A stretch of 64,000 bases of DNA, from contig NZ_LMGL01000001.1 of NCBI RefSeq assembly GCF_001427145.1, forward strand, positions 1,193,241 to 1,257,240, written 5' to 3'. Position 1 is the first letter of the stretch. Each line of letters opens with the position of its first letter. Made by a program: the position numbers and the translations under genes. Below, one piece after another: positions 1 to 64,000 of this stretch. Origin of the DNA: Microbacterium sp. Root166. Lineage in GTDB: Bacteria; Actinomycetota; Actinomycetes; Actinomycetales; Microbacteriaceae. Under the pieces are notes generated by a model that made no database searches, was not told the origin of the DNA, and worked only from the letters and a program-made list of their open reading frames with translations.

Positions 1-540
1 GCGATCCGCCAGACCGTGCCCACCGAGGCGCAGACCCCCGACCTGCTCGACCTCATCGCGTGGCTCGGGGAGCTCGTGCGGCAGGTGGACTCGAGCCTCG
101 TCGACGAGTGGGAGGCGCTCATCAACCCGACGGACGACCCGTCGGCGCCGGTCGTCCCGCCCGCGCCGCCGTCGGTGCTGACGAACCGCCGGGCGTTCCT
201 GGTGCTGGTGCGCAACGAGCTGTTCCGTCGCGTGAAGCTCGCGGCCCTGCAGCGCGACGACGAGCTGCTCGCGCTGGATCCCGAGGTCGATTGGCCGGCC
301 GCGCTCGACGCGTACTTCGACGAGCACGATGAGATCCGCACCGGCGGACCGGCCAGGTCGCCGCGCCTGGTGTCGATCGACGAGACGGATGCCGCGACCT
401 CGGGCCTCTGGATCGTCGAGCAGACGATCGACGATCCAGAGGGCAACCACGACTGGCGCATCCGCGCCGAGGTCGACCTCGCCGCCTCCGAGGAGGAGGG
501 CACCGCGGTGGTGCGCGTGACCGGAGTCGTTCGCCTGTAG
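1..540 (+). CDS. DUF3516 DEAD/DEAH helicase, C-terminal end (partial)
   Basis: The frame is open to the left edge, so this is the last ~179 residues of a gene that starts outside the window. Seen: an acidic, helical segment with the pattern LIxWLGELVRQVDSSLVDEWE followed by a charged C-terminal half containing DDPEGNHDW and AEVDLAASEEEG. From memory of the family, this matches the C-terminal DUF3516 region of large actinobacterial DEAD/DEAH-box helicases. The helicase motor motifs must lie upstream and cannot be seen. A GTG at 16 could serve as a start for a free-standing protein, but the open upstream frame continues with the same family pattern (AIRQTVP). It ends 36 bp before the recQ start on the same strand. 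Confidence 0.75.
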   Translation, partial: AIRQTVPTEAQTPDLLDLIAWLGELVRQVDSSLVDEWEALINPTDDPSAPVVPPAPPSVLTNRRAFLVLVRNELFRRVKLAALQRDDELLALDPEVDWPAALDAYFDEHDEIRTGGPARSPRLVSIDETDAATSGLWIVEQTIDDPEGNHDWRIRAEVDLAASEEEGTAVVRVTGVVRL

Positions 541-563
541 ACGGCGGCGTCGGTGCCCGCGGT

Positions 564-569
564 TACCCT
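564..569 (+). promoter_or_regulatory. Candidate -10 box of recQ
   Basis: TACCCT fits the actinobacterial TANNNT -10 consensus and ends 7 nt before the ATG at 577. This spacing predicts transcription starting at or next to the start codon. A GGGAGGG stretch also lies in the gap, so a very short leader is possible. Confidence 0.5.
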
Positions 570-576
570 GGGAGGG

Positions 577-2556
<1,980 letters not shown>

Positions 2557-2579
2557 GCCCAGCGGCGAGCCTGCGGCTT

Positions 2580-2636
2580 CGAGTTGCCACAGGTCGTCCC
2601 TCTGGCCGCCGCGGAGTGACATCGACCGGCAACTCG
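2580..2636. repeat. 57-bp inverted-repeat element, copy 1
   Basis: The element begins CGAGTTGCCA and ends GGCAACTCG, so its ends are complementary (9 bp), with an inner pair GGTCG/CGACC. A second element of exactly 57 bp with the same ends lies at 34679-34735, with about 38/57 positions identical. It sits in the gap between the convergent recQ and GNAT-GH16 genes and may act as a bidirectional terminator or be a small dispersed repeat. Confidence 0.6.
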
Positions 2637-2640
2637 GCGG

Positions 2641-3906
2641 TCACAGCGGCGGGAACGACCGCACCCGTTCGACCCGCAGCACGTGGGGGAGGGCCGCTGT
2701 GTCGCGGCTGCCGTCAGCCCGGGGGAACTCGTACACGTCGAGCATGAACTGCACCGGGTAGTCGATGGACTGGACCACGGTCTTGACCCAGCGTCCGTCG
2801 ATGAAGAAGCGCACGCGGTGCGGCGTCCACTCGACGGCGTAGTCGTGCATGGTCGTCAGGTCGCCGTCGACGCGGACCTTCTCGAAGTCCTCGCGCAGCC
2901 GCGGATCGTTCTGCGGCTTCACGCCGACCCCGACCCAGCCTCCGTCGTCGTCCAGGTCGCTGCCGAAGATCTCGGCGATGCACAGCTCGCCGCAGTCGTC
3001 GGGCGCGGACTCGAAGCCGATGGGCCAGAACGCGACCATCACGTCGGGGTGCCGGATAGCCGCCATCCTCACCTCGATCACGCCGTGCCGCACCAGCCAG
3101 CCGCGGTGCTCCGGCTGCTCTTCGCGCACCACCAGGTCGTCGCGGAACCGGTGCTGCCCGATGGCGGTGCCGACCGGCCCGGAGAACTGCCCGGTCTGCA
3201 CGTGGGACACCCGCAGCTCGCCGTCGAGGTCCGGGGCCCAGGGTGCGGTGTCGCTGTCGATGCGCAGGCCGAGGCCGCCGTCGCCGACGCGGAGACGTGC
3301 GGCCGCGGCATCCCGCGAAGCCCAGTGCGGTGTGTAGAACGGCCACCACCGGCCGATGTCGAGGGCGGTGCCGGAGAAGCGCTCGTCGACGTCCGGTACC
3401 CGGCCGGAGAGGTCGAGCGGCGACAGGTCCAGTACCCAGATGTTGAAGGTCAGCTCGCCGCCGCGCCAGGGCTCGGTCGCCGAGCGCTGCAGCTCGAACC
3501 CCGCCCCTCGGCACAGCCCGTTCGAGCCGGGGTTGTCCACGCCAGGACACGCCACGAGCAGCGCGCGCCGGCCGTCGTCGGCGACGAGTCGGATCAGCTG
3601 GCGCAGTGCCTCGCGGGCGACGCCCTTGCCCTGCCACTGCGGTTCGACGTGCCACCCGGCCTCGAAGGCAGGCACCCCGTCGTGCTCGGTCAGCCAATAC
3701 CCGATCCCGCCGGCGGGCGACCCGTCGACGTCGATGCGCATCATGCACGCCTCACCGCTGGCGTTGAGGCGGAGGTAGCGGGCCTGGCGCTCGCGCAGCT
3801 GCTCGGCGGTCTCGGGTCCGCCGAGGTGCGCGGTCATGCCGGGCGTGTTCGCCTGTTCGAGCATCCCGAAGTCGTCCGCGCTCCAGCGCGAGAGGGTGAT
3901 GGGCAT
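2641..3906 (-). CDS. GNAT acetyltransferase fused to a GH16-like domain
   Basis: A 421-residue two-domain protein. Residues 1-165 are a GNAT N-acetyltransferase: the acetyl-CoA loop is WQGKGVAREAL, with LCRGAGFEL towards its end. Residues about 170-421 look like a concanavalin-type beta-sandwich of glycoside hydrolase family 16 (DERFSGTALD, a HDYAVEWTPHRVRFFIDG strand pair typical of GH16/LamG, and VYEFPRADGS). The GH16 catalytic motif ExDxxE appears as E307-L-C-I-A-E312: both glutamates are kept but the central Asp is Cys309. The substrate is unknown. The GNAT half resembles the protein encoded just upstream, so the pair probably arose by duplication followed by fusion. There is no signal peptide, which is odd for GH16. 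Confidence 0.7.
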   Translation of the reverse strand: MPITLSRWSADDFGMLEQANTPGMTAHLGGPETAEQLRERQARYLRLNASGEACMMRIDVDGSPAGGIGYWLTEHDGVPAFEAGWHVEPQWQGKGVAREALRQLIRLVADDGRRALLVACPGVDNPGSNGLCRGAGFELQRSATEPWRGGELTFNIWVLDLSPLDLSGRVPDVDERFSGTALDIGRWWPFYTPHWASRDAAAARLRVGDGGLGLRIDSDTAPWAPDLDGELRVSHVQTGQFSGPVGTAIGQHRFRDDLVVREEQPEHRGWLVRHGVIEVRMAAIRHPDVMVAFWPIGFESAPDDCGELCIAEIFGSDLDDDGGWVGVGVKPQNDPRLREDFEKVRVDGDLTTMHDYAVEWTPHRVRFFIDGRWVKTVVQSIDYPVQFMLDVYEFPRADGSRDTAALPHVLRVERVRSFPPL

Positions 3907-3970
3907 CGCACCGCCGTTCGTCGGGTCCCATTGTGGGCGGTGCCTCCGACGTCGGCGGAACCGCTCCGCG

Positions 3971-4465
3971 TCAGGGGCGGATCACCCAGATGTTCACGGT
4001 CGTCGGCTCGCCGCCGTCGTCGGACGGGAACACGCCCGTGCCCTCCAGGGCGAAGCCCACCCGACGGCAGAGCGCGTGGGATGCCGCGTTCTCCACGTTC
4101 GCGTAGCCCACGATGAGCCGGCCGCCCGCCGCCGCGCGCCGCACGACCTCGGCCAGCGCGATCGACGCGACGCCGCGGCCATGCCACTCCGGCTCGATGA
4201 CGCAGCCGACCTCGTAGGCGGGAGCGCCCTCGTGCTCCTCCTCCCACCACCCCGCGTAGCCGGCGGGTGACCCGTCGACCTCGACGCGGAACATCCGCAC
4301 GGTGTCCCCGGAGCCCAGGTACTCCGCATGCCGCTCGGCGAGGGCGTCCTCGTGCTCGGGGCCGCCGAGGTACCGGGTGAGCTCGGGGGTGTTGGCGCGG
4401 CGGAGCACCTCGAGGTCGTCCTGACCCCACGGCTCGAGCGCGATGCGCATCCCTTGTCCGTCCAT
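3971..4465 (-). CDS. GNAT family N-acetyltransferase
   Basis: A single-domain acetyltransferase of 164 residues. It shows the acetyl-CoA-binding loop EWHGRGVASIAL and the C-terminal NVENAASHALCRRVGF stretch typical of RimJ/RimL-type GNATs. The acceptor is unknown. It is clearly paralogous to the N-terminal half of the downstream GNAT-GH16 gene (shared ANTPxxTxxLGGPE and VDGSPAG patterns) and probably co-transcribed with it, 64 bp apart. The start is uncertain: ATGs at 4474, 4465 and 4450 are all possible, the last aligning best with the paralogue. 4465 was chosen because a GAGGGGA stretch lies directly before it. Confidence 0.8.
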   Translation of the reverse strand: MDGQGMRIALEPWGQDDLEVLRRANTPELTRYLGGPEHEDALAERHAEYLGSGDTVRMFRVEVDGSPAGYAGWWEEEHEGAPAYEVGCVIEPEWHGRGVASIALAEVVRRAAAGGRLIVGYANVENAASHALCRRVGFALEGTGVFPSDDGGEPTTVNIWVIRP

Positions 4466-4561
4466 TCCCCTCATCTTCCGGCCTTCGGGACGGGGTGTGG
4501 GATAAGCACAACGCACGGTCGAGCGACCACGGCGCCGAGTTGTGGGACTGCTCCAACCCGT

Positions 4562-4590
4562 TTGGTCCGGTGTTGTGGGAGTCCTACCGT
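4562..4590 (+). promoter_or_regulatory. Promoter of the acyl-CoA dehydrogenase gene
   Basis: The -35 box TTGGTC (4562-4567) is separated by exactly 17 bp from the -10 box TACCGT (4585-4590). Two direct repeats of GTTGTGGGA-N-T (4539-4549 and 4572-4582) lie upstream of and inside the spacer, suggesting a regulator binds here. The leader is about 35 nt and carries GAGAGGTGA before the ATG at 4632. Confidence 0.6.
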
Positions 4591-4631
4591 GAAACTCGAT
4601 TCGCTCCGTCTCCGACACGAGAGGTGACGCC

Positions 4632-6737
4632 ATGGCCGACGCCGCCGTCCGCTCCCACAAGCCCTCGACTTCCAAGCGCACGCCCGCCGGTGGTGCACCG
4701 ACCGCTCCGCACACGCCGGAAGAGGCATCCGAAGCCCGCATCGACGTCGAGGCGGTGACCGATCTGCTCCTCGGGACGTGGGGTGAGACCCGCCGCGAGG
4801 CCCGCGAGATGATCAAAGACCCGGCCTTCTGGCGGATCGACGGCCAGTCGATGGCCGACCACCGCGAGCGCACGCTCACGCAGCTGCACCTGCTCGTCGA
4901 GCACGGCGGCTCGCGCCGCGCACTGCCGGAGGAGTACGGCGGCCTGAACGACAACGGCGCCAACCTGGCCGGGTTCCAGGAGCTCGTGCTCGCCGACCCG
5001 AGCCTGCAGATCAAGTCGGGCGTGCAGTGGGGCCTCTTCGGCTCGGCGATCTATCAGCTCGGCACGAAGGAGCACCACGACAAGTGGCTCCGAGCAGTGG
5101 CCGACATGAGCCTGCCGGGCGCCTTCGCGATGACCGAGACCGGACACGGATCGGATGTCGCGGCCATCGGCACCACGGCCACGTACGACGCCGCGACCGA
5201 GGAGTTCGTGATCCACACGCCGTTCCGCGGCGCCTGGAAGGACTACCTCGGCAACGCCGCGTTGCACGGCAAGGCGGCGACCGTGTTCGCGCAGCTCATC
5301 ACCGGGGGCGTGAACTACGGCGTGCACTGCTTCTTCGTGCCGCTGCGCGATGAGGAGGGGAACTTCCTCCCCGGCATCGGCGGCGAGGACGACGGCGTCA
5401 AGGGCGGCCTCAACGGCATTGACAACGGGCGACTGCACTTCGACAAGGTCCGCGTACCGCGCACGAACCTGCTCAACCGCTACGGCGACGTCGCCCCCGA
5501 CGGGTCGTACTCGAGCGAGATCCCGAGCCCGGGCCGCCGGTTCTTCACGATGCTCGGCGCTCTCGTGCAGGGCCGCGTGTCGCTGGACGGCGCCGCCACC
5601 ACGGGCACCGCCCTCTCGCTCTACATCGCACTGACGTACGCCAACCAGCGCCGTCAGTTCGACTCGGGCACCGGCAGCGCCGAGGTCGTGCTGCTGGATT
5701 ACGGCAAGCACCAGCGGCGCCTGCTTCCGCTGCTCGCGCAGAACTACGCGCAGTTCTTCGCCCACGACGAGCTGCTGCAGAAGTTCGACGGAGTGTTCTC
5801 GGGTCGCGCCGACACCGCCGAGGAGCGCGAAGACCTCGAGACCCTCGCCGCCGCGCTCAAGCCGCTGTCGACGTGGAACGCGCTGGACACCATCCAGGAG
5901 GCGCGCGAGGCCTGCGGCGGAGCCGGGTTCCTGGCCGAGAACCGTCTCGTGGGCCTGCACCACGACCTCGACGTCTACGTCACGTTCGAGGGCGACAACA
6001 ACGTGCTGCTCCAGCTGGTCGGCAAGCGGCTGCTGTCCGATTTCGCCCAGCAGTTCAAGGGGAAGGATGCCGCGGCCCTCGCCCGCTTCGCCGCCAAGCA
6101 GACGGCCGGCAAGCTGTTCCACGGCGCGGGGCTCCGCCAGCTCGGCCAGTCCGTCGCCGACCTCGGCTCGACCGCTCGATCGGTGGAGCTGGGCCTGCGC
6201 GAGGACCAGCAGCACGACCTGCTCGCCGGCCGGGTCGAGCAGATGGTGTCCGATGTCGCCGCTGCCCTCCGCCCCGCCTCCAAGCTCTCGCCGGAAGCGG
6301 CGGCGGCGCTGTTCAACAGCCACCAGGCCGAGCTGATCGAGGCTGCGCGCGCCCACGGTGAGCTGCTCCAGTGGGAGGCGTTCACCGACGGCATCCGGGG
6401 CATCGCCGACGAGGGTACGAAGCACGTCATGACGTGGCTGCGCGACCTCTTCGGTCTGCACCTCATCGAGAAGCACCTGGCCTGGTACCTCATCAACGGA
6501 CGGCTGTCGGCGCAGCGCGCGTCATCCGTCTCGCGGTACATCGACCGGCTCACCGCCCGCCTGCGCCCTCACGCGCAGGACCTCGTCGATGCCTACGGCT
6601 TCGCGCCCGAGCACGTTCGCGCTCCCATCGCCTCGGGCGCGGAGCAGGCGCGGCAGGACGAGGCCCGCGAGTATTACGCCGCACTGGCTGCCTCGGGGGA
6701 GGCGCCCGTCTCGGAGAAGTCGCTCAAGAAGAGGTAG
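4632..6737 (+). CDS. Acyl-CoA dehydrogenase / acyl-CoA oxidase-like flavoprotein
   Basis: A FAD enzyme that introduces the alpha,beta double bond into acyl-CoAs (beta-oxidation). At 701 residues it is much longer than typical ~380-residue dehydrogenases and resembles the acyl-CoA oxidase branch. Seen: FAMTETGHGSDVAAIGTTA with the ATYD...EFVIHTP continuation, GVHCFFVPLRDEEG, an ACGGAGFLAENRL FAD/dimer-contact region, and FEGDNNVLLQL, whose Glu occupies the catalytic-base region of oxidases. The C-terminal ~200 residues are helical. Whether electrons go to oxygen or to an electron-transfer flavoprotein cannot be read from the sequence. It is divergent from the GNAT pair; a TetR gene follows but has its own promoter. 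Confidence 0.85.
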   Translation: MADAAVRSHKPSTSKRTPAGGAPTAPHTPEEASEARIDVEAVTDLLLGTWGETRREAREMIKDPAFWRIDGQSMADHRERTLTQLHLLVEHGGSRRALPEEYGGLNDNGANLAGFQELVLADPSLQIKSGVQWGLFGSAIYQLGTKEHHDKWLRAVADMSLPGAFAMTETGHGSDVAAIGTTATYDAATEEFVIHTPFRGAWKDYLGNAALHGKAATVFAQLITGGVNYGVHCFFVPLRDEEGNFLPGIGGEDDGVKGGLNGIDNGRLHFDKVRVPRTNLLNRYGDVAPDGSYSSEIPSPGRRFFTMLGALVQGRVSLDGAATTGTALSLYIALTYANQRRQFDSGTGSAEVVLLDYGKHQRRLLPLLAQNYAQFFAHDELLQKFDGVFSGRADTAEEREDLETLAAALKPLSTWNALDTIQEAREACGGAGFLAENRLVGLHHDLDVYVTFEGDNNVLLQLVGKRLLSDFAQQFKGKDAAALARFAAKQTAGKLFHGAGLRQLGQSVADLGSTARSVELGLREDQQHDLLAGRVEQMVSDVAAALRPASKLSPEAAAALFNSHQAELIEAARAHGELLQWEAFTDGIRGIADEGTKHVMTWLRDLFGLHLIEKHLAWYLINGRLSAQRASSVSRYIDRLTARLRPHAQDLVDAYGFAPEHVRAPIASGAEQARQDEAREYYAALAASGEAPVSEKSLKKR

Positions 6738-6840
6738 CGCCCCCGAACATTAACTGGGGATTTGTGTCCGGATAGCAATGTGGGCTAGCTTCACTCCGGG
6801 GACAACCGACGCGGAGCTCGATCGTGCCGCCACTCACTGT

Positions 6841-6855
6841 GGTGTGCGGCACACC
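6841..6855. promoter_or_regulatory. Palindromic operator candidate upstream of the tetR-type gene
   Basis: A perfect 15-bp palindrome with 7-bp arms GGTGTGC and GCACACC around a central G, 113 bp before the TetR start codon. TetR proteins commonly bind such odd-centred palindromes, so this may be an autoregulatory site, possibly also serving an upstream promoter near 6762-6790. Confidence 0.4.
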
Positions 6856-6955
6856 GCGCGCAACACTGGGGATGATCGGCCGCTGGGGATTCCGGCCGAC
6901 CGTGGTCAATCGGGCTTCGCGTCGTCCGTCCCCGGACGGCGGTCCGCGGCGAGCG

Positions 6956-6961
6956 TACGCT
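6956..6961 (+). promoter_or_regulatory. Candidate -10 box of the TetR gene
   Basis: TACGCT lies 7 nt before the GTG start at 6969, which suggests a leaderless transcript. The gap contains GGGAG, too close to the start for a normal ribosome-binding site. Confidence 0.45.
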
Positions 6962-6968
6962 GGGAGCC

Positions 6969-7619
6969 GTGGAGGCTGCCGCCGAACGCATTCGCGCCGA
7001 GCGCGTCGAGGTCCAGCGCAGCCGCGATCAGATCCTGGCCGCGGCTGAGCGGTACTTCGCCCGGGACGATCCGGAGCTGTCCATGAGCGAGCTCGCCCGG
7101 CTGGCCGGTGTCGGCAATGCCACTCTGTACCGCCGCTTCGCGTCGGTCGACGATGTCGTCCGCGCCCTGTACGAGCGGCACACCGCGCAGCAGCAGACCG
7201 TCATCGACGACATGTTGACGCGGACGACCGGCTGGGATGGCGTCGTCGCTCTCGTCACCGGGATCGCCCGCCTCACCCTGTCGCGTCCGGCCGTCCCGCG
7301 GATCATCCGGCGGATGGCCGAGCTCGAGCCTTCGCTGCGCCACGGCGCGGATTGGGACGTTCTGGTCGCCGATGTGATCAGGCGCGCGCAGGACGAGGGG
7401 ATGCTGCGCACCGACGCCGAGGCGAACGACATCAGCCTCGCCGCGTTCGGTCTGGGCGATTACGGCTATCTCCCCGACGCTGCCCGCGAGCGGATCGTGT
7501 CGCGTCAGATCGTCGTGTTCCTCGACGGGCTGCGCGCCGGAGCGGACCGCACTCCGCTTCCGGGCGCCGCGGTCGGGACGGACGAGATCCAGTCGTACCT
7601 GCGCGAGCCTCGCACCTGA
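6969..7619 (+). CDS. TetR family transcriptional regulator
   Basis: A 216-residue DNA-binding repressor-type protein. The N-terminal helix-turn-helix (about residues 17-62) reads [13 protein letters not shown]...[19 protein letters not shown], the typical TetR signature. The C-terminal ligand-binding half is of the SbtR-like kind common in actinomycetes. The target and ligand are unknown. Possible targets are itself (palindrome at 6841-6855) or the acyl-CoA dehydrogenase upstream. The start is a GTG at 6969, supported by the -10 box just in front of it. Confidence 0.88.
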
Positions 7620-7649
7620 TCTCGCACGTCGGACGTCGCAACCGCCGCC

Positions 7650-7655
7650 TAGGCT
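7650..7655 (+). promoter_or_regulatory. Candidate -10 box of tag (leaderless)
   Basis: TAGGCT followed by 6 nt and then the GTG start of tag at 7662; the transcript is predicted to begin at the start codon. Confidence 0.6.
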
Positions 7656-7661
7656 GACCGG

Positions 7662-8234
7662 GTGATCTCGGACACCCGGCTCGGCCCCGACGGCATCGCG
7701 CGCTGCGCGTGGGTCGGCGACGACCCGGAGTATCGCCGCTACCACGACGAGGAATGGGGGATGCCGCTGCACGGCGACCGCGCCCTCTTCGAGAAGCTGA
7801 GCCTCGAGGGCTTCCAGGCCGGGCTGTCGTGGATCACGATCCTGCGCAAGCGACCCCGCTTCCGCGAGGTCTTCGCCGGCTTCGACCCCGAGACGGTGGC
7901 GGGGTTCGGCGAGGCCGACGTCGAGCGCCTCATGCTCGATGCCGGGATCATCCGCAACCGCGCGAAGATCCTCGCGACGATCTCGAACGCACGGCTCGTG
8001 CTCGACCTGGAGCCGGGCGAGCTCGACGCGTTCCTGTGGTCGTTCGCCCCGGCATCCCACCGCCGTCCCGAGTCGTTCGCCGACGTGCCCGCCGTGACGG
8101 CCGAGTCGGAGGCGATGAGCAAGGCGCTGCGCAAGCGCGGGTTCCGCTTCGTCGGCGCGACCACGATGTACGCGCTGATGCAGTCCGCGGGCATGGTCGA
8201 CGACCACGTCGCGGGCTGCTGGCGCGCCACCTGA
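7662..8234 (+). CDS. tag: DNA-3-methyladenine glycosylase I
   Basis: Removes 3-methyladenine from alkylated DNA, starting base-excision repair. The 190-residue protein matches Tag over its whole length: an N-terminal [20 protein letters not shown] segment with the zinc-binding Cys and His, [44 protein letters not shown], and a C-terminal DDHVAGCW segment with the remaining zinc-binding His and Cys. The start is GTG, with no Shine-Dalgarno but a -10 box 6 nt away. The next gene is a UvrA-like ATPase, giving a small DNA-repair neighbourhood. Confidence 0.95.
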
Positions 8235-8285
8235 GGGGTCGAGCAGGATCGAGGAAGCGCGGTGTCCGCGATGACGGGCACAATG

Positions 8286-8291
8286 TAGGGT
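8286..8291 (+). promoter_or_regulatory. Candidate -10 box of the UvrA-like gene
   Basis: TAGGGT lies 22 nt before the ATG at 8314, leaving a short leader that holds GAGAGGA as ribosome-binding site. Confidence 0.5.
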
Positions 8292-8313
8292 CGCGTTCGA
8301 TCGAGAGGACCCC

Positions 8314-10668
<2,355 letters not shown>

Positions 10669-10675
10669 GCGGCGT

Positions 10676-10722
10676 CATGGGTGATTGTCCCCATGGGGCG
10701 CAACCGGGCCGCGGAATAGCCT
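10676..10722 (+). promoter_or_regulatory. Upstream promoter and 17-bp motif of the giant-protein operon
   Basis: The motif CATGGGTGATTGTCCCC (10676-10692) runs into a CCCCATGGGG palindrome and is followed after 24 nt by a -10-like TAGCCT (10717-10722). The same motif (14/17 identical) with the same 24-nt spacing occurs in front of the lipase cassette at 52055-52101. No clear -35 box is seen, so an activator may be needed. Confidence 0.5.
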
Positions 10723-10767
10723 GGACGGATCGGGCCCCTGGCCAGGGGAAGTCCGCCGTTCCCGGGT

Positions 10768-10773
10768 TAGGCT
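10768..10773 (+). promoter_or_regulatory. Second candidate -10 box of the giant-protein operon
   Basis: TAGGCT about 61 nt before the ATG at 10835 would give a leader of roughly 55 nt carrying the strong ribosome-binding site GGAGGAGG (10816-10823). Confidence 0.45.
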
Positions 10774-10834
10774 GAAACGTCTTTGTCCATGCGCCCGCCC
10801 GTATGCCTGAAAGCCGGAGGAGGCTGACGCCGCC

Positions 10835-13800
10835 ATGAAGTCGTTCGCGTGGCTCCGTTCGCGCCCTCGGGCTGTGGCGTCCACGGGCATCCTCACGGCG
10901 GCGGCGGTGGCCATCACGACGATGGCATTCGTCTACGAGGGCAACCCGACGACCGAGGTCGACCTCAACGACGGCGGCGTCTGGGTGACCAAGCAGTCGG
11001 CGCTGCTGGTGGGGCACTTCAACCACGAGTCCCAGGTGCTCGACGGGGGACTGCGCACCACCAGCGGCGAGTACGACATCCTGCAGGCGGGCGCCAACGT
11101 GCTCGTGGTCGACCAGACCGAATCCAGCGTGACGGCGGTGGACCCCGCCATGGTCAGCCTCACCGAGTCGGCCAACATCCCCGGTGGTGCGAAGGTCGTG
11201 CTCGGCGGCCCGACGGTCGCGATCCTCGACCCCGCATCCGGCGATCTCTGGGTCGTGCCGGCTGCGGCGATCGGATCCTTCGAGATCGAGGGCACCGAGG
11301 CGGTGACCGACGTCGGAGAGAAGGCGGACGTGACGGTCGGCGCGGACGGCACGGTGTACGCGATCTCCACGGAAGACGCAGAGCTGGTCACCGTGCGCAC
11401 CGACGCCGAGGGCGCTCCGCTCGAGACGGCGCGCTCGGGCGTCGACGGGCTGGAGGCCGGCGCGCTGGTGTCCATCTCCGCCGTCGGTCCGCGGCCCGTG
11501 ATCCTCGACGCCGAGAGCGGCACGCTGTTCGCCGACGGCAGGCGCACCGAGATCGAGGGCGGACGCGATGCGGTGCTGCAGCAGCCCTCCGTCGACGGCG
11601 ATTCGGTGACGGTGGCCACTGCGGACGCGCTGGTGCGGATTCCGCTGGACGGCTCGGAGCCCGTGAGTCAGCAGGCGGGCGCGCGAGGCGTGCCGGCGGC
11701 GCCGGTGTTCCTCGAGGGCTGCGCCTATGCCGCCTGGGCGGGCTCGGCGGCGTTCATCCGCGACTGCGTCGGAGACGCCGACGACCTCGAGGCCGACATC
11801 GACGGCCTGGACTCGGCGTCGGAGCTGCGGTTCCGTGTCAACCGCGACGTCGTCGTGCTGAACGACGTCATCGGCGGAGCGGCCTGGATGGCCAGCGACA
11901 GCATGCAGCGGGTCGACAACTGGAACGAGATCACCCCGCCGGAGGGCGAGGCGGAAGAGGACGAGCAGACGACGGAGGAGACGGTCGAGACGACGCTCCC
12001 CGAGCGTTCCGAGATCAACGTCCCGCCGGTCGCGACCGACGACAGCTTCGGCGTGCGTCCGGGCAGCACCGCCCTGCTGCCGGTTCTCGACAACGACTCC
12101 GACCCGGACGGCGACGTCCTGGTCGCCGCGGTCGCCGACGGCGGTCCTGGCTTCGGAGAGGTGTCGTCGGTCAACGACGGCGCGGCGCTGCAGATCGCCG
12201 TGCCCGAGAACGCGAGCGGCGCCACGTCGTTCGTCTACGAGATCGACGACGGCCGCGGCGGCACCGACACCGGCACCGTCACCGTCAACGTGCGCGACTG
12301 GAGCGTGAACTCGCCGCCGGTGCAGAAGCGCATCCCGGCGGTGGTCGTCGAGTCCGGCGGCGTCGCCTCGTACAACGTGCTGACGGACTGGATCGACCCC
12401 GACGGCGACGACGTGTTCCTGCTCTCGGTCACGCCCGCAGAGGGGGATGAGGCCGACTCGACCGCCGACGGCCGCATCACCTATCGCGCCGTGGGCGGCA
12501 CGCAGGGTCGCAAGGACGTCCCGATCACCGTGTCCGACGGCACCGACCCCGCCGTAGGCACCGTGCGCTTCGACGTGCGGCCCCCTGGCTCGACCGACCC
12601 GATCACGAACGCGGACCGCGTCGTCGTCCAGGCCGGCCAGGTCGCCACGGTCGCCCCGCTCGCCAACGACACCAGCGCCGGCCGCGAGCAGCTGCGCCTG
12701 GTGCGGGTCGACGAGATCAGCGGCGCGACGATCGTGCCCGACTTCGCGAACAAGACCTTCTCGTTCGTGTCCGACGCGCCCGGCACGTACTACGTGCAGT
12801 ACCTCGTGGCAGCCGGTCCCAAGAACGCCGAGGGCCTCGTCCGCGTGGACGTGCTGGCCGACCCGGACACGACCCTGCCGCCCGTCGCCGTGCGCGACGT
12901 CGCGCTGCTGCCCAGCGGCGGCCAGGTGCTCGTCAACGTCCTGACGAACGACTCCGATCCGGCAGGCGGCATCCTCGTGGTGCAGTCGGTGACCGTGGAG
13001 CCGAACTCGGGCGTCTCGGTCGCCGTGCTCAACCACGAGACCGTCCGCATCAGCGACCAGGCGGCGCTCGGCGGGCAGGTGCGCATCTCGTACCGCGTCT
13101 CGAACGGCATGAAGTCGGCCGAGGGTGAGATCGTCGTGATCCCGATCCCCGCCCCGCCACAGCTGCGGCCGCCGGTGGCCAACGACGATCAGGTCGTGGT
13201 CCGCGCGGGCGACGTCGTGAACATCCCGGTCCTCGACAACGACTACCACCCCAACGGCGACGCGATCCACGTCGCTCCGGACCTGATCGAGCCGCTCGTC
13301 GACCCCGAGGATGGCGACATCTTCGTCTCGCAGGACGAGCTGCGGTTCCGCGCCTCGGAGGAGCCGGGGACGGTCTACGCCACTTACGAGGCGATCGACA
13401 GCACCGGCCAGAAGGATGCCGGATACGTCACGATCCAGGTGCTGCCGGTTAACGCGGAGACCAACGCCGCACCGAAGCCCCGCGACATCGTGGCCCGCAC
13501 GCTCGAGAGCAGCCAGGTGCGCATCCCGATCCCCCTCGACGGCATCGACGCCGACGGTGATTCGGTGCGGCTCGAGGGCGTCGCGTCGCCGCCCGAGCAG
13601 GGCCGTGTGGTCGAAGTCGGCTCCAACTACATCGTGTACGAGGCGTTCGCCGACGCCGGTGGCGTGGACGCCTTCACCTACCGGGTCCGCGACCGGCTCG
13701 GCGCCGAGGCGACCGGGTCGATCCGCATCGGCATCGCCCCGAGCGAGGCGGCGAACCAGGCACCCTACGCGGCCAAGGACGCCGTCGTCGTGCGTCCCGG

Positions 13801-16800
13801 CCGCACCGTCGCGGTGCCGGTGACCGCGAACGACTCCGACCCGGACGGCGACCAGTTCTCGCTCGTGCGCAAGGGCCTGATCATGCCGGACGTCGCCGGG
13901 CTCGAGGCCGAGGTCCTCGGCGACCGGGTCATCGTCACCGCTCCGGATGAAGAGATCGAGACGTCGCTGCAGTACACGATCCGCGACGAGCGCGGAGCGA
14001 CCGCGAAGGCCGTGCTGCAGATCACGGTCGACGAGGACGTTCCGCTGCTGCGCCCGATCGCGCGCGACGACTACGTGCGCGCGGCCGACGTCGAGGACGA
14101 GAGCGTCGACATGGAGGTGCTCGCGAACGACGAGGACCCCGACGGCACCGTGGACGAGCTCACCGTGACGGTGGACGATCCCACCGCCCGCGTGCTCGGC
14201 GACGGCAGCATCCGCATCACCCTGGACGAGACCGACCGCCTGGTGGCCTACACGATCACCGACCGCGACGGGTTCGAGGCGTCCGCGTTCCTGCACGTGC
14301 CCTCGCTGTCGTCGCTGCCCCCGACGCTGATCTCGACCGAGCCGATCGAAGTGCAGAGCGGCGAGACGATCGAGCTCCCGCTGAGCGAGCACGTCCAGGT
14401 GGCCGGCGGCGGCGACGTCGTCATCACCGAGGCCGCGAAGGTCCGCGCGATCAACTCCGACGGCGCCCCGCTGGTGAAGGATCAGACCACCCTCGTCTAC
14501 ACCTCCAAGCAGGGATACTTCGGGCAGGACGCCCTGACCTTCGAGGTCACCGACGGCGACGGGCCGGACGACCCGACGGGTCGCAAGGCGACGCTGACCA
14601 TGCCGATCAACGTGCTGCCGCCCGACAACCAGCAGCCCGCGTTCACCGACGGGTCGATGGATGTCGCGCCCGGCGAGGACCCCACTGCGCTCGACCTGCT
14701 CGCCCTGACCACGGACCCCGATCCCGAGGATCTCGAGGGCATGCGCTACGAGATCGTCGGTGGCTCGCCCGACGGCATGCGCGCCACGATCGACGGCCAG
14801 GACCTGCGCGTCAGCGCCGACTCGGACACCCAGAAGGGCACGATCGAGCAGCTCACGATCCGGGTGTCCGATGGCGAGACCGACGCCGTCGAGGGCACGG
14901 TCACCGTGCGGGTCACCGCGTCCACGCGAGAGCTGCCCACGGCCAACGACGACATCGTCGAAGAGGCGCACCAGGGCGACACCGTGACGGTGCCGGTGCT
15001 GAGCAACGACGTGAATCCGTTCGCCGACACCCCGCTGAAGATCACCGCGGTCGTGACCGAGACCGGTTCGGGGTCGGCGACCATCGCCGGCGACCAGGTG
15101 AAGGTCACGCCGGACGAGAGCTTCTTCGGCACGATGGTGGTGCGCTACCGCGTGCAGGACGCCACCGGCGACCCCGATCGCGAGGTCGAAGGACGCATCC
15201 GGCTCACGGTGCAGGGCAAGCCCGACGCGCCCGGCACGCCGAGCGTCTCGAGCGTCCAGGACCGCACCGTCGTGCTGTCGTGGACGCCGCCCGCCAACAA
15301 CGGCGCCGAGATCACGAGCTACGAGGTCTCGTCCATCGCCGGCGGGTACACGAAGGTGTGCGCGTCGACGACGTGCACGCTGGACGGGCTGACGAACAAC
15401 GTCGAGTACAACTTCACGGTGGTCGCGATCAACCGCGTCGGGCCTTCGGACCCGTCCGCCCCGTCCGAGACCGCGCGTCCCGACGCCCGGCCCGACACCC
15501 CGAACCCGCCGACGCTGGTCTTCGGCGACCGCAGCCTGCAGATCGCGTGGGTGACGCCGACGACCCCGGGCTCGCCCGTCGAGTCCTTCACCCTCGAGAT
15601 CTCGCCGGCGCCGCCGTCGGGCATCGTGCAGAAGGCCTCCCTGACCGGCAACTCGACGGTCTGGGACGGACTCGAGAACGGCGTCGCGTACCAGGTGCGC
15701 GTGCAGGCGCACAACCGCGCGCCGGAGCCGTCGAGCTGGAGCGGGTGGTCGGCCTCCGAGATTCCGGCCGGTCCGCCGGCTGCCGCCGGCGCTCCGTCGA
15801 CCGAGCGCCTCGACCCGGTCGGAACCCAGGCGCAGATGCGCGTCAGCTGGGCACCTCCGGCCAACAACGGCGACGCCATCGCGGAGTACCGTCTCAACGT
15901 GCTGCGCGGCGGTGCGATCGTCCGCACGGTCACCGGCATCCCCGGCGGCCAGACCTCGCAGGCGCTCGCGATCGACGCGTCCACCAGCGATTACACGTTC
16001 ACCGTCGCGGCCCGCAACAAGGCCGGCTGGGGCGCGGACAGCGCGCAGTCGGCACCGCGTCGTGCGTTCGTGGCGCCGGGAGCCCCGACGGGCGTGACGG
16101 CGTCGACGCCGGCCGGCGACGGCACGATCCGCATCGCCTATCAGCCGGCTGCCGGCAACGGCGCGAACGCCGGCGAGCTGCGTTACGAGTACTCGCTCAA
16201 TGGCGGCGGCTGGGCTGCGCTGCCGGGCGACAACATCATCCGCAATGGCGCCAACGGCACCCAGTACACCGTGCGCCTGCGCGCCTACACGGCCATGGAC
16301 GGCGTCCGCTACGACGGGCCGCCCTCCGCGCCGTCGAACGCGGCCACGCCCTACGGCCCGGTGCGCGCACCGGTGGCCCGAGCGGTCGCCGACGGCCGCA
16401 ACATCACCTTCAGCTGGAGCCCGCCGGCGCCGAACGGCCGAGCCATCACCGCGATGCAGATCCGCATCGACGGCGGCGGCTGGCAGGACGTGGCGCTGTC
16501 CAACTCGCGCACGAACAACTACGGCTACAGCGAGCGCCACACGATCGAGGCGCGCGCTCAGGATGCCGCGGGCCAGTGGTCGCCGATCGCGAGCGACGCT
16601 GCGACGACCGTCGCCGAGCCGCAGCCGCGGGCGTGGACGACGAAGGGCTCCTTCGTCGCCGGGTGCTCGACGAACCGCCTCGGGAACGGCTGTCACAAGT
16701 ACGTCCTCAACACCTCGAACTTCAACGGCGGCTCGTATCGCATCGAGTGCCACGACAGGGACGGGTACTTCGCCAACAACGCGGGCTTCCCGATCAACAT

Positions 16801-16909
16801 CCCGAACAACGGCTCGGTCGAGATCGACTGCTACAACGGCTACGACGGCGTGCACTGGGTGAAGATCATCGGCGGCAATCCGACCAACAGCGAACCAGCG
16901 ACCTGGTAG
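10835..16909 (+). CDS. Giant Ig-like/cadherin-like and Fn3 repeat surface protein
   Basis: A 2024-residue secreted or membrane-tethered protein. Residues 1-35 are basic, followed by one hydrophobic segment (about 16-33) that can act as signal anchor. Residues ~35-385 contain short beta-strand repeats (VLVVDQT, VAILDPASGDLWVV, TLFADGR) suggesting a beta-propeller. After an acidic linker (380-395) come about 11 tandem repeats, starting near residues 400, 494, 587, 682, 779, 879, 976, 1072, 1161, 1267 and 1367, many with the cadherin-like PVLDNDSDPDGD calcium-type loop. Five Fn3 domains follow (from ~1463). The last ~90 residues hold four Cys and Asn/Gly-rich strands. No LPXTG signal is seen. 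It is first gene of a nine-gene operon with MoxR, transglutaminase-like and FHA/kinase genes; probable role: adhesin or fibre subunit. Confidence 0.8.
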   Translation: MKSFAWLRSRPRAVASTGILTAAAVAITTMAFVYEGNPTTEVDLNDGGVWVTKQSALLVGHFNHESQVLDGGLRTTSGEYDILQAGANVLVVDQTESSVTAVDPAMVSLTESANIPGGAKVVLGGPTVAILDPASGDLWVVPAAAIGSFEIEGTEAVTDVGEKADVTVGADGTVYAISTEDAELVTVRTDAEGAPLETARSGVDGLEAGALVSISAVGPRPVILDAESGTLFADGRRTEIEGGRDAVLQQPSVDGDSVTVATADALVRIPLDGSEPVSQQAGARGVPAAPVFLEGCAYAAWAGSAAFIRDCVGDADDLEADIDGLDSASELRFRVNRDVVVLNDVIGGAAWMASDSMQRVDNWNEITPPEGEAEEDEQTTEETVETTLPERSEINVPPVATDDSFGVRPGSTALLPVLDNDSDPDGDVLVAAVADGGPGFGEVSSVNDGAALQIAVPENASGATSFVYEIDDGRGGTDTGTVTVNVRDWSVNSPPVQKRIPAVVVESGGVASYNVLTDWIDPDGDDVFLLSVTPAEGDEADSTADGRITYRAVGGTQGRKDVPITVSDGTDPAVGTVRFDVRPPGSTDPITNADRVVVQAGQVATVAPLANDTSAGREQLRLVRVDEISGATIVPDFANKTFSFVSDAPGTYYVQYLVAAGPKNAEGLVRVDVLADPDTTLPPVAVRDVALLPSGGQVLVNVLTNDSDPAGGILVVQSVTVEPNSGVSVAVLNHETVRISDQAALGGQVRISYRVSNGMKSAEGEIVVIPIPAPPQLRPPVANDDQVVVRAGDVVNIPVLDNDYHPNGDAIHVAPDLIEPLVDPEDGDIFVSQDELRFRASEEPGTVYATYEAIDSTGQKDAGYVTIQVLPVNAETNAAPKPRDIVARTLESSQVRIPIPLDGIDADGDSVRLEGVASPPEQGRVVEVGSNYIVYEAFADAGGVDAFTYRVRDRLGAEATGSIRIGIAPSEAANQAPYAAKDAVVVRPGRTVAVPVTANDSDPDGDQFSLVRKGLIMPDVAGLEAEVLGDRVIVTAPDEEIETSLQYTIRDERGATAKAVLQITVDEDVPLLRPIARDDYVRAADVEDESVDMEVLANDEDPDGTVDELTVTVDDPTARVLGDGSIRITLDETDRLVAYTITDRDGFEASAFLHVPSLSSLPPTLISTEPIEVQSGETIELPLSEHVQVAGGGDVVITEAAKVRAINSDGAPLVKDQTTLVYTSKQGYFGQDALTFEVTDGDGPDDPTGRKATLTMPINVLPPDNQQPAFTDGSMDVAPGEDPTALDLLALTTDPDPEDLEGMRYEIVGGSPDGMRATIDGQDLRVSADSDTQKGTIEQLTIRVSDGETDAVEGTVTVRVTASTRELPTANDDIVEEAHQGDTVTVPVLSNDVNPFADTPLKITAVVTETGSGSATIAGDQVKVTPDESFFGTMVVRYRVQDATGDPDREVEGRIRLTVQGKPDAPGTPSVSSVQDRTVVLSWTPPANNGAEITSYEVSSIAGGYTKVCASTTCTLDGLTNNVEYNFTVVAINRVGPSDPSAPSETARPDARPDTPNPPTLVFGDRSLQIAWVTPTTPGSPVESFTLEISPAPPSGIVQKASLTGNSTVWDGLENGVAYQVRVQAHNRAPEPSSWSGWSASEIPAGPPAAAGAPSTERLDPVGTQAQMRVSWAPPANNGDAIAEYRLNVLRGGAIVRTVTGIPGGQTSQALAIDASTSDYTFTVAARNKAGWGADSAQSAPRRAFVAPGAPTGVTASTPAGDGTIRIAYQPAAGNGANAGELRYEYSLNGGGWAALPGDNIIRNGANGTQYTVRLRAYTAMDGVRYDGPPSAPSNAATPYGPVRAPVARAVADGRNITFSWSPPAPNGRAITAMQIRIDGGGWQDVALSNSRTNNYGYSERHTIEARAQDAAGQWSPIASDAATTVAEPQPRAWTTKGSFVAGCSTNRLGNGCHKYVLNTSNFNGGSYRIECHDRDGYFANNAGFPINIPNNGSVEIDCYNGYDGVHWVKIIGGNPTNSEPATW

Positions 16910-16962
16910 CGCAGCATCCGTCTCCTTTTGCTCACCCTCCCCTGAAACGAGAGACCCACGAC

Positions 16963-17934
16963 ATGACGATGACCCCCGAGCAGGCAGCCTGGTTCCAGGG
17001 AACCTTCTCCCGCCTCGTCGACAACATCGACCGTGCCGTCCTGGGCAAGCGCGAGGTCGTGGGCCTCGTGCTCAGCGCGATGCTGGCCGAGGGCCACGTG
17101 CTGCTCGAGGACGCCCCGGGCACCGGCAAGACGAGCCTCGCCAAGGCGCTCGCCGCGACCGTGCAGGGCACGAGCAGCCGCATTCAGTTCACACCGGACC
17201 TGCTGCCCTCCGACGTCACTGGCGTCACGATCTACGACCAGACCTCGCACAAGTTCGAGTTCCACAAGGGCCCGGTCTTCGCGTCGATCGTGCTCGCCGA
17301 CGAGATCAACCGCGCGTCGCCCAAGACGCAGTCCTCGCTCCTGGAGGTCATGGAGGAGTCCCGCGTCACGGTCGACGGCGTCACCCACGAGGCGGGTCGC
17401 CCGTTCCTCGTGATCGCCACGCAGAACCCGATCGAGCAGGCCGGAACCTACAAGCTCCCCGAGGCGCAGCTGGACCGCTTCCTCATCCGCACGTCGATCG
17501 GCTACCCCGACCTCGCCGTGGCCGAGCGCATCCTCGCCGGAGCGTCCGACCGCAACCCGTCCTCGAGCCTTCCCGCGATCATCACCACGGGCGCCGTCGC
17601 CGACATGGCCGACCTCGCCGCCACGGTGCACGTGGAGGGCGCGGTGCTGCGCTACACGGCCCAGCTCTCGGAGGCGACCCGGACGGATGCCGCGACCCAG
17701 CTCGGCGTGTCCGTGCGCGGCTCGCTCGCCATGATCCGCATCGCCAAGGTCTGGGCCGCCGCTCAGGGCCGCCACTTCGTCACGCCCGACGACATCAAGG
17801 CCCTCGCCGCTCCGGTGTGGACGCACCGCCTGGTCCTCGACCCCGAGGCCGAGTTCGCCGGCACCACGGCCGAGACGGTCATCTCCCGCGTGCTCGAAGA
17901 CGTCGCCGCACCGCAGGCGAGGTCCGCGGCCTGA
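16963..17934 (+). CDS. MoxR family AAA+ ATPase
   Basis: A 323-residue AAA+ chaperone-type ATPase of the MoxR group, which usually matures or assembles a partner complex encoded nearby together with a DUF58/VWA protein. Seen: Walker A APGTGKTS (51-58), Walker B IVLADEINRA (109-118), the MoxR signature GPVFASIVLADEINRASPKTQ, sensor 1 VIATQNPIE, and a C-terminal lid. The ATG at 16963 was chosen: it gives the normal MoxR length, whereas the frame remains open far upstream inside the giant gene. It lies 53 bp after that gene and overlaps the DUF58 start by one base (TGATG). Confidence 0.92.
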   Translation: MTMTPEQAAWFQGTFSRLVDNIDRAVLGKREVVGLVLSAMLAEGHVLLEDAPGTGKTSLAKALAATVQGTSSRIQFTPDLLPSDVTGVTIYDQTSHKFEFHKGPVFASIVLADEINRASPKTQSSLLEVMEESRVTVDGVTHEAGRPFLVIATQNPIEQAGTYKLPEAQLDRFLIRTSIGYPDLAVAERILAGASDRNPSSSLPAIITTGAVADMADLAATVHVEGAVLRYTAQLSEATRTDAATQLGVSVRGSLAMIRIAKVWAAAQGRHFVTPDDIKALAAPVWTHRLVLDPEAEFAGTTAETVISRVLEDVAAPQARSAA

Positions 17935-19181
17935 TGACGACGGAGGCACTCGCGCCGGCAGTCCCCGTGCGGGACAGCCGCGATCGGTGGAGCGCGCTGG
18001 GCGTGCGCGTGGCGCGTCGGCTGCGCCTCGTGGTGTCTGTCGTGCGTCCCGCCGCGTGGGTGCTCATCGCCGCCGTCGTCGTCCTCGCCGTCGCCGGCGC
18101 ATCCCTCGGCTGGTGGGAGCTGACGGTCGCCGCCGTCGTGCTCGCCGCTCTGCTGGCCCTCTGCACGCTCTTCCTGGTCGGGCGCACGGCGTACGACGTC
18201 ACTCTCGACCTCACCCGCACGCGCGTGGTCGTCGGAGAGCGGGCGGTCGGCGCCCTCACGCTGACGAACTCCGGCACGCGGGCGATCCTGCCTTCGCGCG
18301 TCGTGCTGCCGGTCGGCTCGGGTCGCGGCGAGTTCGAGGTGAATCGCCTCCCGGCGGGGGCGTCGGCCGAGGAGCTCTTCGCGATCCCGACGACGCGCCG
18401 TGCCGTCGTGAAGGTCGGTCCGGTCAGCGTCGTGCGCGGTGATCCGCTGGGCCTGTTCGAACGCGTGCACCGCCGCGACGAGCCGGTGGACCTGTTCGTG
18501 CACCCCCGCACCGTCACGTTCGACGGACAGTCGCTCGGCTTCATGCGCGACCTGGATGGCCTCCCGGCCGCCGATCTGTCGCGTGACGACGTCTCGTTCC
18601 ATGCACTGCGCGAGTATCAGCCCGGCGACGATCTGCGTCACGTGCACTGGAAGTCGACGGCCCGCACCGGCACCGTCATGGTGCGGCAGTACGAGGAGAC
18701 GCGCCGCTCGCACTTCGTGATCGGCTTGTCGACCCTCGCCGGCGACTACCGCAACGACCAGGAGTTCGAGCTCGCCATCTCGGCCGCGGGCTCTCTCGGC
18801 CTGCGCGCCCTGCGCGACTCGCAGCGCGTCGAGCTCCGGGTGCAGGAGCGCTCGCTCCCGTCGGCGACCGGCAAGCGGCTGCTCGACTCGCTGTCGGGTG
18901 TCGTTCACTCGCGTGCGCGAGCGGGCGGGATCGTCGACCTCGCGGGCGTGGTCTCGGCGACGGTGCCCCTGGCCAGCGTCGTCGTGCTGGTGTGCGGCAG
19001 CAGCGTCGACGCCAACACCCTGCGCACCGCCTGCGCGCGGCTGCCGTTCGGCGCCCGTGCTCTCGCGATCGTGGCCGAGGCCGGCGCGTCGCCGGGGCTG
19101 CGCCGCATCGGCGACGCGAACGTCGTGACCGTCGGCTCGCTCGACCAGCTGCCCGCCGCTCTGCTGAAGGTGCTCTCGTGA
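17934..19181 (+). CDS. DUF58 domain membrane protein
   Basis: A 415-residue protein. Two membrane segments lie near residues 37-80, followed by a soluble beta-rich part and then the DUF58 (VWA-like) core. Its hallmark HALREYQPGDDLRHVHWKST is visible at about 222-241. DUF58 proteins are the standard partners of MoxR ATPases, and this one is translationally coupled to both neighbours (TGATG with moxR, GTGA with the transglutaminase-like gene). The exact function is unknown in any system. It probably bridges the ATPase to the membrane transglutaminase-like protein. Confidence 0.88.
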   Translation: MTTEALAPAVPVRDSRDRWSALGVRVARRLRLVVSVVRPAAWVLIAAVVVLAVAGASLGWWELTVAAVVLAALLALCTLFLVGRTAYDVTLDLTRTRVVVGERAVGALTLTNSGTRAILPSRVVLPVGSGRGEFEVNRLPAGASAEELFAIPTTRRAVVKVGPVSVVRGDPLGLFERVHRRDEPVDLFVHPRTVTFDGQSLGFMRDLDGLPAADLSRDDVSFHALREYQPGDDLRHVHWKSTARTGTVMVRQYEETRRSHFVIGLSTLAGDYRNDQEFELAISAAGSLGLRALRDSQRVELRVQERSLPSATGKRLLDSLSGVVHSRARAGGIVDLAGVVSATVPLASVVVLVCGSSVDANTLRTACARLPFGARALAIVAEAGASPGLRRIGDANVVTVGSLDQLPAALLKVLS

Positions 19182-21574
19182 CCGCGGGGACGACCCTGTC
19201 GCTGCGGCGCTGGATCCTCGACCTGAGTGCCGTCGCGGCGCTCCTCGCCGTGCCCATTGCGGGGTTCTGGCCGACCTTCGGCGGACCGGCGTACCTGCCC
19301 GCCGCGGTCGGCGGTGCGCTCCTCGGCATGGGCCTCGCGGCACTGTGCACCTGGCTGCGCTGGGGGATCCTGCCGCTGGCGGGGCTCACGGTGCTCGCGT
19401 ACTTCCTCTTCGGCGGCGCGCTCGCGCTCCCGCACACCACGGTCCTCGGGTTCATCCCCACGCTCGACACGCTGGGCCGGCTCGCCCTGGGTGTCGTCAC
19501 GTCCTGGAAGCAACTGCTCACCACGGTCGCGCCGGTCGCGGCATCCGATGGTCATCTCGTCGTCCCCTTCCTGCTCGCTCTGCTCGCCGGCGTGCTGACC
19601 ACGTCGCTCGCTCTCCGCCTGCGCACTCCGGCCTGGGCGCTGCTGCCCGCGACCGCCTTCCTGGGCATCGAGATCGCGATCGGCACCGCCGAGGCGTTCG
19701 TGCCGGTCGTGCAGGGCATCGTGTTCGCCCTCGTGGCCGCGGTCTGGCTCGCGGTGCGGCAGAGCTGGGAGCACGGCACCGGGGCGGTGCCGCTCGGCGA
19801 CGACGCGACCCCGGTCCGCGGGGTGGCTGTCAGGCGCCTGATCCTCGGCGGTGCCGTGGTCGTCATCGCGACGCTGATCGGCGTGGGGACCAGCGCGCTC
19901 GCCGCCCCGCAGAACCCCCGTTACGTGCTGCGCGACGTCGTCATCCCGCCGTTCGACATCCGCGAGTACCCCAGCCCGCTGCAGGCGTTCCGTGCGCTCG
20001 TGCGCGACTTCCCCGACGAGCCGCTGTTCACCGTCTCCGGCATGCCGAAGGAGGCGCGCGTGCGCCTCGCGACGATGGACGCGTACGACGGCACGGTCTA
20101 CAACGTCTCCGACGACGGTGCCGGCACGTCGAGCGCGTTCGGCCCGGTGCGGGGCAACATGTCCGCCGAGGCGGAGGGCACGCCGGCGACGGTGCACGTC
20201 GAGATCGGCGCCCTCGACGGCGTGTGGATGCCGGGGGTCGGCGCCGCGCGCAGCGTCGAGTTCGGCGGCGACGACGGCGAGGACCTCCGCCGCTCGGCCT
20301 TCTACAACGAGGGCACGCAGACGGCCGTGGTCACCGACCGGCTCGGCGAGGGCGACGAGTACACGCTCGAGGCGGTCGTGCCCTCGACGCCCAGCGACGA
20401 CGCGCTCGAAGACGACGACTTCGCGCCGCTGTCGCTTCCCGACCAGGAGGGCGTCCCCGAGGAGTTCGCCGAGATCGCGGCGAAGGCCGTGGCCGAGGCG
20501 ACGACGCCGGTCGAGCAGGTGCGCGCGCTGCAGACGATGCTCGCCGAGGGCGGCTACTTCAGCCACGGCCTCGAAGGCGAGGTGCTCTCGCGCGCCGGTC
20601 ACGGGGCCGAGCGCATCTCGACGCTGCTGGGCTCCGACCAGATGGTCGGCGACGACGAGCAGTACGCGACCGCGATGGCGCTGCTCGCCCGCGAGATCGG
20701 CATTCCGGCACGCGTCGTGATGGGGTTCTACCCCGAAGAGGATGCCGCGGGAGGCGCCGTCTTCACGGCGACCGGCGACACGCTCCACGCCTGGGTCGAG
20801 GTCGCGTTCGCCGAGCACGGCTGGGTCACCTTCGACCCGACACCGCCGGACGACCAGATTCCCAACGACCAGACGACCAAGCCCAAGGCCGACCCCAAGC
20901 CGCAGGTGCTGCAGCCGCCGCCCCCGCCGCAGGAGCCCGTCGATGTTCCGCCGACCGTTCCCGATGACCGAGAGGCGGAGGACGAGAGCGGGTTCGATGC
21001 CGCGCTCATCGCTCTCCTCGTCGCGATCGCCATCATCGCATTCAGCGTGATCGGCGTGCTGGCCGCGCCGTTCGTGCTGGTGGGCGTTCTCAAGGCGGCG
21101 CGCCGCCGGCGCCGCCGCGAAGCCGAGCGTGCGGCAGACCGCATCAGCGGCGGGTGGGAAGAGCTCGTGGACCGCGCCGCGGACTACGGCACGGCGGTGC
21201 GCGGCGGAGGAACCCGCACGGAAGACGCCGGAGTGGTGAGCGCCGCCTTCGCCGAGCCCCGGGTGACCACGCTGGCCGCCCGAGCCGACGTCGAGGTGTT
21301 CGGCCCGTCCGACCCCACGCCCGAGGACGTGAACGAGTTCTGGCGCCAGGTCGACGAGATCGTCGGCGGCATGGCCGTGGGTCGCTCGTTCTGGAGTCGC
21401 CTGGCAGCCCGCCTGAACGTGCGCTCGCTCCTCGCGGGCACCCGGTTCGAGCTGCCGGCGCGTGCGCCGCGGCCGCCCAGGGCTCCGCGTGAGCCGCGCG
21501 CCCCCCGCGTGCGCGCCGAGAAGAAGACCAGCCGGGCACCCGAGCCCGTTGCCCGCCCGCAGGAGAACGAATGA
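19178..21574 (+). CDS. TgpA-type membrane transglutaminase-like protein, catalytic Cys replaced
   Basis: A 798-residue protein. The N-terminal ~240 residues hold about six membrane segments (TgpA/DUF3488 type). An extracytoplasmic part with the transglutaminase-like core follows (about 470-560), then a Pro-rich linker, a membrane helix near 608-638 and a basic cytoplasmic tail. In the family the active site is Cys-His-Asp, with Cys in a G-x-C-E-x-Y-A motif. Here that motif reads G491-D-D-E-Q-Y-A: the Cys position is Asp493 (codon 20654-20656), while His537 (TLHAWVEV) and Asp553 (TFDPTPP) are kept. It should therefore lack cross-linking or protease activity and may be a binding or scaffold protein. 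GTG start overlaps the DUF58 stop. Confidence 0.85.
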   Translation: MTAGTTLSLRRWILDLSAVAALLAVPIAGFWPTFGGPAYLPAAVGGALLGMGLAALCTWLRWGILPLAGLTVLAYFLFGGALALPHTTVLGFIPTLDTLGRLALGVVTSWKQLLTTVAPVAASDGHLVVPFLLALLAGVLTTSLALRLRTPAWALLPATAFLGIEIAIGTAEAFVPVVQGIVFALVAAVWLAVRQSWEHGTGAVPLGDDATPVRGVAVRRLILGGAVVVIATLIGVGTSALAAPQNPRYVLRDVVIPPFDIREYPSPLQAFRALVRDFPDEPLFTVSGMPKEARVRLATMDAYDGTVYNVSDDGAGTSSAFGPVRGNMSAEAEGTPATVHVEIGALDGVWMPGVGAARSVEFGGDDGEDLRRSAFYNEGTQTAVVTDRLGEGDEYTLEAVVPSTPSDDALEDDDFAPLSLPDQEGVPEEFAEIAAKAVAEATTPVEQVRALQTMLAEGGYFSHGLEGEVLSRAGHGAERISTLLGSDQMVGDDEQYATAMALLAREIGIPARVVMGFYPEEDAAGGAVFTATGDTLHAWVEVAFAEHGWVTFDPTPPDDQIPNDQTTKPKADPKPQVLQPPPPPQEPVDVPPTVPDDREAEDESGFDAALIALLVAIAIIAFSVIGVLAAPFVLVGVLKAARRRRRREAERAADRISGGWEELVDRAADYGTAVRGGGTRTEDAGVVSAAFAEPRVTTLAARADVEVFGPSDPTPEDVNEFWRQVDEIVGGMAVGRSFWSRLAARLNVRSLLAGTRFELPARAPRPPRAPREPRAPRVRAEKKTSRAPEPVARPQENE

Positions 21575-22806
21575 CCAGCCGCCCCCTCTCCGCCGCCGCG
21601 ACGGCGACGCTCGGCCGGCGCGCCGCTGCCTACGCCGTCGACGCGGCCGTCGCCTGCGCCGTCGGCGTCTTCGCCGCCGCGATCACGGTGGGCGTCGCCC
21701 TCGCCCTCGGAGCCGGGCGAGCGGTGGGCGCAGGCTCCCTCGGAGCGGCGCTCGTCCTCGCCGCCGGTGCGGCGGTGCTCGCGCTCCTCGTGTGGGCAGT
21801 GGTCTATTCGGCCATGCAGGGCGGCACCGGATCGGTCGGCCAGCGCGCGCTCGACCTCCGGCTGCTCGACGATCGCAGCCCCGAGGCGATCGGCTTCTGG
21901 CGGGCACTGTGGCGCAATGTCGTGTGGGCGCTGTCGTGCTCGGTCGTCATCGGGTGGTTCACGCCGCTCTTCGACCCGAGCACGCGCCATCAGGGCTGGC
22001 ACGACACCGCGGGTCGCGCGATCCTGGTCGACACGCGGGGGACGGATGCCGCGGCCCCGCGTCCGGCGGCAGAGCAGTCGCCCGTCGCCGCCCCGCTCGC
22101 CGCCAGCCCTCCGCTGACGTGGTTCATCGACCGCCCGGCCCCGCCCCTTCCGCAGAGGGCACCCGCCGCTTCCCAGGTGCCTTCTCCGGCACCGGCACCC
22201 GAGCCCGCTCCTGCCCCGGTTCTCGCGCCCGTCGCCGTGCCGGTGCTCGCGCCCGTCCACGTGGAGGCGCCGGCCCCGGAGTTCGCGCCCCGGGTGGAGC
22301 CGTCGTACGCGCCCGCCGCGGCACGCACCGCCGCGCCTGCCGCAGGACCGGTGCGTGCCGCGGCGGTGGCCACGGCATCCGCTCCACCGACCGCGATCAT
22401 CACGCAGGTGCCGATGACGCGGCCCGTCACGGCCATCAGCGTCCCGCTGCCCGAGACTCAGGGGTCGTTCGTGGCCGGTGCCCCGGTTATCGCCGTGCTG
22501 ACGTGGGACGATGCCACCAGCATGGCCGTATACGGGCGCACGGTGTACGGCCGCAATCCCATCGTCGAGCCGGGGATCGTCAGCGTTCCGGTGCGCGACG
22601 AGACGCTGTCGCTGTCCAAGACCCACTTCGAGGTCGGCGGCGACGCAGGCGGAGCCTGGATCGCCGACCGGTACTCCACCAACGGCACCGTCATCGTGCG
22701 CGACGGCAGCCGCCACCTGCTGATCCCTGGGCTTCCGACGGCACTGCGCACCGGCGACCGCCTCGAGCTGGGCGATCGCGTCGCGATCGTGGGCACCGCG
22801 CCATGA
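21571..22806 (+). CDS. RDD membrane domain - FHA domain protein
   Basis: A 411-residue protein. Residues ~10-150 are an RDD domain with three to four membrane helices (GRRAAAYAVDAAVACAVG, then a later GTGSVGQRALDLRLLDDR). A long Pro/Ala-rich linker (~160-290) leads to a C-terminal FHA domain (~318-405) with the core residues GR near 324, S-x-x-H in LSLSKTHFEV, and N-G in YSTNGTVIV. FHA domains bind phosphothreonine, so it probably recruits a substrate of the operon's kinase to the membrane. ATGA overlap with the gene before and after. Confidence 0.88.
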   Translation: MTSRPLSAAATATLGRRAAAYAVDAAVACAVGVFAAAITVGVALALGAGRAVGAGSLGAALVLAAGAAVLALLVWAVVYSAMQGGTGSVGQRALDLRLLDDRSPEAIGFWRALWRNVVWALSCSVVIGWFTPLFDPSTRHQGWHDTAGRAILVDTRGTDAAAPRPAAEQSPVAAPLAASPPLTWFIDRPAPPLPQRAPAASQVPSPAPAPEPAPAPVLAPVAVPVLAPVHVEAPAPEFAPRVEPSYAPAAARTAAPAAGPVRAAAVATASAPPTAIITQVPMTRPVTAISVPLPETQGSFVAGAPVIAVLTWDDATSMAVYGRTVYGRNPIVEPGIVSVPVRDETLSLSKTHFEVGGDAGGAWIADRYSTNGTVIVRDGSRHLLIPGLPTALRTGDRLELGDRVAIVGTAP

Positions 22807-23636
22807 CCGCCCCGGTGACCGTCGTATTCGGCTCGGCGACCGACGCCGGGCTGCGCCGTCGGATCAACGAGGACTCCTTCATCGCGGTGCCGCCGCTGTT
22901 CCTGGTCGCCGACGGCATGGGCGGCCACCGTGCCGGCGACGTCGCCAGTGCGACCGCGATCGAGGAGTTCGCCGGACTCGCCGGCCGCGCGAGCGTGGGC
23001 GTCGACGACGTCCGCGCCGCTCTGCTGCGTGCCCGGCGGCGCATCGACGCCCTGTCGTCGGGAGAGGGCGCCGGAGCCGGCACGACCATCACCGGCGTCG
23101 TGATCGCCGACATCCACGGCGAGGGCTATTGGCTCGCGGTCAACCTCGGAGACTCCCGCACCTACCGCCTGAGCGAGGGCGAGTTCGAGCAGGTGAGCGT
23201 CGACCACTCCGTCGTGCAGGAACTGATCGACGCGGGCGAGCTGGATCCGGCCGCGGCCGCGAGCGACCGGCGCCGCAACGTCATCACCCGCGCGATCGGC
23301 GCGGGCAGCGACGCCGAGGCCGACTTCTGGCTGCTGCCGGCCGAATCCGGCGACCGCATCCTGATCTGCTCGGACGGACTCTCCGGCGAGCTCGACCGCG
23401 ACGAGATCCACGCCGTGCTCCTGGCGGAATCGGACCCCCAGGCCGCTGCGACCCGGCTGGTGCACGAGGCCATGCTCCGTGGTGGGCGCGATAACATCAC
23501 GGCGGTGGTGGTCGATGCCACGGCCGTGCGCTCGCGCGCTGACCGAAGCGGTGACGACACCGCACCGGCGGTGCCGAGCGAAGACGAGTTCGACGGCGAC
23601 ACGCTGCCACGCGCGGTCGCCACAGGGGGTTTCTGA
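22803..23636 (+). CDS. PP2C family Ser/Thr phosphatase
   Basis: A 277-residue metal-dependent protein phosphatase that should reverse phosphorylation by the operon's kinase. All core motifs are present: RRRINEDSF, DGMGGHRAGD (residues 37-46, metal-binding Asp and Gly), GDSRTYRL, DHSVVQEL, ICSDGLS and GGRDNITAVVV. There is no membrane segment, and the C-terminal 40 residues are an acidic tail. The ATG at 22803 overlaps the previous stop. The open frame further upstream is a shadow of the RDD-FHA gene. Confidence 0.93.
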   Translation: MTAPVTVVFGSATDAGLRRRINEDSFIAVPPLFLVADGMGGHRAGDVASATAIEEFAGLAGRASVGVDDVRAALLRARRRIDALSSGEGAGAGTTITGVVIADIHGEGYWLAVNLGDSRTYRLSEGEFEQVSVDHSVVQELIDAGELDPAAAASDRRRNVITRAIGAGSDAEADFWLLPAESGDRILICSDGLSGELDRDEIHAVLLAESDPQAAATRLVHEAMLRGGRDNITAVVVDATAVRSRADRSGDDTAPAVPSEDEFDGDTLPRAVATGGF

Positions 23637-25042
23637 TGTCCGTCCACTACTCGCCGGGAGCGCAGCCGGTCGCAGTGACACCGGAGGGATTCGTGATCCT
23701 CGCCGAGGACGCCTCACCCGCGCTGGCGGTGCGCGTCCACGCCCTGGTGGCCGCGGGTCGTGGGCTCGGGGGCGTGCTGGAGGCTCTCACCGACGCGTAC
23801 GGGATCTCGCTGTCGGCGGTCCCGCACTTCGCAGTCGCGCTGGCCGAGGGCGATTCGGTGCGGCTGGCGGTCCGCGGCGGATTCGCGCTCGACGTCGAGG
23901 CCGATGCACCCGAGCGGGTCTCCGGGGAGGGCGTCACCACGTGGACCGAGCGGGTCATCGCCGCGGCATCCCAGGTGTCGTTCGCAAGCGAGGATGCCGC
24001 GCCGCCGGAGTTCCCGGTGACCGACGGCGTCGTGCTCGCGGGCGGGCTGAGGTGGATCCCGGCGCAGGCATCGGTCGCGGGTCGCGCGGCGGCGCCGGCA
24101 CCGGGCGCGGGTCGTGCGGCGGCGCCGGCAGGACCCCGCCGCGCCGCCCCGCCGATGGAGCCGGATCCCGAGCTCGAGCCGGTCGTGGAGGTCGCCGAGC
24201 CGGCGACGCCTGAGGTCGCGGCGCCGGTCTCCGCAGCGCCGGTCTCCGCAGCGGACCTCCCCGTGGCGGGAACGCCGCCGCGCGCGGCCCACGTGCCACC
24301 GCCCGCGTCGGAAGCGCCGGTCGTCGTGGCCGCGCCCGAGCCGCCGGTCGTGGTGGAGCCGCGCCTGGCGCCGGTCAGCGGTGTCACGTCGGCCGGTGCT
24401 GAGACCATCTCGGGCCTGATCGACTCCGATGCCGTGCTGTCCCTGGGCGAGACCGACTCGATCCTTCCGGTCGAATCCGAGGCGACGATGGTGCCGGTCC
24501 CGGAGGCTGAGCCCGCTGCCGAGGCCCTGGAGGTCACCGTCATCCGGTCACGGGAGCCCGTGACCATCGCGATGCAGGGCGATCACGACGGCGAGACGAT
24601 CTCGCTGGCCGAGGCCCGTGCGCTGCGGACCGGCCACTCGCTGCCGCCGCTGAGCACCGACGACTCCGCGCCGGCGCCCCTCGCGCCGCCCCGTCCGCCC
24701 GCGCCCGGGCGCATCCGGGTCTCGACCGGGCAGGTCCTCACTCTCGACCGCACGGTCGTCATCGGCCGGCGGCCGCGATCGACCCGGGTCTCGGGCACCG
24801 ACCTGCCGCACCTGGTCGCCGTCGACAGCCCGCAGCAGGACATCTCCCGCAGCCATGTCGAACTGCGCGTCGAAGGCGACAGCATCCTGGCCACCGATCT
24901 GCACACCACCAACGGGACCACCCTGCTGCGGCCGGGGGTCGACCCGGTGCGCCTTCACCCAGGAGAGACCACGGTCGTCGTCCCGGGCGACGTGATCGAC
25001 CTGGGAGACGGCATCACCGTGGCCATCGAGGATCTCGCGTGA
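23636..25042 (+). CDS. FHA domain protein with N-terminal unknown domain
   Basis: A 468-residue protein. The first ~140 residues form an alpha/beta domain not recognised here (starts SVHYSPGAQPVAVTPEGFV). The middle (~145-360) is a low-complexity Pro/Ala/Glu-rich linker with a few Thr-containing acidic patches that could be phosphorylation sites (for example ESEATMVPV and DGETISLAEA). The C-terminal FHA domain (~365-460) has the VVIGRRPR start, ISRSHVEL and TTNGT. It resembles proteins that act as kinase substrates through linker Thr residues and then bind their own or partner phosphothreonines. Start ATG overlaps the PP2C stop (TGATG). Confidence 0.85.
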   Translation: MSVHYSPGAQPVAVTPEGFVILAEDASPALAVRVHALVAAGRGLGGVLEALTDAYGISLSAVPHFAVALAEGDSVRLAVRGGFALDVEADAPERVSGEGVTTWTERVIAAASQVSFASEDAAPPEFPVTDGVVLAGGLRWIPAQASVAGRAAAPAPGAGRAAAPAGPRRAAPPMEPDPELEPVVEVAEPATPEVAAPVSAAPVSAADLPVAGTPPRAAHVPPPASEAPVVVAAPEPPVVVEPRLAPVSGVTSAGAETISGLIDSDAVLSLGETDSILPVESEATMVPVPEAEPAAEALEVTVIRSREPVTIAMQGDHDGETISLAEARALRTGHSLPPLSTDDSAPAPLAPPRPPAPGRIRVSTGQVLTLDRTVVIGRRPRSTRVSGTDLPHLVAVDSPQQDISRSHVELRVEGDSILATDLHTTNGTTLLRPGVDPVRLHPGETTVVVPGDVIDLGDGITVAIEDLA

Positions 25043-26676
25043 GCGCCAAGCGCGCGCCCATGGCGCCGCCCGACCTGCCGGGCTTCACCTACATCGACGT
25101 CCTGGGCTCGGGCGGATTCGCGGACGTCTACCTGTACGAGCAGGCACTGCCGAAGCGCCGCGTCGCGGTCAAGGTGCTGCTCACCGAGCGGATGTCGAGC
25201 GGGTCGGTCGCCGAGTTCACCGCCGAGGCGAACGTCATGGCGATGCTCTCGACGCACCCCGCGATCGTGACGATCTACCAGGCCGGGGTCGCCCAGGACG
25301 GCCGGCCCTACCTCGTGATGGAGTACTGCCCCAAGCCCAACCTGCAGGTGCGCTACCGGCGCGAGCCGTTCTCGACCGCCGAGTCGCTGCGCGTCGGCGT
25401 GCAGGTCGCGGCGGCCGTCGAGACGGCGCACCGTGCCGGCGTGCTCCACCGCGACATCAAGCCCGCGAACATCCTCGTCACCGAGTACAACCGTCCCGCA
25501 CTGACCGACTTCGGCATCGCATCGACCACCGCCGCCGCGGCCGAGTCCGCGGGCCTGTCGATCCCGTGGTCGCCGCCGGAGTCCTTCGCCGACCAGCCGC
25601 GCAGCGACCAGCGCTCGGACGTCTACGCCCTCGGCGCGACGGTCTACACCCTCCTGGCCGGCCGCTCACCGTTCGACCAGCCCGGCCAGCGCAACACCGC
25701 CGCAGAGCTGATCCAGCGGATCGAGCGGGCTCCTCTGCCCCCGCTCGGCCGCGCCGACGTGCCGGTGTCGCTGGAGCGCATCCTCGAACGCGCGATGGCG
25801 AAGTCGCCGGCGGACCGCTACGAGTCCGCGATCGCCTTCGCGCGCGCCCTGCAGAAGGTGCAGATCGAGCTCGCGCACTCGGTCACCCCGATCGACATCC
25901 TCGACGACGGCATCGCAGACGACGCCGTCGAGGACGAGGACGAGGGCCTCACACGGGTGCGGGGCGTCGTGAGCATCGACCCGCAGACCACGCCGGCCGC
26001 CGGTCCGACGCGCCCCTCCGTCGCCGCCTTCGCCCCCGGTGGCGCCCCGTTCAGCCCTCCCGCCTACGACGAGCCCGCCGACGCGCACACCGTGATCCGC
26101 TCGGCGGCTCGCGTCGTCGATGCCGGCCCGACGCAGCGCCGCATCCCGGAGGTCGCGCCCGCGGCCGAGGACGCCACCGTGATGCGCGCGCCCGCGCCGA
26201 TCTTCGCCGAAGCCCCGCATCCTGCCGCGCCCGCACCCTCGACCGAAAAGCCTCCCGCGAGCTCACGCCGAGGCCTCGTGCTGGGCATCGCGGCCGCGGC
26301 GCTGGTGGTCGTCGTCTCCGTGATCGTCGGCGTCTCGCTCCCCAGCATCCTGGGCGGCGGCACACCCACCCCGACGCCGGTCACCGAGTCGGACCCGAAG
26401 GACCCGGTGTCGGCGATCGTTCCCGAGCCCGAGGATCTCGCGGGGGCCGCCGTCGCCGCCGGCGTGCGGTTCACCTGGACCAATCCCGACCCGCAGGAGG
26501 GTGACAAGTTCCTCGTCGGCGTGGTCGCGCGTGGCGGCGCAGAACCCGACTTCGAGTCCATCGACGCTCTGGAGGTGACGGTGGCGGCCGACCCGTCCGG
26601 CACGACGTGCGTGGAGGTGCTGCTGGTGCGAGACAACGGGCAGTCGTCCGATCCGGTCAGCGGGTGCGTCCCGTGA
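25039..26676 (+). CDS. Transmembrane Ser/Thr protein kinase (PknB-like)
   Basis: A 545-residue Hanks-type kinase. Cytoplasmic kinase domain ~15-275: glycine loop LGSGGFADVYL, catalytic Lys45 (VAVKVL), HRDIKPAN at 137-144, D157-F-G. A Thr-containing linker follows, then one membrane helix (~413-435) and a ~105-residue extracellular part. There are no PASTA repeats; instead the outside domain looks Fn3-like (RFTWTNPDPQEGD...) and carries two Cys near its end that could form a disulfide. It is probably the sensor of the operon, and its external domain is of the same general type as the Fn3 domains of the giant protein. GTGA overlap with the previous gene. Confidence 0.92.
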   Translation: MSAKRAPMAPPDLPGFTYIDVLGSGGFADVYLYEQALPKRRVAVKVLLTERMSSGSVAEFTAEANVMAMLSTHPAIVTIYQAGVAQDGRPYLVMEYCPKPNLQVRYRREPFSTAESLRVGVQVAAAVETAHRAGVLHRDIKPANILVTEYNRPALTDFGIASTTAAAAESAGLSIPWSPPESFADQPRSDQRSDVYALGATVYTLLAGRSPFDQPGQRNTAAELIQRIERAPLPPLGRADVPVSLERILERAMAKSPADRYESAIAFARALQKVQIELAHSVTPIDILDDGIADDAVEDEDEGLTRVRGVVSIDPQTTPAAGPTRPSVAAFAPGGAPFSPPAYDEPADAHTVIRSAARVVDAGPTQRRIPEVAPAAEDATVMRAPAPIFAEAPHPAAPAPSTEKPPASSRRGLVLGIAAAALVVVVSVIVGVSLPSILGGGTPTPTPVTESDPKDPVSAIVPEPEDLAGAAVAAGVRFTWTNPDPQEGDKFLVGVVARGGAEPDFESIDALEVTVAADPSGTTCVEVLLVRDNGQSSDPVSGCVP

Positions 26677-27398
26677 GCGCCGCGGTCACCGACGACCTCA
26701 CCATCGAGTTCGCCGGGGAGACCTTCACCGTCGAGCCGGGAAGCGTCTTCACCGTGGGCCGCGAAGGCGACCTCGCCCTGGACGACAACCTCTTCCTGCA
26801 CCGCCAGTTCCTCAGCATCGAGAACATCGACGGGCTCTGGCTGCTCTCGAACGTGGGCACGCGCCTCGCGGCGACCGTCACCGACACCGGTGGCCGCGTG
26901 CAGGCCTGGCTCGCTCCGGGTGCCCGCCTGCCGCTCGTGTTCGCGGCGACCGCCGTGATCTTCAGCGCCGGCGCCACGACGTACGAGCTCACCATCACGG
27001 TCGCCGAACCGGCGTTCCGCGAGACGCAGACCCTCGGCGACGACGAGGACGGGCTGAGCACGATCGGGGACGTCCCGCTGACGCACAGCCAGCGCGTCAT
27101 GATCCTGGCCCTGGCCGAGCCGCTGCTCAAGCGGGACGGCAGCGGCATGAGCGAACTGCCCACCTCGTCTCAGGCAGCCGAGCGCCTCGGCTGGACGCTC
27201 ACGCGCTTCAACCGCAAGCTCGACAACGTATGCGACAAGCTCGACCGCATCGGAGTGCCGGGGATGCGCGGGGGCGTGGGCTCCTATGCCACCAATCGCC
27301 GCGTGCGCCTGGTCGAGCACGCGATCGCCGCGCGGCTGGTCACGCGCGAGGACCTGCCGCTGCTCGACCTCGAGCGCGAGGCCTCCGGCGAGGACTGA
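26673..27398 (+). CDS. FHA domain protein with possible winged-helix C-terminus
   Basis: A 241-residue protein and last gene of the operon. The N-terminal part (~5-110) is FHA-like (TVGREGDLALDDN, then HRQFLSI; the S-x-x-H motif is altered to H-R-Q-F and the NG pair to NVG, so phosphothreonine binding is uncertain). The C-terminal part (~130-225) is helical, with the pattern LTHSQRVMILALAEPLLKR...SSQAAERLGWTLTRFNRKLDNV, which reads like a winged helix-turn-helix. It could link the kinase cascade to transcription. GTG start overlaps the kinase stop (GTGA). Confidence 0.75.
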   Translation: MSAAVTDDLTIEFAGETFTVEPGSVFTVGREGDLALDDNLFLHRQFLSIENIDGLWLLSNVGTRLAATVTDTGGRVQAWLAPGARLPLVFAATAVIFSAGATTYELTITVAEPAFRETQTLGDDEDGLSTIGDVPLTHSQRVMILALAEPLLKRDGSGMSELPTSSQAAERLGWTLTRFNRKLDNVCDKLDRIGVPGMRGGVGSYATNRRVRLVEHAIAARLVTREDLPLLDLEREASGED

Positions 27399-27410
27399 GC
27401 ACCGGCGGGA

Positions 27411-27887
27411 TCAGCGCGCGGCGTCGACCGTGTCGGCGAGGTGACGGCCGGTCTGGCTGATGACCTTGACCACGACGCCTCGGCGCCGCAGCTCCGCCAG
27501 GGTCCGCGTCTCCTCCTCGGTGTTGCGTCCGAGCGCGTGGACGGTCGACACGACAAGCACGTCGCCGTGGGTCAGGGTGCCGAACAGGCGCACCAGGCGT
27601 TCCTCCCACGACTCGAGGGTCTCGGGCGCGGGGTGGCGGAAGCCGGCGATCGGCACGCCGAAGCGCGTCAGCTCGTCGCGCTGCTCGACGACCGAGGGCA
27701 TGTCGTCCCGCGAGATGACCAGGCCGACGAGGCGTGAGCCGGCCGGCCGGGCCTGCCACCAGTCGCGGTCGCGCTGCAGCTCGGTGAAACACTTGGGGCA
27801 CTCGGCCGCCGGGTGCGCGAGGGGGACGGGACTGGTCTGAGCGGATGCCGCATCCGTCGCGTCCGTTGCCGGGCCTGCACCATTCAT
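27411..27887 (-). CDS. Degenerate serine-recombinase (resolvase) domain protein
   Basis: A 158-residue protein. After an Ala-rich N-terminus and a CPKC pair, the body resembles the catalytic domain of serine recombinases: LVGLVISRDDMPSVVEQRDEL in the place of the usual RVS-x-x-Q start, then GDVLVVSTVHALGRNTEE in the place of the LxRLGR region, and LRRRGVVVKVIS. The usual active-site Arg before the Ser and the first Arg of DRLxR are not conserved, and there is no DNA-binding C-terminal domain, so recombination activity is unlikely. The ATG at 27887 was chosen over 27911 because AAGGAG sits 6 nt before it. Convergent with the FHA/kinase operon, 12 bp apart. Confidence 0.65.
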   Translation of the reverse strand: MNGAGPATDATDAASAQTSPVPLAHPAAECPKCFTELQRDRDWWQARPAGSRLVGLVISRDDMPSVVEQRDELTRFGVPIAGFRHPAPETLESWEERLVRLFGTLTHGDVLVVSTVHALGRNTEEETRTLAELRRRGVVVKVISQTGRHLADTVDAAR

Positions 27888-27938
27888 GTCTTGCTCCTTC
27901 GCCGTCCCCATTCTCTCTCGAAACCGGCGTCGCGTGCG

Positions 27939-29657
27939 TCAGCCCTGATCGTCGAGGCGCAGCTCGAGGCTCAGCTCGTCGGCGTCCAGCTCGGCCAGGG
28001 CGTGACGGAGCGCGGGCGTGCTGTACTCGCCGCCCGATGACAGCTCGTTCAGCCGTCGTCGCATCGCCTCGATCAGCACGAGCCGGAGCTCGAGAAGGTC
28101 GCGCGCCGAGGCCGTCGTCTCATCGTCGGGAGGGTCGTACATCCGCGCGCTGACGATGTCGATGAGGTCGTCCGGGAAGGGCTCGCCGTCGCGGCGGCGC
28201 AGCGTCGCCCCGGTCATCGCGGCGACGGCCGCCTCGCGCAGCTCGCCGTCGAGAGCGGACTGCTCGGCGCGGTCGAGCTGGTGGTCCTCCGGCGACCGCA
28301 GCCGCAGCATCCGCACCAGCCAGGGGAGGGTGAACCCCTGCGCCATCAGGCTCCCGATGGCGACGGCGAAGGCGACGAAGATGAGCAGCTCGCGAGCGGG
28401 CGTCTCGCGCGGCAGGGTCTGCGCCGCAGCGAGGGTGACGACGCCGCGCATGCCCGCCCACACGATGACGGTGCCGTGCTTCCAGCCGAGCGGGGAGGCC
28501 TGGTAGTAATTGAGGTCGCTCACCGCGCGCGCGAGGCGTGAGCGCATCGACGCGAGGCGGCGCTGGCGGCGCGGGTCGTCTGCGGGCTCCGCTCCGTCGA
28601 GGCGTTCGCCGATCCGCGCCAGCCGCTCGCGCTGGCGTCCGCGTGCGCGGCGGCTCTGCGCCCACACCAGGACGCTGACGTACGCGGCGCGCACCACAAC
28701 GATGATCACGAAGGCGCCGAGGGCGATCCCGAGGCCGGTGCCGATCCCGTCGTGGTTCTCGATGTTGCCCTCGACGATCTGCTTGAGCTCGAGCCCCATG
28801 AGCAGGAACACCGCCCCCTCGAGCATGAGCTCGATGGTCCGCCAGTTGTGCTCGTCCGACATCCGCTGCTCCGGCGTGAACCATCGCGCCGATCCCTGGC
28901 CGGTGACGATGCCGGCCACGACGGCCGCCACGAGGCCCGACCCGCCCAGGTGCTCGGTCGGCAGGTAGGCCGCGAACGGGATCACGAACCCGATCGCCGT
29001 GTTGGCTGCGGAGTGGCCGATGAGCGAGCGCAGCCGCAGGTTGAGGTAGCCGACGATCCCTCCGACGACGACGGCGATAAGCACGCCCCACGCGAACGCG
29101 GGGAGGAAGCCCACGCCGACGCCGTCTTCGGCAGCGGCGCCGCCCGTCGCCACCGCGGCGGCGGCGACCATGGTGCGCAGCAGCACCAGAGCGGTCGCGT
29201 CGTTGAGCAGGCTCTCGCCCTCGAGCATCGTCACCACCCGCCGCGAGACGCCGAGCCGCTTCACGATCGAGGTGGCGACCGCGTCTGTGGGGCTCAGGAT
29301 CGCGCCGAGGGCGACCGCGATCGCGGGGTTCAGCCCGGGGATCACGAGGACGAAGAACACCGCGAGAACGATCGAGCTGAGGATCACGAGGAGGAACGAC
29401 AGCCCCGCGATCGGCCCGAAGTCGCGACGGAACTCGATGGCAGGCAGGGCGACCGCGGCCGAGTAGAGCAACGGCGGGAGCACGCCGACGAGGATCCACT
29501 CCGGGTCGATCTCGGGGATCTCGACGAACGGCAGCAGCCCGACGCCGACGCCGACGAGCACGAGCACCAGCGGGCCGGCGACGTTGAGCTTCGGGGCGAT
29601 GGCAGTGCCCAGCGCGATGACGACGACGGCGAGGATGGCGACGACCAGGTACTCCAT
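27939..29657 (-). CDS. Na+/H+ antiporter, CPA1 family
   Basis: A 572-residue membrane exchanger for Na+ and H+. It has about twelve membrane helices in the first 430 residues, then a long cytoplasmic tail. Family motifs: GAILSPTDAVAT and EGESLLNDATALVL carry the ion-binding Asp/Asn residues, and LPPLLYSAAV lies in the third helix. The charged tail (~330-372 loop and 440-572) may be regulatory. It starts 5 bp after the mdh stop and is probably co-transcribed from the mdh promoter. Confidence 0.92.
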   Translation of the reverse strand: MEYLVVAILAVVVIALGTAIAPKLNVAGPLVLVLVGVGVGLLPFVEIPEIDPEWILVGVLPPLLYSAAVALPAIEFRRDFGPIAGLSFLLVILSSIVLAVFFVLVIPGLNPAIAVALGAILSPTDAVATSIVKRLGVSRRVVTMLEGESLLNDATALVLLRTMVAAAAVATGGAAAEDGVGVGFLPAFAWGVLIAVVVGGIVGYLNLRLRSLIGHSAANTAIGFVIPFAAYLPTEHLGGSGLVAAVVAGIVTGQGSARWFTPEQRMSDEHNWRTIELMLEGAVFLLMGLELKQIVEGNIENHDGIGTGLGIALGAFVIIVVVRAAYVSVLVWAQSRRARGRQRERLARIGERLDGAEPADDPRRQRRLASMRSRLARAVSDLNYYQASPLGWKHGTVIVWAGMRGVVTLAAAQTLPRETPARELLIFVAFAVAIGSLMAQGFTLPWLVRMLRLRSPEDHQLDRAEQSALDGELREAAVAAMTGATLRRRDGEPFPDDLIDIVSARMYDPPDDETTASARDLLELRLVLIEAMRRRLNELSSGGEYSTPALRHALAELDADELSLELRLDDQG

Positions 29658-29662
29658 GGCAG

Positions 29663-30688
<1,026 letters not shown>

Positions 30689-30728
30689 TTGCGGTGTCAA
30701 GCTCCTCGCCCGTGCGAGGTGCCAGGGG

Positions 30729-30734
30729 TACCGT
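30729..30734 (+). promoter_or_regulatory. Candidate -10 box of the metallopeptidase gene (leaderless)
   Basis: TACCGT followed by 6 nt and the ATG at 30741; no ribosome-binding site is present in the gap. Confidence 0.55.
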
Positions 30735-30740
30735 GAGCGC

Positions 30741-31613
30741 ATGACGTTCAACGACAACGCCCGGGTCGGCGGCAGCACGGCGCGCCGCCGCGGCGGCGGC
30801 ATGGCGGCCGCCGGCGGCGGGATCGCCGGCATCGGCGCGATCGCCGTACTCCTCTTCCAGCTCTTCACGGGGACCGACCTGTCGGGTCTGCTCGGGGGCG
30901 GCGGAGGCCAGGTCGGCACGGGCGAGGAGACGCAGATCGAGCAGTGCCAGACCGGCGAGGACGCCAACGAGCGCGACGACTGCCGCCTGGCGGCCGGACA
31001 GCTCGCACTCGACCAGTACTGGCAGACCGAGCTGCAGGGCTACCGGGCGCCGCAGCTCATCATCGTCGACGGGGCCACGGGCACCGCGTGCGGCACCGCG
31101 TCGAACCAGACCGGCCCGTTCTACTGCCCGCCGGAAGAGACGGTCTACGTCGATCCGACGTTCTTCGGGCTCCTCCGTCAGCAGTTCGATGCCACGGCGG
31201 GCCCGCTCGCCCAGCTGTACGTGCTCGCTCACGAGTACGGCCACCACGTGCAGAACATCGCCGGGATCATGGAGCAGAACCCCAACAACGGCACCGGTCC
31301 CGACAGCAACGGCGTGCGGATGGAGCTGCAGGCGGACTGCTTCGCCGGCGCCTGGGTCGGGGATATGACGCGGTTGAAGGACGAGAACGGCGTGCCGTAC
31401 CTCGAAGAGCCGACACCGCAGCAGATCGCGGACGCGATCAACGCGGCGCAGACCGTGGGCGACGACCACATCCAGCAGGAGTCCGGCGGCGCCGTGAACC
31501 CCGAGAGCTGGACGCACGGCTCCAGCGAGCAGCGGCAGCGGTGGTTCGAGATCGGCCTGCGGGGCGAGCCGGCGGACTGCGAGACGTTCGGCATCCCCGG
31601 GGGCAGCCTGTGA
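30741..31613 (+). CDS. Neutral zinc metallopeptidase (YpfJ type)
   Basis: A 290-residue membrane-anchored peptidase-like protein. Residues 1-20 are Arg/Gly-rich, followed by a Gly-rich membrane helix (~20-42), then the catalytic part. The zinc motif HEYGHH lies at 164-169, and the downstream ELQADCFAG (third zinc ligand Glu, then the conserved Cys/Ala stretch) matches the family. The start segment FNDNARVGGSTARRRGGG is typical of YpfJ-like proteins. The substrate is unknown. The gene ends overlapping the proline iminopeptidase GTG start (GTGA). Confidence 0.88.
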   Translation: MTFNDNARVGGSTARRRGGGMAAAGGGIAGIGAIAVLLFQLFTGTDLSGLLGGGGGQVGTGEETQIEQCQTGEDANERDDCRLAAGQLALDQYWQTELQGYRAPQLIIVDGATGTACGTASNQTGPFYCPPEETVYVDPTFFGLLRQQFDATAGPLAQLYVLAHEYGHHVQNIAGIMEQNPNNGTGPDSNGVRMELQADCFAGAWVGDMTRLKDENGVPYLEEPTPQQIADAINAAQTVGDDHIQQESGGAVNPESWTHGSSEQRQRWFEIGLRGEPADCETFGIPGGSL

Positions 31614-32659
31614 ACGAACACCTCGACGGCATCCTCTATCCGCCCGTCGAGCCGTACGAGACCGGCATGCTCATCGTGGGCGACGGTCATCGCGTGTACT
31701 GGGAGCAGAGCGGCAACCCCGAGGGCAAGCCGGTCGTGTTCCTGCACGGTGGTCCCGGCGCCGGCACGGCACCCTGGCATCGCCGGTTCTTCGATCCGGA
31801 GCGCTATCGCATCGTGCTCTTCGACCAGCGGGGATGCGGCCGCTCCACGCCGCATGCGAGCGATCCCGGTGCCGACCTGCGTTACAACACCACGTGGCAC
31901 ATCGTCGCCGACATCGAGCTGCTCCGCCGCAATCTCGGCATCCCCGCCTGGCAGGTCTTCGGCGGATCGTGGGGGAGTGCGCTGGCGCTCGCCTATGCGC
32001 AGACCCATCCCGAATCGGTGACCGAGCTGGTGCTCCGCGGCATCTTCACGCTGCGCCGCCACGAGCTGGAGTGGTTCTACGAGGGCGGCGCGGCCGCGCT
32101 CTTCCCCGACCTGTGGGAGGACTTCATCGCTCCGATCCCCGTGCTCGAGCGCTCGCGCATGATCGAGGCGTACCACCGGCGACTCAGCGATCCCGACCCG
32201 GCCGTGCATCTTCCGGCGGGCGTGGCGTGGTCGCGCTGGGAGGCATCCACGCTGACCCTGCTCCCCGATCCCGCCCTCGTCGACGCCATGACCGAGCCCG
32301 CGGCGGCGACCGCCTTCGCGCGGATCGAGAACCACTACTTCATGCACGGGGGCTGGTTCTCCGACGGGCAGCTCATCGCCGGCGTCGACGCCATCCGCGG
32401 CATCCCGGGGGTGATCGTGCAGGGGCGCTACGACGTCTGCACCCCGCCGATGACGGCGTGGGATCTGCATCGGGCGTGGCCCGAGGCCGAGCTCGTGATG
32501 ATTCCGGATGCCTCGCACAGCGCGTCCGAGCCGGGTATCGCCGCCGCGCTCCGGGAGGCCACCGACCGGTTCGCCGGCACGCGTGACGATGCACCCGACG
32601 AGGGGTCCGAGCCCTCCGACGAGGCCGCTTACCAGGAAGCGAACAGCCCGTCCTGGTAG
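31610..32659 (+). CDS. pip: Proline iminopeptidase
   Basis: Cleaves N-terminal proline from peptides. The 349-residue alpha/beta hydrolase has the oxyanion region VVFLHGGPGAG, FDQRGCGRSTPH, the nucleophile elbow GGSWGS, a late Asp in GRYDVCTPP, and His in PDASHSAS. These are the marks of the S33 family. The GTG at 31610 overlaps the metallopeptidase stop codon, so the two are translated together. The last ~25 residues are acidic and beyond the usual family end. Confidence 0.92.
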   Translation: MNEHLDGILYPPVEPYETGMLIVGDGHRVYWEQSGNPEGKPVVFLHGGPGAGTAPWHRRFFDPERYRIVLFDQRGCGRSTPHASDPGADLRYNTTWHIVADIELLRRNLGIPAWQVFGGSWGSALALAYAQTHPESVTELVLRGIFTLRRHELEWFYEGGAAALFPDLWEDFIAPIPVLERSRMIEAYHRRLSDPDPAVHLPAGVAWSRWEASTLTLLPDPALVDAMTEPAAATAFARIENHYFMHGGWFSDGQLIAGVDAIRGIPGVIVQGRYDVCTPPMTAWDLHRAWPEAELVMIPDASHSASEPGIAAALREATDRFAGTRDDAPDEGSEPSDEAAYQEANSPSW

Positions 32660-32662
32660 GGT
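32657..32662 (+). promoter_or_regulatory. Candidate -10 box of the DEAD-box helicase gene
   Basis: TAGGGT overlaps the pip stop codon and would give a leader of about 170 nt. Long leaders are common for cold-induced, self-regulated RNA helicases. No good -35 box is seen, and apart from this box nothing is recognised in the 181-bp gap. Confidence 0.35.
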
Positions 32663-32840
32663 GGGATCACTTGCAGCGCGATCACCGCGCTTCTTGCGTC
32701 GTAGAACGCTCCCTCGCCGCCGTCTCCGGGCAACCCCCGCCAGACGCCGTCGGCTGAAATCTTTCGTACGGCGACCCGTGGGCGAGATACGCCACCGGCC
32801 ACCGACCAGGGTGCGTATGCGCGCCCGGAGAAACCTCTCA

Positions 32841-34427
32841 ATGACTGACGTCACTTTCAGCACGCTCGGCGTGCCCCAGCCCCTCGTCGCCGTTCTGGCG
32901 AACCAGGGCAAGAACACCGCCTTCCCGATCCAGGTCGACACCCTGCCCGACACACTCGCCGGTCGCGACGTGCTCGGCCGCGGCAAGACGGGCTCGGGCA
33001 AGACGCTCGCCTTCTCGATCCCGATGGTCGCCCGCCTGGGCGGCAAGCTGGCCGGAGGCTCGCGCCGCAAGGGCCGCCCGCTCGGACTCGTGCTCGCCCC
33101 GACCCGCGAGCTCGCCACGCAGATCGACGCCGTCCTGGCGCCGCTCGCCAAGGCCTACGGCCTGACCACGACCACCATCTTCGGTGGCGTGAACCAGAGC
33201 CGTCAGGTGCAGGCGCTCAACGCCGGCGTCGACATCATCGTCGCCTGCCCCGGCCGCCTCGAAGACCTCATGAAGCAGGGCTACGCCCATCTCGACGCCG
33301 TCGAGATCACCGTCATCGACGAGGCGGACCACATGGCCGACCTCGGCTTCCTGCCGGTCGTCACGCGCATCCTGAGCGCCACGCCGACCAGCGGTCAGCG
33401 CCTGCTGTTCAGCGCCACGCTCGACAACGGCGTGGACAAGCTCGTCAGCCGCTTCCTGCAGAACGAGATCCTGCACTCGGTCGACGAGGCGAACTCGCCC
33501 GTCGCCGCGATGACCCACCACGTGTTCACGATGACCGACACCGACTCGAAGAAGGACGTCGTCACGGCGCTCGCCTCGGGCAAGGGCCGCCGCATCCTGT
33601 TCATGCGCACCAAGCACCACGCCAAGAAGCTCGCGCGTCAGCTCACCGCCGACGGCATCCCCGCCGTCGACCTGCACGGCAACCTGTCGCAGCCGCAGCG
33701 CGACCGCAACCTCGCGGCGTTCTCGGCCGGCACCGCCCGCGTGCTCGTCGCCACCGACGTCGCCGCCCGCGGCGTGCACGTCGACGACGTCGAGCTCGTC
33801 ATCCACGTCGACCCGCCCACCGAGCACAAGGCGTACCTGCACCGCTCCGGCCGCACCGCTCGCGCGGGCGCCGAAGGTGCCGTCGTGACCCTCGTGCTCC
33901 CCGGCCAGGACAAGGACGTCGCGCAGCTGCTGCGCAAGGCGGCCATCTCGGTCACCCCCGTCCGCGTGACGAAGACCTCCCCCGAGGTCGTCGCGCTCGT
34001 CGGCGAGGTCGCCCCGTACGTCAAGCCCGAGCCGGTGCAGGCACCGACCCGTGGCGGCGGCACCAGCCAGGGCGCGAACGCCCAGCGCAAGCGCGCGCAG
34101 CGCGAAGGCGGCGGCAACGGCGGCGGTCGCGGCGGTCAGGGCGGCCAGCGTCGTGGATCGGATGCCTCGGCCTCCGGTCGCTCGCAGGGCTCCGGTCGTG
34201 GCCAGGGTTCGGGCGCCGGTCGCGGGCAGAGCTCCGACCGCGCCCAAGGCGGCCACGCCCGCTCCGACCAGAGCGCCGGTCACACCCGTTCGGCTCAGCC
34301 GGCTCAGGCCGGCAACCCCCGCACCCCGAACCGTCGCGCCTCGAGCGCCGGCGCCGGTGGCGGCAAGCTCATGGTCGGCTCGGTCGTCCGCCAGAACGGT
34401 GGAGCGCGCCGCAGCAGCGGTCGCTGA
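32841..34427 (+). CDS. DEAD-box ATP-dependent RNA helicase
   Basis: A 528-residue RNA helicase, probably acting in ribosome assembly and RNA decay, especially in the cold. Motifs: Q-motif region FPIQVDTLPDTLAG, Walker A GKTGSGKT, PTRELATQ, DEAD in VIDEADHMADLGF, SAT in LFSATL, DVAARGVHVDDV, and HRSGRTARAG. From about residue 395 a Gly/Arg/Ser/Gln-rich disordered tail follows (RGGQGG, GRGQGSG), typical of RNA-binding tails in actinobacterial RhlE/CsdA-type proteins. The ATG at 32841 begins the conserved MTDVTFSTLGVP start. A strong terminator follows. Confidence 0.93.
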   Translation: MTDVTFSTLGVPQPLVAVLANQGKNTAFPIQVDTLPDTLAGRDVLGRGKTGSGKTLAFSIPMVARLGGKLAGGSRRKGRPLGLVLAPTRELATQIDAVLAPLAKAYGLTTTTIFGGVNQSRQVQALNAGVDIIVACPGRLEDLMKQGYAHLDAVEITVIDEADHMADLGFLPVVTRILSATPTSGQRLLFSATLDNGVDKLVSRFLQNEILHSVDEANSPVAAMTHHVFTMTDTDSKKDVVTALASGKGRRILFMRTKHHAKKLARQLTADGIPAVDLHGNLSQPQRDRNLAAFSAGTARVLVATDVAARGVHVDDVELVIHVDPPTEHKAYLHRSGRTARAGAEGAVVTLVLPGQDKDVAQLLRKAAISVTPVRVTKTSPEVVALVGEVAPYVKPEPVQAPTRGGGTSQGANAQRKRAQREGGGNGGGRGGQGGQRRGSDASASGRSQGSGRGQGSGAGRGQSSDRAQGGHARSDQSAGHTRSAQPAQAGNPRTPNRRASSAGAGGGKLMVGSVVRQNGGARRSSGR

Positions 34428-34442
34428 CCCGCAGCAGTTTCT

Positions 34443-34485
34443 CGAAGGGCAGGATCCCGTCACGCGACGGAGGTCCTGCCCTTCG
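34443..34485 (+). terminator. Terminator after the DEAD-box helicase gene
   Basis: A perfect 12-bp stem CGAAGGGCAGGA / TCCTGCCCTTCG with a further inner stem CCGTC/GACGG, starting 16 nt after the stop codon. No U-run follows, as is usual in high-GC actinomycetes. Confidence 0.75.
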
Positions 34486-34823
34486 GCGTTCACGGATGCC
34501 GGCCGCCGGCTGCTCGGCATCCGTCAGAACCGTATGTGCGCTCGTGATGCGCCCGCAGGTCGGCGCGGCACCGGGCTGCCGAGGACAGGTGATCTGGCGA
34601 GAACAGGACGCTTCCAGGCGAATTCATCCTGTCGTCGCCGGATCACCATTTCTGGACGGATGCCGCGGCCGCCCTCGCCGAGTTGCCACATCTCGTCGCC
34701 ATCCGCCCGCGAGAACGACGTCAGCTGGCAACTCGCTGTCCCGTGACGGGCTCCGACCGCGCCGAACCGTCGCGAGTGGTCGCCTACGACGTGCCGAGAC
34801 GACCGTGCGCGACGGCTCGACTT
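34486..34823. other. Non-coding stretch between the DEAD-box helicase and GMC genes
   Basis: No convincing gene is seen. It holds a 10-bp hairpin ACGGATGCCG / CGGCATCCGT (34492-34501 and 34515-34524), a GGATGCCGCGGCC motif at about 34659, and the second 57-bp repeat element (34679-34735). The short open frames here look like chance frames. Confidence 0.5.
34679..34735. repeat. 57-bp inverted-repeat element, copy 2
   Basis: Ends CGAGTTGCCA and TGGCAACTCG are perfectly complementary over 10 bp. Length and ends equal those of copy 1 at 2580-2636. It again lies between two convergent genes. Confidence 0.6.
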
Positions 34824-34842
34824 GGCCCGGCGCGGCCGGGCC
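34824..34842 (-). terminator. Possible terminator of the GMC oxidoreductase gene
   Basis: An 8-bp GC-only stem GGCCCGGC / GCCGGGCC with a 3-nt loop, about 10 bp beyond the stop codon on the minus strand. Confidence 0.35.
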
Positions 34843-34851
34843 CGGCTCGGC

Positions 34852-36492
34852 TCAGCCGCGGCGGATGAGGTCGGCCGCGACCTCGCCGATGACGATCGCG
34901 GGCGCGTTGGTGTGGCCGCGGATGACCGTGGGCATCACGGATGCATCGGCCACGCGCAGTCCGTCGACTCCGCGGACGCGCAGCTCGGGGTCGACGACGG
35001 ACGCGGCATCCGTCCCCATCCGGGCCGTGCCGACGGGGTGGTACAGCGTGTGGGAGTAGCGGCGCAGCGACAGCTCGGCGCGCTCGGCCGGGGTCAGGCG
35101 CTCGCCGCCTTCCGGCTGGATCCAGCCTCCGGTCGTCAGCGCTCCGAGGGCGTCGGTGCCGATCAGGCGCTCGCACTCCGCGAGCCCGGCGAGCATCGTC
35201 GCCTCGTCGATGCCGTCCGGGTCGGTGAGGTAGCCGGGGTCGATGACGGCCTTGACCGTCGGGTCCGCCGATGCCAGCCGGATCGTGCCGCGGCTGCGCG
35301 GCCGAAGCAGGATCGCGCCCACCGTGATGCCCTCGGCCGGCGTGGGAATGAGCCCCTCGCCGACGTAGGGGACGGGCGCGAAGATGATCTCGATGTCGGG
35401 CAGCCCGCCGGGCATCCCGGTGCGGTCGGCCACTTCGGTGCGCACGAAGCCGCACGCCTCGCCGACGTTCGAGGTCAGCATCCCGCGGCGCGAGGAGAGG
35501 TAGCGCCCGAGTTCCGCCGCACGCTCCGCGCCGAACAGCGTTCCGCCGCGCGCCTCGGGCGCGAGCCCGGCGACCAGATGGTCCTGCAGGTTCTCCCCGA
35601 CCCCCGGCGCGTCGACGAGCACCGGGATGCCGTGATCGACGAGGTGCTCGGCCGGTCCGATGCCGCTGAGCATGAGCAGCTGCGGGGTGTTGATCGCCCC
35701 GCCCGCGAGGATCACCTCGCGCCGCGCGAGCGCGTGCCGCGTGACGCCGCCGAGGTCGACGTACACCCCGGTGGCCCGCGGCGGGGCGTCCGGGCCGCCG
35801 GCGAAGGTGACTCGGCGCACCAGCGCGCCGGTGACGACGCGCAGATTCCGCCGGCGCCGGGCCGGTCGCAGGTACGCGTCGGCCGTCGAGGCCCGCGCCC
35901 CGCGTCGCTGTGACACCATCGTCTGACTGAACCCCTGCCCCTCGGCGAGATTCGCCGCAGTGACCGGATGCCCGAGCTCGCGCGCCGCCTCGAGGAACGC
36001 CGCGGTGTGCGGCCGCGGGTCGCGCTGATGCTCGACCGACTGGGGGCCGTCGGAGCCGTGGTCCGGATTGGCGGCGTCCTGCGTCCGCTCGACCCGGCGG
36101 AAGTAGGGGAGCAGCGAACGCCACGACCACGTCGGGCCCGCGGCATCCGCCCACTCGTCGTAGTCCGCAGCGAACCCGCGCACCCACATCATCGCGTTCA
36201 GCGACGATGAGCCGCCCAGGGTCTTGCCGCGCGGCCAGTAGACCGTGCGACCTTCGAGGCGCTCCTGGGGGACGGTGTCGTAGTTCCAGTCGTACCGGCC
36301 CCGGAAGAGCTTCGAGAACGCCGCCGGCACATGCAGCTCGAGGGCGGTGTCGGGCAGGCCCGCCTCGAGCAGCAGCACCGACACGTCCGGGTCCTCGCTC
36401 AGCCGCGCCGCGAGGGCGGCGCCCGCCGAGCCGGCCCCGACGACGATGTAGTCCGCCGTCAGCGGGTGCGCCGCAGCGCGTCGGCCCCTCAT
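34852..36492 (-). CDS. GMC family FAD oxidoreductase (choline dehydrogenase-like)
   Basis: Oxidises an alcohol to an aldehyde using FAD. The 546-residue protein has the dinucleotide fold YIVVGAGSAGAALAARL, GKTLGGSSSLN, AGGAINTPQLLMLSGIGP, and the C-terminal active-site pair in HTLYHPVGTARMG and GHTNAPAIVIGE. It is closest in style to BetA-like choline or aliphatic alcohol dehydrogenases; the substrate is not certain. The ATG at 36492 overlaps the stop of the aldehyde dehydrogenase (ATGA), so the two form an alcohol-to-acid pathway, with the aldehyde dehydrogenase translated first. Confidence 0.9.
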   Translation of the reverse strand: MRGRRAAAHPLTADYIVVGAGSAGAALAARLSEDPDVSVLLLEAGLPDTALELHVPAAFSKLFRGRYDWNYDTVPQERLEGRTVYWPRGKTLGGSSSLNAMMWVRGFAADYDEWADAAGPTWSWRSLLPYFRRVERTQDAANPDHGSDGPQSVEHQRDPRPHTAAFLEAARELGHPVTAANLAEGQGFSQTMVSQRRGARASTADAYLRPARRRRNLRVVTGALVRRVTFAGGPDAPPRATGVYVDLGGVTRHALARREVILAGGAINTPQLLMLSGIGPAEHLVDHGIPVLVDAPGVGENLQDHLVAGLAPEARGGTLFGAERAAELGRYLSSRRGMLTSNVGEACGFVRTEVADRTGMPGGLPDIEIIFAPVPYVGEGLIPTPAEGITVGAILLRPRSRGTIRLASADPTVKAVIDPGYLTDPDGIDEATMLAGLAECERLIGTDALGALTTGGWIQPEGGERLTPAERAELSLRRYSHTLYHPVGTARMGTDAASVVDPELRVRGVDGLRVADASVMPTVIRGHTNAPAIVIGEVAADLIRRG

Positions 36493-38285
36493 GCCTTGAA
36501 GGCCAGGGCGAGCGTCCGCGCCAGCTTCGCGAAGTTCCCGTCCATGCGGAACCGCGTGAACCCCTCGCTCACCGCCGCACCGGTGCGCGAGCTGACGAAC
36601 CACGGCGGCTTGGGCAGCACCGAGAACGCGCGCCCCTTCGACGCCCCGAGCCCGCGCGCATCGAGCGCGCGCGGGAACGGACGGAACGGACCGCGCGTGA
36701 CAGAACGCTCGACACGATCAAGCAGCAGGCCGTTGTGCACGACGCCGATGCCGCTCTCGACGTTCTGCAGCGTCGCGCCCGGGAACCCGCCCCACGGCAG
36801 GGTGGGGGTCAGGAAGCCGAACGCCGTCCACGAGTTGATCGACACCGTGCCGTAGCGCAGCTCGGCCACGGCGCGCTCGAACCCGTCGCCGAGCGCGGCC
36901 TGGGTGAGCGGGTCGATCAGCAGGTTCGCGCCGAGCGTGCCGGTCAGCGCTGCGTTGGCGTGGGTCACGGCCCGGTCGAGGAACTCCTGGCCGTTGCCGC
37001 GCAGCTCCACGACCCCGAGCACCGGTGCGAAGTACTCCGTGGTCTCGAGGGCTGCGGCGTCGCCGGCGGCGCCGATCTTGACGAGCGCGCGCGTGCCGTC
37101 GGCGCACCAGATCGCGTCGGGATAATCGGATGCCGCGGCCGCGAGCTTCTCGCCGGCCCGTGGGTACCAGACCGGCCGCGCCGGAGCGCTCTCCAGCGCC
37201 GTGCGCAGTTCGCTCAGGAAGGCCTCGCGCTGCGGCCAGTCCGCGCTGAGCAGCACGACCTGCCCGGCGATGCAGTTGTGGCCCGAGTTGTACAGGCGCA
37301 TGGTCGCGACGTGCTCGGCCTGGAAGCGGAGGTCGGCGTCGCTCCACTCGCCCGGCACGACGATGATCGGCGAGACGCCGCCGAGCTCCGCGGTGATCGG
37401 CGTCTTGAGACGGGGACGGTTCTCGCGCTTGCGCCGCGCGGTGGTCGACGCGCCCGCGCCCGAGGAGGGACCCCAGACGATCGCGTCGAACGTCGTCGCG
37501 GCTCCGGTGATGTGCAGGTGGGCGATGCCGGGGTGCTCGGCGAGGTAGGCGCCGACGTCGCCGCCGCCGCGGACGATGCGCAGCAGTCCGGGCTCGATGA
37601 GCGGCGCGAGGGCCCGCTCGTACACCGGCACCAGGGAGTCCTGCGTGGGATTCACCTTGAGGATCGCGACACGGTTGTGCGCCAGCAGCTCGTACATGAC
37701 GTCGAGCACCGGGATCGAGGTGACATTGCCGGCGCCGAGCACCAATCCGACACCGCCGGGCTCGGTCGGCGCGAGCTGGCCCAGGCCCGCTCCACGCCGC
37801 GCGTCGGCCTCGGTCACGCCGGGCTCGAACCACACCTCGCCGGTGTACCCCGAGAGCAGCATGCCGTCGATCGCGTTGAGTGGGAAGGCGTGGGCTCGCA
37901 CGCGGCCGCCGGGCGCGGCATCCGTCTTCACTCCCTCGAGCGGACTGGCGCCCTTCGCCAGCGCCGTGAGCGTCGACCGGTACGAGTCGAGGGCCACGAG
38001 CGTGGCATAGGGTCCCGAGAGCCACTCCTCGCCGCGGAGGGGATGCCCGGGCTCGAGGCCCTTGGACGTCGCGGCGATGTCCGCCCACTCCTCGGCGACG
38101 GCGGCGACCGCCGCCCGCACGCCTTCGAGCAGGCGCGCGCGCTGCCCGAGCGTCAGGTGAGACCAGGTGCGGGACCCGACCTCGAGTTCGGCGATCGCTG
38201 CATCGAGTGCTGCGCGGTCCTCTTCGGGGAGCGTGGGCGCCGTGGCGCGGGCGGGGGCGGCGGATGCCGGGGCGGCCTTGGGCAC
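36489..38285 (-). CDS. Aldehyde dehydrogenase family protein
   Basis: NAD(P)-dependent oxidation of an aldehyde to a carboxylic acid. At 598 residues it is about 100 longer than classical ALDHs, with an Ala-rich N-terminus and an extra C-terminal segment. The catalytic Glu is in TAELGG and the catalytic Cys in NSGHNCIAGQ. The cofactor region AILKVNPTQDS and ITGAATTFDAI is also visible. It begins at a GTG with GAAGGAG before it and is coupled to the GMC oxidoreductase, whose aldehyde product it probably consumes. Confidence 0.88.
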   Translation of the reverse strand: MPKAAPASAAPARATAPTLPEEDRAALDAAIAELEVGSRTWSHLTLGQRARLLEGVRAAVAAVAEEWADIAATSKGLEPGHPLRGEEWLSGPYATLVALDSYRSTLTALAKGASPLEGVKTDAAPGGRVRAHAFPLNAIDGMLLSGYTGEVWFEPGVTEADARRGAGLGQLAPTEPGGVGLVLGAGNVTSIPVLDVMYELLAHNRVAILKVNPTQDSLVPVYERALAPLIEPGLLRIVRGGGDVGAYLAEHPGIAHLHITGAATTFDAIVWGPSSGAGASTTARRKRENRPRLKTPITAELGGVSPIIVVPGEWSDADLRFQAEHVATMRLYNSGHNCIAGQVVLLSADWPQREAFLSELRTALESAPARPVWYPRAGEKLAAAASDYPDAIWCADGTRALVKIGAAGDAAALETTEYFAPVLGVVELRGNGQEFLDRAVTHANAALTGTLGANLLIDPLTQAALGDGFERAVAELRYGTVSINSWTAFGFLTPTLPWGGFPGATLQNVESGIGVVHNGLLLDRVERSVTRGPFRPFPRALDARGLGASKGRAFSVLPKPPWFVSSRTGAAVSEGFTRFRMDGNFAKLARTLALAFKA

Positions 38286-38313
38286 GGGCGCTCTCCTTCG
38301 GGCGGGGTGTCTC

Positions 38314-38319
38314 AGTCTA
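38314..38319 (-). promoter_or_regulatory. Candidate -10 box of the aldehyde dehydrogenase-GMC operon
   Basis: TAGACT on the minus strand about 28 nt before the GTG at 38285. The leader carries GAAGGAG as ribosome-binding site. Confidence 0.5.
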
Positions 38320-38340
38320 TGTCGGCGATGCGACGCGATC

Positions 38341-39783
38341 TCAGGCGGGCTGCGACTGGATGTCGCGGCGGCGGAGGGGGTACCGGGCGAGTGTGACGAG
38401 GCTCAGCACGATGAGTGCGGCCGGCGCCACGCTGAAGCTCACGACGATGCCGGTGATGGCGGCATCCGGCTGCTCCACGGTCTGCCCGGCGGTGGACGAG
38501 ACATACCCGGTCACCGTCAGGATGATCGAGAGCACCGTCGCACCGAGCGCGAACCCGACGGTCTCGCCGGCGGTCCACACGCCGCTGAACGAGCCGGCGC
38601 GGCCTGGCCCCGAGGCGCGCTCGTCGTGCGAGATCACATCGGGCAGCATGGCCATCGGCAGCGACTGCATACCGGCGTAGGCGATACCCGCGATCCCCAC
38701 GGGCAGATAGATCCAGGCGCCCGGCGCCCACAGCGTCCCGACGATCGAGAGGGCTGCGACGGCGAAGATGGTGCTCGCCAGGGCGAACGAGCGCTCCTTG
38801 CCCACGCGACGCGCGAACACGCCCCACGCGGGCGCCGCGAAGAGCGCCGGTGCGATCAGTGCGACGAAGAGCAGCTCCACCGCCGCCTCTGACTCCAGCA
38901 CCCACGTGGCGACGTACTGGGCGCCGGCGAGCATGAGTCCGGTCGCGAGGGACTGCAGCACGAAGGTCGCCAGCAGCAGGCGGAAGGGCCGGCTTCGCCG
39001 GAGGGCACGGATGCCGTCGGCGAAGTGCTCGCGGATGCTCGTGCGCGCCGCGTCGGAGGCCGGAGTGGTGGGGATGGCGGGGACCCGGCTGACACCCGCC
39101 GCCGCTCTCCGCGCCACCGTCGTGGCGATCAGCATGCCGAGGCCGATGACGAGGCCGGCCACGATGCCCATCACGAGGTAGCCCGTGGTGGAGTCGTCGG
39201 CGAGGCGGCGCAGCGCCGGGCCACCGGCGCCGAACAGCAGGATGGCGAGGGTGAGCACGACCACCCGCCAGGTCAGCAGCCGGGTGCGCTCGTCGTAGTC
39301 GCCGGTGAGCTCGGCGGGCAGCGCGATGTAGGGCACCTGGAACAGGCTGAAAGCGGTCGCGGTGAGCGTGAACGCGAGGAAGACCCAGATCGCGGCGATC
39401 ACCGGCCCCAGCGCCGCCGGCACCGCGAACGTCAGTGCGAACAGCACCGGGATGCTCAGCGCGCCGACGAGCATGAGCCGTCGACGCGTGCCGCGGCGGG
39501 CCAGGTCGCGGTCGGTGAGGGCGCCGATCACCGGGTCGACGAGCACGTCCCACACCTTCGCCAGCGTGATGACCACGCCGGCCGCGAGCGCAGCGACGCC
39601 CAGAGAGTCGGTGAGGTAGTAGGTCAGCACCAGGCCGGGCAGCGTGGCGAAGCCACCGGTGCCGATCGAGCCGACGGCGTACCGGGCGATCGTGCCCCGG
39701 CTCAGGCGGTCGGCGGACGTGACGGGGGTGGCGGGGGTGCGGGCGGCCGGGGCCGCGCCGGCGTCGGGAGCGTCGGTGCTCAT
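38341..39783 (-). CDS. GPH-type sugar:cation symporter (MFS superfamily)
   Basis: A 480-residue transporter with about twelve membrane helices. The N-terminal ARYAVGSIGTGGFATLPGLV and KVWDVLVDPVIGALTDR segments are typical of the glycoside-pentoside-hexuronide:cation family (MelB/LacS-like), and RRLMLVGALSIPVLFAL fits the loop 2-3 region. The substrate is unknown; no sugar-degradation genes are adjacent. ATG start with a -10 box 6 nt upstream, so it is transcribed separately from kynU. Confidence 0.85.
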   Translation of the reverse strand: MSTDAPDAGAAPAARTPATPVTSADRLSRGTIARYAVGSIGTGGFATLPGLVLTYYLTDSLGVAALAAGVVITLAKVWDVLVDPVIGALTDRDLARRGTRRRLMLVGALSIPVLFALTFAVPAALGPVIAAIWVFLAFTLTATAFSLFQVPYIALPAELTGDYDERTRLLTWRVVVLTLAILLFGAGGPALRRLADDSTTGYLVMGIVAGLVIGLGMLIATTVARRAAAGVSRVPAIPTTPASDAARTSIREHFADGIRALRRSRPFRLLLATFVLQSLATGLMLAGAQYVATWVLESEAAVELLFVALIAPALFAAPAWGVFARRVGKERSFALASTIFAVAALSIVGTLWAPGAWIYLPVGIAGIAYAGMQSLPMAMLPDVISHDERASGPGRAGSFSGVWTAGETVGFALGATVLSIILTVTGYVSSTAGQTVEQPDAAITGIVVSFSVAPAALIVLSLVTLARYPLRRRDIQSQPA

Positions 39784-39789
39784 CGCGCC

Positions 39790-39795
39790 AGTGTA
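39790..39795 (-). promoter_or_regulatory. Candidate -10 box of the GPH transporter gene (leaderless)
   Basis: TACACT on the minus strand, 6 nt before the ATG at 39783. Confidence 0.55.
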
Positions 39796-39807
39796 GGTCA
39801 GCGCGTA

Positions 39808-41064
39808 TCAGCCGAGTTCCCGCGCGACGGCGCGCAACCCCGTGAGCGTCTCCGCGAAGCTCGTCGACAACGGCGAGAGGCCGATCCGCAGCCCGTCGGG
39901 ATCGCGGTAGTCCGGAATGACGTCCTCGCTCCACAGCCGTGCGGTCACCGCGCGCATGGCCGGGTGCGACAGCGTCACGTGCCCGCCTCGCGCCTCGGGC
40001 TCGCGCGGCGAGGCCACCGTCACGCCCAGGGGCTCGAGCAGCTCGTGCGCGGCACGGAGGGCGAACTCGGTGAGCGCGACCGATTTGGCACGGATCGCAT
40101 CGATGCCGGCTTCTTCGATGAGTGCCAGGGTGTCCTGCATCGCGAGCATCCCGACGATCGGCGGCGTCCCCGACAGGAACCGGCGCATCCCTTCGGCGGG
40201 GTGGTACTCCGGACCCATCGCGAAGACGTCGGCGGCTCCCATCCATCCCTGGATCGGCTGGGCCAGCGCGTCCTGGTGGCGGGCGGCGACGTAGGCGAAC
40301 GCGGGCGAACCGGGCCCGCCATTGAGGTACTTGTACGTGCACCCCACGGCGAGGTCGAAGTTCCACTCGTCGGCGAGCACCGGCACCGAGCCGGCGGAGT
40401 GACACAGATCCCAGACCACGAGCGCCCCGGCCTCGTGCGCGATGGCGGTGAAGGCCGCGGCATCCGCCAGATAGCCCGACCGGTAGGCGACGTGGCTGAG
40501 CAGCACGACGGCCGTCGACGGACCCACCGCGGCCCGCAGCGCGTCGGCGGTGACCCCGGCCGACGTGTCGACGTCGATCCACCGCACGCCGCCGCCGCGC
40601 TCGCGGGCGATGCCGTCAACCAGGTACCGATCGGTCGGGAAGTTGTCGCGGTCCACCACGATCTCGACCCGCGCCGGGTCGGCGGCGTGCTGCGCGTCGA
40701 ACGCCGCGCGCACGAGCTTGTACAGCAGCACCGTCGTCGAGTCGCCCACGACCGTCTGGCCCGGGGCCGCACCGATCGCCGCACGGCCGATGGCGTCGCC
40801 GATCTCGAAGGGCATCTGCATCCACGACTCGTCCCAGCCGCGGATGAGGCGGCCGCCCCACTCGTCCCGCGCGAACGCGGCCAGCCGGTCGATGCTCGCC
40901 CGGGGCGGGCGTCCGAGCGAGTTGCCGTCGAAGTACACCAGCGACGTCTCGGCCCCCACGAACGCATCGCGATAGGCGCGCAGCGGGTCAGCGGCGTCCA
41001 GAGCGGATGCCGCAGCCTCGAGGTCGTCGGAAGTCGCCGGCAGCGGCGAGTCAGTGCTCGTCAT
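39808..41064 (-). CDS. kynU: Kynureninase
   Basis: A PLP enzyme that splits kynurenine into anthranilate and alanine. The 418-residue protein shows YFDGNSLGRPP, RGWDESWMQ, VLLSHVAYRSG, the Asp motif VVWDLCHSAGS, and the PLP lysine in GCTYKYLNGGPGSPAF, followed by GWMGAADVFAM. ATG at 41064 with GAGGAGC before it. It overlaps the amidohydrolase end by 14 bp and is the third gene of a tryptophan-degradation operon. Confidence 0.95.
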   Translation of the reverse strand: MTSTDSPLPATSDDLEAAASALDAADPLRAYRDAFVGAETSLVYFDGNSLGRPPRASIDRLAAFARDEWGGRLIRGWDESWMQMPFEIGDAIGRAAIGAAPGQTVVGDSTTVLLYKLVRAAFDAQHAADPARVEIVVDRDNFPTDRYLVDGIARERGGGVRWIDVDTSAGVTADALRAAVGPSTAVVLLSHVAYRSGYLADAAAFTAIAHEAGALVVWDLCHSAGSVPVLADEWNFDLAVGCTYKYLNGGPGSPAFAYVAARHQDALAQPIQGWMGAADVFAMGPEYHPAEGMRRFLSGTPPIVGMLAMQDTLALIEEAGIDAIRAKSVALTEFALRAAHELLEPLGVTVASPREPEARGGHVTLSHPAMRAVTARLWSEDVIPDYRDPDGLRIGLSPLSTSFAETLTGLRAVARELG

Positions 41065-42031
41065 GGAGAAGCTCCTCGGTGGGGACGACCGTGGCACGAC
41101 CGAGCCATTCGGCGACATCGTCGAGCGAGATCGGGGGAGGACCGGCAACGAAGGTCGCGACCCCAGCGGGCGCGTGCCCCGGCCAGGGGTCGGTCAGCGC
41201 CTGGATCAGGTCCGTGCCGCGCACCCCCGCATCATCGAGTGCTTGAAGTTCGCCGACGAGGATGCCGACGCCGCGGTCGCCGTTGCCGAGGTCGGTGCCG
41301 TAGAGCACGGTCCCGCCGGCGTCGATGAAGGCCGCGACATTCGCGCGCGCGAACTCTGCCGTCTGCGCGTCGCCACGGTGGATGTCGAGGGTCGCGATCC
41401 ACCGCTGGCCCGCAGCGGCCGCGTCGGCGACGAGGTCGGCATCGAGCAGCTCGGTGAAGGGCGCGTGCGCGAGGGCGTCGACGCCGGCGTCCAGCGCGAG
41501 CCGCGGCATCCCCTCGCCTTCCACATGCGCCACCACGGGGAGCCCGTGCCGGTGCGCCGCCCGCACGATCGCGTGAAGGGTGGCGCCGTCGAACACCGGG
41601 CCGGCGACCGCGTTGAGGGCCACCTTGATGACGGAGGCTCCGAACGACGCCTGCTCGTCGACCGCGGTTCCCGCGCCGCCGGCGACGCCGGGGTGGGCCG
41701 ATGCGTCGGCGATGACGCGCACGGTCGCGTCGGGCGCCCAGCTGCGCCCCGACGGGTAGCCGCCGGGCGCGGTGAGGAATGCACCGGCATAGGAGACGCG
41801 GGGCATCGCGGCGGGCGACCGGCGTGCGAGGCCGACGGGATCGCCGCCGAGGTCGAGGACCCCGGCGATGCCGCCGGGCGGCAGGGCGTGCTCGTCGATG
41901 AGGTGCAGGTGCACGTGGTGGTCGATGAAGGGCGGCAGCGCGACGCCGTGCTCGCCGGTGAGAGCGCGGCGGCAGAGCGCGGCCTCGTCGCCGAGCAGCT
42001 CTCGCAGCGCGAAGGGGTCGGCGCTGTTCAT
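41051..42031 (-). CDS. Amidohydrolase superfamily protein in the kynurenine operon
   Basis: A 326-residue metal-dependent hydrolase of the TIM-barrel amidohydrolase superfamily. Seen: the first metal motif DHHVHLHL, VAHVEGEGMPRLALDAGVDALAHAPF (a metal His plus the barrel), WIATLDIH, and YGTDLGNGD with the final Asp. It is sandwiched between tryptophan dioxygenase and kynureninase, with overlapping ends on both sides. No classical kynurenine formamidase lies in the operon, so it is well placed to hydrolyse N-formylkynurenine. That role is inferred from context only. Confidence 0.8.
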   Translation of the reverse strand: MNSADPFALRELLGDEAALCRRALTGEHGVALPPFIDHHVHLHLIDEHALPPGGIAGVLDLGGDPVGLARRSPAAMPRVSYAGAFLTAPGGYPSGRSWAPDATVRVIADASAHPGVAGGAGTAVDEQASFGASVIKVALNAVAGPVFDGATLHAIVRAAHRHGLPVVAHVEGEGMPRLALDAGVDALAHAPFTELLDADLVADAAAAGQRWIATLDIHRGDAQTAEFARANVAAFIDAGGTVLYGTDLGNGDRGVGILVGELQALDDAGVRGTDLIQALTDPWPGHAPAGVATFVAGPPPISLDDVAEWLGRATVVPTEELLHDEH

Positions 42032-42885
42032 CCGATCTCCGTCCTCACGGCGAACAGCTCGGGGAAGAAGGTCAGCGAGAGCGCGCGCTGCAGGAACGAG
42101 GCGCCGCTGGACCCGCCCGTGCCGGTCTTGTGCCCGATGATGCGCTCGACGGTCTTGAGGTGCCGGAACCGCCAGAGCTGGAAGTTGTCCTCGAGGTCCA
42201 CGAGCTCCTCGCACGTCTCGTACGCGGCCCAGTGCGCTTGCGGGTCCGCATAGATCCCGGCGAAGATGGGCACGAGCTCGGGCGTGAAGGTCCACGCCTG
42301 CGTGACGTCGCGCTCGAGCACCTCGGCCGGGATCGGGTAGCCGGCGCGTGCCAGCATCCGAAGGAACTCGTCGTAGAGACTCGGTGCGCGCAGCGCGCTC
42401 TCGATCAGTTCGGAAGCCTGCGGGTCGGCGGCGAACACCTTCAGCATGGCGGCGTTCTTGTTGCCGAGCGTGAACTCGACGGCACGGTACTGCGCGGACT
42501 GGAAGCCGCTGGCGTTGCCGAGCACACCGCGGAACTGCGCGTACTCCGCCGGGGTGAGGGTGGCGAGGACCGACCACTGCTCGGTGAGCGTCTTCTGGAT
42601 GTGCTTGACGCGGGCGACGCACTTGAGCGCGGGCGCGAGCTGGTCATCGCGCAGCAGCCGGCACGCCGCCGACAGTTCGTGCAGCACGAGTTTGAGCCAG
42701 AGCTCCGTCGTCTGGTGCTGGATGATGAACAGCAGCTCGTCGTGATGCTCGGGATCGCTCAGCGGCCGCTGCGCGGCGAGCAGCGTCCCCAGATCGAGAT
42801 AGCCCCCGTAGCTCATCCGGTCGGCGAAGTCGGTGACGACCGTGCCCTCGATCTCACGGGTGTTGCCCTGCACGCCTTCGGTCAC
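42028..42885 (-). CDS. kynA: Tryptophan 2,3-dioxygenase
   Basis: A heme enzyme that opens the indole ring of tryptophan to N-formylkynurenine, the first step of the kynurenine pathway. The 285-residue protein contains ELLFIIQHQTTELWLKLVLH, LGNASGFQSAQYRAVEF, LGNKN, and a C-terminal GHKTGTGGSSG segment that forms the substrate-binding loop next to the heme His. GTG start without ribosome-binding site but with TAGGCT 6 nt away. First gene of the operon kynA-amidohydrolase-kynU. Confidence 0.95.
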   Translation of the reverse strand: MTEGVQGNTREIEGTVVTDFADRMSYGGYLDLGTLLAAQRPLSDPEHHDELLFIIQHQTTELWLKLVLHELSAACRLLRDDQLAPALKCVARVKHIQKTLTEQWSVLATLTPAEYAQFRGVLGNASGFQSAQYRAVEFTLGNKNAAMLKVFAADPQASELIESALRAPSLYDEFLRMLARAGYPIPAEVLERDVTQAWTFTPELVPIFAGIYADPQAHWAAYETCEELVDLEDNFQLWRFRHLKTVERIIGHKTGTGGSSGASFLQRALSLTFFPELFAVRTEIG

Positions 42886-42891
42886 CCCGTC

Positions 42892-42897
42892 AGCCTA
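42892..42897 (-). promoter_or_regulatory. Candidate -10 box of the kynurenine operon (leaderless)
   Basis: TAGGCT on the minus strand, 6 nt before the GTG at 42885. A TGACGC lies 17 bp further upstream as a poor -35 box. Confidence 0.6.
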
Positions 42898-42917
42898 GGA
42901 GGTGAAGGGCGCGCGCG

Positions 42918-43178
42918 TCAGATGAGCGAGAGCTCGCGGAGCTTGGCCTCGACGTCGTCGTTGGACGGCTCGACGTGGTGCGATGCATCCGGGTACACCA
43001 CGACGGGGATGTTCGTCCGCCCGGAGATCTCGCGGGCGACGTCGGCTGCGGCGGGGTCCTCGATGAGATCGACGTAGGTGTACTGGATGCCGAGGCTGTC
43101 CAGCTGACGCTTCGTGCGGACGCAGTCACGGCACCAGTCGGCGCCGAACATGGTGATCGTCGAGGGGGAGGAAGTCAT
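42918..43178 (-). CDS. Glutaredoxin/mycoredoxin-like protein
   Basis: A small 86-residue thiol-disulfide oxidoreductase with thioredoxin fold. Seen: TITMFGADWCRDCVRTKRQL with the active-site CRDC, then TNIPVVVYPD with the cis-Pro loop. Actinomycetes use such proteins with mycothiol. ATG at 43178 with GGAGGG just before it. Divergent from the GT2-GtrA gene across 73 bp. Confidence 0.85.
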   Translation of the reverse strand: MTSSPSTITMFGADWCRDCVRTKRQLDSLGIQYTYVDLIEDPAAADVAREISGRTNIPVVVYPDASHHVEPSNDDVEAKLRELSLI

Positions 43179-43251
43179 CCCTCCATTCTCCCCGATGCAG
43201 CCTGAACGGGCGCCGAGCGCCAGGCTTCGCGCGTCACGTCGCCGCAGGGTC

Positions 43252-44415
43252 ATGCGACGATTGACGGCAGTGCAGCTGTCGATCATCGTCCCCACGTTCA
43301 ATGAAGCTCCCAACGTCGCGGAGCTCGTTCGGCGTGTCACCGCGGCGGCCGACGGCATCGACGCGGAGATCATCTTCGTCGACGACAGCACCGACGACAC
43401 CCCCGACGTGATCCGCGAGGTCGCGGCATCCGCTTCTCTGCCGGTGCGGCTGATGCACCGCTCGTCACGAGCCGGAGGACTGGGCGGCGCCGTCGTCGAG
43501 GGCTTCGCGCTCGCCGAGGCGGACGCGTGCCTCGTCATCGACGGCGATCTGCAGCATCCGCCCGAGGAGATCCCGCTGCTGTACGCCCGGTTCGCGCAGG
43601 GCGACGTCGACATCGTGATCGCCTCACGCTACGTGGGCGGCGGCACCGCCACCGGGCTCGCCGACCGCACGCGCGTGCTCGTCTCGAAGGCGGCCACCGC
43701 GCTCACCCGGGCGATGTTCCCCGGCCGGCTGCGCGGCGTCACCGACCCGATGACCGGGTTCTTCCTGGTCGACCGTCGTGCGATCGATGCCGCGACCCTG
43801 CGGCCACGCGGCTTCAAGATCCTGCTCGAGATCCTGGCCCGCAAGACCGTGCGCGTCGCCGAGGTGCCGTTCGCGTTCGCCGACCGGCATGCGGGCGAGT
43901 CGAAGGCGTCGCTGCGACAGGGGCTGCACTTCCTCGCACAGCTGACCGCGCTGCGGTTCGGCAAGATGTCGCTGTTCGCGGTGATCGGCGGGCTCGGCGC
44001 GGTGGTCAACATCGCGATCGTGTGGGGCCTCACGAGCCTGGGCGTCGACTACATCGTCGCGGCCGTGATCGCGGCCGAGGCCACCATCATCGGCAATTTC
44101 GTGCTGCTCGAGCGGTTCGTCTTCCACGACATGCGCGAGGCCGCCTCCGGCGGGTGGCTGCGCTTCGCCAAGTCCTTCACGTTCAACAACGCCGAGGCGC
44201 TCATCCGGATCCCGGTCATGGCCCTCCTCGTCGAGTCCTGGCACATCTCGGTCGTCGTGGCGACGGCCCTCACCCTCGTCGTCGCCTTCTTCGTGCGCTT
44301 CGTCTTCCACTCGCTGGTCGTCTACGCGCCGCGCAGAGCGGATGCCGAGCCCAGCCGGATGCGCCACTTCGTGGAGGAGCTGGACGAGCAGGCCATGTCG
44401 CCGGGCGAGCTCTAG
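43252..44415 (+). CDS. GT2 polyprenol-phosphate glycosyltransferase fused to GtrA domain
   Basis: A 387-residue fusion. Residues ~6-235 are a dolichol-phosphate-mannose-synthase-like GT2 domain (SIIVPTFNEAPNV, VDDSTDDT, DGDLQHPPEE, RGFKILLEIL). Residues ~240-375 are a four-helix GtrA membrane domain (FAVIGGLGAVVNI, NFVLLERFVFHD). Such enzymes make a polyprenyl-phosphate-sugar and help move it across the membrane for glycosylation of wall polymers or proteins. The start is uncertain: ATG at 43252 is preferred, GTG at 43270 or ATG at 43195 are alternatives. Confidence 0.88.
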   Translation: MRRLTAVQLSIIVPTFNEAPNVAELVRRVTAAADGIDAEIIFVDDSTDDTPDVIREVAASASLPVRLMHRSSRAGGLGGAVVEGFALAEADACLVIDGDLQHPPEEIPLLYARFAQGDVDIVIASRYVGGGTATGLADRTRVLVSKAATALTRAMFPGRLRGVTDPMTGFFLVDRRAIDAATLRPRGFKILLEILARKTVRVAEVPFAFADRHAGESKASLRQGLHFLAQLTALRFGKMSLFAVIGGLGAVVNIAIVWGLTSLGVDYIVAAVIAAEATIIGNFVLLERFVFHDMREAASGGWLRFAKSFTFNNAEALIRIPVMALLVESWHISVVVATALTLVVAFFVRFVFHSLVVYAPRRADAEPSRMRHFVEELDEQAMSPGEL

Positions 44416-44434
44416 AGCGTCACCGAACGACGAA

Positions 44435-44466
44435 GGGCGCCCGGCGGCCGAAGCCACCGAGCGCCC
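44435..44466. terminator. Bidirectional terminator between the GT2-GtrA and LVIVD genes
   Basis: A 14-bp stem (12 of 14 positions match, the rest G-U) closed by a CGAA tetraloop at 44449-44452, starting 20 nt after the GT2-GtrA stop and 23 bp from the end of the convergent LVIVD gene. Confidence 0.65.
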
Positions 44467-44489
44467 ACCGATCACTCGTACCGGAGCCG

Positions 44490-46274
44490 TCAGCCCTGGC
44501 TTGCCGCGAGGGCGTTCAGCGCCGCCACGACGTCCGACTCGGGAAGGAGCCCCGACTTGCGCGCCGCGTTGGTGAGCTGCGCGTTGACGGCAGCTGCCGC
44601 CGACCCATCGGCGACCAGAACGGCGGCTTCATCGATGTGCTTGCGCACCTGGGTGAGGGCCTTGCCGCTCAGGCTGCCGTCACGCTCCGCCTGGTCGACG
44701 TACGACCGGACGACCGCGAAGCTCGGCGCGTGCGCGTACTTCGGCTGCGCCTGGGCGTTGAACGCGTCGAGCCGGTACTCGCCCGCTGCGGCGATCTCGT
44801 TCGCACTCAGGTGCACGCTCGGCTGCAGGGCGAGGCTGTCGAAGCCGCGTCCGATCTCGTTGCCGAAGACGTTGCCGTTGTACCAGTACGTCGACCAGTA
44901 GCCGCCGGTGACGAGGCTCGTCGCGCTCATCGGTCCGCGGTCGAAGTACGCGATCTCGACCGGGTTGGCGCTGTCGGTGAAGTCGAAGATCGACAGACCG
45001 CCCTGATACCAGGCCTGCACCATGATGTCGCGGCCGGGCACCGGGATGAGCGAGCCGTTGTGGGCGACGCAGTTCTCCTGCGCCGTCTGGATCGCGGGCA
45101 TCTTGTAGTAGCTGGCGAACTGGAGCTTGCCGTCGACGATGTCGAAGATGGCATTCGCACCCCAGTTCTTCGGGTCCTCCGCACGGCAGCGTGCACCGCT
45201 TCCGCCACCCCACTCGTCGGTGAACACGACCTTCGTGCCGTCGTTGTTGAACGTCGCCGAGTGCCAGTACGCGAAGCGCGGGTCGGTCACGGCATCGAGG
45301 CGCACCGGGTTCACCGGGTCGCTGATGTCGATCAGGATGCCGTTGCCCTCACAGGCACCGGCCGCCAGGCCGATCTCGGGGTACGCCGTGATGTCGTGGC
45401 ACGCGTCGGTCGCCGAGGTGCTCTGCAGCCCCTCGCCGTGGCTGCCGCCGGGCCACAGGCCCGCCGGGCTGCCGCTCTCGGCCACGAACAGGCGAGCCTC
45501 GTTGACGACCGCGGCGCTCGCCGGGTCGGCCAGCGGCACCTTGATGACCTCGACCTGGAAGCGGGCGGTGTCGATCGGGTTGCCGTTGGCGTCGAGGTGC
45601 GACGCCTCGGTGTTGGCGTTGGTCGGGTTCACGCATCCCTGGAGCGCCGTCGTCGTGGTGCGCACGCCCGCGGTGCCCGAGACGTAGACGTACACGTTCT
45701 CGGTGTCGTCCGGGTCTTCCACGACGGTGTGCGTGTGCGATCCCCGGCAGGTCTGGACCGCGGCGACCTGCACCGGGTTCGTGATGTCGGAGATGTCGAA
45801 GACGCGGACACCGCGGAAGGTCTGCGGATCGGTGGCCGGCACGCTCACGGTGCCGCAGTCGAGGCGGCCGGGGCCGGACTCGACGGACATGAACAGCAGG
45901 TCGCCGAACACCGAGACATCGCCCTGGCCGCCCGGACACACGAACGTGCCGCTGAGCGACGGAGCCGCCGGATCGCTGACGTCGTAGATCTGGAAGCCGT
46001 AGTAGTTGCCGGCGATCGCGTAGTCGCCGGTGAACGCCAGGTCGGAGTTCGTCGTGAACGGCGAGGTCTTCTGCTGCGCCGACAGCAGCGCGATGTTGCT
46101 CGCTGCCTGGCCGGCATCGTGGAGGCCCGCCGCGAGTCCTTCGCGGGGGTCGGGGTCGAGGGTGTCTGCGGTGGCGGCGGTCGCCGTCACCATCGTGATT
46201 CCGAGCGCCAGCGCGCCGACGGCGGCGAGTGCTCGTGTTCTCCAGCGCGATCCCTGGGGTGATCGTTTGCTCAT
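44490..46274 (-). CDS. Secreted LVIVD-repeat beta-propeller protein
   Basis: A 594-residue exported protein. Signal peptide ~1-37 (RWRTRALAAVGALALG ... ATAATA-DTL). The mature part holds LVIVD-type repeats, each with a phrase like GFQIYDVSDPAAPSLSGTF, GVRVFDISDITNPVQVA, ILIDISDPVNPVRLD and LSIFDFTDSANPVEIAYF, which build a beta-propeller. The last ~90 residues are helical (RKHIDEAAVLVADGSAAAAV). The function is unknown; such proteins occur on actinobacterial surfaces. Divergent from the DUF305 lipoprotein; the ATG at 46274 is chosen as the first codon before the basic signal-peptide region. Confidence 0.85.
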   Translation of the reverse strand: MSKRSPQGSRWRTRALAAVGALALGITMVTATAATADTLDPDPREGLAAGLHDAGQAASNIALLSAQQKTSPFTTNSDLAFTGDYAIAGNYYGFQIYDVSDPAAPSLSGTFVCPGGQGDVSVFGDLLFMSVESGPGRLDCGTVSVPATDPQTFRGVRVFDISDITNPVQVAAVQTCRGSHTHTVVEDPDDTENVYVYVSGTAGVRTTTTALQGCVNPTNANTEASHLDANGNPIDTARFQVEVIKVPLADPASAAVVNEARLFVAESGSPAGLWPGGSHGEGLQSTSATDACHDITAYPEIGLAAGACEGNGILIDISDPVNPVRLDAVTDPRFAYWHSATFNNDGTKVVFTDEWGGGSGARCRAEDPKNWGANAIFDIVDGKLQFASYYKMPAIQTAQENCVAHNGSLIPVPGRDIMVQAWYQGGLSIFDFTDSANPVEIAYFDRGPMSATSLVTGGYWSTYWYNGNVFGNEIGRGFDSLALQPSVHLSANEIAAAGEYRLDAFNAQAQPKYAHAPSFAVVRSYVDQAERDGSLSGKALTQVRKHIDEAAVLVADGSAAAAVNAQLTNAARKSGLLPESDVVAALNALAASQG

Positions 46275-46533
46275 GCGGGTGGGGGCCCTCTCAACTCGGC
46301 AATGCGTCATCGATGTGTCGCTGCGTCGCCCCCGCGAGAGCGCAATCCGCACCGTCTGGGGGTGGTGACGGATGCACTTCGCGAGTTTCATGGCTATGCA
46401 GTTATATGGATGAAACGTATCGACGGTGAGTGCGTTAGCGCTACCGGATTCGTTAACTCTTCGTTTCGATCGCTCGTCTTCCTTCGAGACGGCACGCATG
46501 ATGGGGGAGTCCCCCACGAGAGGTTTCGCATTG

Positions 46534-47193
46534 ATGTCGATGTCGACCCGGCTGGCGTCGCTCGGCGCCACGGCCCTTCTGGTCACCGCGCTCGCGGCGT
46601 GCACCGCCACGACGGAAGAGCCCGCTCCGCTGCCGACCACCCCGGTCGTGCAGCTCGGAGCGCCGGGGGAGTCCAACCGCACGCTGTCTCCGGAAGAAGC
46701 GGCGGCGCTCGGCTCACCCGACTACGTCGAAGAGGACGTCGTCTTCGTGCGCGACATGCTCCACCACCATTCGCAGGCCATCGAGATGACCGGGTACGTC
46801 GACGAGCGCAGCACCGACGCCGACGTCCGCATGCTGGCCGAGCGCATGGATGTGAGTCAGACGGCCGAGATCGACCAGCTCGAGAAGTGGCTGCAGACAC
46901 GGGGCGAGCCTGCGCGGGACCCGGATGCCGCGCACGAGCACACCGCCGCGTCGATGCCGGGTCTGCTCACCGAGGACGAGCTCGCTCAGCTGAAGGACGC
47001 GAAGGGCGATGCCTTCGACGTGCTGTTCCTCGAGTTCATGATCCGCCACCACCAGGGCGCGATCCAGATGGTCGAGGCGCTCTACGCCGCCGGCGGCGGG
47101 CAGGAGGCCGACATCGACACGTTCGCCCGGCACGTCGAGGCCGACCAGGCCATCGAGATCGCCCGTATGCAGGAGATGCTGGCCGAGCGCTGA
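46534..47193 (+). CDS. DUF305 lipoprotein
   Basis: A 219-residue exported lipoprotein: signal peptide with lipobox ALAAC (about residues 17-21), then a ferritin-like helical DUF305 domain with paired histidines in VRDMLHHHSQAIEM and EFMIRHHQGAIQM, plausible metal ligands. DUF305 proteins are often linked to copper or other metal stress. The ATG at 46534 is preferred (GAGAGG 10 nt upstream); ATGs at 46498 and 46540 are possible. The 259-bp gap before it is relatively AT-rich around 46380-46480 and holds the palindrome TAGCGCTA at 46436-46443. Confidence 0.85.
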   Translation: MSMSTRLASLGATALLVTALAACTATTEEPAPLPTTPVVQLGAPGESNRTLSPEEAAALGSPDYVEEDVVFVRDMLHHHSQAIEMTGYVDERSTDADVRMLAERMDVSQTAEIDQLEKWLQTRGEPARDPDAAHEHTAASMPGLLTEDELAQLKDAKGDAFDVLFLEFMIRHHQGAIQMVEALYAAGGGQEADIDTFARHVEADQAIEIARMQEMLAER

Positions 47194-47209
47194 CCCGGAA
47201 GCGCGCTGC

Positions 47210-47215
47210 TAGGCT
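47210..47215 (+). promoter_or_regulatory. Candidate -10 box of the 119-residue gene
   Basis: TAGGCT lies 7 nt before the GTG at 47223; a leaderless transcript is likely. Confidence 0.5.
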
Positions 47216-47222
47216 CGCCGCC

Positions 47223-47582
47223 GTGCTGCCCCCGGACTGGATCGAACACCGCCGCGCCGACGGCGAGGTCGTGGGCTGGATGGTGCCCGACGGCGAGGGC
47301 TTCCACGTGCACGACCTGCTCGGCCGGCCACGCACCGCCGAGCCTCTCGAGTGGCTGGAGGCCGAGGAGCTGCTCGACGAGCTCGGCATCGGCTATCTCG
47401 CCGACCGCTGGACTCTGCGGTTCGCCGACGGCACCGAGCGCCCGGTGCGCATCGCCGAGGCGGGCCCGCGCGGCGTGACCGTCGTCGCGGACGAGTTCGG
47501 CGCCGCATCGGCCGTCGGCGGTGCCCTCGAGCGGTTCCGCCTGGCCTTCCCGGCGCCGACGGAACTGCGACCCTGGTCCTGA
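47223..47582 (+). CDS. Small conserved-looking hypothetical protein
   Basis: A 119-residue soluble protein that is not recognised. It is acidic and beta-rich, with EHRRADGEVVGWMVPDGEG, a central LEAEELLDELGIGYLADRW helix and TLRFADGTERPVRIAEAGP. No cysteine pairs, membrane segments or catalytic motifs are seen. The GTG start is supported by the TAGGCT box 7 nt in front. It lies between the DUF305 lipoprotein and the ACT-domain gene, each with its own start signal. Confidence 0.7.
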   Translation: MLPPDWIEHRRADGEVVGWMVPDGEGFHVHDLLGRPRTAEPLEWLEAEELLDELGIGYLADRWTLRFADGTERPVRIAEAGPRGVTVVADEFGAASAVGGALERFRLAFPAPTELRPWS

Positions 47583-47595
47583 CGGTCCCGCTCGC

Positions 47596-47601
47596 TACGC
47601 T
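47596..47601 (+). promoter_or_regulatory. Candidate -10 box of the ACT-domain gene (leaderless)
   Basis: TACGCT followed by 6 nt and the ATG at 47608. Confidence 0.55.
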
Positions 47602-47607
47602 GTCGCC

Positions 47608-48123
47608 ATGACAACGCTCGTCCTCACCCTCGTCGGCGACGACCGCGCCGGCCTCGTCGCGGCGGTGGCCGATGTCGTCGACGCCCATGGCGGCAACTGG
47701 GAGGACAGCCAGCTCGCCGAGCTCTCCGGTGCCTTCGCCGGCATCGTGCAGATCTCCGTCGAACCCGCGAGCGCCGATGCGCTGCGCGCCGCGCTGTCGG
47801 GCCTGGATGGACTGCTCACGGTGACCGTGCACTCCAGCGAGAAGACCGGATCGGATGCCGCGGCCCCGCGTCAGCTGACGATCGGCGTTCTCGGAAACGA
47901 CCGGCCGGGCATCGTGCGCGAGATCTCGTCGGTCCTGCGAGCCCACGACGTCAGCATCGACCGCATGACGACGGGAACTCGGGATGCCGCGATGTACGGC
48001 GGCCGGCTCTTCGAGGCGACGGTGAGCGCCCGGGTCCCGGCATCCGTCGATCTGGCCGAGGTGAAGGCGGAGCTCGAGCGGCTCGCGACCGAGATCCAGG
48101 TCGACGTCACGCTCGGCGGCTGA
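47608..48123 (+). CDS. ACT-domain regulatory protein (GcvR-like)
   Basis: A 171-residue protein made of two ACT domains: one from residue 3 (LVLTLVGDDRAGLVAAVADVV) and one from about 90 (LTIGVLGNDRPGIVREISSVL). ACT domains bind amino acids, and double-ACT proteins such as GcvR regulate glycine metabolism; here the ligand and partner are unknown. ATG at 47608 behind a -10 box, with a strong terminator after the stop. Confidence 0.85.
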   Translation: MTTLVLTLVGDDRAGLVAAVADVVDAHGGNWEDSQLAELSGAFAGIVQISVEPASADALRAALSGLDGLLTVTVHSSEKTGSDAAAPRQLTIGVLGNDRPGIVREISSVLRAHDVSIDRMTTGTRDAAMYGGRLFEATVSARVPASVDLAEVKAELERLATEIQVDVTLGG

Positions 48124-48142
48124 TCGCACGCGGAAGGGTTTC

Positions 48143-48186
48143 GGTCCCCCCGGGAGTCCGATTGCTCGGTCACTCCCGAGGGGGCC
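48143..48186 (+). terminator. Terminator after the ACT-domain gene
   Basis: Two 15-bp arms (48143-48157 and 48172-48186), 13 of 15 positions paired, with a 14-nt loop, 19 nt after the stop codon. Confidence 0.7.
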
Positions 48187-48398
48187 GTTTCGCTCCCCCC
48201 GAGCGAAGAAAACCCCTGCGGCCCCACACCGCTTCCCCTTGATTCGTGCGGCTCTCGGATTCGTTCACCCCCCAGTGCTGCCGAATCCGAGATTTGCACT
48301 ACGGCCAAGATACATGTCCCCCATATGGGGGACAAGTCGAGATTGTCATCTTCAGCGTTTCCTGAGGTTGACGCGGACCGGAAGCCGAAGCGGGCATG
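48187..48398. other. Non-coding stretch with three inverted repeats
   Basis: No gene is recognised. It contains TTCGCTC/GAGCGAA (48189-48207, 5-nt loop), an 11-bp perfect hairpin TCTCGGATTCG/CGAATCCGAGA (48253-48263 and 48282-48292), and a perfect 20-bp palindrome (48315-48334). It may encode a small RNA or hold regulator sites. The small open frames here do not look coding. Confidence 0.5.
48315..48334. repeat. Perfect 20-bp palindrome
   Basis: TGTCCCCCAT followed by its exact reverse complement. The half-site resembles the TGTCCCC part of the motifs at 10676-10692 and 52055-52071. Confidence 0.65.
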
Positions 48399-48433
48399 AA
48401 GAAACCCCCTCCTGTAGAAGCCAGAAGAGGGTC
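48399..48433 (-). terminator. Terminator of the tRNA cluster
   Basis: On the minus strand, ACCCTCTTCTG pairs (two G-U) with CAGGAGGGGGT and is followed by TTTCTTC, just after tRNA-Phe. Confidence 0.7.
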
Positions 48434-48437
48434 TCAG

Positions 48438-48510
48438 TGGCTCCGACGGGCGTCGATCCCGTGACCTCACGATTTTCAGTCGTGCGCTCTACCAACTGAG
48501 CTACAGAGCC
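48438..48510 (-). tRNA. tRNA-Phe (GAA)
   Basis: 73 nt without encoded CCA. The acceptor stem GGCTCTG pairs with CGGAGCC (one G-U), discriminator A. Anticodon loop CTGAAAA gives GAA. The D-arm AGCTCAGTTGGTAGAGC is normal. Confidence 0.95.
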
Positions 48511-48593
48511 GCGCGGCATCCGCGGAATTGCTTGCGTTCCTGCCGCGTCCTAGACGAAAGGCCCTCTTCGAAAAAAGGGCCCGTCGCTCGGAG

Positions 48594-48667
48594 CGACCCT
48601 GACGGGACTTGAACCCGCGACCTCCGCCGTGACAGGGCGGCACGCTAACCAACTGCGCTACAGGGCC
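48594..48667 (-). tRNA. tRNA-Asp (GTC)
   Basis: 74 nt. Acceptor stem GGCCCTG pairs with CAGGGTC (one G-U), discriminator G. Anticodon loop CTGTCAC gives GTC. T-arm GCGGGTTCAAGTCCCGT is canonical. Confidence 0.95.
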
Positions 48668-48694
48668 ATGCGTATTCAGTTGTGTTTTCGGACG

Positions 48695-48767
48695 TGACCC
48701 CAACGGGATTCGAACCCGTGCTACCGCCGTGAAAGGGCGGCGTCCTAGGCCGCTAAACGATGGGGCC
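48695..48767 (-). tRNA. tRNA-Glu (TTC)
   Basis: 73 nt. Acceptor stem GGCCCCA pairs with TGGGGTC (one G-U), discriminator A. Anticodon loop CTTTCAC gives TTC. The order of transcription is Glu, Asp, Phe. Confidence 0.95.
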
Positions 48768-48918
48768 GGGTGAACCCGAGGGGCTCACGCTTACCGAGGG
48801 TCAAGCATACGCAATGGATTGCGAATGCGCCAATCGAGGGCGTGGCGCCCTTGTGGATCGGCCCATCCCGGTTGACACTGGCTACGTGACCGCTGTCCCG
48901 ACGCGGGCATCGAGGTCG

Positions 48919-48956
48919 TTGCGCACTGTTGCGCATGTGAACGATGTTGTTAGTGT
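48919..48956 (+). promoter_or_regulatory. Promoter region of the M23 peptidase gene with direct repeats
   Basis: Two copies of TTGCGCA (48919-48925 and 48929-48935) start 10 bp apart, one helical turn, and the second overlaps the expected -35 position of the -10 box TAGTGT (48951-48956). A GAAGTCGACTTC palindrome (48961-48972) follows in the leader. Confidence 0.5.
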
Positions 48957-48987
48957 GAAAGAAGTCGACTTCGCGAGGGGAGGGCCC

Positions 48988-50352
48988 GTGGCACTTTACG
49001 ATGCCTCCGACGCTGACTGCGGCTGCGCGCCGACTCCGCGTGAGAAGCGCCTGCTGTGGCCCGCCGCGGTGAGCCGCCGCGGCGCCCTCGGGCTCGGTGC
49101 GATCGGCCTCGCCGTCATCGGCGGTGTCGTCAGCCCTCTCATCTCGCCGGCCTTCGGCGCGCAGTACCCGTCGTGGCCCGAGGTCGAGGCGGCCAAGGCG
49201 AACGAGGCGGCCAAAGCGGCCGAGGTCGCCAAGATCCAGGCGCTCATCGCCGGACTGGCCCAGGAGGTCGCCGACAAGCGCGCGCTCGCCCAGGTGGCAG
49301 CCGACGAGTTCTACGTCGCCCAGCAGGAGTTCTTCGACGCCGCCTATCGAGCCGAGCAGCTGCAGCTGCAGGCAGACGCGCAGGCCCAGCTGGCCGTCGA
49401 CTCCGCCAACAAGGCCGGACGCGCCGCGGCGCAGTTGTACCGCAACGGCGGAGACGACACGTCTCTCGAGCTCTTCTTCTCCGGATCCGCCGCGAGCGCC
49501 GACGACCTGCTCGCGCGCCTGGGCACGATGGACAAGCTGATCGAGCGCAACCAGGCCGTCTATGCCGACGCCGTCACCGCACGCGACTCCGCTCAGTCCC
49601 TGAGCAATCAGGCAGAGGAGCAGCGGGTCGAGCGCGACCGCCTTCAGAAGGTCGCCGAAGAGAAGATGATCGCCTCGCAGGCTGCCGCGGACGCCGCTCA
49701 GGCAGCGCTCGACGAGCAGACACTCCGTGAGGGCCAGCTTCAGGCGCAGCTCGCAGCGCTCCAGGACACGACGGCTCGCACTGTCGCGGCGTACCAAGAG
49801 GGCGAGCGCATTCGTAAGGAGCAGGAGGCGGCCGCCAAGGCGGCAGCCGCGGCCGCCGCGAAGGCGGAGGCCGATCGGCTCGCCCAGCAGGGCGGCGGCG
49901 GCGGAGGAGGAGGCGGCGGAGGAGCGGTCGTCGGGTCCGGCTGGGCTCGGCCGTCGTCCGGGCGGCGCACGTCCGGCTATGGACCCCGTGTCCCGCAGTG
50001 TGGCAGCAACGGCTGCTCCAGCAGCTATCACCACGGCGTCGACCTCGCGGCCGGCTGCAGCTCCGGCATTTACGCCGCCTCGGGTGGACGCGTTGTGTAC
50101 TCCGGCTACAACGGCGGTTACGGCAACTACATCAAGATCGACCACGGCGGCGGAGTCGGCACCGGTTACGCGCACATCCGCCCCGGTGGGCTCTTCGTCT
50201 CTCACGGTCAATGGGTCAACGCCGGCCAGCTCATCGCGAGCGAGGGCAACACGGGCGGCTCGTTCGGCTGCCATCTGCACTTCGAGGTGTACATCAACGG
50301 CGGCACGGTCAACCCGATCAACTTCATGAGCGCACGAGGCATCTCCGTCTGA
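48988..50352 (+). CDS. Secreted M23 peptidoglycan endopeptidase with coiled coil
   Basis: A 454-residue exported cell-wall hydrolase. An N-terminal extension leads to a twin-arginine-like signal (SRRGALGLGAIGLAVIGG, about residues 29-46). A long coiled coil follows (~65-295, Ala/Gln/Glu-rich), then a run of Gly (~300-311) as hinge, and the LytM/M23 domain (~330-450) with HHGVDLAAG and HLHFEVY zinc/catalytic residues. The layout resembles coiled-coil M23 proteins that act at the division site (EnvC-like) or RipA-type partners. The GTG at 48988 has GGGGAGGG before it. A shared terminator with ppa follows. Confidence 0.9.
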   Translation: MALYDASDADCGCAPTPREKRLLWPAAVSRRGALGLGAIGLAVIGGVVSPLISPAFGAQYPSWPEVEAAKANEAAKAAEVAKIQALIAGLAQEVADKRALAQVAADEFYVAQQEFFDAAYRAEQLQLQADAQAQLAVDSANKAGRAAAQLYRNGGDDTSLELFFSGSAASADDLLARLGTMDKLIERNQAVYADAVTARDSAQSLSNQAEEQRVERDRLQKVAEEKMIASQAAADAAQAALDEQTLREGQLQAQLAALQDTTARTVAAYQEGERIRKEQEAAAKAAAAAAAKAEADRLAQQGGGGGGGGGGGAVVGSGWARPSSGRRTSGYGPRVPQCGSNGCSSSYHHGVDLAAGCSSGIYAASGGRVVYSGYNGGYGNYIKIDHGGGVGTGYAHIRPGGLFVSHGQWVNAGQLIASEGNTGGSFGCHLHFEVYINGGTVNPINFMSARGISV

Positions 50353-50363
50353 CGCTCAAAACC

Positions 50364-50397
50364 ACGAAGAGCGGATGCCGAAGCATCCGCTCTTCGT
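50364..50397. terminator. Bidirectional terminator between the M23 gene and ppa
   Basis: A perfect 15-bp stem (50364-50378 with 50383-50397) closed by a CGAA tetraloop, between two convergent genes. Confidence 0.85.
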
Positions 50398-50409
50398 ATG
50401 TGAAGCGTC

Positions 50410-50943
50410 TCAGAGGGTGTTCGGCGCGACGCCCTCACCCTGGGTTCGCGTCTCGGCGTCGTGCTCCTTGAAGCGGTCGAACGCCTCGCCGACGAGTCGC
50501 TCGGCCTCGGCCGCGCTCGCCCACTCGTCGACCTTGACCCACTTGTTGGGCTCGAGGTCCTTGTAGTGCTCGAAGAAGTGCTCGATCTCCTTGCGGGTGA
50601 ACTCCGGGATGTCGTTCACGTCCTGGATGTGCGCCCAGCGCGGGTCCTTGGCGATCACGGCCACGACCTTGTCGTCGCCGCCGGCCTCGTCGCTCATCTT
50701 CAGCACGCCGACGGGGCGGACGCTCGCGAGCACGCCGGGGGCGAGGTCGAAGTCGAGCAGCACGAGCACGTCGAGCGGGTCGCCGTCTTCGCCGAGGGTG
50801 TTCTCGAAGAATCCGTAGTTCGTCGGGTAGCCGAACGCGGTGTAGAGGATGCGGTCGAGGAACACGCGGCCGGTGCCGTGGTCGACCTCGTACTTCACGC
50901 GGCTGCCGCGCGGGATCTCGATGACGGCGTCGTACGCGCCCAT
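50410..50943 (-). CDS. ppa: Inorganic pyrophosphatase
   Basis: Hydrolyses pyrophosphate from biosynthetic reactions to phosphate. The 177-residue protein is of family I, with [31 protein letters not shown] (metal-binding Asp cluster), and [17 protein letters not shown] at 50943 with GAAGGAG before it. The last ~15 residues extend beyond the conserved core. Confidence 0.96.
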
Positions 50944-50981
50944 GTGGTGCTCCTTCGGAAAGACGGGGGAATGCCGCGACA

Positions 50982-50987
50982 AGCCTA
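50982..50987 (-). promoter_or_regulatory. Candidate -10 box of ppa
   Basis: TAGGCT on the minus strand 38 nt before the ATG, giving a leader of about 32 nt with GAAGGAG. Confidence 0.55.
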
Positions 50988-51031
50988 GTCGCGGGGCGCC
51001 GCGCGTTTCCTCAGGGTCCTCGGCCGCCCGG

Positions 51032-51037
51032 TACCGT
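51032..51037 (+). promoter_or_regulatory. Candidate -10 box of tilS (leaderless)
   Basis: TACCGT followed by 6 nt and the GTG at 51044. Confidence 0.55.
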
Positions 51038-51043
51038 GGGCGG

Positions 51044-52039
51044 GTGGACGAGCGCCGACCGAGTCTGGACCCCGCTGTCGCCGAGGTGCGACGGGCGGTC
51101 CGCCGCGCGCTGGAGGGCCGTGCCCCCGGATCGACAGTGGTCGTCGGGCTCTCCGGTGGCGCCGACTCCCTCGCTCTCGCGGCGGCCACCGCGTTCGAGG
51201 CGCCGAAGCTCGACCTCCGGGTCGTCGCGGTGACCGTCGACCACGGGCTGCAGCAGGGATCTGCGGATGCCGCGGCCAGCGCCGCCGCACAGGCCGAGCG
51301 CCTCGGGCTCGAGGCCTGGGTCGTGCGCGTCGAGGTCGGCGCCGACGGCGGTCCCGAGGCCGCCGCACGCGCCGCGCGCTATCGCGCGCTGCGCGACGCG
51401 GCCCGCGACCTCGGCGCCACCGCCGTGCTCGTCGGGCACACCCTCGACGACCAGGCCGAGACCGTGCTGCTGGGACTGGCCCGCGGTTCCGGCGGCGGCA
51501 GCCTCCAGGGTATGGCGGCCGAGTCTGATCTCGACGGGGTCGCGCTGCTGCGCCCGCTGCTGGATGTGCGGCGCGAGACGACCCGCGTCGCGTGCGCGGC
51601 CGAGGACCTCGCGCCGTGGGACGACCCCCACAACCTCGATCCGCGGTATGCCCGGGTGCGCGTGCGCACCGCCGTGCTGCCGGTGCTCGAGGCCGAGCTC
51701 GGCCCGGGCATCGCCGAGGCGCTGGCCCGCACGGCGACCCAGCTGCGCGAGGACGCCGAGGCGTTCGACGAGATGATCGACGAGACCATCGAGGACATCG
51801 TCGAGCACGCCGAGGCCGGCATCTCCGTATCGGTCGCGGCGCTGGCTGCCAACCCGGCTGCGCTGCGGCATCGGATCATCCGGCACGTCGTGGCGAGCGA
51901 GTTCCACCAGAGCCTCACCCGCACGCAGACGCTCGAGGTCGCCAGGCTCGTGACGGACTGGACGGGTCAGGGACCGATCGACCTCCCCGGATGCCGCGCC
52001 CGCCGCGTCGGCGGACGCATCGAGTTCACCGCGCGCTGA
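51044..52039 (+). CDS. tilS: tRNA(Ile)-lysidine synthetase
   Basis: Converts C34 of the tRNA-Ile CAU anticodon to lysidine so that it reads AUA. The 331-residue protein has the PP-loop ATP-binding motif [12 protein letters not shown] (residues ~33-44), [27 protein letters not shown] and a C-terminal substrate domain. The GTG at 51044 gives the usual short N-terminus. In related genomes tilS is normally followed directly by hpt and ftsH; here a three-gene cassette intervenes. Confidence 0.95.
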
Positions 52040-52054
52040 GCGGGCGCTGCTCGG

Positions 52055-52101
52055 CATGGGGAAATGTCCCCTCACGCCCTTGGCCTTCGCATGGCTAGCG
52101 T
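52055..52101 (+). promoter_or_regulatory. Promoter and 17-bp motif of the lipase cassette
   Basis: The motif CATGGGGAAATGTCCCC (52055-52071), with a GGGGA/TCCCC inverted repeat, is followed after 24 nt by a -10-like TAGCGT (52096-52101), 10 nt before the ATG at 52112. Motif and spacing match those at 10676-10722. Confidence 0.5.
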
Positions 52102-52111
52102 GAGTGGCGAC

Positions 52112-52381
52112 ATGGCAGACGTCGAGTTCTCACACTCCGATTTCACCGCGGCGGTCTCGCACCTGCTCGAGGCGGGCGCCACCTCGGTCGATGCGTACTG
52201 CGTGGCGTTCGGCGCCCTCGGGTCGGACATGGTGGAATCGGCGCTCGCCGATGTCGACGCCCTGGTGCGGCAGGCGATGACCGAGCTGGCCGATGTCGGC
52301 GGCGACCTGTCGATCGACGTCGGCACGGTGCACACCGAGCTGCGCGAACTCGACGCACGGCTGGTCGGGGCCGACGGATGA
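52112..52381 (+). CDS. Small helical partner protein (WXG100-like candidate)
   Basis: An 89-residue, almost fully helical acidic protein: FTAAVSHLLEAGATSVDAY, then AALGSDMVESAL-like and DVDALVRQAMTELADVGGD helices. Size and predicted two-helix form resemble WXG100/Lap-type partners of type VII substrates, but no W-x-G motif is present, so the assignment rests on size and neighbours. The ATG at 52112 was chosen because the -10 box lies behind the alternative ATG at 52091. ATGA overlap with the lipase-like gene. Confidence 0.6.
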   Translation: MADVEFSHSDFTAAVSHLLEAGATSVDAYCVAFGALGSDMVESALADVDALVRQAMTELADVGGDLSIDVGTVHTELRELDARLVGADG

Positions 52382-54276
52382 CGCTGCCGGGCCTCGCGGC
52401 CGATCCCGGCGAGGGGGACGTCGACGGCATCCGCGACCTCGCGAAGCTCTTCCGGGGCCGGGCGGACGCGCAGCGCGACGGGGGCGCCTCGTCGCAGAGC
52501 GCGCTGAGCGCGCTTTCGCCGGTGTCGGCGCAGAGCGTCGACGCCCTGCGTCCGCGCATCACCGTGCTCGCGGCCCGGTTCACCGAGGTGGCAGACGCCG
52601 CCGACGAAGCGGCCGGCGCGCTCGAGGACTACGCGCAGGCTGTGGCCGATCTGAAGCGCCGCGCCGCCGCCGTGCTCGTCGACGCCTCGGCCGACTTCGC
52701 CGCCATCACGACCCGGCGGTCCGCCGCACTCGACGCCGCCTCCGAATTCGTCGTCGGCTGGGCGCTGGAGTGGGACGACGTGCTGCCGTCGTGGGCGTAC
52801 CTCGACGACCCGTCGCTGCTCGACAGCTGGCAGGGCGCAATCGACGACTTCCACGAGTCGCGAGCCGCCTACAACGCGCTGCGCGACGAGCGTGACGCGC
52901 TCGACCACGACACTGCTGCCCGGCTGTCGGGCATTCCGCTCATCGCCGCGATCACCCGGAACGGCCTCGTCAGCGCGTCCGGCTTCGTCGCGGCGACCGC
53001 CCTGTGGGCAGGCGACACCGGCGACGTGACCGCCGAGCAGGTGGCGGCTCTGAGCGACCCCACCCTCGTGCGGCAGGTGTGGGACAGCCTCGATCGCGCG
53101 CAGCGCGACGCACTCATCGCCGGTTCACCCCAGGTCATCGGAAACCTGGACGGCATCCCCATCGCAGACCGCGTCGAGGCCAACCGGCTGAACATCGAGG
53201 CCGAGATCGGCGCGCGCCGAGCCGAGATCGACCGGCTGGAGGCCCTGCGTGACGCCGCGCTCGAAAAGGCGTACCACAGCCAGGACGCGATAGAGCGGGA
53301 GTTCGACGCTCTCATCGCCGAGCAGCAGCGACTGATCGACTCCTACGATGGACTGCTCTCGCAGGAGGTCCGTGTGACCGAGGAATCGGGCAGCTCGCGC
53401 GTCGAGATCGGGGCTCGAGTAGTGGTCTTCGACCCGTTCCTCGGCGCGATCGCGACGTATCACGGGCCTATCGACCCGGTGACGGGGGACATCCCCTCGT
53501 GGGTCGAGTCCGTGGCGATCTCGGTTCCGGGAACCGGATCGAACATGACCGACTTCGGCGACGGCCGCGCCGCCGACCTCCAGCACGCCGCGGGCCGCCG
53601 CTCCGCCGTCTTCCAGTGGGCGGGCGGGGCGTTCCCCCAGTCGATTCCCGACGCGATGAGCGCCTCGTACTCGCACGACCTCGCGCCGCGCCTGCGCGAC
53701 TTCGCCGCCGGCATCACCCTGCCCGCGAACGGATCGCTCACGGTGATCGGACACAGCCATGGTGGCGCGACCGTCGGGCTGGCGGAGGCGGCCGGACTGC
53801 GCGCCGACCGGGTGCTGTACGTCGCCGCGGCCGGCATGGGCGATGGCGCCTCGGGCGTCGCAGACTTCCCTCATACTTCAGACGTGCCTCACTACGCGAT
53901 GATGAGCCGCAACGACCTCGTCGTGGGGCTCATACAGGGTCGCCAAGGCGACCTCCACGCCCTGCACGGACAATCGACGCTCACCGCCGACGGCGTCGTG
54001 CGACTCGAAACCGGGTGGATCGATGCGTCGGATCCCGGCAGCGACGACATCGAGGACTACAACGTCCCTGGCAACGGCACCCCGTCGGCGATAGACAGCC
54101 ACAGCTCGCTCTACACGCCGGGCTCGACCGCGTTCGAGAACATGGTGGCCGTGATCACGGGCGGCCGGGCCCAGGTCTTCGCCCAGGACGAGCTCATCAT
54201 CGCCGGCGGCCGCCCGATCACGATCGACGGCATCGACCGGGATGACTACGAACCCAGCTACGTGGACGTGGGGTGA
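52378..54276 (+). CDS. Helical N-terminus + alpha/beta hydrolase (DUF1023-like), candidate secreted lipase effector
   Basis: A 632-residue protein. Residues 1-345 are helical, with WXG/LXG-like long helices (VDALRPRITVLAARFTEVADAADEAAGALEDYA begins near 55) and a coiled coil at ~280-345. Residues ~375-600 are an alpha/beta hydrolase of DUF1023 type: VAISVPGTGSNMTDF, nucleophile elbow GHSHGG with Ser460, and RVLYVAAAGMG. A later Asp (MSRNDLV) and His (DLHALHG or DSHSSL) can complete the triad. There is no signal peptide, so if exported it would need a non-Sec route such as type VII. The neighbours are a small helical protein and a lipoprotein, as in type VII lipase toxin loci. Confidence 0.75.
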   Translation: MTLPGLAADPGEGDVDGIRDLAKLFRGRADAQRDGGASSQSALSALSPVSAQSVDALRPRITVLAARFTEVADAADEAAGALEDYAQAVADLKRRAAAVLVDASADFAAITTRRSAALDAASEFVVGWALEWDDVLPSWAYLDDPSLLDSWQGAIDDFHESRAAYNALRDERDALDHDTAARLSGIPLIAAITRNGLVSASGFVAATALWAGDTGDVTAEQVAALSDPTLVRQVWDSLDRAQRDALIAGSPQVIGNLDGIPIADRVEANRLNIEAEIGARRAEIDRLEALRDAALEKAYHSQDAIEREFDALIAEQQRLIDSYDGLLSQEVRVTEESGSSRVEIGARVVVFDPFLGAIATYHGPIDPVTGDIPSWVESVAISVPGTGSNMTDFGDGRAADLQHAAGRRSAVFQWAGGAFPQSIPDAMSASYSHDLAPRLRDFAAGITLPANGSLTVIGHSHGGATVGLAEAAGLRADRVLYVAAAGMGDGASGVADFPHTSDVPHYAMMSRNDLVVGLIQGRQGDLHALHGQSTLTADGVVRLETGWIDASDPGSDDIEDYNVPGNGTPSAIDSHSSLYTPGSTAFENMVAVITGGRAQVFAQDELIIAGGRPITIDGIDRDDYEPSYVDVG

Positions 54277-54279
54277 CCA

Positions 54280-54780
54280 GTGCGCCGACTCATCGCCGCC
54301 GTCGTGGTCACGGCCCTCGCCCTCACTCTCGGAGGATGCAGCATGCCCGCAGAAAGCCGGCTCGACGACTTCCACGCCGAGGCCGATCGCCTCCTCGCCG
54401 ACACGGTGGCGGTCGTCCCTGAAGATCTCATCGCGCAGCGCGCGTTCTCGGAGTCGGAGCCGCGATTCGGCCCGACGGAGGGAGCAGCCGCCCCGGGCGA
54501 TCCGGCATGGTGGCAGGCGCGGGAGGATCTGAATCTGATCGCCGAGACGGATGCCTCGGCCAGCGCCTTCGACGCCGTCTCGGGGTATCTCTCGCAAGAG
54601 GGCTGGTCTCAGTCGCGCGTCCGCGAAGTCGACGGCTGGGTCACCGAGGGGTTCCGGAAGGAGCTCGACAGCGGCGAGTGGTACATCGAGGTGACCTGGG
54701 TCCCGTCGGCCCCGGGCCTGGCCGAGATCCTCGGCGTGCTCGTCGTCAGCCCCCAGACCGTCCGCGGCGACGCCGGCTGA
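54280..54780 (+). CDS. Lipoprotein, candidate immunity protein of the lipase cassette
   Basis: A 166-residue lipoprotein: signal peptide RLIAAVVVTALALTLGGC with lipobox LGGC (Cys20), then a mature domain with two helices and a beta sheet (EWYIEVTWVPSAPGL). No known family is recognised. It lies 3 bp after the lipase-like gene. A membrane-anchored extracytoplasmic lipoprotein is the expected form of immunity against a lipase that attacks membranes from outside. The start is GTG at 54280. Confidence 0.7.
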   Translation: MRRLIAAVVVTALALTLGGCSMPAESRLDDFHAEADRLLADTVAVVPEDLIAQRAFSESEPRFGPTEGAAAPGDPAWWQAREDLNLIAETDASASAFDAVSGYLSQEGWSQSRVREVDGWVTEGFRKELDSGEWYIEVTWVPSAPGLAEILGVLVVSPQTVRGDAG

Positions 54781-54787
54781 CCCCGCC

Positions 54788-54793
54788 TAGACT
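54788..54793 (+). promoter_or_regulatory. Candidate -10 box of hpt (leaderless)
   Basis: TAGACT followed by 6 nt and the ATG at 54800. hpt thus keeps its own promoter after the cassette. Confidence 0.6.
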
Positions 54794-54799
54794 CTCCCC

Positions 54800-55351
54800 A
54801 TGCGCGCGGTCGACATGCAGAGCGAACTCACCCGGATCCTGGTCACCGAGGAGGAGATCCTCGCGAAGCTGGACGAGATCGCAGCCCGCGTCGCCGCGGA
54901 CTACGAGGGCAAGGACCTCCTGCTGGTCGGCGTGCTCAAGGGCGCTGTCATGGTCATGGCCGACTTCGCCCGGGCGCTGCCGACGAGCGTCCCGATGGAC
55001 TGGATGGCGGTCTCGTCCTACGGCGCCGGCACCAAGTCCAGCGGTGTGGTGCAGATCCGCAAGGACCTCGACACCGACCTGCACGACAAGCACGTGCTGA
55101 TCGTCGAGGACATCATCGACTCGGGCCTCACCCTCAGCTGGCTGCTCGAGAACTTCGCCTCGCGCGGTGCGGCGTCGATCGAGGTCTTCGCGCTGCTGCG
55201 CAAGCCGGATGCCGCCAAGGTCGAGGTCGACTGCAAGTACGTCGGCTTCGACATCCCGAACGAATTCGTCATCGGCTACGGACTCGACTATGCCGAGCAG
55301 TACCGCAACCTGCGCGACGTCGCGATCCTGGCCCCGCACGTCTACAGCTGA
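54800..55351 (+). CDS. hpt: Hypoxanthine phosphoribosyltransferase
   Basis: Purine salvage: makes IMP or GMP from hypoxanthine or guanine with PRPP. The 183-residue protein shows the PRPP-binding motif VLIVEDIIDSGLTL, LLVGVLKGAVMVMADFAR, and the C-terminal YVGFDIPNEFVIGYGLDYAE. It lies before ftsH, as usual in bacteria. Confidence 0.96.
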   Translation: MRAVDMQSELTRILVTEEEILAKLDEIAARVAADYEGKDLLLVGVLKGAVMVMADFARALPTSVPMDWMAVSSYGAGTKSSGVVQIRKDLDTDLHDKHVLIVEDIIDSGLTLSWLLENFASRGAASIEVFALLRKPDAAKVEVDCKYVGFDIPNEFVIGYGLDYAEQYRNLRDVAILAPHVYS

Positions 55352-55407
55352 CCCGGGGGCGATTACGCCCGGGGCGAATGCACAGACTGGTCATAGGGGC
55401 CCCGCGA

Positions 55408-55413
55408 TACCCT
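55408..55413 (+). promoter_or_regulatory. Candidate -10 box of ftsH
   Basis: TACCCT 77 nt before the ATG at 55491, with GACTGG 17 bp upstream as weak -35 box. Leader about 70 nt. Confidence 0.4.
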
Positions 55414-55490
55414 GATTCCACCGTCGGCGACCCCTCTTCCCGTCGTACGGCGGTTCGTTCGACGAAAGGGATCGGGCTCGCGCCCGCACC

Positions 55491-57497
<2,007 letters not shown>

Positions 57498-57505
57498 GCG
57501 CAGCC

Positions 57506-58093
57506 ATGGCCGTCGACCGTGAGCGCGTGGCCGCGCTCGTGCGCGAGCTGCTCGAGGCGATCGGGGAAGACCCTGATCGTCCCGGGCTGAAGCTCACGCC
57601 GGGCCGCGTCGCCGAGGCGTACGCGGAGTTCTTCGCGGGCGTGGGGGAGGATGCCGCGTCCCCCCTCGCGCACACCATCTCGGTGACCCGCGGGCCCGCG
57701 CCCGAGACCCTGCCCTCCGGCGCGGTCATGATGCGCGACATCCGCTTCCGCTCGGTATGCGAGCACCATCTGCTGCCGTTCCGCGGCCACGCGCACATCG
57801 CCTATCTCCCGGGCGAGCAGGTCGTCGGCCTCGGCGCGCTGCCGAAGGTCGTCGACATCCTCGCGTCGCGGCCCCAGGTGCAGGAGCGGCTGGGCGAGCA
57901 GATCGCCGACGTGATCGCCGGGTCCCTCGACACCCGCGGGGTGCTCATCGTGCTCGAGGCGACGCACGAGTGCGTGACGATGCGGGGCGGGCGGCAGGCG
58001 GACGCCTCGACCGTGACGATCGCCGCGCGGGGAGAGCTCGCCGATCCGGCCGCCCGGGCAGAGCTGATCGCGCTCCTCGGGAGCCGTGAATGA
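57506..58093 (+). CDS. folE: GTP cyclohydrolase I
   Basis: First step of folate synthesis: GTP to dihydroneopterin triphosphate. The 195-residue type I enzyme has the zinc ligands in RSVCEHHLLPF and THECVTMRG, plus GLGALPKVVDILASRPQVQERL. The ATG at 57506 lies 8 bp after ftsH; the frame upstream overlaps ftsH and was not used. ATGA overlap with folP. Confidence 0.96.
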   Translation: MAVDRERVAALVRELLEAIGEDPDRPGLKLTPGRVAEAYAEFFAGVGEDAASPLAHTISVTRGPAPETLPSGAVMMRDIRFRSVCEHHLLPFRGHAHIAYLPGEQVVGLGALPKVVDILASRPQVQERLGEQIADVIAGSLDTRGVLIVLEATHECVTMRGGRQADASTVTIAARGELADPAARAELIALLGSRE

Positions 58094-58926
58094 CCCTCGT
58101 CATGGGGATCGTCAACGTCACGCCGGATTCGTTCAGCGACGGCGGACGCTTCTTCGACGTGGAGGCCGCGGTCGCACACGGCCTCGCGCTGCGCGAGCAG
58201 GGGGCCGCGATCCTGGACGTCGGCGGCGAGTCGACGCGGCCCGGCGCGCAGCGCGTAGATCCCGCCGTCGAGCAGCAGCGGGTGCTCCCGGTGGTCCGCG
58301 AGCTGGCGGCCGCGGGCGCCCTGGTGAGCATCGACACGATGAACGCCTCGACCGCCGTCGCGGCCGTCGAGGCCGGCGCCCGCATCGTCAACGACGTGTC
58401 GGGCGGGCTCAGTGACCCCGATCTGCTGACCGCCGTCGCGCCGACCGGCGCGGACGTCGTGCTCGGGCACTGGCGGGGTCCGTCGGCCGACATGTACGCG
58501 CGCGCCGAGTACGACGACATCGTCACCGACGTGCTGCGCGAGCTCGGGCAGCGGGTCGAGGCGGCCGCCGCCGCCGGCATCGCCCCCGCGCGGGTGGTCG
58601 TCGACCCCGGCATCGGGTTCGGCAAGAAGGGCGCCCAGAACTGGGACGTGCTGCGCGGCATCCCCCGCCTCACGGGCCTGGGGCCGCGGGTGCTCGTCGG
58701 AACCAGCCGCAAGCGGTTCCTCGCCGACGCCCTCGCCGGTGACGCGGACGCCGCCGAGGTCGACCAGGCCCGCCGCGACCTCGCCACCGCCGTCAGCAGC
58801 GTGCTCGCCGCACAGGCCGGGGCATGGGCCGTGCGGGTGCACGATGTCGCCGCCACGCGGGATGCTTTGACGGTGGCGCGCATGTGGGAAGGAGACCGCC
58901 GATGGTCGACGACGAGATCACACTGA
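58090..58926 (+). CDS. folP: Dihydropteroate synthase
   Basis: Joins p-aminobenzoate to the pterin pyrophosphate; the target of sulfonamides. The 278-residue protein has MGIVNVTPDSFSDGGRF, LDVGGESTRPGA, SIDTMNASTAVAAV, IVNDVSGG, VVDPGIGFGKK and the C-terminal VGTSRKRFLAD and VRVHDVAATRDAL signatures. Start overlaps folE; its end overlaps folB by 25 bp. Confidence 0.96.
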   Translation: MTLVMGIVNVTPDSFSDGGRFFDVEAAVAHGLALREQGAAILDVGGESTRPGAQRVDPAVEQQRVLPVVRELAAAGALVSIDTMNASTAVAAVEAGARIVNDVSGGLSDPDLLTAVAPTGADVVLGHWRGPSADMYARAEYDDIVTDVLRELGQRVEAAAAAGIAPARVVVDPGIGFGKKGAQNWDVLRGIPRLTGLGPRVLVGTSRKRFLADALAGDADAAEVDQARRDLATAVSSVLAAQAGAWAVRVHDVAATRDALTVARMWEGDRRWSTTRSH

Positions 58927-59273
58927 CCGGGCTGCGGGTCTTCGGCCGTCACGGGGTCTACGAGGAAGAGCGCCGCGTCGGCCAGGACTTCGTGGTCGAC
59001 GTCACTCTGCACCTCGACACGCGGCCGGCGGCGCGCAGCGACGACGTGGCCGACACGGTCCACTACGGCGAGATGGCCGAGCAGATCGCGGCGATCGTCG
59101 ACGGCGAGCCCGTCAACCTGCTCGAGACCCTGGCCGCGCGCATCGCCGACCACCTGCTCACCCTCGAGCGGGTCGATCGGGTGCGGGTGACGGTGCACAA
59201 GCCCGGCGCGCCGATCCGGCTGACGTTCGACGACGTGACGGTCTCGATCGAGCGCGAGCGAGGGGCCCGATGA
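58902..59273 (+). CDS. folB: Dihydroneopterin aldolase
   Basis: Cleaves dihydroneopterin to hydroxymethyl-dihydropterin. The 123-residue protein has ITLTGLRVFGRHGVYEEER, DDVADTVHYGEM, and VTVHKPGAPI. The ATG at 58902 is supported by GGAAGGAG inside the end of folP. Confidence 0.93.
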   Translation: MVDDEITLTGLRVFGRHGVYEEERRVGQDFVVDVTLHLDTRPAARSDDVADTVHYGEMAEQIAAIVDGEPVNLLETLAARIADHLLTLERVDRVRVTVHKPGAPIRLTFDDVTVSIERERGAR

Positions 59274-59800
59274 ACCGCCGTCTCGCGCAGGGATTCCAGG
59301 GTGACGTCGATCCCCAGGGCCGCCCGCCCGTCGAGGCCGTGGTGGCGCTCGGCGCCAACCTCGGCGACCGCGCGCGCACCCTCGCCGAGGCGATCGCGGC
59401 GCTCGGCCACCTGCCGCTGGTCGACGGGGTCCGCGCCTCCGAGCCGATCGAGTCGGTCGCGCTCAAGCCGGACGGACCGGATGCCGCGGCCCCCGCGTAC
59501 CTGAACGCGGTGGCGCTGCTCACCACGCGCCTCGCGCCGTCGGTGCTGCTGGGCTTCCTGCACGCCATCGAGGAGCGTCACGGCCGCGAGCGGCGCGAAC
59601 GCTGGGGCGACCGCACGCTCGACCTCGACCTCATCGCCTACGGCGACGTCGTCAGCGACGACCCGGCGCTGCTGCTGCCCCACCCACGCGCGGCGGAGCG
59701 CGACTTCGTGCTGCGCCCCTGGCTGCAGGTCGATCCCGAGGCGACCCTGCCCGGCACCGGCCGGGTGGATGCCGCGCTGGCACGATTGCGCGACGCATGA
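59270..59800 (+). CDS. folK: Hydroxymethyl-dihydropterin pyrophosphokinase
   Basis: Activates the pterin with ATP before folP. The 176-residue protein has VVALGANLGDRARTL, the ERRERWGDRTLDLDLIAYGD signature, and LLLPHPRAAERDFVLRPW. The first ~20 residues are an extra N-terminal extension. ATGA overlap with folB. Confidence 0.94.
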   Translation: MNRRLAQGFQGDVDPQGRPPVEAVVALGANLGDRARTLAEAIAALGHLPLVDGVRASEPIESVALKPDGPDAAAPAYLNAVALLTTRLAPSVLLGFLHAIEERHGRERRERWGDRTLDLDLIAYGDVVSDDPALLLPHPRAAERDFVLRPWLQVDPEATLPGTGRVDAALARLRDA

Positions 59801-60294
59801 AGCGCACCGGTCCCGGCGTGCTGATCCTCTCGGCCGCGCTCGGCGTCGCGGCCGGATTCCTGCTCGACCAGATGCTCACGGCCGCCGGACGCCCGACCTT
59901 CACCCCGGCCGTCACGCTGCCCATCCTGCTGGTGCTGCTCGGCTCCATCGTGCTCACCCTCGCCGCGCCCATCAGGCGCGCGACGCGGGGGACGGGGCAG
60001 GCTCCGGTCAATCCGTTCCGCGCGGTCAGGGTGGCGATGCTCGCGAAGGCGTCGAGCATCGTGGGGGCGGCGATCGGCGGCCTCGCGCTCGGCCTGCTCC
60101 TCTTCGTCGCGACCCGCCCGGTCGCGCCCTCGCTAGGCTCGATGGCGACGGCGATCGCCACCGCGGTGTGCGGCGCGCTGCTCATCGCGGCCGCTCTGGT
60201 CGCCGAGTACCTCTGCACCATCCGGAAGGACGACGATGACGAACAGCCCGGAGGGGATGATTCCGGACTCGAGCCCGGCATCCACGGTCACTGA
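59797..60294 (+). CDS. DUF3180 membrane protein
   Basis: A 165-residue protein with four membrane helices in two pairs (about 8-27, 42-60, 86-107, 118-141) and an acidic C-terminal tail. Proteins of this kind regularly follow folK in Microbacteriaceae; the function is unknown. ATGA overlap with folK; the end overlaps the next gene by 59 bp. Confidence 0.85.
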   Translation: MKRTGPGVLILSAALGVAAGFLLDQMLTAAGRPTFTPAVTLPILLVLLGSIVLTLAAPIRRATRGTGQAPVNPFRAVRVAMLAKASSIVGAAIGGLALGLLLFVATRPVAPSLGSMATAIATAVCGALLIAAALVAEYLCTIRKDDDDEQPGGDDSGLEPGIHGH

Positions 60295-60820
60295 GCCGGC
60301 CGAGGGGACGTTCGACCGCCTCACCGAGCCGCGCAGCGAGAACCGGCTGGTGCTCGAAGGCGGCGTCTGGCACCAGATCTCGCCGAAGTACGTGACGGTC
60401 CAGTTCATCTCGACCGGGGCGTTCCTGGTGCTCGAGGTGGCCGTCGTCCTCGTGCTCGCCCTCGTGCTGGACCAGCGGTGGGCGTGGATCCCGGGCGGCA
60501 TCCTCACCGTCATCCTGGTCTGGTCGCTGGCGATCCTGCCGCGGCAGGCCCGCTCGATCGGCTACCAGCTGCGCGACGACGACCTCGTGTTCCGCAAGGG
60601 CATCATGTGGCAGCGCATGGTCGCCGTCCCCTACGGCCGCATGCAGCTCGTCGACATCACCCATGGCCCGCTCGATCGCGGCTTCGGCATCGCGCAGCTC
60701 AAGTTCGTCACGGCCGCCGCGGCGACCGGCGTCGTGATCCCCGGCCTCGCGCAGCAGACCGCAGAGACGCTCCGCGACCACCTGGTCGCGGTGGCCGAGA
60801 GTCGGCGCACGGGCCTATGA
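60236..60820 (+). CDS. Bacterial PH domain (YdbS-like) membrane protein, first of a pair
   Basis: A 194-residue protein. A disordered N-terminus (~35 residues) leads to two membrane helices (~62-84 and ~88-103) and a bPH_2 domain (~105-190) with VAVPYGRMQLVDITHGPLDR. It is coupled to the larger PH protein next to it, as in B. subtilis ydbS-ydbT, whose products counter antimicrobial peptides. The start at 60236 lies inside the DUF3180 gene with AAGGA before it; ATG at 60257 is possible. Confidence 0.82.
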   Translation: MTNSPEGMIPDSSPASTVTEPAEGTFDRLTEPRSENRLVLEGGVWHQISPKYVTVQFISTGAFLVLEVAVVLVLALVLDQRWAWIPGGILTVILVWSLAILPRQARSIGYQLRDDDLVFRKGIMWQRMVAVPYGRMQLVDITHGPLDRGFGIAQLKFVTAAAATGVVIPGLAQQTAETLRDHLVAVAESRRTGL

Positions 60821-62544
60821 CCGACTCGACCTCTTCGCCGGCCGCGCCGCCCCATGAGCTGGTGAAATCGCGCTTCAGCGACGGCGAATGGCACCGCCTG
60901 CACCCCCTCACGCCGCTGCTGCGCGGCGGGCTCGCGTTGCTGGTCGTCGTCGGCGTCATCATCGCCAATCTGCGCGACCGAGCCCTCCAGATCTTCCTGC
61001 CCTGGCTCGCGCCCGACTTCGAGGACGAGGTCGGGGAGTGGGACTCCGGCGGGGATCCGATCGACTTCGTCATCGCCAACAACCTCTACCTCGTCGCCGT
61101 TCTGGTCGTCCTCGGCGCGATCCTGCTGGTGATCGCCGGCTTCTACCTGTCGTGGCGGTTCCACACCCTGCGGATCACCGATGACGACGTCGAGGTGCGC
61201 AGCGGCATCCTCTTCCGCACGCAGCGCCGGGCGCCGCTCGACCGCGTGCAGGGCGTCAATCTGACCCGCCCGATGATCGCCCGGCTCCTGGGCATGGCCA
61301 AGCTCGAGGTGGTCGGCGCCGGGACCGACAGCAACGTCAAGCTGGAGTACCTCTCCACCTCCGACGCCGAGACGGTGCGCGCCGACATCCTCCGGCTGGC
61401 GTCCGGCCGCCGGCTCGCGGCGACCGCGGCCCCGGGCAGTCCTGCCCGGACGTCCGGTCGCGTCGCCGCGCTGAGCCAGACGGTGAGCCGTGAGCTCAGC
61501 GGCATGATCGAGGGACCCGAGGCGCCGGTCGCCGTGCCCGAGTCGGTCGTGAATATCCCGGTCGGCCGGCTGGTGGCATCCCACGTCGTCAGCATGTCGA
61601 CGATCGGCCTGCTCTTCGCGGCCGCGGCCATCGCGGTGGGCGTCTCGCAGGGGATCACCTGGCTGCTCTTCGGCTTCGTCCCGGCGATCATCGGTTTCGC
61701 CGCCTACTGGGTGCGATCGATCGTGCGGTCGCTGCGGTACTCGATCGCCCCGACGCCCGACGGCGTCCGCATCACCTTCGGCCTGCTCACCACCGTCACC
61801 GAGATCGTGCCGCCGGGGCGCGTGCATGCCATCGAGGTCTCGCAGCCGATCCTCTGGCGCCCGGCCGGCTGGTGGACGGTCCGGATCAATCGCCTGACGG
61901 GACGCAGCGCCACCGACAGCACGACGGATCAGTTCACGACCGTGCTGCCGGTGGGCACGGCATCCGATGTCGAACGCGTGCTGCGCCTGATGCAGCCGTC
62001 GGTGCCGGACGCCGAGTGGGCCCTGATCGCCCACGAGGGGATGCACGGAACCGGCGCCGCGGCCGACGACACCTTCACCAACTCGCCGCGACGCGCACGG
62101 TGGATCCGGCCGCTGTCGTATCGCCGCAACGGGTTCCGGCTCACCGGCGATCTGCTGCTGCTCCGGCGCGGCCTCATCTGGCGCCGTCTCGGCATCCTTC
62201 CGCTGGCCCGCCTGCAGAGCCTCGCGCTGCACCAGGGGCCGCTCGACCGCGCGACGCGGGTGGCGTCGCTGCGGGCGCACGTCGTCACCGGTCCGGTCTA
62301 CGCAGGTCTGGCGGCGATCGACCGCGATCACGCGCTGGGGCTGTTCCAGGATGCCGCGGCCGCGGCCGTGCGTGCGGCCACGGTGGACACCTCCCACCGC
62401 TGGGCGGACGACGGAGGCGCGGCCGAGCTGCCGCCGGCCGACGAGGTGCTCGCCCCGGAGGCGGCTGACCCGGTGGCGGCTGGTCCGGACGCGACCGCTC
62501 TGGAGCCCGCCGAGCCCGAGGCCGCCGTGGACGGGCGCGCATGA
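60817..62544 (+). CDS. Bacterial PH domain (YdbT-like) membrane protein, second of a pair
   Basis: A 575-residue protein with a repeated design: membrane helix pair then bPH_2 domain, at ~35-110 with APLDRVQGVNLTRPMIARL, ~245-290 with EIVPPGRVHAIEVSQPILWR, and a final PH-like domain with LGILPLARLQSLALHQGPLDR. The C-terminal ~60 residues are an acidic Ala/Pro-rich tail. It forms a two-gene unit with the preceding PH protein (ATGA overlap). Function probably in envelope stress; unproven here. Confidence 0.82.
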   Translation: MTDSTSSPAAPPHELVKSRFSDGEWHRLHPLTPLLRGGLALLVVVGVIIANLRDRALQIFLPWLAPDFEDEVGEWDSGGDPIDFVIANNLYLVAVLVVLGAILLVIAGFYLSWRFHTLRITDDDVEVRSGILFRTQRRAPLDRVQGVNLTRPMIARLLGMAKLEVVGAGTDSNVKLEYLSTSDAETVRADILRLASGRRLAATAAPGSPARTSGRVAALSQTVSRELSGMIEGPEAPVAVPESVVNIPVGRLVASHVVSMSTIGLLFAAAAIAVGVSQGITWLLFGFVPAIIGFAAYWVRSIVRSLRYSIAPTPDGVRITFGLLTTVTEIVPPGRVHAIEVSQPILWRPAGWWTVRINRLTGRSATDSTTDQFTTVLPVGTASDVERVLRLMQPSVPDAEWALIAHEGMHGTGAAADDTFTNSPRRARWIRPLSYRRNGFRLTGDLLLLRRGLIWRRLGILPLARLQSLALHQGPLDRATRVASLRAHVVTGPVYAGLAAIDRDHALGLFQDAAAAAVRAATVDTSHRWADDGGAAELPPADEVLAPEAADPVAAGPDATALEPAEPEAAVDGRA

Positions 62545-63254
62545 GACGCGACGGCAGGCTCGGCGTCGGCGTGATCGGCGCCGGACGCGTCGGCCCGGTG
62601 ATCGGTGCCGCTCTCGCCGGTGCAGGTCACGCGCTGGTCGGCATCACGGCCGGATCGGACCCGGACCGCGTCGAGGCCGTCCTTCCGGGCGTGCCCACGC
62701 TCGAGGCCGTCGAGGTGGTCCGTCGCAGCGAGCTGGTCATCGTGGCGGTGCCCCACGACCAGCTCGAGGGTCTGGTCGCCGGACTCGCCGCGATCGGCGC
62801 CTGGCAGCCGGGCCAGCTGGTGCTGCACACCGACCCTGCCTACGGAACCGCCGTCCTCGCGCCCGCGATGGCGCAGGGCGCGATCCCCCTGGCGGTGCAT
62901 CCCGCGATCGTGTTCACGGGCACGTCCATCGATCTCCGTCAGCTCGGCACGGCATACGCCGCGGTCACGGCACCCGGCCCGGTGCTGCCGATCGCGCAGG
63001 CGCTCGCCGTCGAGCTCGGGTGCGAGCCCGTCGTGGTCGCCGAAGATGCCCGGCCCGTCTACGCCGACGCCGTCAGCGCCGCCACGGAATTCTCCCGCTC
63101 GATCGTGCGCCAGTCGGCGGGGCTGCTGGCCGAGGCCGGCGTTCCCAGCCCGGGCGCGTACCTCTCGACCCTGCTGCACTCGACGATCGACCATGCACTC
63201 GCCGAGGCGGGGTCCGCGTCGCCGGACGGCCCCGCGGCTACGATCAACGGATGA
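62541..63254 (+). CDS. DUF2520 Rossmann-fold dehydrogenase-like protein
   Basis: A 237-residue protein with an NAD(P)-binding start VGVIGAGRVGPVIGAAL and a C-terminal helical DUF2520-like part (DAVSAATEFSRSIVRQSAGLL). The layout equals 6-phosphogluconate-type or ketopantoate-reductase-type enzymes, though it is shorter than the ~290-300 residues of most of these. Its stop overlaps the panC start, so a ketopantoate reductase-like role in pantothenate synthesis is attractive but only inferred. Confidence 0.82.
   Translation: MRRDGRLGVGVIGAGRVGPVIGAALAGAGHALVGITAGSDPDRVEAVLPGVPTLEAVEVVRRSELVIVAVPHDQLEGLVAGLAAIGAWQPGQLVLHTDPAYGTAVLAPAMAQGAIPLAVHPAIVFTGTSIDLRQLGTAYAAVTAPGPVLPIAQALAVELGCEPVVVAEDARPVYADAVSAATEFSRSIVRQSAGLLAEAGVPSPGAYLSTLLHSTIDHALAEAGSASPDGPAATING
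63239..63244 (+). promoter_or_regulatory. Candidate internal -10 box before panC
   Basis: TACGAT inside the end of the DUF2520 gene, 6 nt before the panC ATG at 63251. It could give a separate leaderless transcript besides the operon transcript. Confidence 0.4.
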
Positions 63255-64000
63255 TCAGCACCATCGACGGGCTCCGGTCCGCCCTGGCGGACGCCCGGGC
63301 CGCGAAGCCCGCCGGCGCTCGTGTCGCGCTCGTCTCGACGATCGGTGCCCTTCACGACGGCCACATCGATCTCATCCACCATGCGCGAGAGGCGGCCGAC
63401 ATCGTCGTCGTCTCGGTCTTCGTGAACCCGCTGCGGTTCGCCACTCCCGCGCAGTACGCCGACTATCCCCGCACTCCCGACGATGACGAGCGCCTGCTGG
63501 AGTCCCTCGGCGCCGATGTCGTGTTCGCTCCCACCGCAGACGAGATGCTGCCGGACGGCGCGGCCACCACGCGGATCAGCGCCGGTGACATGGGGCACCG
63601 CTACGAGGGCCGCGCCCGGCCGACCTACTTCGACGGCCTGCTGACGGTCGAGGCGAAGCTGTTCAACCTGGTCCGCCCGGACGTCGCGTTCTACGGCGAG
63701 CGCGATCCGCAGCGGATCTTCCTGGTGCGGCGGATGATCCGCGACCTCGCGTTCGACGTCGAGGTCGCGACCGTCGAGACCGTGCGCGGCGACGACGGCC
63801 TGCCTGTCTCCACCCGCGTCGGCATGCTCGAGCCGCGCGATCTGGCGGCGGCCGGACTGCTGCCGGCGGCGCTCGATGCCGCCGCCTCCAACGCCGATCG
63901 GGGCGTCGACTCGTGCATCGCCGCCGCGCAGTCGGCGCTGATGGGCGAGACCCGTATCCGCCTCGAGTACCTGAGCGTCGTCGACCCGCGCAGCTTCCTG
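63251..64000 (+). CDS. panC: Pantothenate synthetase homologue, divergent active site (partial)
   Basis: The first 250 residues of a gene cut by the right edge. The enzyme class couples pantoate and beta-alanine using ATP. Seen: STIGALHDGHIDLI with both His of the HIGH-type motif (His35, His38), VSVFVNPLRF, YPRTPDDDE, TVEAKLFNLVRPDVAFYGERD and VSTR. Several residues conserved in studied PanC enzymes differ: the Gln of NPxQF is Arg62, the His of RPxHF is Tyr126, the GEKD Lys is Arg151, the following QQ is Gln154-Arg155, and MSSRN is VSTRV (186-190). Either this is a divergent but active lineage or a paralogue. Start ATG overlaps the DUF2520 stop. Confidence 0.8.
   Translation, partial: MISTIDGLRSALADARAAKPAGARVALVSTIGALHDGHIDLIHHAREAADIVVVSVFVNPLRFATPAQYADYPRTPDDDERLLESLGADVVFAPTADEMLPDGAATTRISAGDMGHRYEGRARPTYFDGLLTVEAKLFNLVRPDVAFYGERDPQRIFLVRRMIRDLAFDVEVATVETVRGDDGLPVSTRVGMLEPRDLAAAGLLPAALDAAASNADRGVDSCIAAAQSALMGETRIRLEYLSVVDPRSFL

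Follow-up and report, generated by a model that had tools for sequence, protein, structure and literature searches.

PanC is pantothenate synthetase (pantoate--beta-alanine ligase), the enzyme of the final step of vitamin B5 synthesis, and panB is the source of its pantoate. The window, the whole stretch of 64,000 nucleotides of Microbacterium sp. Root166 DNA that was analysed, ends inside a panC homologue with several replaced active-site residues. The question raised by this locus is whether its product is still a pantothenate synthetase or has become another kind of ligase.

The window gene and its replaced acid-site residues

The ATG of the gene overlaps the TGA of an upstream DUF2520 gene (Table 1), and its stop codon lies 99 bases past the window end (G000:C1:1257339). 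The preliminary description had called the product a PanC homologue, and this was borne out: the protein is full length (282 residues) and scored 247.5 bits over its length against Pfam PF02569 (Pantoate_ligase; cut-off, 20.7) and 227.4 bits against the NCBIfam panC equivalog TIGR00018 (cut-off, 212.75), by which it is named PanC. TIGR00018 was run on the window protein alone; the PF02569 cut-off was passed by all 39 copies of this changed form found in the genus. The predicted fold (AlphaFold pLDDT 94.7, pTM 0.91) had Mycobacterium tuberculosis PanC as its best PDB matches (1N2H, 1N2J and 1MOP; TM 0.85-0.88 for the predicted model, approximately 40% identity).

Table 1. Positions in the window of the panC homologue, its upstream neighbour and the residues discussed in the text.
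Feature	Window positions	Strand	Basis
Upstream Rossmann-like/DUF2520 gene, 4-base overlap with the panC start	62541..63254	+	ORF, domain match
Changed panC homologue, codons 1-250 of 282	63251..64000	+	ORF; PF02569, TIGR00018
Ser29 and Ile31, positions of the pantoate contacts Pro38 and Met40; intervening Thr30 kept	63335..63343	+	Alignment and contact list
HDGH (residues 35-38), kept HxGH nucleotide-binding motif	63353..63364	+	Alignment
Arg62, position of pantoate-binding Gln72	63434..63436	+	Alignment and contact list
Tyr126, position of His135 (reported beta-alanine carboxylate contact)	63626..63628	+	Alignment and contact list
Glu134, pocket position Val143	63650..63652	+	Alignment and pocket list
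Tyr148 (Phe157) to Arg151 (Lys160)	63692..63703	+	Alignment and contact list
Arg155, position of pantoate-binding Gln164	63713..63715	+	Alignment and contact list
VSTRV (residues 186-190) replacing MSSRN; Ser187 and Arg189 kept	63806..63820	+	Alignment

The alignment comprised 43 distinct changed proteins, left from 45 loci after removal of two duplicates, and 55 ordinary PanC proteins, namely 21 of the 66 from the genus, 33 distinct proteins from the rest of the family (48 loci) and 1 from M. tuberculosis. Nine non-actinobacterial loci and a split gene (G244) were left out, and the protein of a 0.9 Mb genome was kept apart. Arg62, Tyr126, Arg151 and Arg155 of the window protein, which the preliminary description had listed as replacements, were all found at those positions relative to M. 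tuberculosis PanC. Each was present in 43/43 changed proteins, and the corresponding residues were Gln, His, Lys and Gln in 55/55 ordinary PanC. The reported retention of the His pair and the Asn (His35, His38 and Asn59) and the reading VSTRV for MSSRN were likewise correct. Four fixed changes were found in addition, P38S, V143E, F157Y and A194P (M. tuberculosis numbering, used from here on).

Compared with M. tuberculosis PanC, the changed form differs by P38S, M40I/L, Q72R, H135Y, V143E, F157Y, K160R, Q164R, A194P and N199V/I/A/L. Pro38, Met40, Gln72, Phe157 and Gln164 were kept in 0/43 changed proteins, compared to 52 to 55 of the 55 ordinary ones; the changes at 135, 143, 160 and 194 were present in 43/43. 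The MSSRN region was looser, with Val, Ile or Leu at 195, Thr (23 proteins) or Ser (20 proteins) at 197, and four residues in use at 199. Being fixed across 43 changed proteins, the pattern of replacement is, as judged from the alignment, in excess of chance.

Excerpts of a review describe pantoate as held by hydrogen bonds from Gln72 and Gln164 and by Pro38, Phe157 and Met40, and the beta-alanine carboxylate as meeting Gln72 (fixed by Asn69), Arg198 and His135 (PMC9780415). PMC7770189 likewise names a conserved pair of glutamines where pantoate binds, and PMC5772511 and PMC9780415 describe a salt bridge from Lys160 to the ATP phosphates. Ordinary PanC has 62 conserved columns; 10 of them were altered in every changed protein, and every one of the 4 pantoate contacts within this conserved set was among those 10 (Fisher p 0.0004). 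With the pocket taken as the CASTp list of PMC11317409, and with pocket tests chosen after the changes were known, no significant enrichment over the whole pocket was found among the columns conserved in ordinary PanC (7 of 33 compared to 3 of 29, p 0.31), and 9 of the 14 clade-invariant new columns fell in the pocket, a significant enrichment (p 0.0004 with all 264 columns as background, 0.004 with the other invariant columns).

His44, Asn69, Tyr82, Arg132, Asp161, Gln163, Ser196 and Arg198 were kept in 43/43 changed proteins and His47 in 42/43. The HxGH motif was intact in 41/43; it was broken by H47R in one genome (G222) and by G46A in another (G198), and the same G46A occurred in a protein outside the 43 (G492). 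Residue by residue, the changed proteins largely keep the ATP half of the site, and either K160R (43/43) or S197T (23 proteins) could weaken catalysis. By descent and predicted fold the changed protein is a member of the PanC family that, on the evidence of its residues, is without the features defining pantoate use.

In seven hand-picked close pairs of the changed panC, dN/dS was 0.06 to 0.15. Over all pairs the medians were 0.26 for the changed gene and 0.45 and 0.41 for ordinary panC, values from groups that are not comparable because divergence was unmatched. No internal stop was found in the 39/39 genus copies. The codon comparisons indicate that the changed panC is under purifying selection.

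A second panC, the slot and the distribution of the changed form

The window genome (3.46 Mb, 99.8% complete) was checked for a second panC, as the preliminary description had proposed. An ordinary copy was found 122 kb from the window gene in a DUF2520-panC-panB cluster (C1:1379022-1379846, 339 bits), and it falls within the 21-sequence group with standard residues. Profile matches gave two copies each of panB and panD: an additional panB adjoins a panD, and another panD lies elsewhere (G000:C1:596529-597736 and C1:398815-399141). Given the second, ordinary panC and these panB and panD copies, the window genome is expected to synthesize pantothenate even if the window gene does not contribute.

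The window gene had been described as sitting in the normal operon place, and comparison with relatives agrees: this is the ancestral panC slot, and it is the ordinary panC of the genus that stands elsewhere, beside panB. In other genera, a single ordinary panC is flanked by DUF2520 and lysS in 17 of 20 eleven-kb loci. In Microbacterium the same two genes flank 39/39 changed copies, with insertions of 3 to 5 kb before panC in two and extra DNA before lysS in some, and the ordinary copies of the genus that were read lie outside this slot. At the M. fluvii locus, no lysS was present within the 4 kb read.

Neighbouring genes gave no candidate partner. The DUF2520 gene was matched in 117/119 genus genomes whatever their panC state, the two misses being genomes 77% and 44% complete, and was rejected as a pathway partner. 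This Rossmann-like gene is also present in genomes without any panC or panB, so a role as a dedicated ketopantoate reductase is, by its distribution, unlikely. An MBL-fold hydrolase gene lies just past the window between the changed panC and lysS (L002:2364-3143), as in some relatives. It occurs in 8/39 changed-panC slots and also in 4/20 slots without a full panC (L129, L130, L132 and L136), and was likewise rejected as a partner. Among the other slot open reading frames listed, no pathway lead was found.

In the protein tree, a quick tree whose deep forks are weak, the changed copies formed one clade (SH-aLRT 100, stem 0.72). This clade grouped with the PanC of the family and apart from the ordinary genus copies (fork support 80), 21 of which formed a separate clade (support 98). 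In a lysS plus DUF2520 tree of 39 loci with the changed form and 18 without it (from the 80 genomes that lack it), its presence required 10 changes, at least 7 of them forced by supported forks, and one genome (G254) retains a 65-residue C-terminal panC remnant in the slot. From these locus-tree changes and this remnant, the history fits one origin followed by repeated loss; the changed form may also have moved by transfer between relatives. In the seven slot copies from other genera that lie nearest to the changed form, ten of eleven sites had the standard residue and residue 121 varied between Arg and Lys; no halfway form was found among the PanC copies compared.

Other irregular panC genes were observed. 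C-terminal PanC fragments of approximately 55-80 residues adjoin lysS, without a full panC, at four loci of two other genera (L158, L159, L163 and L164; g44 and g34), and may be remnants of loss or kept domains. The 0.9 Mb genome (G015) has as its sole panC match a strongly diverged gene (L088) with Phe at 135 and Ser at 158 that keeps Gln72, Lys160 and Gln164. In G244, an ordinary panC beside panD and panB is split by a frameshift (L087), which may reflect faulty sequencing or recent gene loss.

The PF02569 matches in 119 Microbacterium genomes fell into two groups, at 304 bits or above and at 232-261 bits, with G244 counted apart from both. The changed form was present in 39 genomes and the ordinary form in 66; 26 had both, 13 the changed form alone, 40 the ordinary form alone and 39 neither. 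Absence from 80/119 genomes indicates that the changed panC is not essential. Ordinary panC was accompanied by panB in 66/66 genomes, and so in the 26 that also have the changed form. Over the whole genus, panB was present in 26/39 genomes with the changed form compared to 42/80 without it (p 0.17). The 13 genomes with the changed form alone had no ordinary panC, no panB (0/13) and no panD (0/13). The preliminary description had named lineages that make pantothenate with the same substitutions and no other panC as evidence that would speak against an altered role; no such case was found in this genus, as none of the 13 genomes without another panC has panB. A heteromer with ordinary PanC was rejected as a general role, these 13 genomes having no ordinary PanC.

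Comparison with other Microbacteriaceae, also suggested there, gave Gln, His, Lys and Gln, not Arg, Tyr, Arg and Arg, in 33/33 family proteins. Among 150 family genomes, 118 had a PF02569 match, and two matches were found only in the window genome and in G113, where both copies score as ordinary. No copy of the changed form was encountered beyond the genus in the family, phylum and class genomes searched. In 398 family genomes, the top non-genus identity to the changed protein among the matches listed was 56%, and in 246 phylum genomes a clade profile gave 531 bits for the window gene and 306 bits for the next of the matches listed. A DNA pattern for FVNPxRF, which is not exhaustive and misses variants such as YVNPLRF (L037), had 7 matches in 394 class genomes: PanC in two genus members, and five unrelated. 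A profile scan of genome contigs returned 15 loci, of which six belong to Microbacterium and carry the changed form and nine come from proteobacterial MAGs or similar, and a plasmid search returned 375 records matching the protein, all below 60% identity (best, 43%).

What the changed protein may do

The second ordinary panC, the clade-wide fixation of the replacements and the 13 genomes without ordinary panC or panB make an altered substrate or reaction, as the preliminary description had suggested, the best reading that sequence offers. We consider it fairly probable that the ancestral-slot panC of the Microbacteriaceae became a different adenylate-forming ligase within Microbacterium, probably for a more anionic acid. 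The fuller statement, that a genus-restricted new ligase arose from PanC with a rebuilt acid pocket, uses a non-pantoate and probably anionic acid, and is kept without pantothenate synthesis, is one towards which we lean on balance. In such a history the second copy would have come first, and the slot copy would then have been freed, once the second panC served pantothenate synthesis or the pathway had been abandoned. The acid pocket, formerly hydrophobic with a pair of glutamines, would have acquired two arginines, one glutamate and two tyrosines. The nucleotide half would work as in PanC, the acid carboxylate attacking ATP to give an acyl-adenylate, and the acyl group would then be passed to an amine. 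The two arginines stand where the uncharged diol tail of the acid sat, and they point to an acid bearing an additional negative group, for which another carboxylate or a phosphate would be a good match.

The same residues bear on whether the protein is an enzyme at all. A pseudoenzyme that kept the fold, and perhaps ATP binding, could act by binding alone, for instance in sensing or by pairing with ordinary PanC. The replacement of both Lys160 and His135 in 43/43 proteins and the HxGH motif broken in 2/43 and in G492 would agree with this. However, the motif is intact in the other 41, Asp161, Ser196 and Arg198 are invariant, the acid pocket is fixed to new residues and is not drifting, and the 13 genomes described above have no ordinary PanC to be partnered; we regard a pseudoenzyme as unlikely. 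Continued action as a pantothenate synthetase whose site tolerates the changes, in parallel to the second copy or on outside pantoate, would accord with its passing the PanC equivalog cut-off, its location in the panC slot and its retained His pair and Asn. Against this stand the replacement of all five pantoate contacts in 43/43 proteins and the occurrence of the gene in 13 genomes that have neither panB nor panD. Moreover, Microbacterium Leaf203, cited here for its panB-less state only, needs pantothenate in growth assays according to an excerpt of PMC13392072, although a panB-less strain would need it whatever its PanC does, unless pantoate were supplied. Continued pantothenate synthesis by the changed protein appears quite unlikely.

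Patchy presence and repeated loss could also suggest a relic, a panC that has been eroding, with selection relaxed, since the second copy arrived. This is very improbable in view of the low dN/dS of the close pairs, the lack of internal stops, the 101 invariant columns among the 43 proteins, and the identical new residues at nine sites in 43/43. A different adenylate-forming ligase is the reading carried forward here.

Relation to known PanC and significance

The closest known thing to the changed form is PanC itself. It shares HxGH, Asn69, Tyr82, Arg132, Asp161, Ser196 and Arg198 with the M. tuberculosis enzyme and differs from it at the ten sites given above. The ordinary PanC of the genus, encoded in the DUF2520-panC-panB cluster, is of the same family and overall length; in contrast, it forms a separate clade and has the standard residues at all ten sites in the 21/21 proteins compared, of 66 known. 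The PanC of other Microbacteriaceae lies in the same fol-DUF3180-PH-PH-DUF2520-panC-lysS slot, which makes it the orthologue by position, and it is the nearest by sequence outside the genus among the matches listed. It is standard at the changed sites in 33/33 proteins, apart from Ala at 38 in one and Leu at 40 in three, and has Asn199 in 33/33. In the titles and abstract openings searched, with subscription papers mostly outside their scope, there was no report of a changed Microbacterium PanC clade, nor of any PanC using a different substrate.

The presence of PanC is often taken to indicate vitamin B5 synthesis, and in the changed clade the reported pantoate-binding residues are all replaced. 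The NCBIfam PanC label on the changed form can mislead predictions of pantothenate synthesis, and 13/119 Microbacterium genomes could be credited with the pantothenate step from it. If the changed form does carry out another reaction, Microbacterium would offer a well-defined example of functional innovation in a vitamin enzyme, in which the ancestral form, the copy that replaced it and a scar of loss are all available for comparison.
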